From positions 1 through 64,000 of the forward strand of contig JAGLYV010000077.1 of assembly GCA_023131975.1 (NCBI GenBank): a stretch of DNA of 64,000 bases, given 5' to 3'. Source of the stretch: Candidatus Krumholzibacteriia bacterium (GTDB lineage: Bacteria > Krumholzibacteriota > Krumholzibacteriia > Krumholzibacteriales > Krumholzibacteriaceae). The number at the start of each line of letters is the position of its first letter. Position 1 is the first letter of the stretch. The notes below the pieces were generated by a model. That model had not been told where the DNA came from. It saw only the letters and a program-made list of their open reading frames with translations, and did not search any database. A program made the translations under genes and the position numbers. Below, in pieces: positions 1 through 64,000 of the stretch.

Positions 1-1
1 A

Positions 2-454
2 CTCAAGGATAGAAAAGAAGATATCCCCCTCCTTGCCAATCATTTCGTCGAGAGATTCAACAGGGAATTCAAGAAGAATATAGGAAAGATCAGTCCCGAG
101 GTCGAACGTCAGCTCCAGGCCTATTCCTGGCCGGGTAATGTCAGGGAGCTCAAAAATGTCATAGAGAGGGCGATGCTTCTCGAGGCTGAAGACGAGTTGC
201 TTCCAGAGCATGTCCCCGTTGAACTGGGGCAGGCACAAGTCGAAGGGCGAGAAAATCATGGTGAGATAATGAGCGGTGTGTATCCGATGAGTATCAAGGA
301 GATGGAAAAGCTTCTTATCTGCAAGACCCTGGATGAGACTGACGGCAACAAATCCAAAGCCGCGCGTATACTCGGGATAAGCCGACAGACTCTCAGAGAA
401 AAGACAAAACTTTACACCACTGATGAGGATGATGTTCAGGTCAGTAGCGGCTGA
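2..454 (+). CDS. sigma-54-dependent transcriptional regulator (NtrC family), C-terminal part, truncated by window start
   Basis: Frame 2 is open from the window edge: LKDRKEDIPLLANHFVERFN...YSWPGNVRELKNVIERAMLL (AAA+ C-subdomain), then a Fis-type HTH (NKSKAARILGISRQTLREKTKLY). Confidence 0.9.
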   Translation, partial: LKDRKEDIPLLANHFVERFNREFKKNIGKISPEVERQLQAYSWPGNVRELKNVIERAMLLEAEDELLPEHVPVELGQAQVEGRENHGEIMSGVYPMSIKEMEKLLICKTLDETDGNKSKAARILGISRQTLREKTKLYTTDEDDVQVSSG

Positions 455-482
455 AAGCTTTCATCCAGCGCAGGTGATCTTT

Positions 483-1958
483 ATGAATACTGAGCTGTGG
501 TTGCTCGCTCAGGATGAGAAAATCGAAACGCTTGTCGAGGCCTTTGTCATAGGCGAACGGCTCAAACTAAGAAGATTCGCTAGTGTATCGGAAGTTCTGA
601 ACATGGATGAGCCCGACGGTGGGTTGATCTTCGTGATCGACGGTAGCGGGCAAAATATCAATTTCCGGCAGATCGTCAAGAGATTCAAAAAGAATTTTAT
701 CAATTTTGAAATCATTGTCTTTGATTCGAGCATAGACGGGCGCTCCATTGAGGATAATCCTGAAAATGAAGTCGATCTTCTCCTTCCCATTAGCATAGAT
801 CTCGAAGAATTCATGTTGAGAGCTTCACATCTGGTGAGTGTCCGAAGGGTGAAATCGAGTGCCGGTATAGTCGGAAGATCCGCCGCGTTGCGCGAAGTGA
901 TCGATACGATCATCAGGGCGGCTCCTACTGAAGTGTCGATCCTCATCGAGGGAGAAAGCGGCTCGGGCAAGGAACTTGTAGCGAAAGCGGTCCATCTCAG
1001 GAGTAACAGGAGATCGAAGGGCTTCGAAGCGGTCAATTGCGGAGCCATGGCTGAGGGGGTTCTGGAGAGCGAGTTGTTCGGTCACGAGAGAGGTTCATTT
1101 ACAGGAGCCGTTTCGAGAAGAATCGGCCTCTTCGAACGAGCAGATCGAGGCACACTATTTCTCGATGAAGTGGGGGAGATGAGCCTCACCATGCAGGTCA
1201 GGTTTCTCAGGGTCATCGAGACCGGGGAATATATGCGTGTGGGTGGAAATGAGAAGCTCATGACAGACGTCAGGATAATCGCTGCCACGAACAGGGAACT
1301 TGAGACAAGTGTCGCGGGTGGGGATTTCAGAAAAGACCTTTATTACAGGCTGAAAGTAGTCCAGATCAGAATACCGCCGCTGAGAGCCCGGCAGACCGAC
1401 ATTCCACTTTTAGTGAGACATTTTCTGATACAGTCCTCAGGAAGGCATAACAGAAGGGTTCTTTCGATCGACAAAGCGGCCATGACTCTTATGACGACCT
1501 ACGCGTGGCCCGGCAATGTGCGTGAACTCGCAAATGTGATAGACAATATTGTCGTGATGAGCACGGGGGATCGGATCTCAGTGTCGGATATAGAGACACG
1601 GCTGGTCGATGGTGCCGCTTCCCAGTCATTTCCCGATCTGCCGGTACATGTGGAATTGACGAGAGATCAGTTGGAGAGGGAGCTGATAATAAAATCACTT
1701 CTCTCTCTACACAATGATGTCCAGGAGATACTTAGTCTGGTCAGGCAGGAAGGATCGCCGTCCGGCGGCAAATGGCGCCGATGGGAAGAAGTTGTCGACG
1801 CGAATGAGGATAATCGTCCGGGGCTCGATGATATGGAGAAGGAAGCCATACGGGAAGCACTTTTGATAAACGGTGGAAACAGGAAAAAAGCGGCAAAGCA
1901 GCTTGGGCTCTCCGAAAGGACGCTGTATAGAAGGTTAAAAGGTTATGGATTGAGTTGA
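483..1958 (+). CDS. sigma-54-dependent transcriptional regulator (NtrC-like; degenerate receiver + AAA+ + Fis HTH)
   Basis: Walker A GESGSGKE, GSFTGA loop, DRGTLFLDEVGEM, YAWPGNVREL, C-terminal HTH NRKKAAKQLGLSERTLYRRLK. The ORF track starts at 423, but ATG 483 has an SD-like AGGTGAT upstream and avoids overlap with the previous gene. Confidence 0.9.
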   Translation: MNTELWLLAQDEKIETLVEAFVIGERLKLRRFASVSEVLNMDEPDGGLIFVIDGSGQNINFRQIVKRFKKNFINFEIIVFDSSIDGRSIEDNPENEVDLLLPISIDLEEFMLRASHLVSVRRVKSSAGIVGRSAALREVIDTIIRAAPTEVSILIEGESGSGKELVAKAVHLRSNRRSKGFEAVNCGAMAEGVLESELFGHERGSFTGAVSRRIGLFERADRGTLFLDEVGEMSLTMQVRFLRVIETGEYMRVGGNEKLMTDVRIIAATNRELETSVAGGDFRKDLYYRLKVVQIRIPPLRARQTDIPLLVRHFLIQSSGRHNRRVLSIDKAAMTLMTTYAWPGNVRELANVIDNIVVMSTGDRISVSDIETRLVDGAASQSFPDLPVHVELTRDQLERELIIKSLLSLHNDVQEILSLVRQEGSPSGGKWRRWEEVVDANEDNRPGLDDMEKEAIREALLINGGNRKKAAKQLGLSERTLYRRLKGYGLS

Positions 1959-1985
1959 AAGCTGGCCGCTTGACGGTTTTTGAGT

Positions 1986-2014
1986 TTGTCCTTTAAATCT
2001 GCATCTGTTATAAT
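1986..2014 (+). promoter_or_regulatory. candidate sigma-70 promoter TTGTCC-N17-TATAAT
   Basis: Perfect -10 hexamer with 17-nt spacing to a 4/6 -35 hexamer, upstream of the ORF at 2096. Confidence 0.5.
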
Positions 2015-2095
2015 TTACTATAAGCAGTGGACCAGTTTTCTGAAAGAATGGGATCTGCCGCCGAGATCATCCCCTGGAAAATGGAGAGAAGTTAA

Positions 2096-3145
2096 ATGAG
2101 GATTATTTTAGCGACGCTATGCCTGACGACAATGATCTTTTTATCGGGGACCGTTCAGGCTGAGAAGTACGCTGGGGAGTTCATGGCCCTGGGTGGGGGA
2201 GCGAGAGCTATGGCTCTGGGTGGCGCATTCATCGCTGTGGCAGATGACGCTACGGCCTCGTTCTGGAACCCTGCTGGAATGGCCGGACTATATTCCGCGG
2301 GGGTGGGTCGAAGGGACTGGGAGATGAACTTCATGCACTCCGAAAGATTCGGCGAATTGATAGATTACAACTATTTTTCTGCCGCGTTTCCCCTCAGGCC
2401 GGGAGAATCGTCATGGGGTGTTACGATAATACACATGGGGATAGATGGCATTCCGATCATACCCTTTACAAGTGGAATGATCGAGAACTCAGACGGAGAT
2501 GACAGGTTTGAACCCTGGGCTGGAGAAAGACCAAATTTCAACCCTCTGGATTTTCCGATGGAGAGCGTAAATGACTTCGCGCTTTTTCTTTCATACGCGC
2601 AGGTAATGAGTTTCGCTGATCTCGGCGTTTCTCTGAAGATAATACGAAGCGACCAGGTGACAGATGTCTCAAGTTTCGGACTTGGGATCGATATCGGGCT
2701 GCTCAAACGACATGCCTGGAGAGATCTTGCGGTGGGCGTGAAACTTCAGGACGCCACCGGGACATATATAAGCTGGAGTACCGGCAAGAGGGAATTCATC
2801 TATCCCGCCCTAAAGGTCGGTGTCGCGTATCCCTTCGATATCAAGAGCATGAACAGTACTCTGCTTGTCGCCTGCGACGGGGATTTCAGGTACGAAAATC
2901 TCAAGGGAGTCTCACAGCTCTGGATCGGTGAGGCCAGCGCGGATTTTCATTTCGGGGCAGAACTGTTGATTCGTGAGATGGTTGCTCTCAGAGGAGGGTA
3001 CGATATGGGACGTCCTACGGCTGGAGCCGGTTTTGTCCTTGAGGATTTCGGTCCCTGGAATATATCGTTGGGAATTGATTACGCCTTGCTGGTCCACGAT
3101 GAACTCGACAATACTCATCGCGTATCGCTGATGATCTCACATTGA
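2096..3145 (+). CDS. PorV/PorQ-like (UPF0164-type) outer-membrane protein
   Basis: Signal peptide, then GGGARAMALGGAFIAVADDATASFWNPAGMAGL, the N-terminal signature of PorV-like/FadL-like barrels. Confidence 0.75.
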   Translation: MRIILATLCLTTMIFLSGTVQAEKYAGEFMALGGGARAMALGGAFIAVADDATASFWNPAGMAGLYSAGVGRRDWEMNFMHSERFGELIDYNYFSAAFPLRPGESSWGVTIIHMGIDGIPIIPFTSGMIENSDGDDRFEPWAGERPNFNPLDFPMESVNDFALFLSYAQVMSFADLGVSLKIIRSDQVTDVSSFGLGIDIGLLKRHAWRDLAVGVKLQDATGTYISWSTGKREFIYPALKVGVAYPFDIKSMNSTLLVACDGDFRYENLKGVSQLWIGEASADFHFGAELLIREMVALRGGYDMGRPTAGAGFVLEDFGPWNISLGIDYALLVHDELDNTHRVSLMISH

Positions 3146-3190
3146 TGTTGCCAGGGTCGAAGAGAGGCCCTTTCGGAGGTTTGGAGATAT

Positions 3191-4399
3191 TTGAAAATCC
3201 TGACTATGATACTGGCGGGGGGCAAGGGCAGGGAGCTATCGGTGCTGACAAGGCACAGAGCGAAGACTTCCGTTCCCTTCGGTGGTCGTTACAGGATAAT
3301 AGACTTCTGCCTCAGCAATTGCGTTCATTCTGGACTGACTGATATTGCCATTCTCGCGCAGTACAATCCTACATCTCTGATGGAACACATACGTATGGGG
3401 AAACCATGGGATCTGGACCGTAGATCTGGAGGGGTCTATATCCTGCAACCTGCTCATCACGGAAGAGCAGTAAACTGGTATCTCGGAACGGCTGAAGCGC
3501 TCAAACAGAATATCGATGTCCTCAGGGATTCCGATTCGGATACAGTACTCGTGTTGTCCGGAGACCAGGTCTATCTGATGGATTATCGGTTGATGGCTCG
3601 TCAGCATGCCGAGTCGAATAATCCCGTGACTATCGCCTGCAAAGCGGTCAGCCCGAGACAGCGTGGACGTTTCGGGATGGTCAGCATGAATAAAAATGGC
3701 CTTGTTAAAGAATTTCTGGAAAAACCTGCGGCATCCGATCTCACCAATGCTTCGCTTGGTATCTATATGTTTGACAGGAAATATCTTCTCGATAATCTTG
3801 TGGGCAATAAAAAGGATCTCGTTTTCGATATACTTATCCCATCGATCGAGAGAAGAGAGGTAGGCGCATATCTTTTTGGTGGCTACTGGGAGGATACGGG
3901 TTCTATTCCCAGCTATTTCAGGGCATCGATGAGGCTTTTGAAGAACCGGAGTCTCATTACAAAAGATGACTGGCCGATTTTCACCAGAGGAGAAGGTATG
4001 GTTCCCTCAAAATTTTCGGCATCCGCGTCCGTACATGATTCTATCGTAGCCGACGGTTGTGTGGTCGAGGGTGAAGTACGGGGAAGTATCCTTTTTCCGG
4101 GAGTGCACGTAGGTAAGGGCGTTCAGGTCATCGACAGCATTGTTTATTCCGGGAGCAGGATAAAAAATGGGTCGAGGATCATAAGGACAATAATCGACAA
4201 GGATGTCTTTGTAGGTAGTAATAGTGATATTGGTAGTAAAAAACCTTCAAAAAAAGATTTCCTGAATCCAAAATTGGGATCGATCGATGAGCCCCGCGCG
4301 AAAAGCAGGATAAGTCTGATAGGAAAGAATACGCGGTTATATTCCGGATGCGTCGTTCCAGCGGGAGCAATAGTAGAACCGGAAACCAGGATGGGGTGA
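3191..4399 (+). CDS. glgC: glucose-1-phosphate adenylyltransferase family protein (paralog 1)
   Basis: [55 protein letters not shown]-terminal left-handed beta-helix. TTG start. Confidence 0.85.
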
Positions 4400-4405
4400 T
4401 CCAGA

Positions 4406-5674
4406 ATGTCAGAAATGGCGACATTCATCCTCGCGGGTGGAATAGGGAAACGGCTCAGCCTGCTCACCATGTTCAGGGCGAAACCGGCCGTGCCCTTTGC
4501 GGGCAGGTACAGGATCATCGATTTCACTCTTACCAATTGTGTCAGATCGGATATCAGGTCGGTTCATGTGCTTACCCAGTATATCTCCAGGTCTCTTATC
4601 AGACATCTGGGCATAGGCAAGCCCTGGGACCTGGATCGGCTGAAGGGGGGGCTGCGTATCCTGCATCCCCGGTTAGGTCATGAGGGGGCCGACTGGTACA
4701 AGGGAACGGCAGATGCGATCTATCAGAACATTTCAATCCTTAAAAAACTCGATGAGAAATATGTCCTGATCCTGTCTGGCGATCATGTCTATGATATGGA
4801 TTATGGAGAATTTCTGGATTACCACATCGATAGCGGCAAACCGGCCTCTCTCGGTGTTATAGATGTGGATCCGTCGATGTGCAGAGAGTTCGGGATCGCC
4901 ACGGTTGACAGGGACGGCCGAATCACGAAATTCGAAGAAAAACCGGAACGGACGGACAGCACTCTCGCTTCGATGGGAATATACATCTTTGAAAGAGATT
5001 ATCTGATCGATATCCTCTCGCGGATGAAACCCCTCCATGAAGACCTGGATTTCGGAAAACATATAATCCCGAAACTGGTATCAAAAGATCAACTCGCGGC
5101 GTACCGATATTCTGGCCATTGGCTCGACATAGGCACTCTTAAAAGTTACTACAAGGCAAGCATCTCCCTTCTGGCGAATAATTCCAGACTGGAGCTCGGG
5201 AGCCAGGACCAGCCTATTCTTACTGTTCCCGAAGACAACCCGCCTTCGTTCATATCACGAACAGCAAGCATCCACAGATCGCTCGTATGCAGCGGATGTC
5301 ATATAAAGGGTGAGGTCAATAACTCTATTCTATCACCAGGAGTGACAGTCGAGGAAGGCGCCGTGGTAAAAGATGCCATCATACTTCACGGGTGTACCAT
5401 CCGCCGGGGAGCTAAAGTAACGAAAGCTGTTATCGATAAGAGGGCCGTAGTCGGGAGAGGATGTGTGATCGGTGAGGGAGACATCCGGGTGGCTAACGTA
5501 CTTCAACCGGGATACCTCGATTTCGGATTGACTCTTGTAGGGAAAAAGACTGTCATTCCCGCCGGTATTCGGGTAGGGACTAACTGTCTGGTCTCAGGGT
5601 CGCCGGAAAATGGTAAAATACCTAGGAATGATATCGCTGACGGGCAGTCTTTTTTATCCTCTATAGAGATCTAG
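4406..5674 (+). CDS. glgC: glucose-1-phosphate adenylyltransferase (paralog 2)
   Basis: [57 protein letters not shown]; hexapeptide-type C-terminus. Confidence 0.88.
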
Positions 5675-7488
5675 TTAGAATTCAGCCAGAGTGTGATCCT
5701 GTCTCCAGGGAACAACCTGTTCTTGTTCATCTTTGTGTTCCACGCGAGTACATCGGACATGCGGGTCTGATATTTCCTGCAGATCGACGTCAGCGTCTCT
5801 CCCCTGAGAACGACATGAACATGTTTCTTTTTTCCATCACCGATCGATCCAGCATCAGGTGAAAGCCCCTTGTCATATTTGGTTCCAGCACCCGGAGGGA
5901 GGTAGATAACGAGATTCTTGCCCGGATGGATCATCGATCTGTATCTGAGATTATTCCATCTTCGGAGCTTGCTGAGGCCAACACCGAATCTTTCAGCTAT
6001 CTCGCTCAGGGTGTCTTTCTTTCTGACTGTATAAACGACCTTTTTATGTCCTGAGGGAGGTTTGTATTTTTTTACTGTGATCTTCTTTGGGAGTTTTGAA
6101 GGTGCTTCCCTGTAGGATGGGTTGCTCAACGCAGCCGTTTTGTCCCCATTATCCCGGGTCGGGATCATGAGAGCCTGACCTATTTTGATCCTGTGAACGT
6201 TTTTTATGCCGTTGATCCTCTTCATCTCGGATTGGGAGATCTCATACTTTCCGGCGATCCCTGAAATAGTCTCTCCTTTTCGGACGGTATGACGGAGCCA
6301 GGACACTCTATCTTCGGCCGGGATCCTGTCAAGAGCTTCGACGACCTTAGCGCCGGTTCCGTACGGAACCTTGAGTTCTATGACCATTCCGGGAGGAGTA
6401 GCCCATCGTTTCAATGCGGGGTTCAGCTTCTTTATGCCCGTAAGGGTCGATCCGGCGGATTTCGCAATTATCCGAAGATCTGTAGATTTATCTATCGTGA
6501 TAACGTCGAATCGGAGTGGTGCCGTGTCGGGTATGATAAATCCATGAGCGGATGGATCACGCCCGATGGTGAGCGCGGCCATGAACTTCGGAACGAACCA
6601 TTTTGTCTGGCTTGGAAGCCGCAGCTTCCAGTAGTCGTCAGTCTTCTGAGATGAGATCGCACGCGCCACCCTGTATTCCCCGGCATTGTAGCCGGCAAGT
6701 GCCAGTTGCCAGTTTCCGAAAAGATTGTGAAGGTGTTTGAGGTAGTTTGCCGCAGCATAGGTGGAAGCTACGATGTCTTTTCTTTCGTCGATCCACCAGT
6801 TGATCCTCAGTCCGAAGAGCCGACCGGTTCCGGCCATGAACTGCCAGGGTCCTGTCGCGCTGACATTCGACCGCGCGTCGAGGTTCAGGCCACTTTCGAT
6901 CACTGCAAGAAAGAGAAGATCCCGGGGTAGTTCCATGCTGACAAGTACAGGTTCGATTATATCCCGATATTTTTCGACTCTTGTCAGCCAACGGGTAAAG
7001 TATCTGCGACCTTTCCCCTGGAAATACTTCATCCAGTGTTCGACCTTCCAGTTCATTACTACTTCGATTTCTTCTTCGACGACATGCGACGTTGCTATCG
7101 AGTCAAGTACAGCAGATACATGATTTTTCCAGTCCGACTCCGTTTCTTCTTCGATTATCCTCTGCTGGAGGACCGATGCGAGATTTTCGAGAGAATCCAG
7201 ATGCCCGCATACGTAGGGAGCAGGAGCAGTCGTCTTCATATCGATTATATCGAGGATAAGAGTGCTGCTCAACTGGAGAGATGTGGATATATCACCCAGA
7301 TAGTAGTAGGCACTGGCTTCATCGAGTTTTTCCTGAAGATCAAGTAGTTGTGGGTATAGAGCATACAATTGTTCGTTATGGAAATCGTTGTCTCCATACG
7401 CGATATCGGTGTTGGCTGATGACCGGTGACATCCCGATATTACTACCGCGGAGACCAGTGCCAAAAGAAACAAAATACGGATTTTCAT
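5671..7488 (-). CDS. mltD: membrane-bound lytic murein transglycosylase (MltD-like lipoprotein) with three LysM domains
   Basis: Lipobox VVISGC; SLT domain LLFLAVIESGLNLDARSNVSATGPWQFMAGTGRLFGL...LAGYNAGEYRV; three LysM repeats. Start set at MKIRIL, with AGGAGG just upstream. Confidence 0.9.
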   Translation of the reverse strand: MKIRILFLLALVSAVVISGCHRSSANTDIAYGDNDFHNEQLYALYPQLLDLQEKLDEASAYYYLGDISTSLQLSSTLILDIIDMKTTAPAPYVCGHLDSLENLASVLQQRIIEEETESDWKNHVSAVLDSIATSHVVEEEIEVVMNWKVEHWMKYFQGKGRRYFTRWLTRVEKYRDIIEPVLVSMELPRDLLFLAVIESGLNLDARSNVSATGPWQFMAGTGRLFGLRINWWIDERKDIVASTYAAANYLKHLHNLFGNWQLALAGYNAGEYRVARAISSQKTDDYWKLRLPSQTKWFVPKFMAALTIGRDPSAHGFIIPDTAPLRFDVITIDKSTDLRIIAKSAGSTLTGIKKLNPALKRWATPPGMVIELKVPYGTGAKVVEALDRIPAEDRVSWLRHTVRKGETISGIAGKYEISQSEMKRINGIKNVHRIKIGQALMIPTRDNGDKTAALSNPSYREAPSKLPKKITVKKYKPPSGHKKVVYTVRKKDTLSEIAERFGVGLSKLRRWNNLRYRSMIHPGKNLVIYLPPGAGTKYDKGLSPDAGSIGDGKKKHVHVVLRGETLTSICRKYQTRMSDVLAWNTKMNKNRLFPGDRITLWLNSN

Positions 7489-7561
7489 ATATTTCCTCCT
7501 CATATCCCGGTCAATATATTAGATATCGGCTCAGGATTCAAGGATATGAAGCTCTTCTGCT

Positions 7562-7590
7562 TTGAAAAAATATCCAGGATAGTGTATAAT
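7562..7590 (+). promoter_or_regulatory. candidate sigma-70 promoter TTGAAA-N17-TATAAT
   Basis: Good -35, perfect -10 and 17-nt spacer upstream of the GGDEF gene at 7637. Confidence 0.6.
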
Positions 7591-7636
7591 AATAGTACGG
7601 ATTTGACATGACAACTGTGCTTTACGAGAGAAAAAA

Positions 7637-8935
7637 ATGCGTCCCGGCTTTGAAAAAGATTACAGGTATCTGCTTACCTCGTTGATTCCCAGACATCTTC
7701 TGTCTTCACGGAGGCTGGAAGGAGTGCTTGCCGCGCTCTCTTCGGGTGACAGGCATTCTCTTCTGCGGGAATCCTGGTCCGCGATGGAGGAGCTTGTTGA
7801 AAGCGGGAATATCAGCAGACAGGAAGCGGTTCATGAGAACGGCCTGGTGAAACTGCTATACAGGCGGCAGGATAATAAGGCCCGTTTCACGCTGGAGATG
7901 ACCGAAGAGGAATGGCAGTCGCTGCAGGAAAGAAAAACACCTGAACATCCAGGGCTTGTTCCGTCTGTGCTTGCCGGAATAATCTCTTCCCTGACACTCA
8001 ATGGAACAGGTATAACGACGACCGACAAGATAGAGGATATCCTCGGGCTATCCGGCCAGATACATCAGGCGACGAGAGCCTGTATGATCCTCTTTTCTGA
8101 AAGCGATCTGCACGGCGTAAGGGACAGTGACAGGATACGTATTGTCCCGAGAGAAAATCTGGTCAGGTGTAGTTATTATTCGCAGGTCCTCGAAAGAGAC
8201 AGTATCCACACGATCGAGAATGATTCTTCCGCTGTTATGGAAGAGAGTTATTTCAGTTGCGGAAGTGCGGGCAGCGTGACTGTACTCATCCCGCTTTCGG
8301 GCAGGGATTCGCAGTATGGAATAATGCAGGTCCTTCTTCCAGCGGGGGAACTGCCGGACAAAGATGTCCTCCTCAATTATAATATGATAGGTCAGGGCGT
8401 AGTGAGGCTTCTCGATAATAACAGGCATCTGGAACAAATGGTCTCTGTCGACAGGCTCACCGGAGTGAATAACAGGAATTTCTATGAAACGCAGTTGCCT
8501 CTTGAGATCGAGAGGGCCACACGTAACAGGAAGTCGCTGGCTTTCCTTATCATGGATATCGATGATTTCAAAAAATTCAACGATGAATATGGTCATGATG
8601 TCGGCGATGAAGTACTTCGTCTCGTCGCAGGGGCGGTGCGAGAGCACTTGAGAAAGATCGATCTTTTCTTCAGGTTCGGAGGTGAAGAGTTTATAGCTCT
8701 TCTGCCTGGAGCGGGTAGAGAGCCGGCAGAACGAACGGCAGAAAGAATACGTGAAGTCGTATCGAAGACCGGGCTGAAGACCGAGAATGGTGAAGAACTG
8801 CGTATTACGGTCACGATCGGAGGGTGTGTTTACCCCGAGAATGCGGAAAACGAGAAGGAGCTGTTCAGGAATGCGGACAGGGTACTTCTGGAAGCGAAGG
8901 AGGCAGGTAAAAACCGTGTAAAATTTCATCACTGA
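7637..8935 (+). CDS. GAF-like + GGDEF diguanylate cyclase
   Basis: DRLTGVNNRNFYETQL, MDIDDFKKFNDEYGHDVGDEVL, FRFGGEEF catalytic motif, and an RKID inhibitory site 5 residues before GGEEF. Confidence 0.92.
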   Translation: MRPGFEKDYRYLLTSLIPRHLLSSRRLEGVLAALSSGDRHSLLRESWSAMEELVESGNISRQEAVHENGLVKLLYRRQDNKARFTLEMTEEEWQSLQERKTPEHPGLVPSVLAGIISSLTLNGTGITTTDKIEDILGLSGQIHQATRACMILFSESDLHGVRDSDRIRIVPRENLVRCSYYSQVLERDSIHTIENDSSAVMEESYFSCGSAGSVTVLIPLSGRDSQYGIMQVLLPAGELPDKDVLLNYNMIGQGVVRLLDNNRHLEQMVSVDRLTGVNNRNFYETQLPLEIERATRNRKSLAFLIMDIDDFKKFNDEYGHDVGDEVLRLVAGAVREHLRKIDLFFRFGGEEFIALLPGAGREPAERTAERIREVVSKTGLKTENGEELRITVTIGGCVYPENAENEKELFRNADRVLLEAKEAGKNRVKFHH

Positions 8936-8979
8936 CATGGGTTTGTCGGTGAGCGGGCCGTAAGACGGCCTGGGGTTGA

Positions 8980-10749
8980 ATGGGAGTATGGCCGGGGAGG
9001 TTGATGATGATGTGGTGGGCCATGTTTTTTATTGCAGGTATGATCGGGGAGAGCGGACCTCCTGTCGTGCCCGCCCTTGAGTTGATCGTGCTACTGATCT
9101 TTGCGGGGATTCTCGCCCGCACACAGTCATCCGACAATATTGATGGGAGATGTGTCGAGAGAGACGCTCTGAGAAGGTGTATCCTCGTCTGTATCACGGG
9201 ACTTCTGATAACCTCGGCTGTCTCCATCTCGGAAGATCTGGCCGGAAACGGGGCCAACGGCCTGGATGAGAGCGGTCGTGTGCCGCGGTGGCAGGAAATT
9301 CCGTTAAAACTCAATTCGATGATAAGCTCGAGGATCGACAGTCCATTATTGAGCAGGGACAGCAACGCTATCCTGAAAGCGTTGATCCTTGCTGACCGGA
9401 AAAGGCTTGATCCTTCGATTCGTGACGGTTTCTCATATCTTGGGGTGGCTCATTATCTTGCCCTGAGCGGGTTGCATCTCGGCGCTATTGCTGGAATCCT
9501 TTCCTGGCTGATGTCACTGCTTCCACTGAAAAGGATCATCAGAGACGTCATACTGCTGGCCTGCCTGGTCCTCTATACAGTAACGGCTGGCACTCCACAT
9601 TCCTTATTAAGGGCGATTGCGTTGCTTATGATGATAAGGTTGATGTTTCTTGCCGGGACGAGAGTCACGTTGCCAGTCGCCCTGATCGCCAGTTCATTTA
9701 TCCTTGTTTCATTCAGGTATTCTCTTCTGAGCAGCCCCGGCTTTCTTCTATCTTTCATGGCGGTTGCCGGGATAGGATATATGGGATTGCCCATAATGGG
9801 AATCCTGGCTCCATATCTTCCGGGCAGAGGGGCAGGCAGAGTGCTGACTTGGTTGGCGGGAGTCGTCTGTATCACGATTTCGGTACAGCTGTTTACCCTG
9901 CCATTGATCCTTGGATTCTTCGGTAGGACACCGGTCCTGGCTTTCATCGTAAATATCCTGCTCGGAGTGCCCATTCTGGCAATTCTGTATATGGGACTGG
10001 TATTCGTGCTACTGCCCGCAGTCTGGATGCAATCGTTTCTTTCGGTGCCAGTGAACATGATCGCCTGGCTCTTCAGGAAACTGCCTGAATCCGTGGGATT
10101 CCTCGGTGGCCCGGCTGTGTATGCGGGGGATGTAGAGTATATGACATATTCTATATCTATTTTTACGGCTTGTCTGTCGCTTGGAGCGGGAAGGTGCTGG
10201 AGAAAACGGCTGCTGCTGGTGTCGGTCGTTGTTCTGACTCTATCTGTCGTGCTTGGAGGGTCGATGAGCCAGGTATGTCAGAGAAGGACCTGGCCGGAAG
10301 AGACGGAATCGAGTGGGAGGTTCCCGAAGGGGATAGAGGTCCTGAACGACGGTAAAGTCTGCCTGATAATCGGCGAGAAACTCAGTAGATATTATGCGGG
10401 GAGACTGGTGATAGACCTCTGGAAATCAGGAGTATCCTCTGTCGATATTGTCATAGTGCTGGGTACAGACGCACAGTCATTGAGAGGGATTACCGGTGTG
10501 GGCCGCAAGATGAGGGCAGGACATCTTATCTGCAGCCCCTTTCTGGGTTTGAATGATCGACTATTCAGCTCGAAAATCCGTTCTTCGTTCGATCGGGTGA
10601 CATTATTAAGGGCAGATACGACATTTACTATGGGAGAATCGACGATATTTCTCGAGGCTTCTGAGAATCTGCCTCCGAGGGGTTGCAGCGTAAGCCTGGA
10701 GAGCGCCGGGTTAAGATTAAAAATAGTCTCATTGCCCGACTCCTACTAG
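8980..10749 (+). CDS. comEC: ComEC/Rec2-family DNA uptake channel protein (competence domain; C-terminal MBL-like region degenerate)
   Basis: Competence domain: ALILADRKRLDPSIRDGFSYLGVAHYLALSGLHLGAIAGIL, many TM segments, TPHSLLRAIALLMM. Confidence 0.82.
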   Translation: MGVWPGRLMMMWWAMFFIAGMIGESGPPVVPALELIVLLIFAGILARTQSSDNIDGRCVERDALRRCILVCITGLLITSAVSISEDLAGNGANGLDESGRVPRWQEIPLKLNSMISSRIDSPLLSRDSNAILKALILADRKRLDPSIRDGFSYLGVAHYLALSGLHLGAIAGILSWLMSLLPLKRIIRDVILLACLVLYTVTAGTPHSLLRAIALLMMIRLMFLAGTRVTLPVALIASSFILVSFRYSLLSSPGFLLSFMAVAGIGYMGLPIMGILAPYLPGRGAGRVLTWLAGVVCITISVQLFTLPLILGFFGRTPVLAFIVNILLGVPILAILYMGLVFVLLPAVWMQSFLSVPVNMIAWLFRKLPESVGFLGGPAVYAGDVEYMTYSISIFTACLSLGAGRCWRKRLLLVSVVVLTLSVVLGGSMSQVCQRRTWPEETESSGRFPKGIEVLNDGKVCLIIGEKLSRYYAGRLVIDLWKSGVSSVDIVIVLGTDAQSLRGITGVGRKMRAGHLICSPFLGLNDRLFSSKIRSSFDRVTLLRADTTFTMGESTIFLEASENLPPRGCSVSLESAGLRLKIVSLPDSY

Positions 10750-10834
10750 TAATGCACACAAGATGTTATATGTGAGACTTAAATTGGTACATGAGGTGCG
10801 TGACTCTGGCTGGGCTTTTCTCCTCAATGCCTGC

Positions 10835-10862
10835 TTGACTTGAGAGTATTGATGGGGATAAT
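10835..10862 (+). promoter_or_regulatory. candidate sigma-70 promoter TTGACT-N16-GATAAT for the pur operon
   Basis: 5/6 -35, 5/6 -10, 16-nt spacer, about 80 bp before purN. Confidence 0.55.
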
Positions 10863-10944
10863 ATCCACTTATTGGCCTGGTGGCGCCCGGAGGCGGACTG
10901 CCCGGCCTCTCTGTTTAGTCAATTGACTGAGAATCTGGAGAAAG

Positions 10945-11568
10945 ATGGGAACAGATATCAAGATAGCGGTGCTCGCTTCAGGCAGGGGGAGTAATTTCAA
11001 AGCTCTGGCGGAGGCGACATCTGATGAAAGTTTCCCCGCGAAGACGGTTCTTCTGATGGTCGACAATCCTGACGCGGGAGCTCTCGCCTATGCCTCGAAG
11101 TCGGGAATAGCGGCCGAAGTGGTCGATTGTGGCAGCAGAAGAGGGTCGATGACCCCGGAAAGCAGTGAATCGATGGCGGAACTCTGCGCCAGACACGAGA
11201 TAGACCTTATATGTCTCGCCGGATTCATGCGAATCGTGAAGGGGAAACTGCTCGACAGATATGCCGGTAGGATGATGAATATACATCCGGCTCTTCTTCC
11301 AAGTTTCAAGGGGCTGGATGCTCAGGAGCAGGCTGTTGACTATGGTGTGAAATTGTCGGGGTGTACGGTCCATTTTGTAGACAAGGGGATAGACACCGGA
11401 GCAATCATAATACAGAAAGTGGTTCCGATCGAGAATGATGATACGGCGGAGTCGCTGAGCATCAAGATATTGCGCGAGGAGCACAGGGCATACCCTGAAG
11501 CAGTCAGGCTATTCGCGGAAAAAAGGTTGAAGATCCGAGAAAGGAGGGTTTTCATTGATGATGAATGA
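10945..11568 (+). CDS. purN: phosphoribosylglycinamide formyltransferase
   Basis: IAVLASGRGSNFKAL, NIHPALLPSFKGLDAQEQAVDYGVKLSGCTVHFVDKGIDTGAII. Confidence 0.95.
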   Translation: MGTDIKIAVLASGRGSNFKALAEATSDESFPAKTVLLMVDNPDAGALAYASKSGIAAEVVDCGSRRGSMTPESSESMAELCARHEIDLICLAGFMRIVKGKLLDRYAGRMMNIHPALLPSFKGLDAQEQAVDYGVKLSGCTVHFVDKGIDTGAIIIQKVVPIENDDTAESLSIKILREEHRAYPEAVRLFAEKRLKIRERRVFIDDE

Positions 11569-12472
11569 GAAAAAAGGGATGGATGGGGGAGAGGCCCTGC
11601 CGGGGATCGAACCTGCGTATAGAGGGAAAGTAAGGGACATATATGACCTGGGGGATAAACTGCTGATCGTCGCCTCAGACAGGGTATCAGCCTACGACTC
11701 GGTCATCCCGACTCCGATCCCGGGAAAGGGAGCGGTCCTTAATATGATATCGGCGGCCTGGTTCGGATGGTTCGGAGACCTCCCCAATCATATGATAAGT
11801 GTGGAGGTAAGTGAGTATCCGGAACCGTTCAATGGTTTCGAAAAAGAGCTTTCGGGAAGATCGATGCTCGTCAGAAAAGCCGAGAGGATCGACCTGGAGT
11901 GCATCGTGCGAGGATATATCTCGGGATCAGGCTGGAAAGATTATCAGAAGACCGGAGCGGTCTGCGGAATAGAGCTCCCTGAAGGACTCCAGCTTTCACA
12001 GAAACTCGAGCAACCTCTCTTTACTCCTTCGACAAAGGCTGATTCGGGGCATGACGAGAATGTCTCATTGGATGAGGCCGCGAAGATCGTCGGAGAAGAT
12101 ACGGTCGAGGCCGTGAAGAAGATGAGCCTCGATATTTTTACAAGAGCCTGTGATTACGCCCTGACCAAAGGGATCATCATCGCGGACACGAAGTTCGAAT
12201 TCGGGCGGGTCGATGGAGAGATCGTGATCATCGACGAAGTCCTTACTCCTGATTCGTCGAGATTCTGGCTTGTCGAAGAGTATGAGCCAGGAAAGCAGCA
12301 GAGAAGCCTCGATAAACAGTACGTACGCGATTATCTCGATAAAATCGGTTGGGATCATGATCCCCCTGCACCGGAGTTGCCTGCCGAGGTCGTTTCAAAG
12401 ACAGTAGAACGTTACAGGATGGCGGTGAAGAATCTCTTCCCTGACCTTGATATTGAAAGGTATTTTAAATGA
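11555..12472 (+). CDS. purC: phosphoribosylaminoimidazole-succinocarboxamide synthase
   Basis: YRGKVRDIYDLGDKLLIVASDRVSAYDSVIPTPIPGKGAVLN; RGYISGSGWKDYQ; TKFEFG. Confidence 0.96.
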   Translation: MMMNEKKGMDGGEALPGIEPAYRGKVRDIYDLGDKLLIVASDRVSAYDSVIPTPIPGKGAVLNMISAAWFGWFGDLPNHMISVEVSEYPEPFNGFEKELSGRSMLVRKAERIDLECIVRGYISGSGWKDYQKTGAVCGIELPEGLQLSQKLEQPLFTPSTKADSGHDENVSLDEAAKIVGEDTVEAVKKMSLDIFTRACDYALTKGIIIADTKFEFGRVDGEIVIIDEVLTPDSSRFWLVEEYEPGKQQRSLDKQYVRDYLDKIGWDHDPPAPELPAEVVSKTVERYRMAVKNLFPDLDIERYFK

Positions 12473-14031
12473 GCAAAAAGATCAAAAGAGCCTTGATAAG
12501 TGTCACCGACAAAAGTGGCCTCGAAGAATTCGCGCGGGGGCTTGCACAGAGAGGCATTGAGATCATTGCTTCCGGCGGAACGGCAGCGGCTGTGAGTAAG
12601 GCTGGAATAGATGTCATCGAGATCAGTGACTTGACAGGATTTCCGGAATGCATGGACGGCAGGGTCAAGACACTCCACCCCAAGATACATGGCGGGATCC
12701 TCGCTGACAGGGAAAAGGACTCGCATCTCGAACAGGCCGAGACTCTCGGAATCGGACTTATAGACCTTGTCGCGGTCAACCTGTACAGATTCAGGGAGGC
12801 GGCCGCTGATCCGAAACTCGACGAAAAGGGCAAGATCGAGCAGATAGACATAGGTGGACCGACACTCATCAGATCGGCCGCGAAGAATTACCATTCCGTC
12901 GCGATCGTCGTGGACCCGGAAGATTATTCACGGATATTGGACGAACTTGACGCGGAGAACGGGGAAACGACACTCGATACAAGGCGGACACTTGCTTCCA
13001 AAGCCTTTCACCACACGGCATCGTATGACGCTGCTATATCTGGTTTCTTCGATTCTATCGAACACCCTGACGGATTGCCCGAGGAAAAGATCACCGTTTA
13101 CAGGCGCTCTCGTTCATTGAGGTACGGAGAGAATCCGCATCAGCAGGCGGCACTTTATATCTCCGCATCTCCGGAAGGCTGTTTTACCGATTTTGTACAG
13201 CATCAGGGAAAGGAACTTTCCTTTAACAATATCCAGGATATGTGGGCGGCTTTCCTTTTGGGAAAGGACCTGGGGCCGGGCTCTTGCTCGATCCTGAAGC
13301 ATATGAATCCTTGTGGTGCCGCGAAAGGTGCCGATCCCCTGGAGAATTTTATACGTGCCAGAAAAACGGACCCTCTGTCGGCCTTTGGCAGCATTATCTG
13401 CGTAAACGATATTGTTGATGGAGAGCTTGCCGAAGCGACGAAATCCGGTTTCGTTGAAGTGGTCCTGGCCAGAGGATTCACAGAAGGCGCGCTTGACACT
13501 CTGAAGAAAAAAAAGAACCTTCGGCTGATCACCGTGCCGGAAACTGAATGGAACAGGGATGTCTCTGGATGGACAAGCAGGGAGGCAGGAGACATGATGC
13601 TTCTCCAGAAGAGAGATATCGGATTTCCCGAACTCGACAACCTTGAAGTCGTGACCTCGCGCAAGCCCGATGAAGAAGAGATGAAAGCGATGATCCTCGC
13701 CTGGAAGGTAGTAAAACATATCAAATCAAACGGGATCGTCATCTGTGATTCGGCAGGCACGATCGGAGTCGGAGCCGGGCAGATGAGCAGGGTGGATTCA
13801 TGCAGGATAGCCGTCGATAAGGCACGGAGGGCGGATATGATGATCGAGGGAGGATCGGCTGGTTCAGATGCCTTTTTCCCCTTCCCGGACGGAGTAGAAT
13901 ATCTGGTCGAGGCAGGTGTAAAGAATATCATTCAGCCCGGCGGATCCATAAGAGACGAAGAAGTGATCGCCGCAGCCGACAAACTGGGCATTACGATGGT
14001 GATCACAGGCACGAGGCATTTCAGACACTAG
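12469..14031 (+). CDS. purH: bifunctional AICAR formyltransferase/IMP cyclohydrolase
   Basis: ALISVTDKSGLEEFARGL, GRVKTLHPKIHGGIL, LRYGENPHQQAALY, ILKHMNPCGAA, IIQPGGSIRDEEVI. Confidence 0.97.
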   Translation: MSKKIKRALISVTDKSGLEEFARGLAQRGIEIIASGGTAAAVSKAGIDVIEISDLTGFPECMDGRVKTLHPKIHGGILADREKDSHLEQAETLGIGLIDLVAVNLYRFREAAADPKLDEKGKIEQIDIGGPTLIRSAAKNYHSVAIVVDPEDYSRILDELDAENGETTLDTRRTLASKAFHHTASYDAAISGFFDSIEHPDGLPEEKITVYRRSRSLRYGENPHQQAALYISASPEGCFTDFVQHQGKELSFNNIQDMWAAFLLGKDLGPGSCSILKHMNPCGAAKGADPLENFIRARKTDPLSAFGSIICVNDIVDGELAEATKSGFVEVVLARGFTEGALDTLKKKKNLRLITVPETEWNRDVSGWTSREAGDMMLLQKRDIGFPELDNLEVVTSRKPDEEEMKAMILAWKVVKHIKSNGIVICDSAGTIGVGAGQMSRVDSCRIAVDKARRADMMIEGGSAGSDAFFPFPDGVEYLVEAGVKNIIQPGGSIRDEEVIAAADKLGITMVITGTRHFRH

Positions 14032-14046
14032 AAGACAGGATCGAAG

Positions 14047-15594
14047 ATGAGCGACTGGAGTGGTGAGAGTATTGTAATCCTTGATTTTGGTTCACAGTAC
14101 ACACAGTTGATAGCGAGGAAAATCAGAGCCCAGAAAGTGTTTTCGAACATTTTGCCGAATTCCGCGTCAATCGATGAGATAGTCGCTGAAAAACCTGCCG
14201 GGATCATTCTTTCGGGAAGCCCGGCGAGTGTCCTGGGCAAAAAGGCTCCGGGTCTGAAGGCCGACATTTTCTCCCTTGGCCTGCCTGTCCTCGGCGTCTG
14301 TTACGGTATGCAGCTGATCTCCATCGACAGGGGGGGGAACGTCGACAAGTCGGATCACAGGGAATTCGGCCATACGGTGATCGATGTGGAAAGCGATAAT
14401 CCTCTATTCCGCGGGACTCCCGCCAAGCAACGTGTCTGGATGAGCCATGGTGACAAGGTGAATTCTCTTCCTGCCGGGTTTGAGACCATAGCATCCACAG
14501 AGGGTTGTCCGATCGCCGCTATGGAGAACAGGAAAGAAAGAATATTCGGTCTCCAGTTCCATCCCGAGGTGTATCACACAGATCATGGAGAGGCTATTCT
14601 CAGGAATTTCATTATCGATATCTGTGGATGCGAACCGACATGGAGCTCTGCCAGTTTTGCCGACCGCGAGATAGAGAAGATAAGAGAAACGGTAGGAGAA
14701 TCCAGGGTACTCTGCGCGGTGAGCGGAGGTGTAGACAGTTCAGTGATGGCGGTTCTTGTCGACAAGGCCATCGGGAAACGACTCTGTCCCGTATTCGTCG
14801 ATAATGGACTGCTCCGGGACAGGGAAGCCGAGGAAGTGAAAGAACTGCTTTCGGAATACCTGACGACTGATCTCGTATTCGTGGACGCGGCTGATGAATT
14901 CCTGAAAAGGCTGGATGGAGTCACTGACGCGGAGAAGAAACGGAAGATCATTGGAAAGTGCTTTATAGATATATTTGAAGAGCAGAGTAGAATACATGGA
15001 CCTTTTGATTTTCTCGCGCAGGGCACTTTATACCCCGACATCATCGAGAGCCGCTCGACAGTCGGTCCGTCGGCAACGATAAAATCACATCATAATGTCG
15101 GTGGGTTGCCCGAAGATATGAAGTTTGATCTGGTGGAACCTCTTTCCCTGCTCTTCAAGGACGAAGTCAGGGAGGTAGGAATGTATCTCGGGCTTCCTGA
15201 ACGGCAGATCAAAAGACATCCGTTCCCTGGCCCCGGCCTTGCGGTGAGAGTGCCGGGGGCCATCAGAAGACCCGACCTGGACGTTCTGCGCCAGGTGGAC
15301 AGGATCTTCATAGACGGCCTGAAAAAAAGTGGACTTTACGATGAAGTGTGGCAGGCGTTCGCGGTACTGCTTCCGGTGAAAAGCGTGGGTGTGATGGGTG
15401 ATGAAAGGACGTATCAGAACGCGGTTGTCCTGCGAGCTGTCACGAGTACCGATGGGATGACGGCGGACTGGGCAAAGCTGCCATTCGATTTTCTACAGGA
15501 TATATCTAACGAGATAATAAACCGTGTCGACGGGGTTAATAGAGTCGTTTACGATATCAGCACAAAACCGCCAAGCACGATCGAGTGGGAGTGA
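14047..15594 (+). CDS. guaA: GMP synthase (glutamine-hydrolysing)
   Basis: IVILDFGSQYTQLIARKIR, GVCYGMQ, FHPEVYHTDHG, AVSGGVDSSVMAVL, FPGPGLAVRVPG. Confidence 0.97.
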   Translation: MSDWSGESIVILDFGSQYTQLIARKIRAQKVFSNILPNSASIDEIVAEKPAGIILSGSPASVLGKKAPGLKADIFSLGLPVLGVCYGMQLISIDRGGNVDKSDHREFGHTVIDVESDNPLFRGTPAKQRVWMSHGDKVNSLPAGFETIASTEGCPIAAMENRKERIFGLQFHPEVYHTDHGEAILRNFIIDICGCEPTWSSASFADREIEKIRETVGESRVLCAVSGGVDSSVMAVLVDKAIGKRLCPVFVDNGLLRDREAEEVKELLSEYLTTDLVFVDAADEFLKRLDGVTDAEKKRKIIGKCFIDIFEEQSRIHGPFDFLAQGTLYPDIIESRSTVGPSATIKSHHNVGGLPEDMKFDLVEPLSLLFKDEVREVGMYLGLPERQIKRHPFPGPGLAVRVPGAIRRPDLDVLRQVDRIFIDGLKKSGLYDEVWQAFAVLLPVKSVGVMGDERTYQNAVVLRAVTSTDGMTADWAKLPFDFLQDISNEIINRVDGVNRVVYDISTKPPSTIEWE

Positions 15595-15617
15595 CCGGTA
15601 GAATACGTTTTCTCTTC

Positions 15618-15632
15618 TGGCACCCAACTTGC
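15618..15632 (+). promoter_or_regulatory. candidate sigma-54 (-24/-12) promoter TGGCACCCAACTTGC
   Basis: TGGCAC-N5-TTGC with GG-N10-GC spacing, in the 89-bp gap between guaA and slt. Confidence 0.65.
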
Positions 15633-15683
15633 CCTTCCTGTTCCAGTTAATACCCTGATTGTTCGAGAGGTAATAGTACAGGT

Positions 15684-17879
15684 ATGTCAAAATTGTGTAA
15701 CCGTTTGTCAATATTAGTGTTATTAGCAATAACAATCCCTTCGTCGAGCCTGGCGATAGCACGGGACATCCATGTCTGGAGAGGAGAATACGCGAAAGCT
15801 GTGCCGGGAATGCATCATCTTCTCGAGCCGGAAGACGTGCCTTATCTGGTAATGGCTGGAGACCTGAAGCGGGCATCAGAGGCGCTTCGGGGCGATAATG
15901 ATGAGTTATTGAAAGCTTTTATTTCGTTCAGGGCTGATGAATGGGCTGCTGTCATCGATGATTCCATGGGAGCCAATACAAATCCATGGCTTGAAGCATA
16001 CCGGAAATTTATGAGGTCATATTCTTTTCTGAAGATGGATCTGCCGGACAGCGCGATATCCGTTTCGAAGATGTTTCTGGCGGATTCTTTGACTGCCGAC
16101 CGATCCCTGGCTGGCACTTTCATATGGAAGCGGGTAATGACTCTCTACGCCAGAGCTCTTCTCCGCGCCGGAAGGGTCGGTCCAGATATTCTGAAGACAG
16201 TGGATGTGAAAGATGTCGATGTCGATACTCTGGTCGATCTTGCGGACTGCCTTTTTTCGAATGGGTGGTACGACTCCGCTAACATTCTGATCCTGGAAGC
16301 TTCGAAAAAGAGACCTGGGCCGGATGCGAGGAAGAAGCTCAAAGAAATCCTTCTTTCAGAGGAATGGAAAGGCAGGGGAACCTCTCCTCCTGACCTGGCC
16401 AGGATTGCCCGCAATGCGATTGCCGCCGGGATGCCGGATGCTGGTGCCAGGGTAGTCGATGTGCTGGAAGAAGCAGGGCATGACAGGTGGGAACTGCATT
16501 ATCTAAAAGGCCTCATCCTGGAAAAAAGAGGTCGCAGGAGAGCCGCAAGAAAAAAATTCAAGGAGATATTCAACTCCGGAGCTCCGGTAAAGATCAAGAA
16601 AAATTCGCTTCTTCGGATCGCCTCGATCGATTATCGCCTCAACAGGATGGAAAGGTCGGCCGCTAATTACCGTATGTTCGGCGTCTACTATCCCAACGAC
16701 AGGAGAGCGGAGAACGCAATAGATATTTCAGCGAGGATCAATATATCACAAAGAAAATGGGATAAGGCAATCGATACCTGGGACCTGACAAGGCGAAAGG
16801 GTCCCGTTTCGGATGTCGGACGCAATTCGGTTATCAGCGAAGCAGCGCTGTGTATCAGGCTTGGTCGGCGCAGTCAGGCAAGAGGCATACTATATTCGTT
16901 ATTGCCTCATGTTGACGGAAGAAGCAGAGCCGGGGCGCTTTACTGGATGTACAGGGCCAGTGACGATCCTGATTCGTTGGAAAAATGGGAAAAAAGCCTG
17001 GGAGAGGTCGTGCCCTGGTCGGTCTATTCTCTCGCCATAAAAAACGAAGAGAACCTCAATGCCGGCGGGCTTGAAGGATTCATGACTGATGACATAAAGA
17101 GACTCGAGATCGAGGAACGGGCAGAATATGAAAAAATCAGATCGCGGATGATTCTTATGAGACAAGGCTGTGAATCTCTGCTGATGGATGCCTTCGACTA
17201 CCTTGTCGACAGGGGGCTTCTTGATGAAGCCTCCGAACTTGCTGCCATTGCGGGATCTGGTACCGGTAAGGACGGCTGGTTGCCCTGGTATATCTATTGC
17301 CGTTTCAGGGAAAAGGGGATGACCGGGGAGAGCCTGTCGATCCTGCACAGCGTCAGAAATTACCCGGGGGGTGAGTCTGTTCCGATCAGACTTTTGTATC
17401 CCATCGCATATTCCGGAATGATCGCGGAATATTCTAAAAAATATAATATCCCGCCGGAACTTGTCCTCAGTGTCATTCGCGAGGAAAGTTCTTTTGATGA
17501 CGATGTGGTTTCACCCGCGGGAGCTGTCGGGCTGATGCAGGTGATGCCTTCGACCGGGCGATGGATCGGAGAGAAGCTGAAGGTCAGGAATTTTGATAAG
17601 TCTTATTTGTCAGAACCCTGGTTTAATATTTCAGCAGGTACATGGTATCTGAGGTTTCTCCTCGACAGAAGCGATGAATCGATTGTGGGCGCCCTGGCCG
17701 CGTACAATGCTGGAAACAGAAAGATGGCTTCCTGGAGAAAAGAATATGATCCGTCAGTCGACCCCATGATGGCTATGGAACTGATAGGGATCAAAGAAAC
17801 AAGGGAATATGTGAGGCGTGTAATGTCGACGATGGCGATGTACAGGACCATATATATGGACAATGGGGTCGAGAGATGA
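15684..17879 (+). CDS. slt: soluble lytic murein transglycosylase (Slt70-like, helical/TPR repeats + SLT domain)
   Basis: C-terminal SLT: YNIPPELVLSVIREESSFDDDVVSPAGAVGLMQVMPSTGRWI...AAYNAGNRKMASW; long alpha-helical N-terminal part with signal peptide. Confidence 0.88.
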   Translation: MSKLCNRLSILVLLAITIPSSSLAIARDIHVWRGEYAKAVPGMHHLLEPEDVPYLVMAGDLKRASEALRGDNDELLKAFISFRADEWAAVIDDSMGANTNPWLEAYRKFMRSYSFLKMDLPDSAISVSKMFLADSLTADRSLAGTFIWKRVMTLYARALLRAGRVGPDILKTVDVKDVDVDTLVDLADCLFSNGWYDSANILILEASKKRPGPDARKKLKEILLSEEWKGRGTSPPDLARIARNAIAAGMPDAGARVVDVLEEAGHDRWELHYLKGLILEKRGRRRAARKKFKEIFNSGAPVKIKKNSLLRIASIDYRLNRMERSAANYRMFGVYYPNDRRAENAIDISARINISQRKWDKAIDTWDLTRRKGPVSDVGRNSVISEAALCIRLGRRSQARGILYSLLPHVDGRSRAGALYWMYRASDDPDSLEKWEKSLGEVVPWSVYSLAIKNEENLNAGGLEGFMTDDIKRLEIEERAEYEKIRSRMILMRQGCESLLMDAFDYLVDRGLLDEASELAAIAGSGTGKDGWLPWYIYCRFREKGMTGESLSILHSVRNYPGGESVPIRLLYPIAYSGMIAEYSKKYNIPPELVLSVIREESSFDDDVVSPAGAVGLMQVMPSTGRWIGEKLKVRNFDKSYLSEPWFNISAGTWYLRFLLDRSDESIVGALAAYNAGNRKMASWRKEYDPSVDPMMAMELIGIKETREYVRRVMSTMAMYRTIYMDNGVER

Positions 17880-19231
17880 GACTAAGGGAGATGCTGAGCC
17901 TGTTCGTACTCTCTGCGGTCGCCTTCCTGTTTTTTGTTTCAGGTGGAAGGACCGGTTCCACGCTGGTGGTTCCTCCATGGACTCACACTTTTGGCCTGCA
18001 CAGGGTCACTGAAAAGCAACTCAGATTTATGTCGGGATTCAAGACCGGGTCTCTGGATGCGCGGGCTGTATTCTGCACCAGCCTGAAAAGTTCCTGCAAT
18101 GCTGAGAACAACTATAAAGAAGACGACATCGCGATCTTCGGCATCAATCGGTATGATAACACTATTATTTACAATGCCGGAAAAGGAAGGGCGAAAGTGT
18201 TCGGAAAGGGGAACAATGTGGTTGAGTTCTCCGGCCCCGAAGACCTCACGGGTGATGATGAAGGAAATATCTTTGTGGCCGATACTGGAAATAACAGGAT
18301 AGTACATCTCAGAATGGTGGAAGGTGATCTTGTCTTCGTAAAGGAGTTGAAACTGTTCGATGACCTGGCCCTGGATTCTCCCCGTGGTATTGATTTCTCA
18401 GGTGGCTTGTTATTCATCGCTGATACTGGTAACGACAGAATCGTCGTTTCCCATCCTGGCGGAAAGACAGAATCGATCCTCAGGCCAGAGGCAGGTGGAG
18501 CAAGTCTCGACTCACCGGTATCTGTCAGCGTCACATCTGATAGTGATGAATGGGTTTATTACACGGATTGCTTCGTTGCGGTAGTGGACAGTTCTGGACA
18601 TAGATTGTGGAAGGTCGGAAGGGATACTGGACACACCCGGGTTATCAGGTATTCCGATGTGTTCGGCAGGAACGGCGCGTTCAACGACCTTGATATGGAT
18701 TACTACAGTAATGTCTATGTCACCGACAGGTCTTCCTGCTGCATACACAAGTTTGATCGGAATCTCAACCATATCATTACTCTTGGCAGCGGCAGGCAAG
18801 GTGGTGTCGACTTTGATGAGGCGATGGATATCTCGATCAACAGACGCTTCGGGCAAGTCGTCGTCCTGGAAAAAAGAGGATTGAGATATTTCTGGGTCGG
18901 GACCGATCTGCTGGATTTAGACGCATCTGGTCTTTTTTACGAACCCAATGAGGGAAAATGTCGAGTCGACGTATCGTTTCTCATCACAGAACATTCGGTC
19001 GTCGATATCTTCCTCGAGGATATGAATGGCGATGGAAGGTTGTATTTTGCAAGGGATCTCCTCCTTCCGGGAGGTCGATTCAACAAGAGGATCGAAGTAA
19101 AAGGCGTCGTTCCCGGTACGATCGAGAACTGCAGGCCCAGATTGGTTGCAGTCGCGAAACCTACTTATTCTTCAATCGATTATATCGCTGTGACAAAAAA
19201 ATCACCCAGCCTTACCCCGACCATCAGATAA
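17876..19231 (+). CDS. secreted NHL-repeat/six-bladed beta-propeller protein
   Basis: Signal peptide; repeated blades such as GNIFVADTGNNRIVHLRM, GLLFIADTGNDRIVV, NVYVTDRSSCCIHKFD. Start overlaps the slt stop (ATGA). Confidence 0.75.
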   Translation: MRLREMLSLFVLSAVAFLFFVSGGRTGSTLVVPPWTHTFGLHRVTEKQLRFMSGFKTGSLDARAVFCTSLKSSCNAENNYKEDDIAIFGINRYDNTIIYNAGKGRAKVFGKGNNVVEFSGPEDLTGDDEGNIFVADTGNNRIVHLRMVEGDLVFVKELKLFDDLALDSPRGIDFSGGLLFIADTGNDRIVVSHPGGKTESILRPEAGGASLDSPVSVSVTSDSDEWVYYTDCFVAVVDSSGHRLWKVGRDTGHTRVIRYSDVFGRNGAFNDLDMDYYSNVYVTDRSSCCIHKFDRNLNHIITLGSGRQGGVDFDEAMDISINRRFGQVVVLEKRGLRYFWVGTDLLDLDASGLFYEPNEGKCRVDVSFLITEHSVVDIFLEDMNGDGRLYFARDLLLPGGRFNKRIEVKGVVPGTIENCRPRLVAVAKPTYSSIDYIAVTKKSPSLTPTIR

Positions 19232-19264
19232 TCCGTTCTGATCTTGAACTCCAATGATCCTTTT

Positions 19265-19280
19265 TGGCCTGCCATTTGCA
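19265..19280 (+). promoter_or_regulatory. candidate sigma-54 (-24/-12) promoter TGGCCTGCCATTTGCA
   Basis: TGGC-N7-TTGCA with GG-N10-GC spacing, in the gap between the NHL and TPR genes. Confidence 0.6.
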
Positions 19281-19347
19281 ATAACGGCATATGTCTTGTT
19301 CGTAGCCATTACATAAAATGAAACCCTGGAATGGAAAGGGCTGCATA

Positions 19348-20289
19348 ATGTTCATCAATAGATTTCTTGGATTTTTGCCTAAAAGCAACCTGAAAAAAGC
19401 TCTGAGCTTCCTGAACAAGGGAGAGTACAAGAGATCATGCAGGGAGTTCGAAGCATACCTCGCCCATAAAGCCGGTGTGATCGGAGGCAAGGACCAGGAA
19501 ATGATCCGGATGTACATGGTAGAGTCATTTATCGAGTATGCCCGGGAACTGGAAAACGCAGAAAAGTATGATGAATCGGCGGCAGAGCTCGAGAAAGCGG
19601 TCGAGCTCCAGCCTCATTATGCTGATGTACATTTTACCCTTGGTCGCATGTATGGTTATTCAGACAAAACGGTCAATGCAAGGGAAAGCATCAAGAGAGC
19701 CCTGGCCATTAATCCCGACTACTTCAGAGCAAGGATCATGCTTGCGAAAAGTTACCGTGATGACAAAAAACATGACAGGTGTGCCGAAGAAATTGAGAGA
19801 GCCATGTCAGCTGCTCCTAATTTCTTTATTGAGCAGGTCCGGGAGTTGTCGAGGGAGATCAGGATCGAACCGGATGGCAAAAGAGCGGATGATCTGTTCG
19901 AAAGACTTCTGGAAGAAAGGCCTTCGTCCTCGCAGGTAAGCAAACAGATCGCCCTGGAAGCCGTACAGAACGGGGATTATGAATACGCGATAACTGAACT
20001 GAAGAAATCTGTGTCGATGAACCCGAATTATCCCGACATGCACAATCTCCTTGGAATAGCATACGCGAATATGGGAATGACCGATGACGCGGTAATGGAA
20101 TTTGAGATTGCCCTGAAGGTCAATCCTGAATACCTGAAGGCCAGGATCAACATGGCTCTTACTCTTTATGAAAAAGGTTCTTCTGAAGCGGCGATGACAC
20201 ACTTGAAAGTCATCTTGAATCTCGACCCAGAGAACGAACTGGCCAATAATCTTCTCAAGGAACTCGAACCGGTCCTGAACAAGAGGTAG
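19348..20289 (+). CDS. TPR-repeat protein
   Basis: Tandem TPR units (AAELEKAVELQPHYADVHFTLGRMYG; AITELKKSVSMNPNYPDMHNLLGIAYANMG; AVMEFEIALKVNPEYLKARINMALTLYEKG). ORF opens at 19318, but ATG 19348 has SD GGAAAGGG. Confidence 0.85.
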   Translation: MFINRFLGFLPKSNLKKALSFLNKGEYKRSCREFEAYLAHKAGVIGGKDQEMIRMYMVESFIEYARELENAEKYDESAAELEKAVELQPHYADVHFTLGRMYGYSDKTVNARESIKRALAINPDYFRARIMLAKSYRDDKKHDRCAEEIERAMSAAPNFFIEQVRELSREIRIEPDGKRADDLFERLLEERPSSSQVSKQIALEAVQNGDYEYAITELKKSVSMNPNYPDMHNLLGIAYANMGMTDDAVMEFEIALKVNPEYLKARINMALTLYEKGSSEAAMTHLKVILNLDPENELANNLLKELEPVLNKR

Positions 20290-20295
20290 ATTGAA

Positions 20296-20985
20296 GTGAA
20301 TACCGATTATTACGCACTCCTGGAAGCATGGCCGACTTCATCCAAGGATGATATAAAGAAGAACTATTTTCGCCTCGCAAAGCTGTATCATCCCGATGTC
20401 GCCGGTGACAAACCTGAGGTCAGAGAGCGATTCAAGCAGATCAACGAAGCGTTCAGCACACTTGACGATCCGGAGAAAAGGCATCAATATAACGAATCGC
20501 TGAGAAAAAGCAAGCAGGGTTCACGGGATGCCCAGTCATTGCAGGAAAACGATCAGAGAACGGCTATCCTGGCTTTTCAGCAGGCAAAGGAAGCAATGAG
20601 GGACGGATTCTACGATAAGGCTGTGCTCTTGCTCAAGTCAGCCATAAAGTACAATTCCTCCAATCCTACATACCAGAGTTGGTATGGATTCTGTCTGGCT
20701 ATGACGAACAAGAACCTTCACGAGGCCAGGGACGCCTGCAGGATGGCTATTCAGAGCGAGTTCTATAATGCCGACTATCACGCGAATCTGGGTTTTGTCT
20801 ATTTTAAGGCAGGATTGAAGGCCCAGTCGATAAAACACTTCAGGGAAGCCCTTAAATGGGATTCGAAAAACAGTATAGCAAATAAATTTCTGGATCGGGT
20901 CGACAGGGGCAGGGGGAAGCCTGTAGGTCCGATTGACAGGATGATCTCTGCGGCAAAGCATATCTTTACGTCGAAAAGTAGCTAA
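20296..20985 (+). CDS. J-domain (DnaJ-like) protein with C-terminal TPRs
   Basis: DYYALLEAWPTSSKDDIKKNYFRLAKLYHPDVAGD (HPD motif), then TPR-like helices. GTG start. Confidence 0.88.
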   Translation: MNTDYYALLEAWPTSSKDDIKKNYFRLAKLYHPDVAGDKPEVRERFKQINEAFSTLDDPEKRHQYNESLRKSKQGSRDAQSLQENDQRTAILAFQQAKEAMRDGFYDKAVLLLKSAIKYNSSNPTYQSWYGFCLAMTNKNLHEARDACRMAIQSEFYNADYHANLGFVYFKAGLKAQSIKHFREALKWDSKNSIANKFLDRVDRGRGKPVGPIDRMISAAKHIFTSKSS

Positions 20986-21061
20986 ACAGGCGCTTTTAAT
21001 ACCTCATAAGCATATTTTATGTTGCATTTTCAGTCTGTCCCGGCTAATCTCCGCAAGCGAG

Positions 21062-22975
21062 GTGGTCGTGATGAACAAGACGTCTTTTCTGTGTATCGGC
21101 AACAAGGGCAAGGAAAACTCGCTCGTCTATCAGGAAATCCCCAGAAAAACCAGAGGTGAAGAGTTTTTTGTCTTCTTTTCTCCTTCGGATCCCGCGTTTG
21201 AACCTGTGGCCCGCAAGTTGTTCCGACATATTATTTCTCTTTCCAGACTCGGGCATCCGTCAAATTTCTTTTCAAGGGTGATGGATATCTTTAAGGATGT
21301 CGCCAATTTCCATGATCCTGATGGTACTTTTCTTTCGGATTCTATGATTCTAGTGATGATCAAGAGAGAAAGAGATGTTTATCTGCTGCGGAACAGCGGA
21401 GTAGAAGCTGTCCACAGGGATATCGACCAGTCTGTCGAGACTCCACTGGATGCCTACCCGGGACTTTACAGATACGATCTGGATCGGAACTCAGGCCAGG
21501 TCGAGCTTTTTGAGAGCAAAACAGAAGATTTTTTCACATTGCAGAGATTTGAGATGGCGCCCGGCAGGCATACTATTGTCTTCGTACCTTCGAAAGATTT
21601 TGTTGAAAGACATAGGGAGGCCCTGCTGAACAGCGTATTCTTTCCCTCGTTCGAGATGAAGGATGATGGGATCGAGACGGGGATCGATCTGACATTTCCG
21701 GCAATGAGATGGAATATACCAACGATGTATGACAAGCCGGTTACCGGCGTGAGGAGAAGGGGAATGATAAGAAAATGGATTCCGTATTCGGCCGGCGCGG
21801 TTGCTGCCATAGTCGCCCTGATATTTATTTTTAAACCGTTTGGAGGCGGGGCTGACAGTCCCATTGAAGGAGATGTCCTTCTTACAGCCGAAGACGGGAT
21901 TGTTGAAACAAGTGAGACAGAAGCTGCTGAATACCGTGGCTCCGAAGAAACGATCGAAGTGAAAAGCCCCGTGCCAACCGACGTTTCTGATAAAGTGACG
22001 GTAAGCATGGTTGATGGCTGGAAAAAGAAATTCGATGCACCGGTAACCTCGTCCCCGGTCTTGACAGGGGATCAGGTCATTTTCGGATGCCGTGATGGAA
22101 ATCTATATTCCTTCAGCCGGGATGGGTCACTTCTGTGGAAATACACAGGGAAGCAGGGGATCGGGGCTTCTCCCTTTGTGTCTGAAGGAAGAGCAGTATG
22201 CGCGGATTACGAGGGAAATGTATTTTGCCTTGACGCCGTGTCGGGCAGCTTGATCTGGAACAACGGGACCGGTGACAAGATCGTCAGTTCACCCGTCATT
22301 GGAAATGATATGGTTATTTCCGGGACGACAAAGGGAACACTCTACGCATTTTCCCTGAAAGATGGAGTTCGCCTCTGGGCTAAAAACATAGGTACGGGAA
22401 TCTGGGCGACCAGCACCATAGGGGATGATTTTGTCATTGCGGCAACCACCGATGGATCACTGGTAAAACTGAGTCATTCAGGAAAGGTACTCTGGAGGGT
22501 TCAGCCCGGCGGGGAAATATATTCGACCCCTCTCGTCCTGAAAGAAAAAGACCTTGTCATTTTCGGTACTGGAGACCGGTTTATCTATGCATATTCTCTC
22601 TCGGCCGGCAATCTCATGTGGAGGTTTTCGGCAGGTAGCGACATCAGAAGCGCTCCGGTGACAAACGGAAGTGAGATATTTGTAGGGTCTGAAGACGGGA
22701 ATCTTTTTGCGTTGACGTTCGCAGGGACTCTTGTGTGGAAGAGAGATGTGGGGGGAGCGGTGAGATCGAGACCCCTTGTGGTCGAAGATGCTGTATTTGT
22801 CACTACTTACGGCTCCAGGCTGAAGGCGTTCAAGTCGAAAGATGGAGAGCCTGTGGTTGAATTCAGGGTTGAATCACCCGTCTATTCATCGCCGGCGACT
22901 GATGGAAGATTGATATTTTTCGGGTCAAACCAGGGGTATTTTCATGCCGCGCGTCTGAAACGCGGTATCAGTTAG
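21062..22975 (+). CDS. membrane protein: N-terminal PP2C-like domain (tentative), one TM helix, C-terminal PQQ/BamB-like beta-propeller
   Basis: Single hydrophobic helix IPYSAGAVAAIVALIFIF, then repeated GxLYAFSLKDGxxLW / SSPVxxGDxV blades. N-terminal domain: DSMILVMIKRERDVYLLRNSGVEAVHRD. Confidence 0.72.
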   Translation: MVVMNKTSFLCIGNKGKENSLVYQEIPRKTRGEEFFVFFSPSDPAFEPVARKLFRHIISLSRLGHPSNFFSRVMDIFKDVANFHDPDGTFLSDSMILVMIKRERDVYLLRNSGVEAVHRDIDQSVETPLDAYPGLYRYDLDRNSGQVELFESKTEDFFTLQRFEMAPGRHTIVFVPSKDFVERHREALLNSVFFPSFEMKDDGIETGIDLTFPAMRWNIPTMYDKPVTGVRRRGMIRKWIPYSAGAVAAIVALIFIFKPFGGGADSPIEGDVLLTAEDGIVETSETEAAEYRGSEETIEVKSPVPTDVSDKVTVSMVDGWKKKFDAPVTSSPVLTGDQVIFGCRDGNLYSFSRDGSLLWKYTGKQGIGASPFVSEGRAVCADYEGNVFCLDAVSGSLIWNNGTGDKIVSSPVIGNDMVISGTTKGTLYAFSLKDGVRLWAKNIGTGIWATSTIGDDFVIAATTDGSLVKLSHSGKVLWRVQPGGEIYSTPLVLKEKDLVIFGTGDRFIYAYSLSAGNLMWRFSAGSDIRSAPVTNGSEIFVGSEDGNLFALTFAGTLVWKRDVGGAVRSRPLVVEDAVFVTTYGSRLKAFKSKDGEPVVEFRVESPVYSSPATDGRLIFFGSNQGYFHAARLKRGIS

Positions 22976-23082
22976 ACCAGATGTCCAGTGTCGGATCCCG
23001 AAATCAAATCAGGGGCGATACTGCCTTCCTTGCTAATTATCCGCCCGTAGACTATTTTCCGGGTAAATCGGAGGTCAGTTGA

Positions 23083-26136
<3,054 letters not shown>

Positions 26137-26182
26137 GCATTATTCTCCATTAAGCAATATGGATCGACAGCTTTAGACGGGG

Positions 26183-26629
26183 ATGGAGATGAAGGAACGC
26201 ATCAAGGAGATCATAACCTATATCATGGACCTGAGGACGGGCGACCCGTTCGACCTGGCGTTCATGTACGATGAACTCGAGGATCTGGGTTATTCCAGCG
26301 CTGAAATAGATCAGGCCTTCACTATCCTTGATTTTGAGGGGGAGACAGGAGATGTCGATGCGTCATCGTTTGTGCATACGAAGAACAGAGTCCTTGGCGA
26401 AGGAGAGAAAATAGTTCTTTCGGTTGAAGCTCAGGGATATCTGATCCGGCTCCAGACTTCAGGGTGGCTTACGGAAATCCAGCTGAGCCTGATCGTAGAA
26501 AATGCTGCAATCGATTACCAGATCCCGATATCTGTCAACGAGATCATTGAACTTACTGCCAGATATGTACCGGAGATGCCAGACGATATCCTTATGGGAT
26601 CGAACAGTCCTTCAGACATGCTGAACTAG
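26183..26629 (+). CDS. smg: Smg/DUF494 family protein
   Basis: MKERIKEIITYIMDL...LEDLGYSSAEIDQAFTILDF; located directly upstream of topA. Confidence 0.7.
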   Translation: MEMKERIKEIITYIMDLRTGDPFDLAFMYDELEDLGYSSAEIDQAFTILDFEGETGDVDASSFVHTKNRVLGEGEKIVLSVEAQGYLIRLQTSGWLTEIQLSLIVENAAIDYQIPISVNEIIELTARYVPEMPDDILMGSNSPSDMLN

Positions 26630-26643
26630 ACAGGGAGAACGAA

Positions 26644-28839
26644 TTGAATCAGGTACTTGTCATTGTAGAGTCCCCCGCAAAAGCCAGGACGATCAAAAAG
26701 TATCTTGGAAAAGGTTACAAGGTCAAGGCTTCGGTCGGTCATATCAGGGACCTTCCCAAAAAGGAACTGGGAATCGATATAGAGAATGGGTTCACTCCCA
26801 AGTATGTGAACGACAGGAAGAAAAGCAAGATCGTCAAGGAACTGAGGGAAGAAGCCGCAAAAAGCGATGAAATACTTCTCGCGACAGATATGGATCGAGA
26901 GGGAGAGGCTATTGCCTGGCACCTGGAAGAGATACTCAAGAAGGCAAAAGTCCCCATGCGGAGAATCATCTTCAACGAGATAACGGAAAACGCGATAAGG
27001 GAAGCCGTCGAAAATCCTCACGAGATCGACATGAACAAGGTGAATGCCCAGCAGGCAAGAAGAATACTGGACAGGCTCGTCGGGTATCTCATAAGCCCGG
27101 TTCTGTGGAAGATATTTTATCGAGGCCTTTCGGCAGGCAGGGTACAGAGTGTCGGCTTGAGGCTCTTGTGCGAGCGTGAAGAGGAGATCAGGCAGTTTGT
27201 TCCCGCGGAGTACTGGACAATAGAGGGTGTACTCAAGAACTCAGCCGGGGAAAAATTCGATGCCCGCCTGTTCAAGATCCAGGGAGAGAATCCTGAGATA
27301 AAAGATGGTGAAAGTGCTTCAAAGATACTGGATAAAATCAAAGCATCGGACCCCATAGTCTCAAAAGTGACCGAAAAAGAAAAGAAACGCAATCCGCAGC
27401 CCCCCTTTATCACGAGTACCATGCAGAGAGAAGCCGCCAGTCGGCTCGGGTTCTCCGCCAAAAAGACTATGATGCTCGCGCAACAGTTATATGAAGGTGT
27501 CTCACTGGGGTCAGAAGGGTCAGTCGGACTGATAAGCTACATGAGGACCGATTCGACTCGTGTCAGTGATGACGCGTTCAGACAGGGGCAGGAGCTCATA
27601 GCGGATAAGTTCGGTAAAGACAATGTATATGAAGGGAAAAGGGGCTTCAGAAAAGCGAAAAGGTCGCAGGATGCTCACGAAGCAATCCGTCCAACCGATT
27701 GTTTCAGGATGCCCGATGAGATAGGGAAGTATCTCGATAAGGACCAGAGGGCGCTCTATACGCTTATATGGCAGAGATTCCTCGCTTCTCTCGCAATGCC
27801 CGTCGTATACAGCGTGAAGGAAGTCGATATTGCCTCCGGTGACGAGTATCAACTGAGGGCCAATGGGCGTAGACTTAAATCTCCCGGTTTTCTATCAATA
27901 TTCCCCGACAGAAAAACTGAAGATGAAAACTGGCTTCCCGACCTGACCACGGAAGAGAAGCTGGCTATAGACTCCATGGACTCAAATCAACATTTCACCG
28001 AACCTTCACCAAGGTATTCCGAGGCCTCGCTTATTAAGGAGCTGGAAGACAAAGGCATAGGACGCCCGAGTACTTATGCCAGTATTATCAGTATTATCCT
28101 CGCGAGAGAATATGCGTCCAGGGAAAACAAGGCGCTCTGTCCCACCGAACTTGGAGAGGCAGTCTGGAAATCCCTTTCCGGATCATTTAACGACATATTT
28201 GCAGTCGATTTTACGGCACGGATGGAAAACGAGTTGGATAAAGTCGAGGACGCGGATGAAGTCTGGAAGGATGTCGTAAGTTTCTTCTATGAACCTCTCA
28301 ATGTCGATCTCGAAGTGTTCAAGGGCAAACAGAAGGAAATAAAGGAATCTTTTCAGGAAGAAACAGAAGAACTATGTGAGAAGTGTGGCAAGAAACTGAT
28401 TAAAAAATGGAGCAGAAACGGCCTTTTCCTCGCCTGCCCCGGATGGCCTGAATGCAAATTTGCAAGATCTCTCGAAGAGGAAGAAAAGCTCGAAAAGGAA
28501 TGTCCTGAATGTGGCGGAGACCTGGCCTACAAGAGGGGCCGTTTCGGTAGATTTATCGCATGTTCCAACTATCCCGAATGCAAATACACAGAAGCGATAA
28601 GCCTTGGGGTCCCCTGCCCCGAAGATGGATGTAAAGGTGAAGTCACCGAGAAGAAGACCAGAAGGGGAAAGGTCTTTTATGGGTGCACAAAATATCCATC
28701 GTGCAAATTTGCCAGTTGGGACAAACCGATCGTTGAAAAATGCCCTGAATGCGGGAACGGGTGGATGGTAGAAAAGAACACCAAGACAAAAGGCTCGTAT
28801 CATAAATGTCCCGCCTGCAAGCATGAGGTAACTCCCTGA
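26644..28839 (+). CDS. topA: DNA topoisomerase I
   Basis: VIVESPAKARTIKKYLGKGYKVKASVGHIRDLPKK; VGLISYMRTDSTRVS; four C-terminal Cys4 zinc ribbons. TTG start. Confidence 0.97.
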   Translation: MNQVLVIVESPAKARTIKKYLGKGYKVKASVGHIRDLPKKELGIDIENGFTPKYVNDRKKSKIVKELREEAAKSDEILLATDMDREGEAIAWHLEEILKKAKVPMRRIIFNEITENAIREAVENPHEIDMNKVNAQQARRILDRLVGYLISPVLWKIFYRGLSAGRVQSVGLRLLCEREEEIRQFVPAEYWTIEGVLKNSAGEKFDARLFKIQGENPEIKDGESASKILDKIKASDPIVSKVTEKEKKRNPQPPFITSTMQREAASRLGFSAKKTMMLAQQLYEGVSLGSEGSVGLISYMRTDSTRVSDDAFRQGQELIADKFGKDNVYEGKRGFRKAKRSQDAHEAIRPTDCFRMPDEIGKYLDKDQRALYTLIWQRFLASLAMPVVYSVKEVDIASGDEYQLRANGRRLKSPGFLSIFPDRKTEDENWLPDLTTEEKLAIDSMDSNQHFTEPSPRYSEASLIKELEDKGIGRPSTYASIISIILAREYASRENKALCPTELGEAVWKSLSGSFNDIFAVDFTARMENELDKVEDADEVWKDVVSFFYEPLNVDLEVFKGKQKEIKESFQEETEELCEKCGKKLIKKWSRNGLFLACPGWPECKFARSLEEEEKLEKECPECGGDLAYKRGRFGRFIACSNYPECKYTEAISLGVPCPEDGCKGEVTEKKTRRGKVFYGCTKYPSCKFASWDKPIVEKCPECGNGWMVEKNTKTKGSYHKCPACKHEVTP

Positions 28840-30143
28840 TGAATAAAATCGTTGTAGTCGGTGGAGGTCTGGCCGGCTGCGAGACCGCTCTTCAGCTGGC
28901 CTCCAGGGGTTTGCAGGTAGAACTTGTTGAAATGCGTCCTGGCAGGATGACTCCCGCTCACCGCACAGGATCTCTGGCTGAACTCGTCTGTAGCAATTCT
29001 CTGAAATCCGACAATGCTGAGACCGCTTCGGGTCTTTTAAAACGAGAGCTTAGAATGCTGGGATGCAGGCTTCTGGAGATAGCTTCGGAATCAAGGGTTC
29101 CAGCGGGGCACGCGCTTGCGGTCGACAGGGAAATATTTTCCAGAAAAGTCGGCGAGGCCGTGGCTGAAGAAAGCCTGATAAAATTGTCGCACAGGGAGCA
29201 GACTGATCTGGATATCCCGGTCGTAGTCATCGCTACGGGACCTCTGACTTCCGATCTGCTCTCGAGCGCGGTAATTGAACATTTTGGAAAAGACAACCTG
29301 TTCTTTTACGACGCGATATCGATGTCTATAGCTGTAGACAGTATGGACCATTCAAAGGTATTCAAGGCATCACGGTATGGAAAGGGCGACCCGGATTACT
29401 GGAACGTCCCTCTGGACAGGGACAAGTATCTTGCTCTGCTCGAATATATCCGTACCGCTTCAAAAAAGGCCGGACATGATTTTGAAGACGGTCGGTGTTT
29501 CGAGGCCTGCCTTCCGGTCGAAGTGAGCGTTTCGAGAGGTGACGATGTCTTAAGGTACGGGCCTTTAAAGCCTCGTGGCCTCGTTGACCCGATCACCGGG
29601 AAAGAGCCTTACGCGGTCATCCAGCTCAGACAGGAGAGTATTGAGGGGACTATCGCAGGGTTGGTCGGATTTCAGACCAAGATGACGATGTCCGCGCAGA
29701 AGGGCCTGATGGCGTTGATCCCGGGTCTTGAGAACGCGGAGATCGTGCGGTTCGGGGCCATTCACAGAAATACTTTTCTGGATTCGCCTGGCCTGCTGGA
29801 CAGCAGGCAGATGTCCATAAAGAGAGATGGACTGTTTTTTTCGGGGCAGATCACTGGTGTTGAAGGGTATGTCGAGTCGATCGCTCATGGTCTGCTTACC
29901 GCGATCAATGTATTGAAGTATATTGAGGGACATCCGCCTGTCATCTTTCCTTCCGAAACACTTCTCGGAGGACTGCAGGCGCATCTTGTCAGTAAAAGCT
30001 CCAATTTCCAGCCCATGAACGCGAATTTTGGTATCCTGCCTCCCGTAAAAGGAAAACGGAGGGAGAGAAAGGCGATGAAAGTGGAGCGCTCTCTCACAAG
30101 CCTCATTTCGTTTCTTGATAAACAATCATTTGACATACCTTGA
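28839..30143 (+). CDS. trmFO: methylenetetrahydrofolate-tRNA-(uracil-5-)-methyltransferase TrmFO
   Basis: IVVVGGGLAGCETALQLASRG, LVCSNSLKSDNAETASGLLKRELRMLG, QITGVEGYVESIAHGLL. Confidence 0.96.
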   Translation: MNKIVVVGGGLAGCETALQLASRGLQVELVEMRPGRMTPAHRTGSLAELVCSNSLKSDNAETASGLLKRELRMLGCRLLEIASESRVPAGHALAVDREIFSRKVGEAVAEESLIKLSHREQTDLDIPVVVIATGPLTSDLLSSAVIEHFGKDNLFFYDAISMSIAVDSMDHSKVFKASRYGKGDPDYWNVPLDRDKYLALLEYIRTASKKAGHDFEDGRCFEACLPVEVSVSRGDDVLRYGPLKPRGLVDPITGKEPYAVIQLRQESIEGTIAGLVGFQTKMTMSAQKGLMALIPGLENAEIVRFGAIHRNTFLDSPGLLDSRQMSIKRDGLFFSGQITGVEGYVESIAHGLLTAINVLKYIEGHPPVIFPSETLLGGLQAHLVSKSSNFQPMNANFGILPPVKGKRRERKAMKVERSLTSLISFLDKQSFDIP

Positions 30144-30222
30144 TCCACTTGATGTGTCGACCGCAAACATGATATGTTTCCGGAGAAGATGAAAGTGGGG
30201 ACAGCGGTCAAATGGAGGTTTC

Positions 30223-31149
30223 ATGCTCGGATTCCTGAAGAAATATCTTTTGCATATCGGCATCGAAAAGAAAGTATCGGAATCTACTCTGGTAGCTTAT
30301 GAATCGGATATACTGAAATTCGCTGAATATATGAAAGCCGAAACCGGCTCTGACAGTCTGGATAAAGTCGACGGGATAGCTTTGCGATCATATCTGGGGG
30401 CTCTTTCAAGAGCTGGTTATTCGCCCCGGTCGATAGCGCGTAAAGTCGCTTCATTAAGATCCTTCTTCTCGTTCTGCCTGAATAACAATTATACAAAAGT
30501 GGACCCTACTGTAGGATTGAATACACCAAAATCGGGAAGAGATCTGCCTGAGTTTGCGGCAAAAGATGCAATGGAAAGGATGATGGCTCTTCCTGATATA
30601 TCCACGAGAAAGGGCCTCAGGGACAGGACCGTCCTCGAACTTCTGTATGGAACCGGAATGCGACTTGCCGAACTTGTCGGATGTACTCTAAAAAGCTGTG
30701 ATTTTTCCAGGGGAACGATCCTGGTCCTTGGGAAAAGGGACAAAGAACGTCTTCTTCCGCTGTCAGGGCAATCGGCGGAATCTCTCAAACTGTATATCGC
30801 GGGGGAATATGGTATTCCTGAAGACGCGTTGATAAACCGGTCCGCAAATCCACAATACGCGGAGCAAAAAGACTTTCCCCTTATCGCGGGCAGGGGAGGC
30901 AGAGCCATAAGCAGACGTACGGTGCAGAGGATAGTAAGGAAATATCTTGAACAGGTGGCGTCTCTCTCCAGGATGAGCCCACACGTACTGAGGCATACAT
31001 TCGCGACACACCTGCTGGACGCAGGAGCGGACCTTCGCGCGGTACAGGATCTCCTGGGGCATGTAAACCTCTCGACGACGCAGATATATACTCACCTGAC
31101 ATCGGAACGTCTAAGGGAAGTATACGATCAGGCTCATCCAAGAGCATGA
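30223..31149 (+). CDS. xerC: tyrosine recombinase XerC
   Basis: LLYGTGMRLAELVG; SPHVLRHTFATHLLDAGADLRAVQDLLGHVNLSTTQIYTHLT; conserved trmFO-xerC-hslVU order. Confidence 0.92.
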   Translation: MLGFLKKYLLHIGIEKKVSESTLVAYESDILKFAEYMKAETGSDSLDKVDGIALRSYLGALSRAGYSPRSIARKVASLRSFFSFCLNNNYTKVDPTVGLNTPKSGRDLPEFAAKDAMERMMALPDISTRKGLRDRTVLELLYGTGMRLAELVGCTLKSCDFSRGTILVLGKRDKERLLPLSGQSAESLKLYIAGEYGIPEDALINRSANPQYAEQKDFPLIAGRGGRAISRRTVQRIVRKYLEQVASLSRMSPHVLRHTFATHLLDAGADLRAVQDLLGHVNLSTTQIYTHLTSERLREVYDQAHPRA

Positions 31150-31215
31150 GCAGGGGGGGGCGGAGCCGGTAACTGATTGCGACTATGAGCTGATTTCACT
31201 GCTTAATGTGGATAG

Positions 31216-31767
31216 ATGGGAGAAGATATGTTCAAGGGAACGACGATTCTGGGTGTACGGATAGGGAAAAAAGCGGCTTTGGGCGGTGACGGCCAGGTCA
31301 CTTTCGGCGATACTGTCGTAAAGCATGGGGCCTGCAAGATAAGGGCTATCCGTGAAAAAAGCGTTCTCGCGGGGTTTGCCGGAAGTACGGCCGACGCAAT
31401 GACCCTATTCTCCAAATTCGAGGGGAAACTCGACGAATTCAACGGGAATATGATGAAGGCCGCTGTTGAGATGGCCAGGGACTGGCGTAGTGACAAGATC
31501 CTGCGTCATCTCGAAGCACTGCTTGTCGTCATGGACTCGAAACATTCGCTGCTTCTGTCGGGTAAGGGGGATGTGGTAGAACCTGACGATGATATACTTG
31601 CGATAGGTTCTGGTGGCTCTTATGCCCTTGCCGCAGCCAGGGCTCTGAGATCGAATACCAGGCTTGACCCTGAATCGATTGTCAGGGAATCTTTGAAAAT
31701 AGCCGCTGGAATATGTATTTACACGAATGAAAGTATTTCAATTGAGACTATCCGGGATGGTAAATGA
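31216..31767 (+). CDS. hslV: ATP-dependent protease subunit HslV
   Basis: [66 protein letters not shown]. Confidence 0.97.
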
Positions 31768-33107
31768 TGAGAGAATTGACGCCGGGCGAAATTGTCGCCG
31801 AACTGGATAAATATATAATCGGGCAGACGCAGGCGAAGAGGTCCGTAGCAATCGCCCTTAGAAACAGGTGGAGACGCCGAAGAATAGTGGACGAGATCCG
31901 TGATGAGATCCTGCCTAATAACATAATCATGATCGGCCCCACCGGCGTAGGAAAGACCGAGATCGCCAGGCGTCTCGCGAAACTGGCGCAGGCTCCGTTC
32001 GTAAAGGTCGAGGCCACAAAGTTTACCGAAGTAGGTTATGTCGGCAGGGATGTCGAATCCATGATAAGGGATCTTGTTGAGATCGGCATCAACATGGAAA
32101 AAGAAAAAGTCTTTCTGGCAGTTGAGATAGCGGCAATCGAAAATGCTACAGAGCGGCTGCTCGACCTGTTGCTGCCCGCCGCGACCGGGGGGACGGTGGC
32201 CGATCCGGAGACGGAGGAAAGGCGCAGGCGCACGAAGGATAAACTCAAAAAGAAACTTGAGAGTGGCGCCCTTGACGACCGTGAAGTGACAATACAGATC
32301 TTCGACAAGACGCATCCCATGATAGAGATATTTTCCGGATCGGGGATCGAGGAGATGGGGGTCAAGTTTCCGGAAGGGCTGGAGAAAATGATACCCCGTC
32401 GTCAGAAGGGGAAAAAAGTCAGCGTGGAAGAAGCTCGGAAGATGTTGATCCACGAGGAGAAGGAAAAACTTGTTGATATGGATTCTATCGTATCACGTGC
32501 CATCTCGGCTGTAGAGGAGACCGGGATAGTATTCATAGACGAGATCGACAAGATTGCCAGGACGGGCTCGAGTGGCCATGGGCCTGATGTTTCCAGGGAA
32601 GGTGTACAGCGGGATATTCTGCCAATAGTGGAGGGTTGCAATGTGAACACAAAATATGGTCAGGTGAAGACCGATCACATCCTCTTTATGGCAGCAGGAG
32701 CGTTTCATATGTCGAAACCTTCTGATCTTGTTCCTGAACTGCAGGGCAGGTTTCCGATAAGAGTCGAACTCGATCAATTGACCGCCAGAGATTTTGAAAG
32801 AATTCTTCTGGAACCGGAAAACGCGCTTGTAAAACAATATCAGACGATGATAGAAACGGAAGGGTGCAAGTTGACTTTTACGCAGGGAGCAATAAAAGAG
32901 ATTGCCCGAATGGCGTATGCGGTCAATCAGAAGATGGAGAATATCGGGGCAAGGAGATTGCACACGATTCTCACGAGCCTGCTGGAAGATCTGCTTTTCG
33001 ATCTTCCGGATCCGGATATTCAAAAAGTGGGCGTCAGCGCAAAATTCGTCAAGGACAAGCTCGATGCGATCATCGGCGACGACGATCTTGCGAGATATAT
33101 TCTTTAG
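31764..33107 (+). CDS. hslU: ATP-dependent protease ATPase subunit HslU
   Basis: [63 protein letters not shown]; terminal ARYIL. Confidence 0.98.
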
Positions 33108-33119
33108 GAGGAAGAACAG

Positions 33120-34055
33120 ATGAAATTAAGTAAAAAAGATTTTCTATCAATCAGGGATTTCAGCAAAGAAGAACTAAGGACTATCCTCGACTTGAGCAGA
33201 AAACAGAAGCCTCTGGCCAAGGCGTTCAAACTTGAGCCTTCCCATCCGGGACGTGTGCTTGCCTGTATCTTTCACAAGCCGAGTCTAAGGACGAGGATCA
33301 GTTTTGAAATATCTATCAGACAGCTGGGCGGTTCCAGCCTCTATATAACCGACAAAGAGATCGGTATCGGCAACCGGGAGGCTCCCAAGGATGTCGGTGC
33401 AGTACTCTCAAGATATGTCGATGGAATAATGATAAGGACTTTCGATCAGGAAATGATAGAAACGCTTGCCGCGAATGCTACCGTTCCAGTGATAAACGGG
33501 CTGACAGACCTGCTGCACCCATGTCAGGTAATGGGTGACATCATGACGATAGAAGAGCACCTGGAAAGTATCGAAGGAAAGAAAGTCGTTTTTGTCGGTG
33601 ACGGCAACAATGTTGCCAGAAGCTGGTTGAACGCTGCTTCAAGATTCCCCTTCAAGTTTGTCTTGAACTCTCCGAGCGGTTATCAGCTCGAAGATTCATA
33701 TGTTGAGGAAGTCAAGAAAGACGAAAACCTTGATTATGAGTGGATCGAGGATCCTGCCGAAGCTGTCAGGGATGCCGACGTGATCTATTCTGATGTGTGG
33801 GCCAGCATGGGACAGGAATCAGAAAAGGAAAAAAGGCTTAAGATCTTCCGTCCCTATCAGATAAACGACAAATTGATGGAACTCGCCGGAAGGGACGCGA
33901 TATTCATGCATTGCCTTCCCGCTCACAGAGGTGAGGAAGTCAGCGATTCCGTCATCGACAGTAAAAGATCTGTCGTTTATGACGAGGCAGAGAACAGGCT
34001 TCACATACAAAGAGCCATTATCGCACTGTTGATGCCGACTGACAGAGAACTGTAG
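33120..34055 (+). CDS. argF: ornithine carbamoyltransferase
   Basis: FHKPSLRTRISFEISIRQLGG; LTDLLHPCQVMGDIMTI; DVWASMGQE; MHCLPAHRGEEVSD. Confidence 0.92.
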   Translation: MKLSKKDFLSIRDFSKEELRTILDLSRKQKPLAKAFKLEPSHPGRVLACIFHKPSLRTRISFEISIRQLGGSSLYITDKEIGIGNREAPKDVGAVLSRYVDGIMIRTFDQEMIETLAANATVPVINGLTDLLHPCQVMGDIMTIEEHLESIEGKKVVFVGDGNNVARSWLNAASRFPFKFVLNSPSGYQLEDSYVEEVKKDENLDYEWIEDPAEAVRDADVIYSDVWASMGQESEKEKRLKIFRPYQINDKLMELAGRDAIFMHCLPAHRGEEVSDSVIDSKRSVVYDEAENRLHIQRAIIALLMPTDREL

Positions 34056-34060
34056 GAGAT

Positions 34061-35125
34061 ATGAATCATTTTCGATGGGGTATTTTCCTGGTACTTTTCT
34101 GTTCCTGTGCCGTTATTGAAGCGCCGTCAGGAGGACCTGAGGACAAGATCGCTCCCGGGATCTCATCGGTGATACCGGCGAGTGATTCGACAGGGGTCTC
34201 AAGGAACTCGTCTATAGTCATCGAGTTTTCGGAAAAGATCGACGGCGAAAGTTTCAAGAGCAGGATAAAGACCTTCCCGCCTCTTGAATTCAAGAAAATA
34301 AGCGCAAAGGGCAATGTCCTGGAGCTTTCTTTTAGGGAAGAACTTCCGGAAACGACTATATGCCTTCTGATCCAACCCGGATTCAAGGATGATCACCTTG
34401 TCGAGAGCAGGAAGAATTACAGGTATTATTTTTCGACGACCGACAGGATCCTGCCTGGAAACATATCGGGGAAGATCCTGTTCAAGCAGAGCCCGGACTC
34501 GATGGGGGTAGCCTATCTGGTAAAAGCGGAAGATGATACTTCGAAAGATCTGCATAAGGCTCCGGAAGCCAGGATCGCCTATGCCGACGCGTTCGGTAAT
34601 TTCATTTTCAGGGCTCTCCCCGCAGACAGTTCAAGTTACAGGGTGTGGGCGTTCAAGGACACCGACGGGAACGGTAAGTATTCTTTCGGGAAAGAATTCG
34701 CGATGGAACATCCGGACACTCTCATCCTGTCTCAGGCGCACACATCGGCAAGAAATATTGATATCAATGTGATCGACCCGGATGAGCCCGGCAGTATAGA
34801 GGGAATCCTGAGTGATTCTACGGGAGTAAGTGGCATTCCTTCCGTTCGGCTGGAAGGTGTCCCACCGCTGGAGAACTCGTACTATGTCAAGGCTGACACA
34901 CTTGGCAACTACATGATATATCAGGTTAAGCCCGGGGCGTATCTCTTTAGCGCATTTATAGATGTGCACGCGGACAGCTTGCCAGGAAACTACCCCGCGC
35001 CTGACGATTCAAACAGGATCATCCCGGAACCATTTATCATGCTGGCTGATACTATCAATCTTTCTCCAGGTGAAAAGAAAGTCGTTTCTCCGGTAACGAT
35101 CGAAAAGGTAAGGGATGAAGGATAG
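34061..35125 (+). CDS. Ig-like (Big_5-type) domain lipoprotein
   Basis: Lipobox-like FCSCAV at N-terminus; APSGGPEDKIAPGISSVIPASDSTGVSRNSSIVIEFSEKID. Confidence 0.65.
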   Translation: MNHFRWGIFLVLFCSCAVIEAPSGGPEDKIAPGISSVIPASDSTGVSRNSSIVIEFSEKIDGESFKSRIKTFPPLEFKKISAKGNVLELSFREELPETTICLLIQPGFKDDHLVESRKNYRYYFSTTDRILPGNISGKILFKQSPDSMGVAYLVKAEDDTSKDLHKAPEARIAYADAFGNFIFRALPADSSSYRVWAFKDTDGNGKYSFGKEFAMEHPDTLILSQAHTSARNIDINVIDPDEPGSIEGILSDSTGVSGIPSVRLEGVPPLENSYYVKADTLGNYMIYQVKPGAYLFSAFIDVHADSLPGNYPAPDDSNRIIPEPFIMLADTINLSPGEKKVVSPVTIEKVRDEG

Positions 35126-35939
35126 AGTGGAATTTTATAAGATGCATGGAGCCGGGAATGACTTTGTCATGATCGAGGATATGTCATCTGAACTGGATTT
35201 TTCTACGAGGCTGATCGAGAGCCTTTGCGCGGACCACACCGGAATAGGCGCTGATGGTCTCATAATCCTCCGTCCGTCGGCAAAATATGATTTCAGGATG
35301 CGGTATTTCAACAAGGACGGGGGAGAGGCAGAGATGTGTGGTAACGGCGCGAGATGTGCTGCCAGTTTCGCGTTTTTAAAGGGGATTGTTTCCGAAAAAA
35401 TGGTCTTCGATACAAAAGCGGGGCCCGTCGAAGCCATGATGCACGGAGAGGATGTTCGTATAGGGGTGGGATCTGTGAAGGATATGAGACTTCATGTGCC
35501 TGTCGGCGATGCCGGGCTGGAGGTCGGATACGCCGTGTGCGGTGTTCCACATGCTGTGCTGCTGACAGAAGACGTGGATAGCTGGAGCCGGGAACGTTTT
35601 GTGGAGACCGGAAGAAAGATCCGAAATGCTGCCGAGTTCTCGCCCGGCGGAGTGAACTTCAATCTCGTCTCCGTAATGAAAAATGATATCCTGAGGTACA
35701 GGACCTATGAAAGAGGTGTCGAAGCTGAGACTCTTGCCTGCGGAACAGGTGCCATCGCCCTTGCCGCCATATGTTCCGCGATGGGGATCACGGGAAGTCC
35801 GCTGAAATGCAGGACGACGAGTGGTGACACCCTTGAAGTAGATTTTTCCCCTGCCGAGGATGGAGCCCGAGACTGTTTCCTGAAAGGTCCGGCCATTATG
35901 TCGTTTCAGGGTGTTTTTGAAACGCACATCTACATCTGA
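35115..35939 (+). CDS. dapF: diaminopimelate epimerase
   Basis: FYKMHGAGNDFVMIED; MRYFNKDGGEAEMCGNGARCAASF; RTYERGVEAETLACGTGAIALAA. Confidence 0.96.
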   Translation: MKDRVEFYKMHGAGNDFVMIEDMSSELDFSTRLIESLCADHTGIGADGLIILRPSAKYDFRMRYFNKDGGEAEMCGNGARCAASFAFLKGIVSEKMVFDTKAGPVEAMMHGEDVRIGVGSVKDMRLHVPVGDAGLEVGYAVCGVPHAVLLTEDVDSWSRERFVETGRKIRNAAEFSPGGVNFNLVSVMKNDILRYRTYERGVEAETLACGTGAIALAAICSAMGITGSPLKCRTTSGDTLEVDFSPAEDGARDCFLKGPAIMSFQGVFETHIYI

Positions 35940-36050
35940 GTTCAGCTGCTTGTCTCCACTTGAAGCCAGACACATCGTAGTTTGCCGATAAGTCTTGCTA
36001 TACCGGGTTTATTTGTACAGATTTGATATGACAGCCCTGCCGGAGAAAAT

Positions 36051-38855
36051 ATGCCTAAAGTCCTTACAGTGATTGTCATCATCCTTCTGGCTGGTGCTTT
36101 AGTATCACCCGCCGCCGCGCAGTATCCATTCGGAAAAAACAAGATACAGTATATTGCCAAAGACTGGCGCGTAATCGAAACTGAACATTCCGAGATATTC
36201 TATTATCCTGAAGAATCCGCGCTGGCTCAATTCGTCTCGGGTTTCGTGGAAGATGTCTACGATGAATATTCAGATTATTTTGATCTCGAATTCGATCGAA
36301 AGATTCCGATAATCCTCTATGGAACCCACCATGATTTCAAGGAGACCAACGTAATACCATATATGGTGTCAGAGGGAACTGGAGGATTCACCGAATTTAT
36401 AAAAGGGCGCGTCGCGCTTCCCTTTATGGGGTCATATTCCGGCCTAAAAGCGGTATTTCGACATGAGATGGTCCATGTCTTCATGCTGGAAAAACTCCGC
36501 TCTGTAATGAATCTCAGGCGAAGATACACGTATATGCATCCACCTCTCTGGTTTACCGAGGGGCTTGCCGAGTTCCTCGCTCATGGAGCTCCTGACACAG
36601 AAGCCGATATGTTCATAAGAGACGCTGTCACATACGGGAACCTCTATTCCCTCCAGGACCTGTGGAGGATCCTTGGGACTTACATGATGTACAAGGAAGG
36701 TGAATCGGCTCTGCATTACATCGCGGGAAGATTTGGTCACAAGGCCGTAAGGATGATTCTTGAGAACTGGTGGAAATCAGACAAGTTCGATTTCGTGCTC
36801 GAGAAGACGATCGGCCTGAAAGAAGACGAGTTGGACAGGGACTGGCAGGAATACCTGAGGAAAAAGCATTATCCTTCGATAATGACGAGGCGAAGAGTGG
36901 GGGAGATAACCGAACAGATATCTCCCGATGAATGGTCTTTTGAGAATCATCCGGTCATGGTGCGTGGTGATGAGGATGGAGAGGACAGGGTGTTTTGTCT
37001 TGGGTTCGGGTTGGGAAGTGTGGATCTTTTTGAACTTGTGAAAAACAAAAAGAACGAATGGAAACGCAGGAGCATCATAAGAGGGGGAAGAAGCGACAGA
37101 TTCGAGTCGATCCCCATACTCAGGAGCAGTATCTCGGCGATAGGCGACACCCTTCTTTTCGTATCAAAATCCGGAGAACGGGATGTCATCTATCTTTATG
37201 ACACAACTGATGAAAAAGTCGTCACAAAAATAGATTACGATAAAGCGCGGATAATAAATTCTCCGGCGATGTCGCATGACAGAAGATCGATAGTATTTTC
37301 AGCCATCGGTTTTAACGGCAGAACAGACCTGTTTGTCCATGATCTGTCGGATGGAAGTTTCAGGAGGCTTACCGATGACTATCACGAAGAGACGACCCCC
37401 CGGTGGCTTCCGGGTAGTGATACCGTGATATTCAGTTCAGACAGAAGGGATCTGGAGCCAGGAGATAAAAGGGCCATCTATTCTATCGACATCAATACCG
37501 GCGTGATGAGACAGGTGACTCGGGGAGAGGAATCTGACACAGATCCGAATCCCCTCCAGGACGGAAGCGGTTTTCTTTTCTCTTCCGACCGGAGCGGGAC
37601 ACCTGATATCTACCTGATGAGTAACGGAATAGTCACCAGACAGACTAACGTGCTGGGGGGAGCCTTCGGGCCATGCCCCTCTCACGATGGACGTTCATTC
37701 GTAATGGCTTCCTACAGCGGAGGTACATATCATATTTATCGTGGCAAAATCAGAAAAGATAATCATTCCAGGCCCGAAAAGTTCGAAGATCTCTCGATCA
37801 GGAAATGGGAACCCTCTCCGCCTGATACTTCCGGAGTCTATCAGGACAAGGATTACAGGGTTCGGTTCGGTGTAGACCTTATAGCAGCGGCTTTCGCGGT
37901 CGACCCTGATTACGGATACATGGGAAATGGTGCCCAGATATTTCTCACGGATGTGATGGGTGACCATCAGCTGGTTTTCCTGTTCGGAAGCGCATCCGAT
38001 GATTTTTCGAATTTCTGGGAAAACCTGAATCTTGGATTTACATACGTAAACAGGACACGCAGACTTAATTACGCCTTAGGAGCCTTTCATCTGGCGAGTT
38101 ATATAGGGTCGGTCTACGACATATTCCGATTCGAACGCAGATACGGTGTGATGGGTGGCCTGAGTTATCCATTTTCCAAATTCAGAAGGGTCGACCTGCA
38201 GACTGTTTTCAAATTTATGGAACGTGATGACGACATAACAAATATCGGGCTTCAAGACGGCAGGACCAAGCTTCTTTCGAATTACCTCTCGTTCACTTCA
38301 GATAATATAGTGTGGGGGATAGGCGGACCGTTTAACGGGCACCGCATGAATGTATCTATCGGAAGATCCTTCGACCTTGATGGCTCAAGGTACGAGAGTA
38401 CTACTCTTAGTCTCGATCTTCGGAATTATTTCAATTTTGGTAGAAGGGTGGTATTCGCGCAGAGATTTGTGAGCAGGAACGCGTGGGGAAGTGATATCCA
38501 ACTATTTTATCTGGGTGGTTCCTGGGATCTTCGAGGGTATAATTTTCGTCAATATGCCGGAAAAAGAACATTGCTCGTCAACAATGAGATCAGGTTTCCT
38601 CTTTTGGACGGACTCATCGTCAGGCTTCCTTTCGGTACTATAGAATTTCCATTGTTCAGAGGTTCTCTATTCCTCGATGCGGGAAAAGTCGAGGGGTTCG
38701 TTATGGACACCGACTGGCTGGGAAGTATCGGGACGGGTGTTGAGATGAACCTCGGATATCTTCCGGTAATAAGGGTGAATTTTGTAAGAAAGACCGATTT
38801 CAGGACAATTGATGACGACACCCGTATCGACGTCTTTCTTGGATTCAATTTTTAG
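36051..38855 (+). CDS. outer-membrane chimera: peptidase-MA-like HExxH domain + TolB-like propeller + BamA/TamA-like beta-barrel
   Basis: RHEMVHVFMLEKL...LWFTEGLAEFLAHG; TolB blades (GSDTVIFSSDRRDLEPGDKRAIYSIDI; GSGFLFSSDRSGTPDIYLM); C-terminal LGGSWDLRGYNFRQYAGKRTLLVNNEIRFPL...IDVFLGFNF. Confidence 0.8.
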   Translation: MPKVLTVIVIILLAGALVSPAAAQYPFGKNKIQYIAKDWRVIETEHSEIFYYPEESALAQFVSGFVEDVYDEYSDYFDLEFDRKIPIILYGTHHDFKETNVIPYMVSEGTGGFTEFIKGRVALPFMGSYSGLKAVFRHEMVHVFMLEKLRSVMNLRRRYTYMHPPLWFTEGLAEFLAHGAPDTEADMFIRDAVTYGNLYSLQDLWRILGTYMMYKEGESALHYIAGRFGHKAVRMILENWWKSDKFDFVLEKTIGLKEDELDRDWQEYLRKKHYPSIMTRRRVGEITEQISPDEWSFENHPVMVRGDEDGEDRVFCLGFGLGSVDLFELVKNKKNEWKRRSIIRGGRSDRFESIPILRSSISAIGDTLLFVSKSGERDVIYLYDTTDEKVVTKIDYDKARIINSPAMSHDRRSIVFSAIGFNGRTDLFVHDLSDGSFRRLTDDYHEETTPRWLPGSDTVIFSSDRRDLEPGDKRAIYSIDINTGVMRQVTRGEESDTDPNPLQDGSGFLFSSDRSGTPDIYLMSNGIVTRQTNVLGGAFGPCPSHDGRSFVMASYSGGTYHIYRGKIRKDNHSRPEKFEDLSIRKWEPSPPDTSGVYQDKDYRVRFGVDLIAAAFAVDPDYGYMGNGAQIFLTDVMGDHQLVFLFGSASDDFSNFWENLNLGFTYVNRTRRLNYALGAFHLASYIGSVYDIFRFERRYGVMGGLSYPFSKFRRVDLQTVFKFMERDDDITNIGLQDGRTKLLSNYLSFTSDNIVWGIGGPFNGHRMNVSIGRSFDLDGSRYESTTLSLDLRNYFNFGRRVVFAQRFVSRNAWGSDIQLFYLGGSWDLRGYNFRQYAGKRTLLVNNEIRFPLLDGLIVRLPFGTIEFPLFRGSLFLDAGKVEGFVMDTDWLGSIGTGVEMNLGYLPVIRVNFVRKTDFRTIDDDTRIDVFLGFNF

Positions 38856-38879
38856 TATCCAATATCCAGGATGGAAAAA

Positions 38880-40718
38880 TCATTTCCCGGTCTTTTCAAA
38901 GACACCAAGAGCCATCTCATACCTGTTGAACGGAGCGCTGACCTGAGCGCCGGCGATGCGTGGCAATAGCTTGTCAAGGATCTCCACCGCGATCTCCACA
39001 CCTGTCATCATGGCTTTTTCTCCGGTACCGGCAGTTTTCATTCGCTCCAGTATCTCATCCGGGACAGAGACTCCGGGAAGTTCATTGTTCATGAATTCGG
39101 CGTTCTTGAAGCTTGTGAGTGGCCATATCCCCGCTATTACGGGTATCTTCCGCGATTCAGCCCGTTCAATGAATCTCTCGAATACTTCCAGGTCGAATAC
39201 GGGTTGTGTTATCGCGAATTCAGCCCCGGCTTCGACTTTCCAGTGGAATCTATCCATTTCCAGCTCGAAATCTGCCGCGCCCGGATTGACGCCTACACCG
39301 GTGAAGAACGATGTCGGACTTCCCAGTGGATGGTTTCCGATGTCGCGCCCCCGGTTCAGGCTGAAGACCACATTTGTGAGGCCTATCGCATCGATATCGA
39401 AGACTGACGTCGCGTCGGGATAGTCACCTGTTTTTACAGGATCGCCTGTGATGATCAGAATGTTTCGCAGGCCAAGCGCATGAGCACCGAGAATATCTGA
39501 CTGCATTCCAAGAATATTTCTGTCACGGCAGCAGTAGTGAAGGACCGTCTCAATCCCGCATTCCTTCTCAATAAGTACTGCCGAGGAGAGAGCACTCATC
39601 CTGGATGATGCCCTGGGGCTGTCGGGAATATTGATGGCGTCGACGCCGCTGTCGGAGAGAAAGCTGGCCGCCTTGAGTATTTTCTCCGGGTCACAGCCCC
39701 TGGGTGGCACGAGTTCGACCAATCTCACGAATTCTCCCCTGGACACTTTGCCGGAAAGGGCAGATTTTTCTTCCAGGGGGATGGGGGAGACTTCGTATTC
39801 AGTATCTCTGGTCATGTCAGGAATGTTGATCCTGTGTACGGCTGGCAAGACTGATACAAGTGAATTTCTCATAGCCCGTGTATGTTCCGGAGTCGTACCA
39901 CAGCAACCCCCGACCACCGAAGCGCCGGCGCTGACAAATCGCCTGGCGTATTCGGCCATGTATTCAGGGGAAGTCATATAGATGTTTCTTCCATCTACAT
40001 TCTGCGGAATCCCGGCGTTCGGTTGAGCCGAGAGATAAGCGTCGACTACATCCGCCATTTTTTCGATTGCCTCAAGCATCATCCTTGGACCTACTGAGCA
40101 GTTGACTCCTACAACGTCAGCGCCCCATGAACTGAGCCTCATGGCGAACTCGCCCGGTTCGGTCCCATACATACCGAGCCCGTCCTGTTGCAGGGCCATC
40201 TGGGCGATGACGGGCAGATCGGATATCTTCCTGAGGGCTCTGATAGCTTGATGTATCTCGTTCAAATCGGAAAATGTCTCGAGGATGAAAAGGTCGACTC
40301 CGCCTTCAAGCAGGACCGCAGCCTGTTCGGCGAAAGCATCCCGTGCTTCCTCGTTTGATGTCGGCCCCCATGGTTCGATCCTTATTCCGAGAGGCCCTAT
40401 AGCTCCGGCAACAAGACCCGTCTTGCCGGCAGCTTCTCTCGCGAGGGATGCGCCCGCGGCATTAATATCCTGGAGTCTTTCGTCGAAACCATGGAGTTTC
40501 AACTTGAAGCGGTTTGCCCCGAACGTGTTAGTCTCTATTACATCGGCGCCGGCCTTGATATAATCTGAATGAATCGACTTTACGAGATCGGGATCGGATA
40601 AGTTGATGGTATCGAAACAGCGGTTTATGAAAACACCTCTCTCATACAGCATGGTACCCATGGCACCGTCAAAGAGTACCGCACCTTCCGAAAGTCTTTT
40701 CAGAAACCTCGAAGACAT
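38880..40718 (-). CDS. bifunctional homocysteine S-methyltransferase / methylenetetrahydrofolate reductase (YitJ-like)
   Basis: N-terminal VLFDGAMGTMLYERG, VGGCCGTTPEHTRAM (zinc Cys); C-terminal MTHFR: LVELVPPRGCDPEKILKAA, ITGDPVKTGDYPDATSVFD, ITQPVFD. ORF extends to TTG 40769, but ATG 40718 fits the family N-terminus better. Confidence 0.9.
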   Translation of the reverse strand: MSSRFLKRLSEGAVLFDGAMGTMLYERGVFINRCFDTINLSDPDLVKSIHSDYIKAGADVIETNTFGANRFKLKLHGFDERLQDINAAGASLAREAAGKTGLVAGAIGPLGIRIEPWGPTSNEEARDAFAEQAAVLLEGGVDLFILETFSDLNEIHQAIRALRKISDLPVIAQMALQQDGLGMYGTEPGEFAMRLSSWGADVVGVNCSVGPRMMLEAIEKMADVVDAYLSAQPNAGIPQNVDGRNIYMTSPEYMAEYARRFVSAGASVVGGCCGTTPEHTRAMRNSLVSVLPAVHRINIPDMTRDTEYEVSPIPLEEKSALSGKVSRGEFVRLVELVPPRGCDPEKILKAASFLSDSGVDAINIPDSPRASSRMSALSSAVLIEKECGIETVLHYCCRDRNILGMQSDILGAHALGLRNILIITGDPVKTGDYPDATSVFDIDAIGLTNVVFSLNRGRDIGNHPLGSPTSFFTGVGVNPGAADFELEMDRFHWKVEAGAEFAITQPVFDLEVFERFIERAESRKIPVIAGIWPLTSFKNAEFMNNELPGVSVPDEILERMKTAGTGEKAMMTGVEIAVEILDKLLPRIAGAQVSAPFNRYEMALGVFEKTGK

Positions 40719-40857
40719 CAGTTCTTCTTTCGATAAAAGTCGTTTATTCACAGGTCCAGGGTACTTCAATCTTGCATAAATACCTGCGGTAACCTAGTAT
40801 ATATCGTAATAATTTTTGATTGCAATCTTAAAACGATTAACAGGAAATGGAACAACG

Positions 40858-42570
40858 ATGGCAAAAATGAGATGGTCTGAAAGTTGTATCCCGACTTTGA
40901 AGGAAGATCCGCGTGAAGCTGAGATCCCCAGCCACAAGCTTATGCTGCGGGCTGGCCTTATAAAGAAGCTGACCTCGGGTGTGTATACATTTCTTCCAAC
41001 AGGATTCAAGGTCCTGAAAAGGATCGAGAACATCATAAGGGAGGAGATGGACGACGCAGGGTGTCAGGAAGTCCTGATGCCTATACTGCATCCGGAGGAG
41101 ATATATGAAGAGAGTGGAAGGCTGAAGAGTTTCGGTCCGGAATTGTTCAAACTCCAGGACGGACGCAAGAGGACGTTCGCGCTCGGCCCTACACACGAAG
41201 AAGTGATCACCCTGGTCGCCCGCGACGAGATGAGAAGCTACAGGGATCTGCCTCAGTGCCTGTACCAGATACTGACGAAGTTCAGGGACGAGATCAGACC
41301 GAGATATGGTGTGATGCGGGCTCGTGAGTTCATAATGAAGGATGCCTACAGCTTTCATGTGTCTGACGAATCTCTGGACGTGACATACAGACGTCTGGAA
41401 AAAGCATATTGCAGGATAATCGAAAGGTGTGGGCTCGACTTTCGTGTCGTTGAAGCAGAATCTGGTTATATCGGAGGCAACGAGTCGCATGAGTTCATGG
41501 TCCTGGCTGACAATGGAGAGGACAGGATCCTCAGTTGTGATTGTGGTTATGCCGTCAATCTGGAACGAGCGACAGCCAGCGAAAAAGATGAAAAACGCGG
41601 CGCTCCCGGAACTGGCGCCTTTAAAGAAGTAGAGACACCAGACCAGAAAACGGTCGGAGATGTCGCCTCATTTCTCGGCGTCACTTCCCGTGAGATCGTA
41701 AAAACCCTTCTCTACAGGAGTGGAGAGAAAAATATAGCCCTTCTTATCCCGGGTGACCGGGAGGTCAATGGTATAAAACTGGTCAGGATCCTCGACGACC
41801 CAGAGATCCGGTTTCTGGAGCCGGGGGAAATCAAGGAGTTTACCGGGGGTCCCGTCGGCTTCTCCGGACCTGTAGGACTACCCGCGGGGACGAGTATATA
41901 CGCCGACAATCTGATAGGATCTTTCGACAGTATGATAGTGGGAGCCAACAAGGAAGATATGCATCTGAGGGATGTTGTGGCTGGCCGCGACTTTGAGATT
42001 GCCATGTCGGGTGATTTTACGATGGCAAGGGAGGGTGATCTCTGTCCGAAGTGCGCGTCGAAGATGAATAAAAGTAACGGGATCGAGGTAGGCCACATCT
42101 TCAAACTCGGAACGAAATACTCCAGCGCCATGAAAGCGACTTTCCTGGATGACAAAGGTAAAAGCCATCCCTTCATCATGGGCTGCTATGGATTCGGAGT
42201 GAGCAGGATGGTCGCGGCTGCGATAGAACAACACCATGATGAAGACGGGATAATCTGGAATCCTGCCATTGCGCCATTCGATGTTATCCTTCTGCCATTG
42301 AATACGAATGATGCCGAGGTAATGAAAGTGGCGGAGGAGATCGAGTCCGGGCTTCACGAAAGAGGATTGAGCGTACTGACAGATGACAGGAGCCTCAGCC
42401 CGGGTGTCAAGTTCAAGGATTCAGAGCTCATCGGAATTCCGCTGAGAGTCACAATCGGTAAGAAGCTGAAAGATGGCAAGGTCGAACTCTTCCAGAGAGC
42501 AACCCGACAGGTAGATGATATACCTGTCGGTGATGTTCTGGAAAAAATTCTGGAATTTGCAGGGGATTAG
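40858..42570 (+). CDS. proS: prolyl-tRNA synthetase
   Basis: HKLMLRAGLIKKLTSGVYTFLPTGFKVLKRIENIIREEMD; ALGPTHEEVITLVARDEMRSYRDLP; FIMGCYGFGVSRMVAAAIEQHHDEDGIIWN. Confidence 0.97.
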   Translation: MAKMRWSESCIPTLKEDPREAEIPSHKLMLRAGLIKKLTSGVYTFLPTGFKVLKRIENIIREEMDDAGCQEVLMPILHPEEIYEESGRLKSFGPELFKLQDGRKRTFALGPTHEEVITLVARDEMRSYRDLPQCLYQILTKFRDEIRPRYGVMRAREFIMKDAYSFHVSDESLDVTYRRLEKAYCRIIERCGLDFRVVEAESGYIGGNESHEFMVLADNGEDRILSCDCGYAVNLERATASEKDEKRGAPGTGAFKEVETPDQKTVGDVASFLGVTSREIVKTLLYRSGEKNIALLIPGDREVNGIKLVRILDDPEIRFLEPGEIKEFTGGPVGFSGPVGLPAGTSIYADNLIGSFDSMIVGANKEDMHLRDVVAGRDFEIAMSGDFTMAREGDLCPKCASKMNKSNGIEVGHIFKLGTKYSSAMKATFLDDKGKSHPFIMGCYGFGVSRMVAAAIEQHHDEDGIIWNPAIAPFDVILLPLNTNDAEVMKVAEEIESGLHERGLSVLTDDRSLSPGVKFKDSELIGIPLRVTIGKKLKDGKVELFQRATRQVDDIPVGDVLEKILEFAGD

Positions 42571-42818
42571 GATTCTTTTGTCACCCTGGAAAGTCTTGAT
42601 TTAAGACGGGCGGCAGTTCTGTGATGAATAATCCCTTTTCTGACGGTCTTGTCGATGACAGAGACGATGCCAGGATAGCTGTTACGGACGGTCTCGGTAT
42701 CTTCGATAGCCTTGAAGGCCTTGATAGCCTTACGGAGACCGGACCGGTGCACCCTGTTTCTCAGGCGCCTCGTTTCGTTCTGTCGCATTCTCTTCTCAGT
42801 AGACTTATTATTCGGCAT
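42567..42818 (-). CDS. rpsT: 30S ribosomal protein S20
   Basis: MPNNKSTEKRMRQNETRRLRNRVHRSGLRKAIKAF...KGIIHHRTAARLKSRLSR. Confidence 0.93.
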   Translation of the reverse strand: MPNNKSTEKRMRQNETRRLRNRVHRSGLRKAIKAFKAIEDTETVRNSYPGIVSVIDKTVRKGIIHHRTAARLKSRLSRVTKES

Positions 42819-42865
42819 ATAGTTTCACCTCCAACGATTGCATAACATAATAGAAGGAGAAGGGT

Positions 42866-44683
42866 TTGTCAAGTGGACAGACTGATAAATTAAAGGAAAG
42901 ATTGAAAGAGCTGCCCGACTCTCCCGGTGTATACCTGATGAAGGACCAAAAGGAGAGGGTTATTTATGTGGGAAAGGCCAAAGTCCTGAAAAACAGGGTG
43001 AGGAGCTACTTTCAAAGTGCTGAGAATCTCGACAGCAAGACCGTAGCTCTCGTATCCCGTATAGTATCAATAGATTACATTGCTACAGAGAACGAAGTCG
43101 AAGCGTTGATGCTTGAGAATAACCTGATCAAGGAGTATCGACCGAAGTACAATGTCAGGCTGAAAGACGATAAGAAATACCCGTTTTTGAAACTTACCGT
43201 AAAGGAAAGATTTCCAAGGCTTTTTCTCACCCGGATCGTCAAAAATGACGGCAGCGAATATTTCGGGCCATACGGGAATGCCGGATCTGTGAGGAGAACA
43301 CTTGAATTGATCAGGAATATCTTTCCGTTAAGGACATGTCCAAGCACTAAACTCGGGAGCGACAGGGAGAGGGAATGTCTCAACTTCCAGATCGGGCGAT
43401 GTTCCGGCCCATGTACGGGAAAGATAGACGAGCAGTCGTATGCATCACTGGTCAGGCAGGTAAGGCTTTTCCTGAAAGGAAAAACTGGCAGACTCCGGAG
43501 AATACTGGAAAAGAGGATGGATTACCTTTCGAATCAGATGAGATATGAGGAGGCATCGGTCGTGAGGGACCAGATCGCCGCGATCAGCCGGATTTCCGAG
43601 CGTCAGCATGCCGTCGACCCGGTGGGAGGAGACGAGGACGTGGTTTCTATCGTCTATGAGGGCATCTCGGCATGCGGTGTTGTGATGAGGATCAGGGATG
43701 GGCGCATCCTCGGTTCGGATTCTTTTATGATCCCCGATACGGTCGAAAAGGATTCCAGCAGGGTAATGAGCTCTTTCCTTCAACTCTATTATCATACATC
43801 GATGGATATCCCTGGATTGATCCAGGCCCAGGTAATGCCGGAAGACGCCGACGTGCTCGCGGAATGGCTTTCAGCAAAACGCGGTAAGAGTACAAGGATA
43901 GCCGTTCCTTCCAGGGGTGGCAGGAAAAAACTGGTCGATCTCGCGGAAAAGAACGCTATGATGAAGCTTGTGGCAGATTCCGGACGCAGTTCTTCCTCGA
44001 TCAGCGTTCTGGCGGGTCTTAAAAAAGTACTTGGGTTGAATTCCACGCCATTCAGGATAGAGGCGTTCGACATCTCAAATATCCAGGGTACGGATGCGGT
44101 CGGGTCGATGGTCGTATTTGAAAATGGCAGGGCAAGGCGTAACGGATACAGACATTTCAGGATCAGGACAGTCGAGGGGATGGATGATTTCGCGATGATG
44201 GCCGAAGTACTGTCCCGGCGGGCGGGCGCACTTAAAAGCGGGAAGCAGCGCAGTCCCGACCTGATTGTCATCGATGGTGGCCGCGGACAGGTGAATGCCG
44301 CGGTAAAAGCATTATCAGTAAACGATATAAGCGGCATTCCTGTTGTGGGTCTGGCAAAACGGAACGAGGAGATCCATATGGCGGGATATGCGGGCGTCAT
44401 AAGGCTTTCGAGGAGAAACGAAGCACTGAGATTCCTTCAGAGGATGAGAGATGAAGCTCACAGGTTCGCTGTGGAGTATCACAGAAAGCTTCGAAGAAGA
44501 AAAATATCGACTTCCGAGCTCGATGGAATAGACGGGATAGGCGAAAAGAGGAAGATCAAACTGCTTATGGAGTTCGGCAGCCTGGAAGGGATCAGGAAAG
44601 CAGGGATAGATGAGATCGCCTCGATCCCCGGCATCGGAACACGCATCGCGGGAAAGGTGTATGGCGGTCTTCATGAAGAATGA
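42866..44683 (+). CDS. uvrC: excinuclease ABC subunit C
   Basis: LPDSPGVYLMKDQKERVIYVGKAKVLKNRVRSYF; IEAFDISNIQGTDAVGSMVVFENG; DLIVIDGGRGQVNAA. TTG start. Confidence 0.96.
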   Translation: MSSGQTDKLKERLKELPDSPGVYLMKDQKERVIYVGKAKVLKNRVRSYFQSAENLDSKTVALVSRIVSIDYIATENEVEALMLENNLIKEYRPKYNVRLKDDKKYPFLKLTVKERFPRLFLTRIVKNDGSEYFGPYGNAGSVRRTLELIRNIFPLRTCPSTKLGSDRERECLNFQIGRCSGPCTGKIDEQSYASLVRQVRLFLKGKTGRLRRILEKRMDYLSNQMRYEEASVVRDQIAAISRISERQHAVDPVGGDEDVVSIVYEGISACGVVMRIRDGRILGSDSFMIPDTVEKDSSRVMSSFLQLYYHTSMDIPGLIQAQVMPEDADVLAEWLSAKRGKSTRIAVPSRGGRKKLVDLAEKNAMMKLVADSGRSSSSISVLAGLKKVLGLNSTPFRIEAFDISNIQGTDAVGSMVVFENGRARRNGYRHFRIRTVEGMDDFAMMAEVLSRRAGALKSGKQRSPDLIVIDGGRGQVNAAVKALSVNDISGIPVVGLAKRNEEIHMAGYAGVIRLSRRNEALRFLQRMRDEAHRFAVEYHRKLRRRKISTSELDGIDGIGEKRKIKLLMEFGSLEGIRKAGIDEIASIPGIGTRIAGKVYGGLHEE

Positions 44684-45578
44684 TTCCCGTTCTGAAATCG
44701 AGGTCATGATAGATCTTTATCTTGATCATCTCGCTGTAGAGAAGGGTTTATCGCAATTAACGATTACAGCATACGGGCGTGACCTCCTGGTATACGTGAG
44801 GTACCTGAAAGACGCCGGAATCGATTCGCCTGCCTCTATAGACCTGTCCTCCAGCCTTGGTTTCGTGGCGGCTACGTCAGATGGCAGATCAGCTTCCAGC
44901 AGAGCAAGGATGCTCAGCGCTGTAAAGGGTTTTCATCGTTTTCTTTACAGGGAGGGAACGATGCGCTCTCTCGATGTACGGGGGATATCTTCGCCTAAAA
45001 TAACAAGGAGGATCCCGTTCGTATTGACACAGGTGGAGGTAGAGCAGCTTATGTCTGCCACCTGTGACGAAAAAAGCGGTGTGCGCGACAGAGCTATGCT
45101 GGAGTTCGCGTATTCTACCGGCATGAGAGCATCGGAGATCTGCGATCAGAAGATAGAGAATGTCGATCTGGACTCGAGGATAGCGCGTGTCAGGGGAAAG
45201 GGGGGGAAGGAGAGGATCGTTCCCTACGGAAAAGCCGCCGCCGCGGCCCTTTCGGACTATCTCAATGGACCGAGGGAAAAAGTCTTGAAAGGAGAGTCCT
45301 CCATATATCTTTTTCTGAATTACAGGGGAAGGAGGATATCGAGGGTCAGTTTCTGGAAGATCATAAAGAAATACGCCAACAAATCCGGGTTGCCGGCAGA
45401 TGTCACTCCCCACACCCTGAGACATTCTTTTGCCACACACCTGGTCGAAGGGGGAGCGGATCTGCGCACAGTCCAGGAACTTCTGGGACATTCGGATATT
45501 TCGACTACCCAGATCTATACCCGGCTCGACATGGAATACCTGCTGGAAGTCCACCGGACTTTTCACCCGCGTGGTTGA
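44661..45578 (+). CDS. xerD: tyrosine recombinase XerD
   Basis: YLDHLAVEKGLSQLTITAYGRDLLVYVRYL; FAYSTGMRASEICD; PHTLRHSFATHLVEGGADLRTVQELLGHSDISTTQIYT. Start chosen with SD GGAAAGG. Confidence 0.92.
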   Translation: MAVFMKNDSRSEIEVMIDLYLDHLAVEKGLSQLTITAYGRDLLVYVRYLKDAGIDSPASIDLSSSLGFVAATSDGRSASSRARMLSAVKGFHRFLYREGTMRSLDVRGISSPKITRRIPFVLTQVEVEQLMSATCDEKSGVRDRAMLEFAYSTGMRASEICDQKIENVDLDSRIARVRGKGGKERIVPYGKAAAAALSDYLNGPREKVLKGESSIYLFLNYRGRRISRVSFWKIIKKYANKSGLPADVTPHTLRHSFATHLVEGGADLRTVQELLGHSDISTTQIYTRLDMEYLLEVHRTFHPRG

Positions 45579-45587
45579 AACAAAGAG

Positions 45588-45616
45588 TTGACATCGGCCA
45601 CTTCTTTTCATAGCAT
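45588..45616 (+). promoter_or_regulatory. candidate sigma-70 promoter TTGACA-N17-TAGCAT
   Basis: Perfect -35 and 17-nt spacer upstream of scpA. Confidence 0.55.
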
Positions 45617-45689
45617 TACCCGGACATGATTTTCATGTGATCACAGGAAGCTATTGGCGGTAATTCTGTTACAGCGAATTAGAGGGTAG

Positions 45690-46454
45690 ATGGCATATCA
45701 GATAAGGCTTTCACAGTTCGAAGGGCCGTTGGATCTGCTTCTTCATCTGATAAGAAGAGACAAGATCAATATATACGACATCCCGATATCACATATCACC
45801 AGGGAATATCTCTCATACATCGATGTCATGCGTGAGCTCGAACTTGCTATGGCTGGTGAATTCTTTGTCATGGCCGCGACACTTATGAGGATAAAGGCCC
45901 AGATGCTTCTCCCCAGGAGGGTTGAGGAAGAAGAGATGGAAGAAGATCCCCGGGAAGAACTGGTCAAAAACCTGATCGAATACAGAAAATTCAAAGAGGC
46001 CGCAAATCATCTTTCAGAGAAGGAAGAAGTCAGGAGACAGCTTTTCACAAGACCACCTTCCGTCATTCCCGCCGAATTCAACTCTGAAAAAGAGCGGGAG
46101 ATGGAAGTCTCCGTTTTTGATCTGATGGACGCCTTCAGAAGCGTAATGGATGAATTGAAGAAGAAAGTCACCTACAGGATCGAACGCGAGACTTTCACGA
46201 TAGAGGAGAAGATCGAGCATGTACGTGACAGCCTGGCAGAAAAGTCCGAGGTTCTTTTTACGGAGCTTCTTTCGGGTGCCTACGACAAACTTGAAGTCAT
46301 AGTGACATTTCTGGCTATTCTGGAGATGATCAAGGCAGGAGAGCTTCTTGCCAGACAGATGCTGTCAGGTAACGATGTCTGGTTGTATCGCAGGGATGAG
46401 AACGAGAATGGAACCGCAGGAAATCTGTATGGAGCAGGAACAAAAACAGGATAA
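45690..46454 (+). CDS. scpA: segregation and condensation protein A
   Basis: QFEGPLDLLLHLIRRDKINIYDIPISHITREYL...EFFVMAATLMRIKAQMLLPR. Confidence 0.95.
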   Translation: MAYQIRLSQFEGPLDLLLHLIRRDKINIYDIPISHITREYLSYIDVMRELELAMAGEFFVMAATLMRIKAQMLLPRRVEEEEMEEDPREELVKNLIEYRKFKEAANHLSEKEEVRRQLFTRPPSVIPAEFNSEKEREMEVSVFDLMDAFRSVMDELKKKVTYRIERETFTIEEKIEHVRDSLAEKSEVLFTELLSGAYDKLEVIVTFLAILEMIKAGELLARQMLSGNDVWLYRRDENENGTAGNLYGAGTKTG

Positions 46455-47259
46455 CGTCAAATTGCCGGAGCTTGAAGGTGAGATAGAAGCTTATCTATTC
46501 GCATCCGATACTCCCATATCGCCCTCACGTCTTCAATCGATGACCGGTGTTACTTCAGTGAAAGATGTCAAGGGCGCGGTAAAATCTCTGGAGGATTTCT
46601 ACAGGGAACACAGTAGAAGTTTCGGTATTGTCGAAGTCGCGGGTGGTTATCAGCTGGTCACTCTCCCGGAATATGCCGACAGAGTCGCAAGGCTTTTCAA
46701 AAGCCGCAGGAAGGCGAGGCTTTCCCGGCCGGCTCTTGAGACCCTGGCTATTATAGCATATAAGCAGCCGATCAACAGGCTGGCTATCGAAGCGATCAGG
46801 GGTGTCAATTGCGATGGTGTTCTCACTACGCTGATCGACAGGGAACTCGTAACGATCAGCGGCAGGGGTGAGGGTGTCGGAAAACCGTACCTTTATTCGA
46901 CGACGACAAGGTTCCTGGAGTATCTTGGCTTGAAGGATTATCGAGAATTGCCGGATATGGCTGAACTTGAGAAAAATCTTATGGATCTGGAACTGATCCC
47001 AAGACCCCGCGACGAGGCTGGGGATGCTTACGTTCATTCAGCAACGGATCATGATATATCACCTGACAGTAAAAACTCTGACGCACAGGCCGAAGATGCC
47101 GGATCTTTGGATAATTCCGGTGATGATCCGGATAAAGAGGCAGAGCCCGTTATTGAGGGTGAGGACTCCGGGCAAGTAGTAGATGAGTCAGATAAAAGTG
47201 AAGATATATCCACGGATATGGAAGCCGATGAAGAAGATGGGAAAAACGCTGTCCAGTAA
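46429..47259 (+). CDS. scpB: segregation and condensation protein B
   Basis: EGEIEAYLFASDTPISPSRLQSMTG; RPALETLAIIAYKQPINRLAIEAIRGVNCDGVLTTLIDRELV; acidic C-terminal tail. Start set at ATG with SD AGGAA; overlaps the scpA end. Confidence 0.93.
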   Translation: MEQEQKQDNVKLPELEGEIEAYLFASDTPISPSRLQSMTGVTSVKDVKGAVKSLEDFYREHSRSFGIVEVAGGYQLVTLPEYADRVARLFKSRRKARLSRPALETLAIIAYKQPINRLAIEAIRGVNCDGVLTTLIDRELVTISGRGEGVGKPYLYSTTTRFLEYLGLKDYRELPDMAELEKNLMDLELIPRPRDEAGDAYVHSATDHDISPDSKNSDAQAEDAGSLDNSGDDPDKEAEPVIEGEDSGQVVDESDKSEDISTDMEADEEDGKNAVQ

Positions 47260-48008
47260 TGAGTCCAATAATCAGGATCAATAGATTTCTAGCTTCCGCC
47301 GGACTCGGATCCCGCAGAAAATGCGAAGATCTCGTAAATGGAGGAAAAGTCTTCATAAACGGAAATCTCCTTACAGATCTTTCAACAACGGTTAATACGG
47401 AGTCGGATGTCGTAACGATCGATGGAAAGCGCATAGAGATCTCCGAACACAAAATAATACTGGTCCTGAACAAGCCCAGGGGGATCCTGAGCGCCGCCGT
47501 CGACGACAGAGATCGAAAGACCGTAATCGACCTCGCCAGAGATAAGGGTTTCACAGAAAGACTCTTCCCGGTCGGCAGGCTCGACATGGACACCTCCGGA
47601 ATCATTCTGCTGACAAACGACGGCGACCTTTCATACAGGCTGACTCACCCAAAATACAAAATTGATAAGACGTATATTGTCACAATCGATGGGAAGATAT
47701 CTACTTCAACGCTAAGGGCGATCAGGTCTGGAGTCCGACTTGAGGATTTCACTACTGCTCCCTGCAAAGTCCTTATTCTCAAAGAAGACGAGAGAAGGAC
47801 AACACTTGAGATCATTATTCACGAAGGAAAAAAAAGGCAGATCAGAAGGACGTTTCGGAAATTCGGGCACAGGATCATCGACCTGCACAGAGCAGCACTG
47901 GGGAATCTCTTCTTCGAGGATCTGGCGCCAGGGGAGATAAGGATGCTGACAAATGAGGAAAACAGGATCCTTAGAGAAAAGTCGGGGCTATTGAAAAGGA
48001 GTTTTTAA
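47259..48008 (+). CDS. rluB: pseudouridine synthase (RluB/RsuA family)
   Basis: S4 domain RINRFLASAGLGSRRKCEDLVNGGKVFING; LFPVGRLDMDTSGIILLTNDGDLSYRLTHP. Confidence 0.9.
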   Translation: MSPIIRINRFLASAGLGSRRKCEDLVNGGKVFINGNLLTDLSTTVNTESDVVTIDGKRIEISEHKIILVLNKPRGILSAAVDDRDRKTVIDLARDKGFTERLFPVGRLDMDTSGIILLTNDGDLSYRLTHPKYKIDKTYIVTIDGKISTSTLRAIRSGVRLEDFTTAPCKVLILKEDERRTTLEIIIHEGKKRQIRRTFRKFGHRIIDLHRAALGNLFFEDLAPGEIRMLTNEENRILREKSGLLKRSF

Positions 48009-49114
48009 TGAGTGTTAAGGACTTGATGAAGCGGCATCTTCAGAATGTAAAACCTTACATTCCCGGCAAACCGGTCGAGGAATTGAGAAGAGAAAAGAAT
48101 ATCAAGGGTGAAATAATCAAACTTGCCTCGAATGAGAATCCCTATGAACCCCTGGACGAGATCAAGCGGGCCATAATGGACGAGATAAGCCAGCTGGGTC
48201 GTTATCCTAATTCTGGAAGTCATTACCTCAGTCACGAACTGGCTGAACATCATGGGGTGGAGCCCGGGCAGATATTTGTCGGAAACGGTTCGAACGAGAT
48301 ACTCGACCTGCTTGTCAGAGCATTTATCAACCCGGGAGAGGAAGCCGCTTACCCATTTCCAAGTTTCATTGCCTATCCCCTCATTTGCCAGCAGGCTGGC
48401 GTGGCCGAGATCAAAGTTCCACTGAAAGACTACCGGCTTGACCTGGTTGCCCTGAAGGACGCTTTGACTCCCGCGACAAAAATGGTCTTCATCTGCAACC
48501 CGAATAATCCGACAGGAACCTACGTGACAGCAAGTGAAGTCGACACCTTTCTCGAAGGTCTGCCTGACGATATACTGGTAGTATTCGATGAGGCATATTT
48601 TGAATATGTCACAGCTGATGATTACCCTGACACAAAAAGTATTCTGGGAAAACGTGAGAACATCATCATCCTCAGGACATTCTCCAAGGCCTTCTCTCTT
48701 TCAGGACTCAGGATCGGGTATTCGATCTCACATGTGGATCTTGCCACCTGCCTGCATATGGTGAGGCAGCCATTCAATGTGAACCGGATAGCCCAGATAG
48801 CGGCAAGGGCTGCTCTCAGGAGCAGGGATGGCCTGAAGGAACGGATAGATGAGAACAACCAGCAGAGAGAATGGGTCGGCGACAATCTTAGAAAACTGGG
48901 ATTCGATGTTCCTGCATCTCAGACAAACTTTCTCCTTGCTGTCCCGCTTGAAGATAAACATGAGAATCTTGTCGGAAAGATGATGGACAGGGGAGTCATT
49001 GTCAGATCCGCGAATCCATGGGGATTGGGCAAGGAAGCTTTCAGGGTCTCAATGGGGACTCCGGAAGAAAACAGGATCTTCCTGGACGTACTTGGCAGCA
49101 TTCTGGAAACATGA
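48008..49114 (+). CDS. hisC: histidinol-phosphate aminotransferase
   Basis: IIKLASNENPYEPLDEIKRAI; VGNGSNEILDLLVRAF; FICNPNNPTGTYV; LRTFSKAFSLSGLRIGY. Confidence 0.92.
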   Translation: MSVKDLMKRHLQNVKPYIPGKPVEELRREKNIKGEIIKLASNENPYEPLDEIKRAIMDEISQLGRYPNSGSHYLSHELAEHHGVEPGQIFVGNGSNEILDLLVRAFINPGEEAAYPFPSFIAYPLICQQAGVAEIKVPLKDYRLDLVALKDALTPATKMVFICNPNNPTGTYVTASEVDTFLEGLPDDILVVFDEAYFEYVTADDYPDTKSILGKRENIIILRTFSKAFSLSGLRIGYSISHVDLATCLHMVRQPFNVNRIAQIAARAALRSRDGLKERIDENNQQREWVGDNLRKLGFDVPASQTNFLLAVPLEDKHENLVGKMMDRGVIVRSANPWGLGKEAFRVSMGTPEENRIFLDVLGSILET

Positions 49115-49125
49115 CATCAGCCCGC

Positions 49126-49146
49126 GGATCCTGAGGACCAGGATCC
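49126..49146. other. perfect 8-bp stem / 5-nt loop hairpin (GGATCCTG-aggac-CAGGATCC)
   Basis: Direct inverted-repeat reading in the 50-bp gap between hisC and cmk-plsC. Confidence 0.6.
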
Positions 49147-49164
49147 GGACGCAAGAAAGTTTTT

Positions 49165-50499
49165 ATGAAGGATATTATTGTCACTATCGACGGACACGCT
49201 GGTTCGGGCAAAAGCACGACCGCAGCGCTTCTCGCCGACAGGCTTGGACTGATGTACCTTGATACCGGGGCTATGTACAGAGCTGTTACATACGCGGTGA
49301 TCAGCCGGGGTATCGATCCTGAGGATGAGGAAAAAGTCTCCGGGATCGCAGAAACTATTTCCATCGAGTTGAAGGATTCAGACGGTAGACCTGTTTTCTT
49401 CCTTGACGGAGAGGAAGTAGAGTCAAAGATCAGGACATTGGAAGTCTCCAACGCTGTTTCGCCTGTCAGTCAGCACCGGGGTGTCAGAAAATCGATGGTC
49501 AGGATACAGAGGAAGATCGGGGCCGGAGGAGGGATAGTCGCGGAAGGCCGAGACACGGGAACGACTGTCTTTCCATCTGCTGAAGTCAAGGTGTTCCTGG
49601 AAGCTGATACAGAAGCGAGGGTCGAAAGAAGGGTCGCCCAGATGCGCTCTATGGGAATGGATCCGGATCCTGAAGAGATAAGACGCAATATTGCTGAAAG
49701 GGACAGTATAGACTCCGGCAGGGAACACAGCCCGCTCAGAAAGGCCCCGGGCTCTGTAGTAGTCAATACATCGACGACCACCATAGAGGGACAGGTCGAT
49801 ATAATAGAAAAAGCAGTCAGGAAAGAATATGAAAGATTGTCGCAACTGCGGATCCAGCGCGGCCAACCTTCGGGATCGCGAAAAGCCCCCATCTACTGGC
49901 GCATTACAGTGGGGGCAGTGTATTGTTTTTTCAGGATCGTATTCGGCCTGAAGGTGTATGGGATGGAGAATCTCTTGTACAGGGAGAATTTCATTATTGC
50001 ATCGAACCACATCTCTTATGCGGATCCTCTGCTGGTCGGTTGCGTCGTGAAGCGGGAAATCTGGTTTATGGCAAAGATAGAGCTGTTTAAAAACAGGTTT
50101 TTAGGATGGCTGATAAGGAAATACCACGCGTTTCCCGTAAAGCGTGGGGCGGCTGACCGAAAATCTATCAAGGTGATATTCGAAAAACTTGCCGACGGAT
50201 ATTCGGTCCTGTTGTTTCCTGAGGGTACGAGATCCAGGACAGGGGAAATAGGGAAATTAAAGTCCGGACTTGGCTTTATCGCGATGAGTACTGGCAAGAG
50301 TATCGTTCCGGTCTTTATAAAGGGTGCCGGCATGCTCGGCAGGTGCATGATGCGAAAAGAAAAGCTGGAAGTCCGCATAGGTCGGCCGATAAGACTGAAT
50401 CCTGATTATGTTCCGGAAGACAGAAAATCAGACTACGAAATACTGGCTGGAATGATATCTGAATCCCTGAAGGTGCTTAAAGATGAATCGGAAGCTTGA
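49165..50499 (+). CDS. cmk: fused cytidylate kinase (Cmk) + 1-acyl-glycerol-3-phosphate acyltransferase (PlsC)
   Basis: Cmk: IVTIDGHAGSGKSTTAALLADRLGLMYLDTGAMYRAVTYA...IVAEGRDTGTTVFP. PlsC: NHISYADPLLVG, FPVKRG, LLFPEGTRSRTGEIGKLKSGLGFIA. No stop between them. Confidence 0.93.
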   Translation: MKDIIVTIDGHAGSGKSTTAALLADRLGLMYLDTGAMYRAVTYAVISRGIDPEDEEKVSGIAETISIELKDSDGRPVFFLDGEEVESKIRTLEVSNAVSPVSQHRGVRKSMVRIQRKIGAGGGIVAEGRDTGTTVFPSAEVKVFLEADTEARVERRVAQMRSMGMDPDPEEIRRNIAERDSIDSGREHSPLRKAPGSVVVNTSTTTIEGQVDIIEKAVRKEYERLSQLRIQRGQPSGSRKAPIYWRITVGAVYCFFRIVFGLKVYGMENLLYRENFIIASNHISYADPLLVGCVVKREIWFMAKIELFKNRFLGWLIRKYHAFPVKRGAADRKSIKVIFEKLADGYSVLLFPEGTRSRTGEIGKLKSGLGFIAMSTGKSIVPVFIKGAGMLGRCMMRKEKLEVRIGRPIRLNPDYVPEDRKSDYEILAGMISESLKVLKDESEA

Positions 50500-51343
50500 A
50501 GTCGTCTGTTCTCCTCACACAGGATACTGTTTCGGGGTTAAAAGGGCCATGACACTCATTGAGGAAGGTCTCTCAAAGAATGGACTCCGGATATATACCA
50601 TCGGTGACGTGATACACAATCCCCAGGCCGTTCGGAAGCTCATGGAAAAAGGCGTCATCCCCGTTGATTCAATGGATGAGCTGGGAGCAGGAGACACTCT
50701 GATAATCAGGGCTCATGGGGTCGATCCTTCGATCAGGGTACAGGCTGAAAAAATGGGGATCAAGCTTATTGATACAACATGCCCCTTCGTGCGGAAGATA
50801 CAGGAATATGTCGAAAAAATGTCCATGGAGGCGCGGCAGGTCATAATCATTGGAGATTCAAGTCATCCCGAGGTCAAGGGCATTGCCGGACGAGCTGAAG
50901 GAGGAGTGATCATTATTGATTCTCAATCTGATGCCATGAAAGTCGAAGGAGTCCAACAGGCCGGGGTCGTTATCCAGACCACCTACGCGCGTGAAAAAGC
51001 CATGGGTATAATAGAGATACTTCGCAGGAAGATTCCCGACCTGAGGAGTTATGACACTATATGCCAGGCAACTACACTCAGACGAGAGGCGACTCTCGAA
51101 CTTGCCCGCTCAGTCGATATGATGCTGGTGGTAGGAGGCAAGAGAAGTTCAAATACTAAAAGACTTTACAAGATGTGTATCGATTCAGGGATAGAGGCAA
51201 GATTTATCGAGACATCGAAAGAGATTTTGCCTGAATGGTTCGAAAAGTACAGAAAAATAGGACTCGCGACAGGGACATCGACTCCAGAATGGGTCGTCAG
51301 TGATGTCTTGCAAAGACTTCACGAAATAGCTGCCAGTATCTGA
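50483..51343 (+). CDS. ispH: 4-hydroxy-3-methylbut-2-enyl diphosphate reductase
   Basis: SPHTGYCFGVKRAM; GDVIHNPQAVRKL; TTCPFVRKIQEYV; TICQATTLRREA. Confidence 0.95.
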   Translation: MNRKLEVVCSPHTGYCFGVKRAMTLIEEGLSKNGLRIYTIGDVIHNPQAVRKLMEKGVIPVDSMDELGAGDTLIIRAHGVDPSIRVQAEKMGIKLIDTTCPFVRKIQEYVEKMSMEARQVIIIGDSSHPEVKGIAGRAEGGVIIIDSQSDAMKVEGVQQAGVVIQTTYAREKAMGIIEILRRKIPDLRSYDTICQATTLRREATLELARSVDMMLVVGGKRSSNTKRLYKMCIDSGIEARFIETSKEILPEWFEKYRKIGLATGTSTPEWVVSDVLQRLHEIAASI

Positions 51344-51379
51344 CAACTCAAAAGCCCCTCCTGAACAGTCAAAAACCGC

Positions 51380-51408
51380 TTGCGATTCTTTTCGTAAGGA
51401 CCTATCAT
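51380..51408 (+). promoter_or_regulatory. candidate sigma-70 promoter TTGCGA-N17-TATCAT for rpsA
   Basis: 4/6 -35, 5/6 -10, 17-nt spacer in the 103-bp gap before rpsA. Confidence 0.45.
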
Positions 51409-51446
51409 AACTCTGTTAAAATCCATATGAAAGGGGCGATTAATCG

Positions 51447-53543
51447 ATGCACGAAGAAAAATTCGAGGAAACACAGCAGGGCACCGGAATATCCGGGACA
51501 ACCGGTAAGGAGGAGACTGGCGGAACCAAAATCAACTCCACCAAGTATTCCTACCTGGCCATGTTCGAGGCGGTGACTCCCGGGGAAATCGATTCCGATT
51601 TTGAGGAGGGAGAAGACTGGCTCGAAATCGCGGGAGGTATCCGCACAGAGGCCGATGAACTGAAGGAAGGCAAGATCGTAAAAGGTACTGTCTATTCAGT
51701 TCACGAGAAAGAGATCATTCTCGACGTCGGATTCAAGAGTGAGGGTACAATTCCCATCAATGAATTCGCCAATTGTACAGAGGTCAAAAAAGGTGACGTC
51801 TTTGACGTTTTTCTTGAGAAGATGGAAAATCAGGACGGACTGATTGTCCTTTCAAAGATGAAAGCCGACTTCCTCAAGGCCTGGAACGAGATCAAGGAAG
51901 CATATGATGACGCAAGTACAGTCAATGCCCTGGTAGACAGAAGGATCAAGGGTGGGCTGGTCGTCAAATTGATGGGAGTCGACGCGTTCCTTCCGGGATC
52001 GCAGATCGCTCTCCGCCAGGTCCCGAATCTTGACGATCTTATCGGCAAGGAACTCGATTGCAAGATCATCAAGCTTAACAAGAGAAGAAGAAACATCGTC
52101 GTTTCCCGCAGAGTCGTGCTGGAAGCCGAGCGTGAGGAAAACAAGAAGACTCTCCTCGCCGAGATAGAGGTCGGAGAGATTCGCGAAGGTATCGTAAAGA
52201 ATATCACCGATTTCGGCGCGTTTGTCGATCTTGGTGGTATCGACGGGCTTCTACACCTGACAGATCTCACATGGGGCAGGGTCAGCCATCCTTCGGAAGT
52301 AGTAGCTATCAGTGACAAGCTGAAGGTCAAGGTCCTTGATTTCGACAAGGAAAGAGAGAGGATCTCCCTCGGCCTCAAGCAGCTCACGCCATATCCGTGG
52401 GAAGGTGTCGAGGAACGCTATCCAATCGCTAAGAAGATGAGAGGCAAGGTAGTCTCGATCACCGATTACGGTGCTTTCGTTGAACTTGAAAAAGGCATCG
52501 AAGGCCTTATACATATCTCGGAGATGTCCTGGACACGACATGTAAAGCATCCTTCCAAGGTCGTTGCGATCGGCGATACAGTGGAAGCTGTCATCCTGAA
52601 TGTCGACAAGGAACACGAGAAAATATCGCTTGGCCTTAAACAGCTGGAACCGGACCCATGGAAAGCTCTCGAGAGTAAGTACCCGGCCGGAACCAGATTG
52701 AATGGCAAAGTCAGAAACCTGACTAATTTCGGCGCATTTGTGGAAATCGAAGACGGCATCGATGGCCTCGTTCATATTTCCGACATGTCATGGGCAAAGA
52801 GGATAAGGCACCCGTCGGAAATGGTCCGAAAAGGTGACGAAGTCGAAGTAGTCGTCCTTGAGATCGACAGCTCGAAAAGAAGGATCAGCCTGGGAATGAA
52901 GCAGACGAGAGAAAATCCATGGACGGATCTGGCCAACGAGTTCACTGTCGGCACGGAAACGCCAGGAATTATCTCGAGGATCCTTGACAGGGGTGCTGTA
53001 GTAGAGCTCAGGACTGATGTAGAAGGCTTTGTCCCTCTTTCCCATCTAGGGATCGACGGTATCAAGAAGCCTACCGAGCACTTCGATACGAATAACAAAC
53101 TTCCTCTGAAAGTCATCAAGATGGATCCCCAGAACAAACGCATCGTCCTTAGCGTTAACGCGTTTTTCGAGGGAAAACCCAAGGAAGAGCTGGATGAGTT
53201 CAGAGAGAAATTCCCGAGAAGAGAGGTCAGTAGTGATTCGGCGGATGATGCTGGAGATATTGCTGAACCATATGATGATGCTTATCAGGAAGATGTCGCT
53301 GCCGAGAAGGCTCCTGAGCCTGAAGCAGAGACAGTCGAAGAACCTCTGGATGAGGTGAAGACCGACGAGACTCCCGATGCTGAACCTTCCGAACCTGCGG
53401 TTGAGGAAAAAGCCGTTGAAAAAGAAGTTTCAGAAGAAACAGCCGTCGAAGAAGAAGCTTCAGAAGAAACAACAGACGAAGAAGCAGTTTCAGAAGAAGC
53501 AACAGACGAAAAAGCTGTAGAGGATGAAGAGAAGAAGGATTAG
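51447..53543 (+). CDS. rpsA: 30S ribosomal protein S1 (six S1 domains, long acidic repeat tail)
   Basis: Six S1/OB repeats (e.g. VKNITDFGAFVDLGGIDGLLHLTDLTW; VVSITDYGAFVELEKGIEGLIHISEMSW; VRNLTNFGAFVEIEDGIDGLVHISDMSW); Glu-rich C-terminus. Confidence 0.95.
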   Translation: MHEEKFEETQQGTGISGTTGKEETGGTKINSTKYSYLAMFEAVTPGEIDSDFEEGEDWLEIAGGIRTEADELKEGKIVKGTVYSVHEKEIILDVGFKSEGTIPINEFANCTEVKKGDVFDVFLEKMENQDGLIVLSKMKADFLKAWNEIKEAYDDASTVNALVDRRIKGGLVVKLMGVDAFLPGSQIALRQVPNLDDLIGKELDCKIIKLNKRRRNIVVSRRVVLEAEREENKKTLLAEIEVGEIREGIVKNITDFGAFVDLGGIDGLLHLTDLTWGRVSHPSEVVAISDKLKVKVLDFDKERERISLGLKQLTPYPWEGVEERYPIAKKMRGKVVSITDYGAFVELEKGIEGLIHISEMSWTRHVKHPSKVVAIGDTVEAVILNVDKEHEKISLGLKQLEPDPWKALESKYPAGTRLNGKVRNLTNFGAFVEIEDGIDGLVHISDMSWAKRIRHPSEMVRKGDEVEVVVLEIDSSKRRISLGMKQTRENPWTDLANEFTVGTETPGIISRILDRGAVVELRTDVEGFVPLSHLGIDGIKKPTEHFDTNNKLPLKVIKMDPQNKRIVLSVNAFFEGKPKEELDEFREKFPRREVSSDSADDAGDIAEPYDDAYQEDVAAEKAPEPEAETVEEPLDEVKTDETPDAEPSEPAVEEKAVEKEVSEETAVEEEASEETTDEEAVSEEATDEKAVEDEEKKD
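53390..53540 (+). repeat. degenerate in-frame tandem repeat coding an acidic EE(A/V)SEE(T/A)-type tail of S1
   Basis: Recurrent TTTCAGAAGAA / CTTCAGAAGAAAC units with gacgaagaag/gacgaaaaag interleaved. Confidence 0.6.
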
Positions 53544-53572
53544 GCCAAGTAGTTAAGGCTTGTCTTTTTTAT

Positions 53573-53606
53573 GCGGAGTGAGGGTGGTCTGAAGCCTTCA
53601 CTCCGC
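53573..53606 (+). terminator. hairpin downstream of rpsA (GCGGAGTGAGGG...CCTTCACTCCGC), possible terminator with weak T-tract
   Basis: 12-bp stem with one G-U pair and 10-nt loop; followed only by TTTG. Confidence 0.5.
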
Positions 53607-53616
53607 TTTGTATGAT

Positions 53617-54945
53617 ATGTGCAATCTGAGAGGGCACGGTCTGGACATCGAAAAATCATTCTCAATAACGACCCTTGGCTGCAAACTGAATCAGTTTGAG
53701 TCGGAGTGTATCAGGCAGGAACTTATCCGCCTTGGCTGGGAATGCAGGGATTTCGGGACGAAGGTGTCTTTCAGCATTATTAATACATGTACGGTCACGG
53801 GCAAAACGGATTCACGCTGCAGGAATGCGGTACGGAGAGCAAAACGCGCGTCCCCCGAAAATCTTGTGGTGGTCACCGGGTGCTACGCTGAAGTGACTCC
53901 GAAGGCCCTCGAAATGATGAGCGAGGTCGATTTCGTGCTGGGAAACAGCAAAAAGGCTTCCATACCTTTCGAACTTGAAAGACTGGCAGGAAGTAAATCG
54001 GATCTCGCTTTCGAATCATCCCCCGAAAAATTCCTTTACGGTATTGATGATTTCAATAAACATTCGAGGGCATTTATCAAGGTCCAGGAGGGGTGCGATT
54101 CATCCTGCACATACTGCATCATTCCGAGGGCGAGAGGCTCGAGCAGAAGCATTTCCAGGGATGATGTCATCGCACAGGTTGTCAGACTCGAAAATAACGG
54201 TATCGAAGAGGTAGTCCTGACAGGAATACATATTGGCCGTTATGGATATGATCTCCCAGGTGCGATGAAGCTGGACACTCTCATTTCTGATATATTATCC
54301 CATACGGATAAAGTCAGGTTGAGGCTGAGTAGTATAGAGATGAACGAAGTGAGTGACGGCATTCTCTCATTGATGGTATCGAGCGAAAGGCTGGCTTCTC
54401 ACCTCCATATCCCATTGCAGAGCGGTGATGAGGATATCCTCAAGGCAATGAACCGACCTTATACAGCAACTGATTTCAGGGCTAAAATAGATAAAGTGAA
54501 GAAGTCATCCATGGATATATCGATCGGTACTGATATAATCACCGGCTTTCCGGGAGAGACAGATAGCAGGTTTCGAAATACGAGGAATTTTCTCAAGGCT
54601 CTGCCTTTTGATTATTTCCATGTCTTCGCTTTTTCGAGAAGGTCCGGGACTCCGGCGGATACCATGAACGATCAGGTATCACCGGAAACAAAAAAATCGA
54701 GGAGCAGGAAACTTATCCGCCTCGGCAAAAAAAAGAAATTCGAATTCATGCGCTCCAGGACCGGGAAAAGGGATGTGGTCCTTGTGCAGAGAAAAGCAAA
54801 GCGTTACTCAAGGTTCTTGACTGGTCTAACAGGGAATTACTGCGAAGTCAGCCTTAAGGCACCTTCTTCGAAATATGGAAAACTCTGTCCGGTGGATATC
54901 ACCCATTATTCGCGGGGCAGGCTTTACGGTACATTGAGCGAGTAG
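53617..54945 (+). CDS. mtaB: tRNA threonylcarbamoyladenosine methylthiotransferase MtaB-like
   Basis: ITTLGCKLNQFESECI; INTCTVTGKTDSRCRNAVRRAKR; VQEGCDSSCTYCIIPRARGSSRS; LHIPLQSGDEDILKAMNRPY. Exact start uncertain (see findings). Confidence 0.9.
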   Translation: MCNLRGHGLDIEKSFSITTLGCKLNQFESECIRQELIRLGWECRDFGTKVSFSIINTCTVTGKTDSRCRNAVRRAKRASPENLVVVTGCYAEVTPKALEMMSEVDFVLGNSKKASIPFELERLAGSKSDLAFESSPEKFLYGIDDFNKHSRAFIKVQEGCDSSCTYCIIPRARGSSRSISRDDVIAQVVRLENNGIEEVVLTGIHIGRYGYDLPGAMKLDTLISDILSHTDKVRLRLSSIEMNEVSDGILSLMVSSERLASHLHIPLQSGDEDILKAMNRPYTATDFRAKIDKVKKSSMDISIGTDIITGFPGETDSRFRNTRNFLKALPFDYFHVFAFSRRSGTPADTMNDQVSPETKKSRSRKLIRLGKKKKFEFMRSRTGKRDVVLVQRKAKRYSRFLTGLTGNYCEVSLKAPSSKYGKLCPVDITHYSRGRLYGTLSE

Positions 54946-54980
54946 AATGTCATTTACAGGGAAGGTCAAAAGTACCTGAT

Positions 54981-56276
54981 ATGATGAAAGCATATTATGA
55001 ATCTTTCGGCTGTCAGATGAACGCATTTGACACAGAAGTCATCGAATCCATGATGACAGCATCCGGGTTTGAGACCGTACAATCGGCCGAAATGGCTGAT
55101 GTCATAATCGTTAATACCTGCAGTGTGAGAGAAAATGCGGAACAGAGAGCCATTGGTCGACTGAATGATCTTTCGAGGAACAAGGCTGTTCTGGTGGTAT
55201 GCGGATGTATGGCACAGAGGATGGGAGACAGCCTTTTTGACAAAGTATCGGGATTGTCCCTGATAGTAGGGCCAGACAACTACCTTGAGCTTGTATCCGC
55301 CGTAATTTCGATTATTGAAGGCGGAGAAAAGAATGTGATCACAGGGCAGGATGGTAAGGCTGCCTATCGCCTGGGATCGACCGGCAGCGAGAAGGGCGGG
55401 AGGGTATCCCGTTTTCTTTCGATTACCCGTGGATGCGAGAACTTCTGTTCCTACTGCATAGTTCCTTATCTCAGAGGCGCCGTGAGGAGCCGGGATATCG
55501 CTCAAATCCTGCGTGAGGTGAAGATCCTCACTGCAGCCGGTACTGAAGAAATCACTCTTCTCGGTCAAAACGTAATGGCCTACAATCGGGACGGAGTTGA
55601 TTTCGCAGGTCTCATCCGCCATATCCTTGAAAACTCTGATATCAGGCGATTGAGATTCCTGACCACACATCCCCGAGATGTAAACACGCAGATATTCCAG
55701 ATAATGAAGGAGGATCCACGGCTGTGTCCTCATATCCATCTTCCATTCCAGGCAGGAAGTAATCGCATACTTTCCATGATGGGAAGAGGATATACCAGGG
55801 AACATTATCTTGATATTATCTCTGAAGCACGTGAGATCATGCCCGATCTTGCAATCTCGACAGATATCATAGTCGGATTTCCCTCGGAAACGGACTCTGA
55901 TTTCGAGGAAACGCTTGATATTATAAGGAAGTGCAGATTCGATTCGGCTTTTACATTTAAATATTCACCCAGAGAGGGTACGGAAGCATACAAAATGGAC
56001 GATGACGTTTCTTCGGAACTGAAGAAGGAAAGACTGAAAAGGCTGAATAGCCTGGTCCAGAAGATAAGAAAGGACATCCTGGAGTCGAGGATCGGGCTGA
56101 TTGATGAAATCCTCCTTGACGCTAGGGTAAAAAAAGGGGAAAATCTTTTCTGGAAAGGTCGAACGCCGCATTTCAGAAATGTTCTCGTAAGTAGCGACGA
56201 TCTGAACCAGGGAGAGATTCTGCGAGTCTCTCTCTCAGGGATAAGAAACTTCACTTACCTTGGTGAAGTGGTGTGA
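54981..56276 (+). CDS. miaB: tRNA-2-methylthio-N6-dimethylallyladenosine synthase MiaB
   Basis: YYESFGCQMNAFDTEVI; VNTCSVRENAEQRAIGRL; ITRGCENFCSYCIVPYLRGAVRSR; GRGYTREHYLDII. Confidence 0.95.
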   Translation: MMKAYYESFGCQMNAFDTEVIESMMTASGFETVQSAEMADVIIVNTCSVRENAEQRAIGRLNDLSRNKAVLVVCGCMAQRMGDSLFDKVSGLSLIVGPDNYLELVSAVISIIEGGEKNVITGQDGKAAYRLGSTGSEKGGRVSRFLSITRGCENFCSYCIVPYLRGAVRSRDIAQILREVKILTAAGTEEITLLGQNVMAYNRDGVDFAGLIRHILENSDIRRLRFLTTHPRDVNTQIFQIMKEDPRLCPHIHLPFQAGSNRILSMMGRGYTREHYLDIISEAREIMPDLAISTDIIVGFPSETDSDFEETLDIIRKCRFDSAFTFKYSPREGTEAYKMDDDVSSELKKERLKRLNSLVQKIRKDILESRIGLIDEILLDARVKKGENLFWKGRTPHFRNVLVSSDDLNQGEILRVSLSGIRNFTYLGEVV

Positions 56277-56290
56277 AGGAGGTAAAATTC

Positions 56291-56611
56291 GTGTGGATCT
56301 TTCGTGGTATCATTCTTCTTGTCGGTTTTGTCGGCCTCAGCTGGCTTGGAACGAGAAACGCAGGCACCCGAGTGACATTTCATTTTTTTACAAAGACATT
56401 CGTCGATGTTGAGTTGAATGTCATCATGTTAGTTACTTTTATCTCGGGAATGATTGCATGGGCTATTGGAGCCTGGATCAGGGAGGCTCAACTCAGGCTG
56501 CATCTTGTCAAGGAGAGGAAGCTCAATAAAAAATTAAAAGTAGAGATCTCAGATCTCAGGACTCTTCCGCTCGAGGATGACGAAGTCGTCGATTCGGATC
56601 CCGTACAATAG
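56291..56611 (+). CDS. lapA: LapA domain (DUF1049) membrane protein
   Basis: Two TM segments (FRGIILLVGFVGLSWLG; VELNVIMLVTFISGMIAWAIGAWI). GTG 56291 has SD AGGAGGT at 7 nt. Adjacent to a lapB-like gene. Confidence 0.7.
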   Translation: MWIFRGIILLVGFVGLSWLGTRNAGTRVTFHFFTKTFVDVELNVIMLVTFISGMIAWAIGAWIREAQLRLHLVKERKLNKKLKVEISDLRTLPLEDDEVVDSDPVQ

Positions 56612-56623
56612 AAAGAATTCATC

Positions 56624-57781
56624 ATGGGAATAGATACTATCAGTTTCAAGGCAATACTCCTTGTTATCCTCTGTATCGCAGCCGTGATTCTGCTGGTCAT
56701 GCTTTTTCTTCAGAAAAAAAGAAAACGTAGAACATCCGGGACTGGCTATATAGAAGCTCTTTACGCATTGATCGATGGAGACAGGGATAAAGCGTTCAAG
56801 CTGCTTACGAAAGCAGTCAAAAACGGGGAATCAGATATAGGCGCGTATATACAGCTCGGCAATCTTCTGCGTGAGAGAAAAATGCCGGAGAAGGCACTTC
56901 AGATACACAGGAGCCTTACAGTCAGGCGTGACCTGGGGTATGACGAGGAAAAAGCTGTACAGATCGCTCTGGCGGAAGATCTCTCAGAGATGGGAAAGAT
57001 GGATAGAGCGATAGGAGCCCTCAACTCTATTCACAAGCGTAAAAAGGATGTCGATATAGCAAGGACACTTCACCGGCTGTATCACAGGAAGGGTGATTAC
57101 GAGAACGCTTTCTCCATGCTGAAAGCCATTTCTAATATTGACCCGGCGACAGGCCCCTGGGAGAGAAGCGCGTATCTCGTCTGTGTAGGAGCAATCCTCT
57201 ATGACATGAACGAGAAAACAGAATCAAGGGCTTATCTGAAAAAGGCACTCAAGGAAGACGGATCGTCCGTACCTGCTCTTTATTTGTCAGCGATTGTCGA
57301 GGCTGATGGGGGCGACAGTGAGGCTGCCGTGCAGATGTGGCATCGTCTGTTAGTAGAGGATATCACGTTTCTCGAAGAAATACTTCCTGATCTTCAGAAA
57401 GCACTTTTTGAATCGGGGGATTATGAACGTCTCGAACTTCTTCTTGATGATCTTTCTGAAAAGCACCCATCGGATCCATTAGTCAACATCGCTCTCGCGG
57501 ACCTCTTCCTGAAAAAGGGAGACACACGAAAAAGCATCTCTGTCCTGCGGGAAGCGAAGCCCTCGGGCGGACTGGCCGACTATCTTAAGGTCATTAAGCT
57601 TGCGGCCGCCTACCTGGAAACTGGATCGGAGATGGATGCCCGGAAGGTGTTAACCGAGAAAAGGAATTTCCCAAACTCCCGCCTCGCCTACATCTGTTCG
57701 TCATGTGGAGAGAGATCGACCACCCCTCAACATTACTGCAGGAATTGTTCGAGTCTCAACACTTTCAGAACGGAAGAATAA
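56624..57781 (+). CDS. lapB: LapB/YciM-like TPR protein with C-terminal rubredoxin-type zinc ribbon
   Basis: N-terminal TM anchor, TPR repeats (GYIEALYALIDGDRDKAFKLLTKAV), C-terminal YICSSCGERSTTPQHYCRNCSSLNTF. Confidence 0.82.
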   Translation: MGIDTISFKAILLVILCIAAVILLVMLFLQKKRKRRTSGTGYIEALYALIDGDRDKAFKLLTKAVKNGESDIGAYIQLGNLLRERKMPEKALQIHRSLTVRRDLGYDEEKAVQIALAEDLSEMGKMDRAIGALNSIHKRKKDVDIARTLHRLYHRKGDYENAFSMLKAISNIDPATGPWERSAYLVCVGAILYDMNEKTESRAYLKKALKEDGSSVPALYLSAIVEADGGDSEAAVQMWHRLLVEDITFLEEILPDLQKALFESGDYERLELLLDDLSEKHPSDPLVNIALADLFLKKGDTRKSISVLREAKPSGGLADYLKVIKLAAAYLETGSEMDARKVLTEKRNFPNSRLAYICSSCGERSTTPQHYCRNCSSLNTFRTEE

Positions 57782-58833
57782 TCTTTATTATCCGAAGAAT
57801 AGCACTTGCTCTGACAATGGTAGTCGTGGGTTCCGCGATATTGCAGGGAGCATCTTTGAACTTCAGGGCTGTCCGGAAAGAGATCAACCGCAAAGAGTAT
57901 GACAATGCCCGAAATACGATTGAAAAAAATATTGATGGACTCAGTGGCAAGCATCTCGACCAGGCCAGGATGATGCTCGCATCAGTGGAAACTAAAACTG
58001 AAAGAGCTGTCAGGCTGTACAGAGAAATCATCTCTTCCGGTCGCAAGCGGGAAGCTTTCAAGGCAAGAGTAGAACTTGCGAAGATTTACTATTCTCTTGG
58101 CAGTTACAGGGAAGTCCTCGAAACGCTTGGGCGGATTCCTGGCGACTCTCGCTCCGAGGAAAGAATGGAAGCTCACTACTTCAAGGGGCTTGCAAGTAAG
58201 CAGCTGGGAGATTCTGAAAAGGCGGAGATCGAATTCGGACTGGTAGACAGAGGAGAGTATCTCTACTGGGGCTACATGGCTCTCGCGGAGATCGACATAC
58301 AATATGGCAGGGTCGGAGCGGCTGTAGAAAGATACGAGACGATAGCGGGAAGTCACTCAAATCCGGTTGCAGGATTCAAGCTTGGTGAGTGCTACGAGAT
58401 ACTTGGAGAGCAGGAAAAAGCAATAAATGTATACGGCAATTTAACAAGACTTTTTCCTGAGTCATTGGAAGCACCTCAGGCGAGGGAAAAACTCCGGGTA
58501 CTTGACAGGATCACCAGCAGGAAGAAACCGATTGCCTCAAAAGGAGGTGAAAGGGAAGAGACTGCTGTAAGTAGGATTGATGACGCGCCGACATCGGACC
58601 AACTCTATACGTTACAATTTGGCGCTTTCAGTGTTAGAGAAAACGCCGATATATTTGCCGACAAACTCAGAAAAACTATCGAAGGCCTCAGGGTGGAAGT
58701 AAGCGAGAGCAGGGGTAGAATATGGTACAGGGTCAGGACAGGCAGATACCCGAATCGTGAAAAAGCGGAAGCAGACGCGTTGAGATTCATGGAGCAGACC
58801 GGATATTCAAGCAAAGTCCTTCCTCTCGAGTAG
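57703..58833 (+). CDS. secreted TPR + SPOR-domain protein (start uncertain)
   Basis: TPR-like repeats; C-terminal SPOR: LYTLQFGAFSVRENADIFADKLRKTIEGLRVEVSESRGRIWYRVRTGRYPNREKAEADALRF. Confidence 0.8.
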   Translation: MWREIDHPSTLLQELFESQHFQNGRIIFIIRRIALALTMVVVGSAILQGASLNFRAVRKEINRKEYDNARNTIEKNIDGLSGKHLDQARMMLASVETKTERAVRLYREIISSGRKREAFKARVELAKIYYSLGSYREVLETLGRIPGDSRSEERMEAHYFKGLASKQLGDSEKAEIEFGLVDRGEYLYWGYMALAEIDIQYGRVGAAVERYETIAGSHSNPVAGFKLGECYEILGEQEKAINVYGNLTRLFPESLEAPQAREKLRVLDRITSRKKPIASKGGEREETAVSRIDDAPTSDQLYTLQFGAFSVRENADIFADKLRKTIEGLRVEVSESRGRIWYRVRTGRYPNREKAEADALRFMEQTGYSSKVLPLE

Positions 58834-61407
58834 ATGAGACCCAAAGCCACCCCTCTGATGACTCAGTATCAGGATATCAGGGACAGATATGATGACGGTA
58901 TCCTTCTATTTCAGGTCGGGGATTTTTATGAGACCTTTTATGATGACGCCAGGAAAATATCCAGAATACTCAATATCGCGCTGACTTCAAGAGACAAGAA
59001 GAATCCTATTCCTCTGGCTGGAGTTCCTATTCATGCCGTCAGTGCATATATCTCCAAATTGCTTGATCACGGCGAGAAGGTCATAGTCTGCGACCAGGTA
59101 GAGAAGCCAGGAGAAGGAAAAGGGGTTGTAAGGAGAGAAGTCACCGACATAATCACACCGGGAACATCACTGGAACCTTCGACGCTCCAGGAAAAAGAAA
59201 ACAACTATATAATGTCGATCGTCTCGAAAGGTGAAAGATACGGTTTTTCGTTGATAGATCTCTCTACTGGAGAATTCAAGGTAGCTGAAGATTCGAAACA
59301 GATAGTAGAGAATCTCATCAGTGGTTTTCACGTCCGCGAATCCATAATCCCCGAAGGTGGGGATGTCCTGAGTACCCTGATCCTTGAAAATAACCCTGGA
59401 TGTTCTGTCGAAAAAGCGCCTGGATATCTCTTTAACGAGAAAGAGGCTGAAGAAGAGCTGAAGAACCATTTCGGCGTAAATAACCTTTCTTGTTTCGGTA
59501 TTGAAGATAAGGTCCTGGCCACAATAGCCGCGGGCGCCCTTTTGCGGCATATCAAAAATCTCAGAAATAATGAAATGGTACATCTTTCAAATATTCTGCT
59601 GATCGTGCCGGAAAATACGCTTTTTCTCGATGCAGAAACGGCTAGAAACCTTGAACTCATAGAATCGGTTCGTGGGGATTCTCCTGAAACGACCCTCATA
59701 TATCATATGGACAGAACGAAGACTTCGGCAGGAGGCAGATGCCTGCGGAGCTGGATGATGCACCCATCGCGGGTAATTGAAGTGATCAATGAAAGACTCG
59801 AAGGAATATCTTCTATCGTATCCGACCAGATCATGATGAGATCATTGAGGTCTTCTTTGGCTGGATTCCCGGACATCGAAAGAATCCTTTCGAGGGTCAC
59901 CACGGGACGGGCATCTCCAAGGGAACTTCTTTACCTTGTAGAGGCCCTTTCGAGAATTCCGGAGATTGTCAAGACATGCTCTGGTTTCGATGCGACGATA
60001 ATTAGAAAAAACATCGAGATCGCTTCACAGCCAGACGACGTCTCTGATCTTATCAAGAGCAGCATTGACCCGGATGCTTCTTCCAAAGTAAAAGATGGTG
60101 GATTTATCCGAAAAGGATTTGACCCGGCTCTCGATATACTTATCGATGATTCTGAAAGCGGCCGACAATGGATAGCCGACCTCCAACGGCAGGAAAGAGA
60201 ACGTACGGGAATACCATCTTTAAAAGTCGGATTCAACAGGGTATTCGGGTACTACATAGAGATCTCAAGGATCCACGAATCTAAAGTTCCGGATGACTAT
60301 TCTGCCAAGCAATCTCTTGTATCGTCTCAAAGATATGTGACAGAGAAACTGAAAGAGCGAGAGACTCAGATACTTACAGCTGATGTCAGGCGTATAGAAC
60401 TTGAAAAAGAGATATTCTCCAGGGTCTGTCTTGAGATTTCTGCCAGAAGCCATGTACTGCAGAAGATCGCTCAGGCCATCTCTATCCTGGATGTCTTGTC
60501 TTCACTGGCCGATCTTGCCATAGACAGGGGCTTCTGTATGCCTGAAGTAGACCACTCAGAAGATCTTGTTGTATCTGAAGGCAGGCATCCCGTGGTCGAA
60601 GCGATTTCCGGAAAATCATTCATACCGAACGATATAAACATAAGACCAGGCGAAAGACAGCTCCTTCTCATAACCGGACCGAATATGGGCGGAAAATCTA
60701 CATATATACGCCAGGCCGCGCTGATAGCGATAATGGCTCAGATGGGAAGCTTTGTACCGGCAGCGCGCGCACGGATCGGGATAATGGACCGTATCTTTAC
60801 GCGTGTCGGATCAAGCGATAACCTGGCACGTGGTCAAAGTACTTTTCTCGTTGAGATGGGGGAGACCGCCAGGATCCTGAATAATTGTTCGTCTAAAAGC
60901 CTTGTCCTCCTGGATGAGATCGGAAGGGGCACAAGCACCCTTGATGGTCTCAGCATCGCATGGGCAGTCACAGAATATCTTCTTGAAAATAAGACAAGGA
61001 GACCCCGGACTCTTTTTGCCACTCATTTTCACGAGTTGACTACCTTATCAGATAAATACCCAAGATTGAAGAATATGCGTGTCGAAGTAAAGGATTGGGG
61101 AGACAGCGTGGTATTTCTGTACAGGATAATAGAAGGGAAGAGCGACAAGAGTTACGGCATCCATGTCGCGCAACTCGCGGGTCTGCCAAAAAGTATAATA
61201 GAGAGAGCCTGGCAGCTTTTCAAGGAACTCGAAGAAAATCACGCAACCACTAGTACTAAAGATAGTTATACGTTTGTGCAATCATCTCTTTTTGAAAAGC
61301 CCGACCCTCTTCGCGAGAGGCTGAAAGGCCTTGATCCCGACCGAATAACGCCACTTGATGCTCTTCAGCTGCTTGCGAAACTCCATAGAATGTCAAAAGA
61401 TAGCTAA
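58834..61407 (+). CDS. mutS: DNA mismatch repair protein MutS
   Basis: TPLMTQYQDIRDRYDDGILLFQVGDFYETFYDDA; ITGPNMGGKSTYIRQAALIAIMAQMGSFVPA; LLDEIGRGTSTLDGLSIAWA; FATHFHELT. Confidence 0.98.
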   Translation: MRPKATPLMTQYQDIRDRYDDGILLFQVGDFYETFYDDARKISRILNIALTSRDKKNPIPLAGVPIHAVSAYISKLLDHGEKVIVCDQVEKPGEGKGVVRREVTDIITPGTSLEPSTLQEKENNYIMSIVSKGERYGFSLIDLSTGEFKVAEDSKQIVENLISGFHVRESIIPEGGDVLSTLILENNPGCSVEKAPGYLFNEKEAEEELKNHFGVNNLSCFGIEDKVLATIAAGALLRHIKNLRNNEMVHLSNILLIVPENTLFLDAETARNLELIESVRGDSPETTLIYHMDRTKTSAGGRCLRSWMMHPSRVIEVINERLEGISSIVSDQIMMRSLRSSLAGFPDIERILSRVTTGRASPRELLYLVEALSRIPEIVKTCSGFDATIIRKNIEIASQPDDVSDLIKSSIDPDASSKVKDGGFIRKGFDPALDILIDDSESGRQWIADLQRQERERTGIPSLKVGFNRVFGYYIEISRIHESKVPDDYSAKQSLVSSQRYVTEKLKERETQILTADVRRIELEKEIFSRVCLEISARSHVLQKIAQAISILDVLSSLADLAIDRGFCMPEVDHSEDLVVSEGRHPVVEAISGKSFIPNDINIRPGERQLLLITGPNMGGKSTYIRQAALIAIMAQMGSFVPAARARIGIMDRIFTRVGSSDNLARGQSTFLVEMGETARILNNCSSKSLVLLDEIGRGTSTLDGLSIAWAVTEYLLENKTRRPRTLFATHFHELTTLSDKYPRLKNMRVEVKDWGDSVVFLYRIIEGKSDKSYGIHVAQLAGLPKSIIERAWQLFKELEENHATTSTKDSYTFVQSSLFEKPDPLRERLKGLDPDRITPLDALQLLAKLHRMSKDS

Positions 61408-61419
61408 TGCCCTGACGTC

Positions 61420-61435
61420 TGGCTTGAGTCTTGCT
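61420..61435 (+). promoter_or_regulatory. candidate sigma-54 (-24/-12) promoter TGGCTTGAGTCTTGCT
   Basis: TGGC-N7-TTGCT with GG-N10-GC spacing, in the 64-bp gap after mutS. Confidence 0.62.
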
Positions 61436-61471
61436 TATTATAGAAGCGGATTAATTCGAGAGGCGTATATC

Positions 61472-63757
61472 GTGAAGTCGGTGAAGAATATTGCCATTCT
61501 TGGTGGTGGTGAAAAAGAACTCAATATCCTGAGTGAGTTTCATCGTAATCCTGTTTACCACATAATTGGTATATATGACAGGGATCCAAGGGCAGTAGGG
61601 CTTGAGATAGCTGAGATCATAGGAATTCCTGTTTTTACAGACAGTTCTTTCGTCGATTCTTTCAGAAAAGCTGATTATATCATTGTCACCGACGAGCGGC
61701 GTCGCTACGAAGAAGAGGTCATTCTCCTGAAGAAGGAGAATCTCAGGATCATCAATCCATCAGAAGCCGTGAATCACCTTGTAGCTGATACACCTAAAAT
61801 TGACAAGCAGCCCCCTCCGTGGCCAGCGCACCTCGAAATGGCCTTGAAATATATAGAACGAATAACCGATCGGGAAAGGCTTCTCCGGTGGTTGCTCGAG
61901 ATCTCCGTCAGAGCCGTCCAGGCATCTTCTGGATCGATCATGCTTTCCTCAGAAGAAACCGCCGAACTATATATCGGTTACGCAACTGGACTGAGCGCGG
62001 AAGTGGTAAGTAACACAAGGCAGAAGATAGGAGAGGGGATTGCGGGAAAGGTCGCTGAAGAAAAGAGTATACGGCTTATAACTAATATCGTGGACAACCA
62101 GTTGTATGCTCATGGCCGTGAAAGAAAAGATATTCAGAGCGCTATTTCGGCGCCTCTTGTCTTCGAAGATAAACTGATCGGTGTATTGAACATCTCCACC
62201 GACAGGAACGAACGGATACTTACAAACGTCGACATCGAGACCATAACCCTTCTCGCCGAAAAGATATCTCCAATCCTTGATCAGCACCTTCGAATAGATA
62301 CGACAGGAATAAGGGAGAAGGAATTCGAGATAAGGAATTTCCTTGAATCTCTTTTTAAGTCCGAAGCCGGGTTCCATCACAAGTTCTCGGGACTCTGCAG
62401 GAAACTTTGCGAGACTCTGAATGCTGACACGGTCACCATTTACACGGCCACCGACGAGGGAGACTGGCTGATACTGGGGGGAAGTGACCAATATGAACAG
62501 TTCGCCGAAACTGCTCCCCGGATACATTGCCTCAAAGGCAGCCTGGCAAGAGCGTATCTTACAGGTAAAGAAATTCTTATGACTGAGGCGACGCATGACC
62601 CCAATCTCCAGATCAAGGAGAGCGGGGATTCGATTACGTCGATCTATCTTCCGCTGGTCCATAATGCGCCACTTGGTGTCCTGGTCATGGAATTTTCTGC
62701 GCTTGAATCACTCGAGCAATTTTTGAAGCTCAAAGATACATTGAGATTTCAGGTCGGTTTTTTCGCATATGCTCAACTCAGGGAACTTAAACAGCAGAGA
62801 AAGATGAAAAGATATGAGGAGCTTTCAGCTCTCACCCCCTTTCTCATGGGCATGGAGAACGCTGGCGCGAGGCTGAAGCATATTCCTGGTATTGTTGCTT
62901 CTGTGATCAATGCTTCGATGGGGAGTTTTTACTTTAAAAGTGATTCAGGTGAAGAATTATCATATTTCGGATTCCCGGAAAACAAGCAGGACAGGGAGAC
63001 AGAGGTACGATTTGATAATGAACTTAGAGAACGTGCCATAAAAGAGCTGAAACCTGAATGCACCAGCTTTCTAACCGGTGATGTCGGTACCTTCGACAAG
63101 ATGCCAACGTACACATCAGTGATATCGTATCCTTTTTCCATTACTGGTGATTTTACGGCAGTTTTTAACGGTTACAGCAAAACACCGGAGACTCCTCTTG
63201 ACTCGACAGTGTTCGGGAAGCAGGAACTTGGCCTTCTGGAGAAGGTCTGTGATATTCTTACACCGATACTGAAGAAGAAAAAAACTCTTTCCGGCAAGGA
63301 TGAGCCTTCCAGCTTTAATGAACTTCTGAAATCAAATCAGAAGATCTTCCTTGAAAGGATCAGGGAAGAGATCGAACGAGCGGAGAGATATCATCATGGC
63401 TTTACCGTCACCCTTTTCAAGGTTGTGGGATTGAATGAATACTACAGGGTGTCCTCACATCACGCGCTTGATCTTATAAACACCTTGAGTAAAAGTGTCA
63501 GAAGCTCCGCGAGAAAAACTGACTATTTTTCATGGATAGAGACCGACATCTTCGGGATCATCTCATTGGAAAGTTTTCAGAGGATAGGTGACCTCGAGAA
63601 AAGGATATTAGGACTTATCAGCGGGATCCTTGAAGAAAAGGGATTGTTTGAGCGTGAAAGATTCAATCCAATCAGCGCGTTTTCTCTTTATCCCGGCAAC
63701 TCCGAGACCGCCTCTGACCTGATCAGTACCGCCATGGCCAGTTTGAAAGGCGATTGA
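61472..63757 (+). CDS. multidomain signalling protein: N-terminal Rossmann-like domain, GAF domains, C-terminal degenerate GGDEF-like domain
   Basis: KNIAILGGGEKELNILSEF...IIGIYDRDPRAVGLEIAEIIGIPVFTD; GAF motif KIGEGIAGKVAEEKSIRLITNI...QSAISAPLVFEDKLIGVLNIS; C-terminal FLERIREEIERAERYHHGFTVTLFKVVGLNEYYR...RKTDYFSWIETDIFGIISL. GTG start with SD GAGAGG; the ORF track start lies inside mutS. Confidence 0.75.
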   Translation: MKSVKNIAILGGGEKELNILSEFHRNPVYHIIGIYDRDPRAVGLEIAEIIGIPVFTDSSFVDSFRKADYIIVTDERRRYEEEVILLKKENLRIINPSEAVNHLVADTPKIDKQPPPWPAHLEMALKYIERITDRERLLRWLLEISVRAVQASSGSIMLSSEETAELYIGYATGLSAEVVSNTRQKIGEGIAGKVAEEKSIRLITNIVDNQLYAHGRERKDIQSAISAPLVFEDKLIGVLNISTDRNERILTNVDIETITLLAEKISPILDQHLRIDTTGIREKEFEIRNFLESLFKSEAGFHHKFSGLCRKLCETLNADTVTIYTATDEGDWLILGGSDQYEQFAETAPRIHCLKGSLARAYLTGKEILMTEATHDPNLQIKESGDSITSIYLPLVHNAPLGVLVMEFSALESLEQFLKLKDTLRFQVGFFAYAQLRELKQQRKMKRYEELSALTPFLMGMENAGARLKHIPGIVASVINASMGSFYFKSDSGEELSYFGFPENKQDRETEVRFDNELRERAIKELKPECTSFLTGDVGTFDKMPTYTSVISYPFSITGDFTAVFNGYSKTPETPLDSTVFGKQELGLLEKVCDILTPILKKKKTLSGKDEPSSFNELLKSNQKIFLERIREEIERAERYHHGFTVTLFKVVGLNEYYRVSSHHALDLINTLSKSVRSSARKTDYFSWIETDIFGIISLESFQRIGDLEKRILGLISGILEEKGLFERERFNPISAFSLYPGNSETASDLISTAMASLKGD

Positions 63758-63876
63758 CGGAGATATTCCATTCATAGTTGCCCTCCCGAACAAGCTATGC
63801 TATCTTAACACACCTGATATCTACATCAGTCAAAATGATGTGCCGTTGATATGGATAGGGGGCAGGAAGGGTAGAT

Positions 63877-64000
63877 TTGGCTGTTATAAATAGACTTACA
63901 CCGGACACTACTGGCAAGATCGCCGCAGGTGAAGTTATAGAACGACCTGCGAATGCCGTCAAGGAACTCATAGAAAATTCTATTGACGCGTCGGCCAGAA
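63877..64000 (+). CDS. mutL: DNA mismatch repair protein MutL, N-terminal fragment (truncated by window end)
   Basis: Not in the ORF track. TTG start with SD GGAAGGG; translates to (M)[40 protein letters not shown], the MutL GHKL N-terminus. Confidence 0.95.

Follow-up and report, generated by a model that had tools for sequence, protein, structure and literature searches.

Between guaA (14047-15594) and secA (23083-26136) of a Candidatus Krumholzibacteriota MAG (2.79 Mb, 96% complete) lie five genes of the + strand, slt, nhl, tpr, J-tpr and pqq, and they raise the question of whether they act together in the cell envelope, how they are controlled and what they might do there. A preliminary description of the DNA had taken them for a single five-gene module under sigma-54 control, acting in envelope stress or in protein-export quality control. 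The Krumholzibacteriota paper that we found has nothing on this locus, and no description of the function of the block was found. We analysed the stretch of 64,000 nucleotides that carries the block (the window) together with related loci of the Krumholzibacteriia, the families of which are denoted here f1 to f8.

Gene content of the locus

All five open reading frames were recovered as consecutive, co-directional genes before secA, and Pfam matches bore out the domains that had been assigned to them. We refer to slt and nhl as unit A and to tpr, J-tpr and pqq as unit B, or the core.

15684-17879, + strand: slt, secreted lytic transglycosylase with an N-terminal TPR-like region; SLT domain at residues 579-687
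17876-19231, + strand: nhl, secreted NHL-repeat beta-propeller; overlaps slt by 4 nt
19348-20289, + strand: tpr, cytosolic tetratricopeptide scaffold of 313 aa with a conserved N-terminal MFI.RF segment
20296-20985, + strand: J-tpr, cytosolic J-domain (HPD) and TPR protein with a conserved C-terminal GPID segment
21062-22975, + strand: pqq, predicted pseudo-PP2C, single transmembrane helix and PQQ propeller
23083-26136, + strand: secA, adjoining pqq and probably outside the module

The slt product matches Slt (PF01464, E 4e-29) along with weak TPRs, nhl matches NHL (PF01436, E 1.7e-12), tpr the TPR (E 1e-23), J-tpr both DnaJ (PF00226, E 2.6e-20) and TPR, and the propeller of pqq the PQQ repeat (E 2.7e-62). 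Alignment of orthologues makes the ATG at 19348, not 19318, the most likely start of tpr. A search with Rfam found no known RNA element in the intergenic gaps of the block. Elsewhere in the window, a DUF494 (Smg-like) gene stands between secA and topA (26183-26629), an order conserved in relatives; a second SLT protein, MltD-like and carrying LysM domains, is encoded at 5671-7503 on the - strand, opposite to the block; and a PorV/PorQ-family outer-membrane protein (2096-3145; NF033709, above cut-off) hints at type IX-like secretion.

Sigma-54 promoters and a candidate enhancer

A sequence was counted as a potential sigma-54 site if it had both GG and GC and matched the consensus at 9 or more of 11 positions, a setting that gives a background of 0.06 sites per kb per strand.

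15618-15633, + strand: sigma-54 -24/-12 promoter of unit A, TGGCACCCAACTTGCC, 10/11 consensus, 66 nt before slt
19265-19280, + strand: sigma-54 -24/-12 promoter of unit B, TGGCCTGCCATTTGCA, 9/11, 83 nt before the likely tpr start
19040-19052, unstranded: palindromic candidate enhancer, TTGTATTTTGCAA, matching at 9/10 and lying 225 nt before the sigma-54 site of tpr

Both sigma-54-type promoters proposed within the cluster proved real by this measure and, since the same positions recur in relatives, neither is a chance match. The slt promoter, TGGCA[CT]N5TTGCC or a close variant, occupies the same place in 12 of the 15 same-order loci, counting the window, in which both guaA and slt are present. 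For tpr, a site lies at most 350 nt upstream in 28 of 31 loci and at -485 to -580 in the remaining three (L151, L156 and L160), whereas the same test found none upstream of secA (0/46), pqq (0/28) or J-tpr (0/31); guaA (1/26) and topA (6/33) show that not every neighbour is clean. These loci are related by descent, so that the counts are not independent trials and their weight lies in the contrast with neighbouring genes of the same genomes. Sigma-54 control of the block, as predicted from sequence, is thus supported and forms the strongest part of the original proposal, while secA, having no site of its own, was rejected as a member of the sigma-54 unit. The source genome has one rpoN and about 18 sigma-54 activators, and rpoN was found in all 31 genomes examined, including those of f4 and f5 in which the core is not at the locus. 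One such activator (AAA+ with a Fis HTH; PF00158, E 2.7e-66) is encoded at 423-1958, about 14 kb upstream of the block; it scores above the cut-off of no curated activator family.

In the f1 loci, the 260 nt that precede the sigma-54 site of tpr contain the sequence TTGCAAAATGCAA, which we scored as TTGCA-N3-TGCAA. With this motif, derived from the f1 loci, a palindrome matching at least 9 of 10 positions was found in 16 of 31 tpr upstream regions, compared with 1.2% of control windows, and a perfect one in 8, compared with 0.4% of controls; it is also present in four of the five f7 loci, which had not been used in motif discovery. No copy was found in the tpr upstream regions of f2, f3 and f6. 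The palindrome stands 119-262 nt upstream of the tpr sigma-54 promoter in relatives, and the copy in the window is a weak version placed differently from theirs. Where nhl is present the palindrome overlaps the end of its coding sequence (the LAKCK codons); in the nhl-less loci L031, L039 and L045, and as an 8/10 match in L040, L041 and L042, it stays in what is non-coding DNA. A lipoprotein gene elsewhere in the source genome (L077; G000 contig C134, ~29368) has a sigma-54 site with a perfect TTGCA-N3-TGCAA 209 nt upstream of it, which makes it, after tpr, another candidate for regulation by this activator.

Regulon context

The wider regulon was sampled with a simple sigma-54 pattern, which in the source genome gave 25 hits against 12 for the reversed control and in three of four relatives was not enriched at all, so that single sites of this kind mean little. 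Sites that recur across genera are found upstream of GAF/GGDEF-type regulator, wza-like exporter, lptC-like, lipoprotein and HutI-like genes (the names wza, lptC, GAF/GGDEF and HutI being our readings of the sequences and not profile matches), and PEP-CTERM proteins share sigma-54 sites within the genus. The lptC-like gene L084 and its homologues L196 and L233 have sites upstream in two genera, suggesting a sigma-54 input to LPS transport. On one contig of the source genome (G000 contig C116; L072, L087, L245), the exosortase is encoded together with the best-scoring sigma-54 activator and with a PEP-CTERM protein whose gene has a sigma-54 site. Because conserved sites precede genes for polysaccharide export, LptC-like proteins, PEP-CTERM proteins and lipoproteins, the sequence context suggests that the block belongs with a cell-surface programme rather than with a stress response, and since nothing was found that ties it to stress, the envelope-stress role of the preliminary description is not supported.

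A published view gives sigma-54 control over the exterior of the bacterial cell (PMC3162934), and in Myxococcia it regulates lytic transglycosylases and polysaccharide export (COG0741 and COG1596; PMC12316311), in a paper the main text of which mentions neither Krumholzibacteria nor SecA. PEP-CTERM systems elsewhere have sigma-54 sites and the TPR protein PrsT (PMC1569441), so that the PrsK/PrsR/PrsT system resembles the present block in combining sigma-54 promoters with a TPR protein in a surface-related regulon; a J-TPR and a pseudo-PP2C/PQQ protein are absent from the components named for that system (PMC1569441). A rival explanation, somewhat less probable than the one we prefer below, is that the block is no sensor at all, only an accessory of surface biogenesis within a sigma-54 programme of polysaccharide export, LPS transport and PEP-CTERM/exosortase, its TPR/J-TPR pair helping to assemble an envelope machine. 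It would fit the exosortase and the PEP-CTERM genes with sigma-54 sites, the conserved sites before wza-like and lptC-like genes in several genera, and PrsT as the best NCBIfam match of tpr. That match, however, is far below cut-off (TIGR02917, 106.6 bits vs 312.2) and the cytosolic tpr has no lipoprotein signal, for which tpr was rejected as a PrsT; a search upstream of the PEP-CTERM genes turned up no shared enhancer palindrome; and the regulon sample itself exceeds its control only about two-fold.

Conservation across Krumholzibacteriia

A tblastn search of 20 loci, drawn from genomes of the same family or the same order, gave the arrangement purH-guaA-[slt]-[nhl]-tpr-J-tpr-pqq-secA-DUF494-topA-trmFO in all 20, as far as the contigs reach. 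The core is present in every one of them (the tpr of L043 is a fragment at a contig end), whereas the bracketed genes come and go: nhl is gone and slt kept in L031, L039, L040 and L045, both are gone in L041 and L042, and slt is gone with nhl kept in L037 and L046; nhl is also missing in L146, L149 and family f6. In alignments with the window proteins, tpr (45-90%, 19 orthologues) and J-tpr (44-86%) have the highest identities of the block, and slt has the lowest (27-35% outside the genus).

Profile searches and neighbourhood maps extended the survey across the families of the class. In f7 and f8, tpr, J-tpr and pqq precede secA, and full-length J-tpr orthologues were found in f6, f7 and f8. 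The f6 order is M6-type gene, slt, tpr, J-tpr and secA, with nhl and pqq not at the locus, and that of f3 is M6 protease, slt, nhl, tpr, a J-less or no J-tpr, pqq and secA; within f3, L156 has lost the J-domain and keeps the TPRs, and tpr and pqq stand without J-tpr in L160. The core is not at the locus in f5, where the order is M6 protease, slt and secA, nor in f4, where nhl precedes secA and a membrane protein of about 190 aa is found there in two of three usable loci, the upstream stretch of a fourth contig (L161) being too short to judge. This small protein between nhl and secA (L165:5524-6090, L163:11435-12007) has no Pfam match and looks by eye to be of the dolichol/phytol-kinase type. 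The M6 metalloprotease gene stands before slt in f3 and f5 (L164:7855-10704, L160:2715-5360) and probably in f6 too, an assignment that rests on a Pfam match for a single protein from each of f5 and f3, and on length, position and sequence resemblance for the rest; the M6 proteases of related loci bear FlgD-like C-terminal domains.

The block just before secA is therefore kept across most families, and the claim of a syntenic module held for gene order. It did not hold for a single phyletic pattern: the losses of slt, nhl, pqq and the J-domain are partly independent. Losses of slt or nhl alone, and a locus without the core in f4 and f5, led us to reject the five genes as one unit; the module is old and modular. 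Synteny is moreover weak evidence of co-function here, because the surrounding order (purH, guaA, secA, topA and trmFO) is conserved anyway and exists without the core in f4 and f5. An extreme form of this objection, that five functionally separate genes merely share an old, frozen neighbourhood in which two happen to have sigma-54 promoters, we consider quite unlikely. The flanking housekeeping genes are indeed equally syntenic, slt and nhl vary independently, and in f5 slt still precedes secA although the core is missing there; against this, tpr, J-tpr and pqq remain closely spaced behind a single promoter of their own in different families, and tpr and J-tpr occur as a pair in nearly all genomes that have either one at the locus.

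The neighbourhood of secA also bears on the proposed role in protein export. In all families with the core, secA adjoins it, no terminator-like site was found on the + strand between pqq and secA, which makes read-through possible, and the propeller of pqq resembles that of BamB (YfgL), with which it shares the PQQ_2 repeat (TIGR03300, E 3.9e-49). A SecA-linked quality control of export or of the outer membrane, in which the propeller would play the part of BamB, is nevertheless decidedly unlikely: no sigma-54 site precedes secA, which holds its position in f4 and f5 even though the core is missing there, no link to stress was found, and pqq was rejected as a BamB, its 167 bits standing against a cut-off of 285 and its predicted form being that of an inner-membrane protein with a cytosolic domain, whereas BamB is a free periplasmic lipoprotein. 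The export quality-control role is thus not specifically supported.

Architecture of the pqq protein

Two features precede the propeller of pqq.

21071-21721, + strand: N-terminal domain of predicted PP2C fold (Foldseek), without the metal-binding aspartates
21779-21832, + strand: single transmembrane helix, N-terminus in

The N-terminal domain has no Pfam match, and no relatives were found for it in the PDB at the sequence level. AlphaFold models were made for two diverged sets of sequences, A6 from the window's own order (pLDDT 82.8) and A7 from f7, f8 and f3 orthologues (pLDDT 81.7), which profile comparison with hhalign joins at a probability of 96.6%. With Foldseek, PP2C-family phosphatases alone are among the PDB matches listed for A6, the best being SpoIIE (5mqh, E 2.3e-5, prob 1.0), and they also make up the matches listed for A7, bar a Legionella SidD-type deAMPylase at rank 41. 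TM-scores are about 0.3-0.55 with high rmsd, so that the fold class is well supported and its details are not. An alignment of 21 sequences of the domain has no column occupied by Asp throughout; only two keep an acidic residue in every sequence (D/E mixed, mostly D), neither of which by our reading belongs to a PP2C motif, and the DG.GG, GDSR, SDG and DN positions are replaced, as judged by reading the model against known PP2C motifs and not by structural superposition. An active PP2C phosphatase was rejected on the missing metal-binding aspartate motifs, and for the same reason the modelled domain is probably a pseudophosphatase. A scan of named genomes for the domain returned 14 loci, all from MAGs, labelled Krumholzibacteriota/Krumholzibacteriia, UBP1, plain 'bacterium' and, in one case, Latescibacterota.

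A transmembrane helix at residue ~240, preceded by a K/R-rich stretch, is present in 20 of 20 proteins, and the positive-inside rule predicts from it that the PP2C-fold domain is cytosolic and the propeller outside. The single-pass protein with a PP2C-like cytoplasmic N-terminus and an external propeller is thus upheld by predicted fold and topology. The protein shares its fold with the PP2C/PPM phosphatases SpoIIE, RsbX and PstP and differs from them in lacking the conserved metal-binding aspartates and in being fused to a transmembrane helix and an external PQQ propeller. AfsK-type Ser/Thr kinases likewise join a phospho-signalling fold to a PQQ propeller, and AfsK spans the membrane; the NCBIfam AfsK model matches the propeller of pqq only (E 7.3e-18), and pqq has the putative pseudophosphatase in place of the kinase. 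Partner-switch signalling, with the domain working like SpoIIE/RsbU to control a sigma/anti-sigma circuit, is very improbable, for despite SpoIIE being the best fold match of the own-order model, the aspartate motifs are missing and the block has no anti-sigma or STAS gene.

J-domain and chaperone link

The HPD motif is intact in 21 of 21 same-order J-tpr orthologues, which gives J-tpr the J-domain with HPD that marks a J-domain co-chaperone. As a canonical DnaJ (type I/II) it was rejected, since it reaches 70 bits against a cut-off of 377 and TPRs replace the client-binding domain. No dnaK or grpE was found near the block, in agreement with the first reading, and the source genome encodes two full-length DnaKs at other places. 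Recruitment of DnaK by J-tpr, if real, is not universal, because the f3 locus L156 has lost the J-domain and kept the TPRs; with L160, which lacks J-tpr altogether, it shows that the J-domain function is not essential everywhere.

Proposed role of the block

Our tentative preference, held with somewhat less than even confidence, is for two sigma-54-switched units, the second of which would encode a trans-envelope scaffold that docks its partners through a pseudophosphatase domain and takes DnaK to a site at the membrane. The products of unit A would be secreted, the transglycosylase opening peptidoglycan and the propeller accompanying it. In unit B, the core, pqq would span the inner membrane with its propeller outside and its presumably dead PP2C-fold domain inside, and we infer that the likeliest task of this domain is to offer both TPR proteins a surface on which to dock. 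The J-domain, its HPD intact, may then recruit one of the DnaKs of the cell to the membrane site, whereby the state or assembly of the envelope outside could be coupled to assembly or disassembly that chaperones drive inside. Binding of an activator to the candidate palindromic enhancer upstream of tpr would switch on the core and other surface genes alike. The two units may act together in a putative surface-biogenesis role. Counting against the scaffold is that core members are separate in some families (f6, L160 and L156).

A bolder version, which would make the block a trans-envelope regulator of a new class, is unlikely. In it the external propeller, via the dead PP2C docking domain, would control a TPR/J-TPR platform bringing Hsp70 to the inner membrane, and a dedicated sigma-54 activator at TTGCA-N3-TGCAA would switch on the whole. 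We know of no membrane receptor that acts through chaperone recruitment by a pseudophosphatase. If the pseudo-PP2C/TPR/J-TPR link is true, the condition of the cell surface would be tied to cytosolic Hsp70 by a route that, to our knowledge, is not among the known envelope signalling systems. For the Krumholzibacteriota, which have very little experimental biology, a block conserved in most families together with its promoter and candidate enhancer offers a concrete target.

Follow-up and report, generated by a model that had tools for sequence, protein, structure and literature searches.

A conserved predicted sigma-54 promoter upstream of slt in a Candidatus Krumholzibacteriia genome

Sigma-54 regulons control the bacterial exterior, including exopolysaccharide, lipoprotein, LPS and peptidoglycan (Francke et al. 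2011, PMC3162934). The sigma-54 consensus described for Desulfovibrio vulgaris is tGGcacg / tTGCt (PMC4641369). RpoN control of a PEP-CTERM gene was shown experimentally in Aquincola, where it belongs to the PrsK-PrsR axis (PMC9850573). Within a limited collection of the literature, we found no sigma-54 work on the lineage considered here.

The window analyzed is a stretch of 64,000 nucleotides. It contains TGGCACCCAACTTGC at positions 15618 to 15632 of the forward strand, between guaA and slt. The site is very probably a genuine sigma-54 (RpoN) -24/-12 promoter, predicted to serve slt and the overlapping NHL gene. It is a well-supported further example of a known promoter type, and its mechanism is not new.

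The site between guaA and slt

The features of the junction are as follows.

14047-15594 (+), guaA, the gene upstream of the slt promoter; assigned by conserved sequence, with the same junction across the family
15618-15632 (+), predicted slt sigma-54 promoter; TGGCAC -24 element at 15618-15623, TTGC -12 element at 15629-15632
15684-17879 (+), slt, lytic transglycosylase with a TPR-like N-terminal part (Pfam SLT, PF01464)
17876-19231 (+), NHL-repeat protein (Pfam NHL, PF01436); overlaps slt

The site has the form TGGCAC-N5-TTGC with the correct GG-N10-GC spacing. It is the single occurrence of this full form in the window. The guaA stop is 23 bp upstream, and the slt ATG at 15684 is 51 bp downstream. 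The sequence-only reading had reported a sigma-54-like motif with GG-N10-GC spacing here and put it 52 bp from the slt start codon. The sequence is exactly where it was placed, but the count is 51 bases.

The catalytic domain of Slt scores 101.1 bits against PF01464 (Pfam cut-off, 21.3). Its best NCBIfam match is a flagellar assembly lytic transglycosylase, under the cut-off of that model, and the alignment search otherwise returned generic SLT domains. The region around E600 and S602 is invariant in the family alignment. The NHL repeat scores 47.1 bits against PF01436 (cut-off, 20), and a search using only the NHL protein brought up no named relatives. Both proteins have N-termini that look signal-peptide-like by eye. 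The two genes overlap by the ATGA at 17876-17879. From this overlap, the NHL gene is predicted to be co-transcribed with slt. The window contained no Rfam matches.

The GG-N10-GC arrangement is kept at 13 of 15 guaA-slt junctions in the family, this genome counted. The strict motif is present at 11 of the 15; G008 and G017 have CGGC for TGGC with GG-N10-GC intact. The site is absent from the remaining two family genomes, G012 and G014, and in G014 slt abuts guaA. The evidence for conservation is these counts of genomes with and without the site. Because sites entered the aligned table on the strength of the motif, the columns at 2.0 bits partly reflect that choice. The distance from the guaA stop to the site varies from 9 to 32 bp, the flanks hold about 0.4 bits per column, and the Slt proteins are 28 to 36% identical outside the genus. 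The conservation is therefore hardly leftover similarity. It is conservation at the family level; evidence for the site did not extend to the three slt genes of the f2 family (same order) or to those at class level.

No terminator was found within 15400-15900, which spans the guaA-slt junction. The genes are also co-directional with small gaps, and slt of G014 has no site of its own where it abuts guaA. These points would fit transcription of slt mainly by read-through from the upstream purine/guaA genes, with the sigma-54 promoter secondary or conditional. We consider this rather unlikely, since both elements are conserved close to the start codon, which points to a working promoter. Read-through from guaA can coexist with a sigma-54 promoter.

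In the slt sites a C always follows TTGC, which gives GGCA-N7-TGCC. The block could thus be read as a palindromic operator for another regulator, not a sigma-54 promoter. The symmetry stops there, however: of 11 sites, a single one pairs the T at position 1 with an A at position 17, and we rejected the operator reading because of this. The sites before the TPR and GAF genes (below) have TGGC-N7-TTGC without the palindrome, and no other promoter, sigma-70-like or otherwise, was visible within 15400-15900. An operator is very improbable here.

RpoN, activators and sites across the genome

The window contains five copies of the core motif, TGGC-N7-TTGC. Dinucleotide shuffles contain 1.2 +/- 1.1 copies, and 1 of 100 shuffles contained at least 5. 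Three of the five matches are intergenic (15618, 19265 and 61420), the number that had been read from the sequence. All three are on the forward strand and shortly upstream of start codons. The other two matches were rejected as promoters and are taken as coincidences. The match at 15228-15242 (+) is coding and falls on conserved PGPGL codons of guaA. The match at 33604-33618 (-) falls inside 33120-34055, a coding sequence of the opposite strand. Counts from the window carry little weight by themselves; it is the comparisons between genomes and the genome-wide tests that lift the site above chance.

The genome encodes rpoN (E 1.8e-64), which was found in 54 of 54 relatives. It has 22 matches to AAA+ enhancer-binding protein domains, about 18 of them strong, and many contain a GAFTGA-type loop. 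PrsR, the PEP-CTERM response regulator, is among these activators (TIGR02915, 570.6 bits; cut-off, 502.6). One activator is encoded in the window.

423-1958 (+), sigma-54 activator with an AAA+ domain, GSFTGA loop and Fis-type HTH; candidate regulator of the window promoters

Genome-wide counts come from pattern searches and the stretches around the matches. TGGCAC-N5-TTGC was found 16 times in the genome and the reversed pattern 3 times. TGGCAY-N5-TTGC was found 29 times (reversed, 6). Summed over 20 family genomes, the TGGCAY form was found 494 times and its reverse 129 times. Intergenic calls were made with a simple script that finds genes by codon usage learned from the window. By these calls, 22 of the 29 TGGCAY sites lie between genes; the non-coding background is 4% in the window and 15% over all stretches sampled. 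The binomial chance of 22 of 29 at a 15% background is about 6e-13 by hand calculation. For 19 of the 29 sites the identical 15-mer recurs in the second genome of the genus; random spacers give 0.6. Other -24 forms are mostly within genes, with 1 of 17 TGGCC sites and 8 of 33 TGGCG/T sites intergenic. The sole intergenic TGGCC site is the one at 19265.

For one reversed control pattern, 5 of 12 sites lay between genes. Four of these five lie in a repeated hairpin, ACCGTAGC...GCTACGGT, so that control is noisier than it appears. Met through this control, the repeated hairpin TACCGTAGC...GCTACGGTA is intergenic in this genome (L298, L302, L306 and L308). It had no Rfam match.

A 15-mer with 8 to 10 fixed bases will turn up somewhere, and the reversed control predicts 3 to 6 TGGCAC/Y matches genome-wide. 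In principle the slt motif could be such a match, intergenic but without function. Enrichment between genes speaks against this, as does the site itself, which 13 of 15 junctions keep at varying distance from guaA among diverged flanks; a chance match is hardly credible. The sequence-only reading, which had proposed sigma-54 control of slt and the NHL gene, is supported by rpoN, by the junctions and by the intergenic enrichment; none of the three refuting outcomes that it had named was observed. Its claim was if anything understated, as both other intergenic sites of the window are deeply conserved too.

The genome-wide set would comprise roughly 25 to 30 sigma-54 promoters, mostly serving the cell envelope. 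Some of the other intergenic TGGCAY sites precede pilus genes, for a type IV pilin, PilM and an MshEN-domain ATPase of the pilus/type II kind. Envelope genes behind such sites encode polysaccharide export, LptC and several lipoproteins (lipobox by eye). Others encode an FHA protein, a small-GTPase-like protein with an Arf-family match, Hsp20 and a GAF-GGDEF protein. Two PEP-CTERM protein genes lie behind TGGCAT-N5-TTGC sites, and a TonB-C protein gene lies behind a TGGCG site. The PrsR-type PEP-CTERM response regulator (L076, G000:C116:4704-5204) shares a contig with a PEP-CTERM gene that has a TGGCAT-N5-TTGC site.

The promoters at 19265 and 61420

The most interesting result is not the slt site. 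It is the class-wide predicted promoter at 19265, which has TGGCC and precedes an apparently unstudied TPR/DnaJ/propeller unit.

19265-19279 (+), second predicted sigma-54 promoter, TGGCCTGCCATTTGC; precedes the TPR/DnaJ/propeller genes
19348-20289 (+), TPR protein; probable start ATGTTCATC
20296-20985 (+), DnaJ-domain TPR protein
21062-22975 (+), protein with a C-terminal PQQ/BamB-like propeller

The strict motif precedes the TPR gene in 24 of 24 order-level orthologues. In a different family of the class, the motif was present in each of the six genomes, further upstream, where it reads TGGCCTTATTATTGC or nearly so. The likelier start of the TPR gene is 19348, not 19318, as its orthologues open with ATGTT.

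Counting order and class together, the site before this unit is conserved in 30 of 30 orthologues checked; its -24 element is TGGCC, not TGGCA. In one class-level genus, two genomes (G035 and G042; L201 and L206) have a further motif, CGGCAC-N5-TTGC, lying some 115 bp downstream of the TPR-gene promoter. These may be tandem sigma-54 promoters.

61420-61434 (+), third predicted sigma-54 promoter, TGGCTTGAGTCTTGC; the preceding gene ends 12 bp upstream
61472-63757 (+), GAF-domain protein with a GTG start, behind the third promoter

Upstream DNA was available for 14 orthologues of the GAF gene, and the strict motif precedes the gene in every one. Its upstream site is the conserved TGGCTYRACTYTTGC. 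Each of the three promoters has its own conserved -24 variant and spacer: TGGCAYTYAACTTGCC for slt, TGGCCTGtgActTTGC-like for the TPR gene and the GAF form just given. The intergenic room upstream of the 15618, 19265 and 61420 promoters is 23, 33 and 12 bp, respectively.

Proposed working and comparison with known sigma-54 systems

Sigma-54 RNA polymerase waits on its promoter as a closed complex, which an activator opens. Transcription starts about 12 bp after the GC. An upstream activator binding site is usual but not universal. At the slt promoter, sigma-54 RNA polymerase would bind 15618-15632 as a closed complex, and one of the AAA+ activators of the genome would open it. Transcription would then start at about 15644, giving a leader of roughly 40 nt, and run through slt and the overlapping NHL gene. 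Transcription from this promoter, the start site near 15644 and the inclusion of the NHL gene are inferred from the sequence.

The 23-bp gap between the guaA stop and the promoter is too short to hold an enhancer of the usual kind. A scan for synonymous conservation showed no clear peak that would mark an activator site embedded in the 3' end of guaA. The slt activator site may therefore be elsewhere, be poorly conserved or not be needed. A bolder reading is a class-wide core sigma-54 circuit. Its promoter-specific cores would be read with an activator that can do without a conventional gap enhancer, and the opening of peptidoglycan would be coordinated with an envelope machine made of the TPR, DnaJ and propeller proteins. 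We hold this to be unlikely.

For individual sigma-54 promoters, the analysis provides clean comparative evidence in a lineage with mostly fragmented genomes here. It also provides a list of 25 to 30 candidate sigma-54 targets. In it, peptidoglycan hydrolysis and the TPR/DnaJ/propeller unit share a sigma factor with pili and exopolysaccharide, which suggests possible roles for the proteins of the unit.

The slt site matches the TGGCAC and TTGC of the Desulfovibrio vulgaris consensus (PMC4641369), whereas the -24 elements are TGGCC at 19265 and TGGCT at 61420. Like the Aquincola PrsK-PrsR system (PMC9850573), this genome has PrsR, and two PEP-CTERM genes have TGGCAT-N5-TTGC; that axis concerns PEP-CTERM genes, however, and no link between slt and PrsR was seen. 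An exported lytic transglycosylase fits the theme of sigma-54 control of the exterior. As in PMC3162934, the targets here include pili, polysaccharide export, LptC, lipoproteins and a peptidoglycan hydrolase. That paper concerns other lineages and emphasizes precursor transport and biosynthesis, whereas the conserved targets here are a peptidoglycan hydrolase with its NHL protein, plus the TPR/DnaJ/propeller unit.
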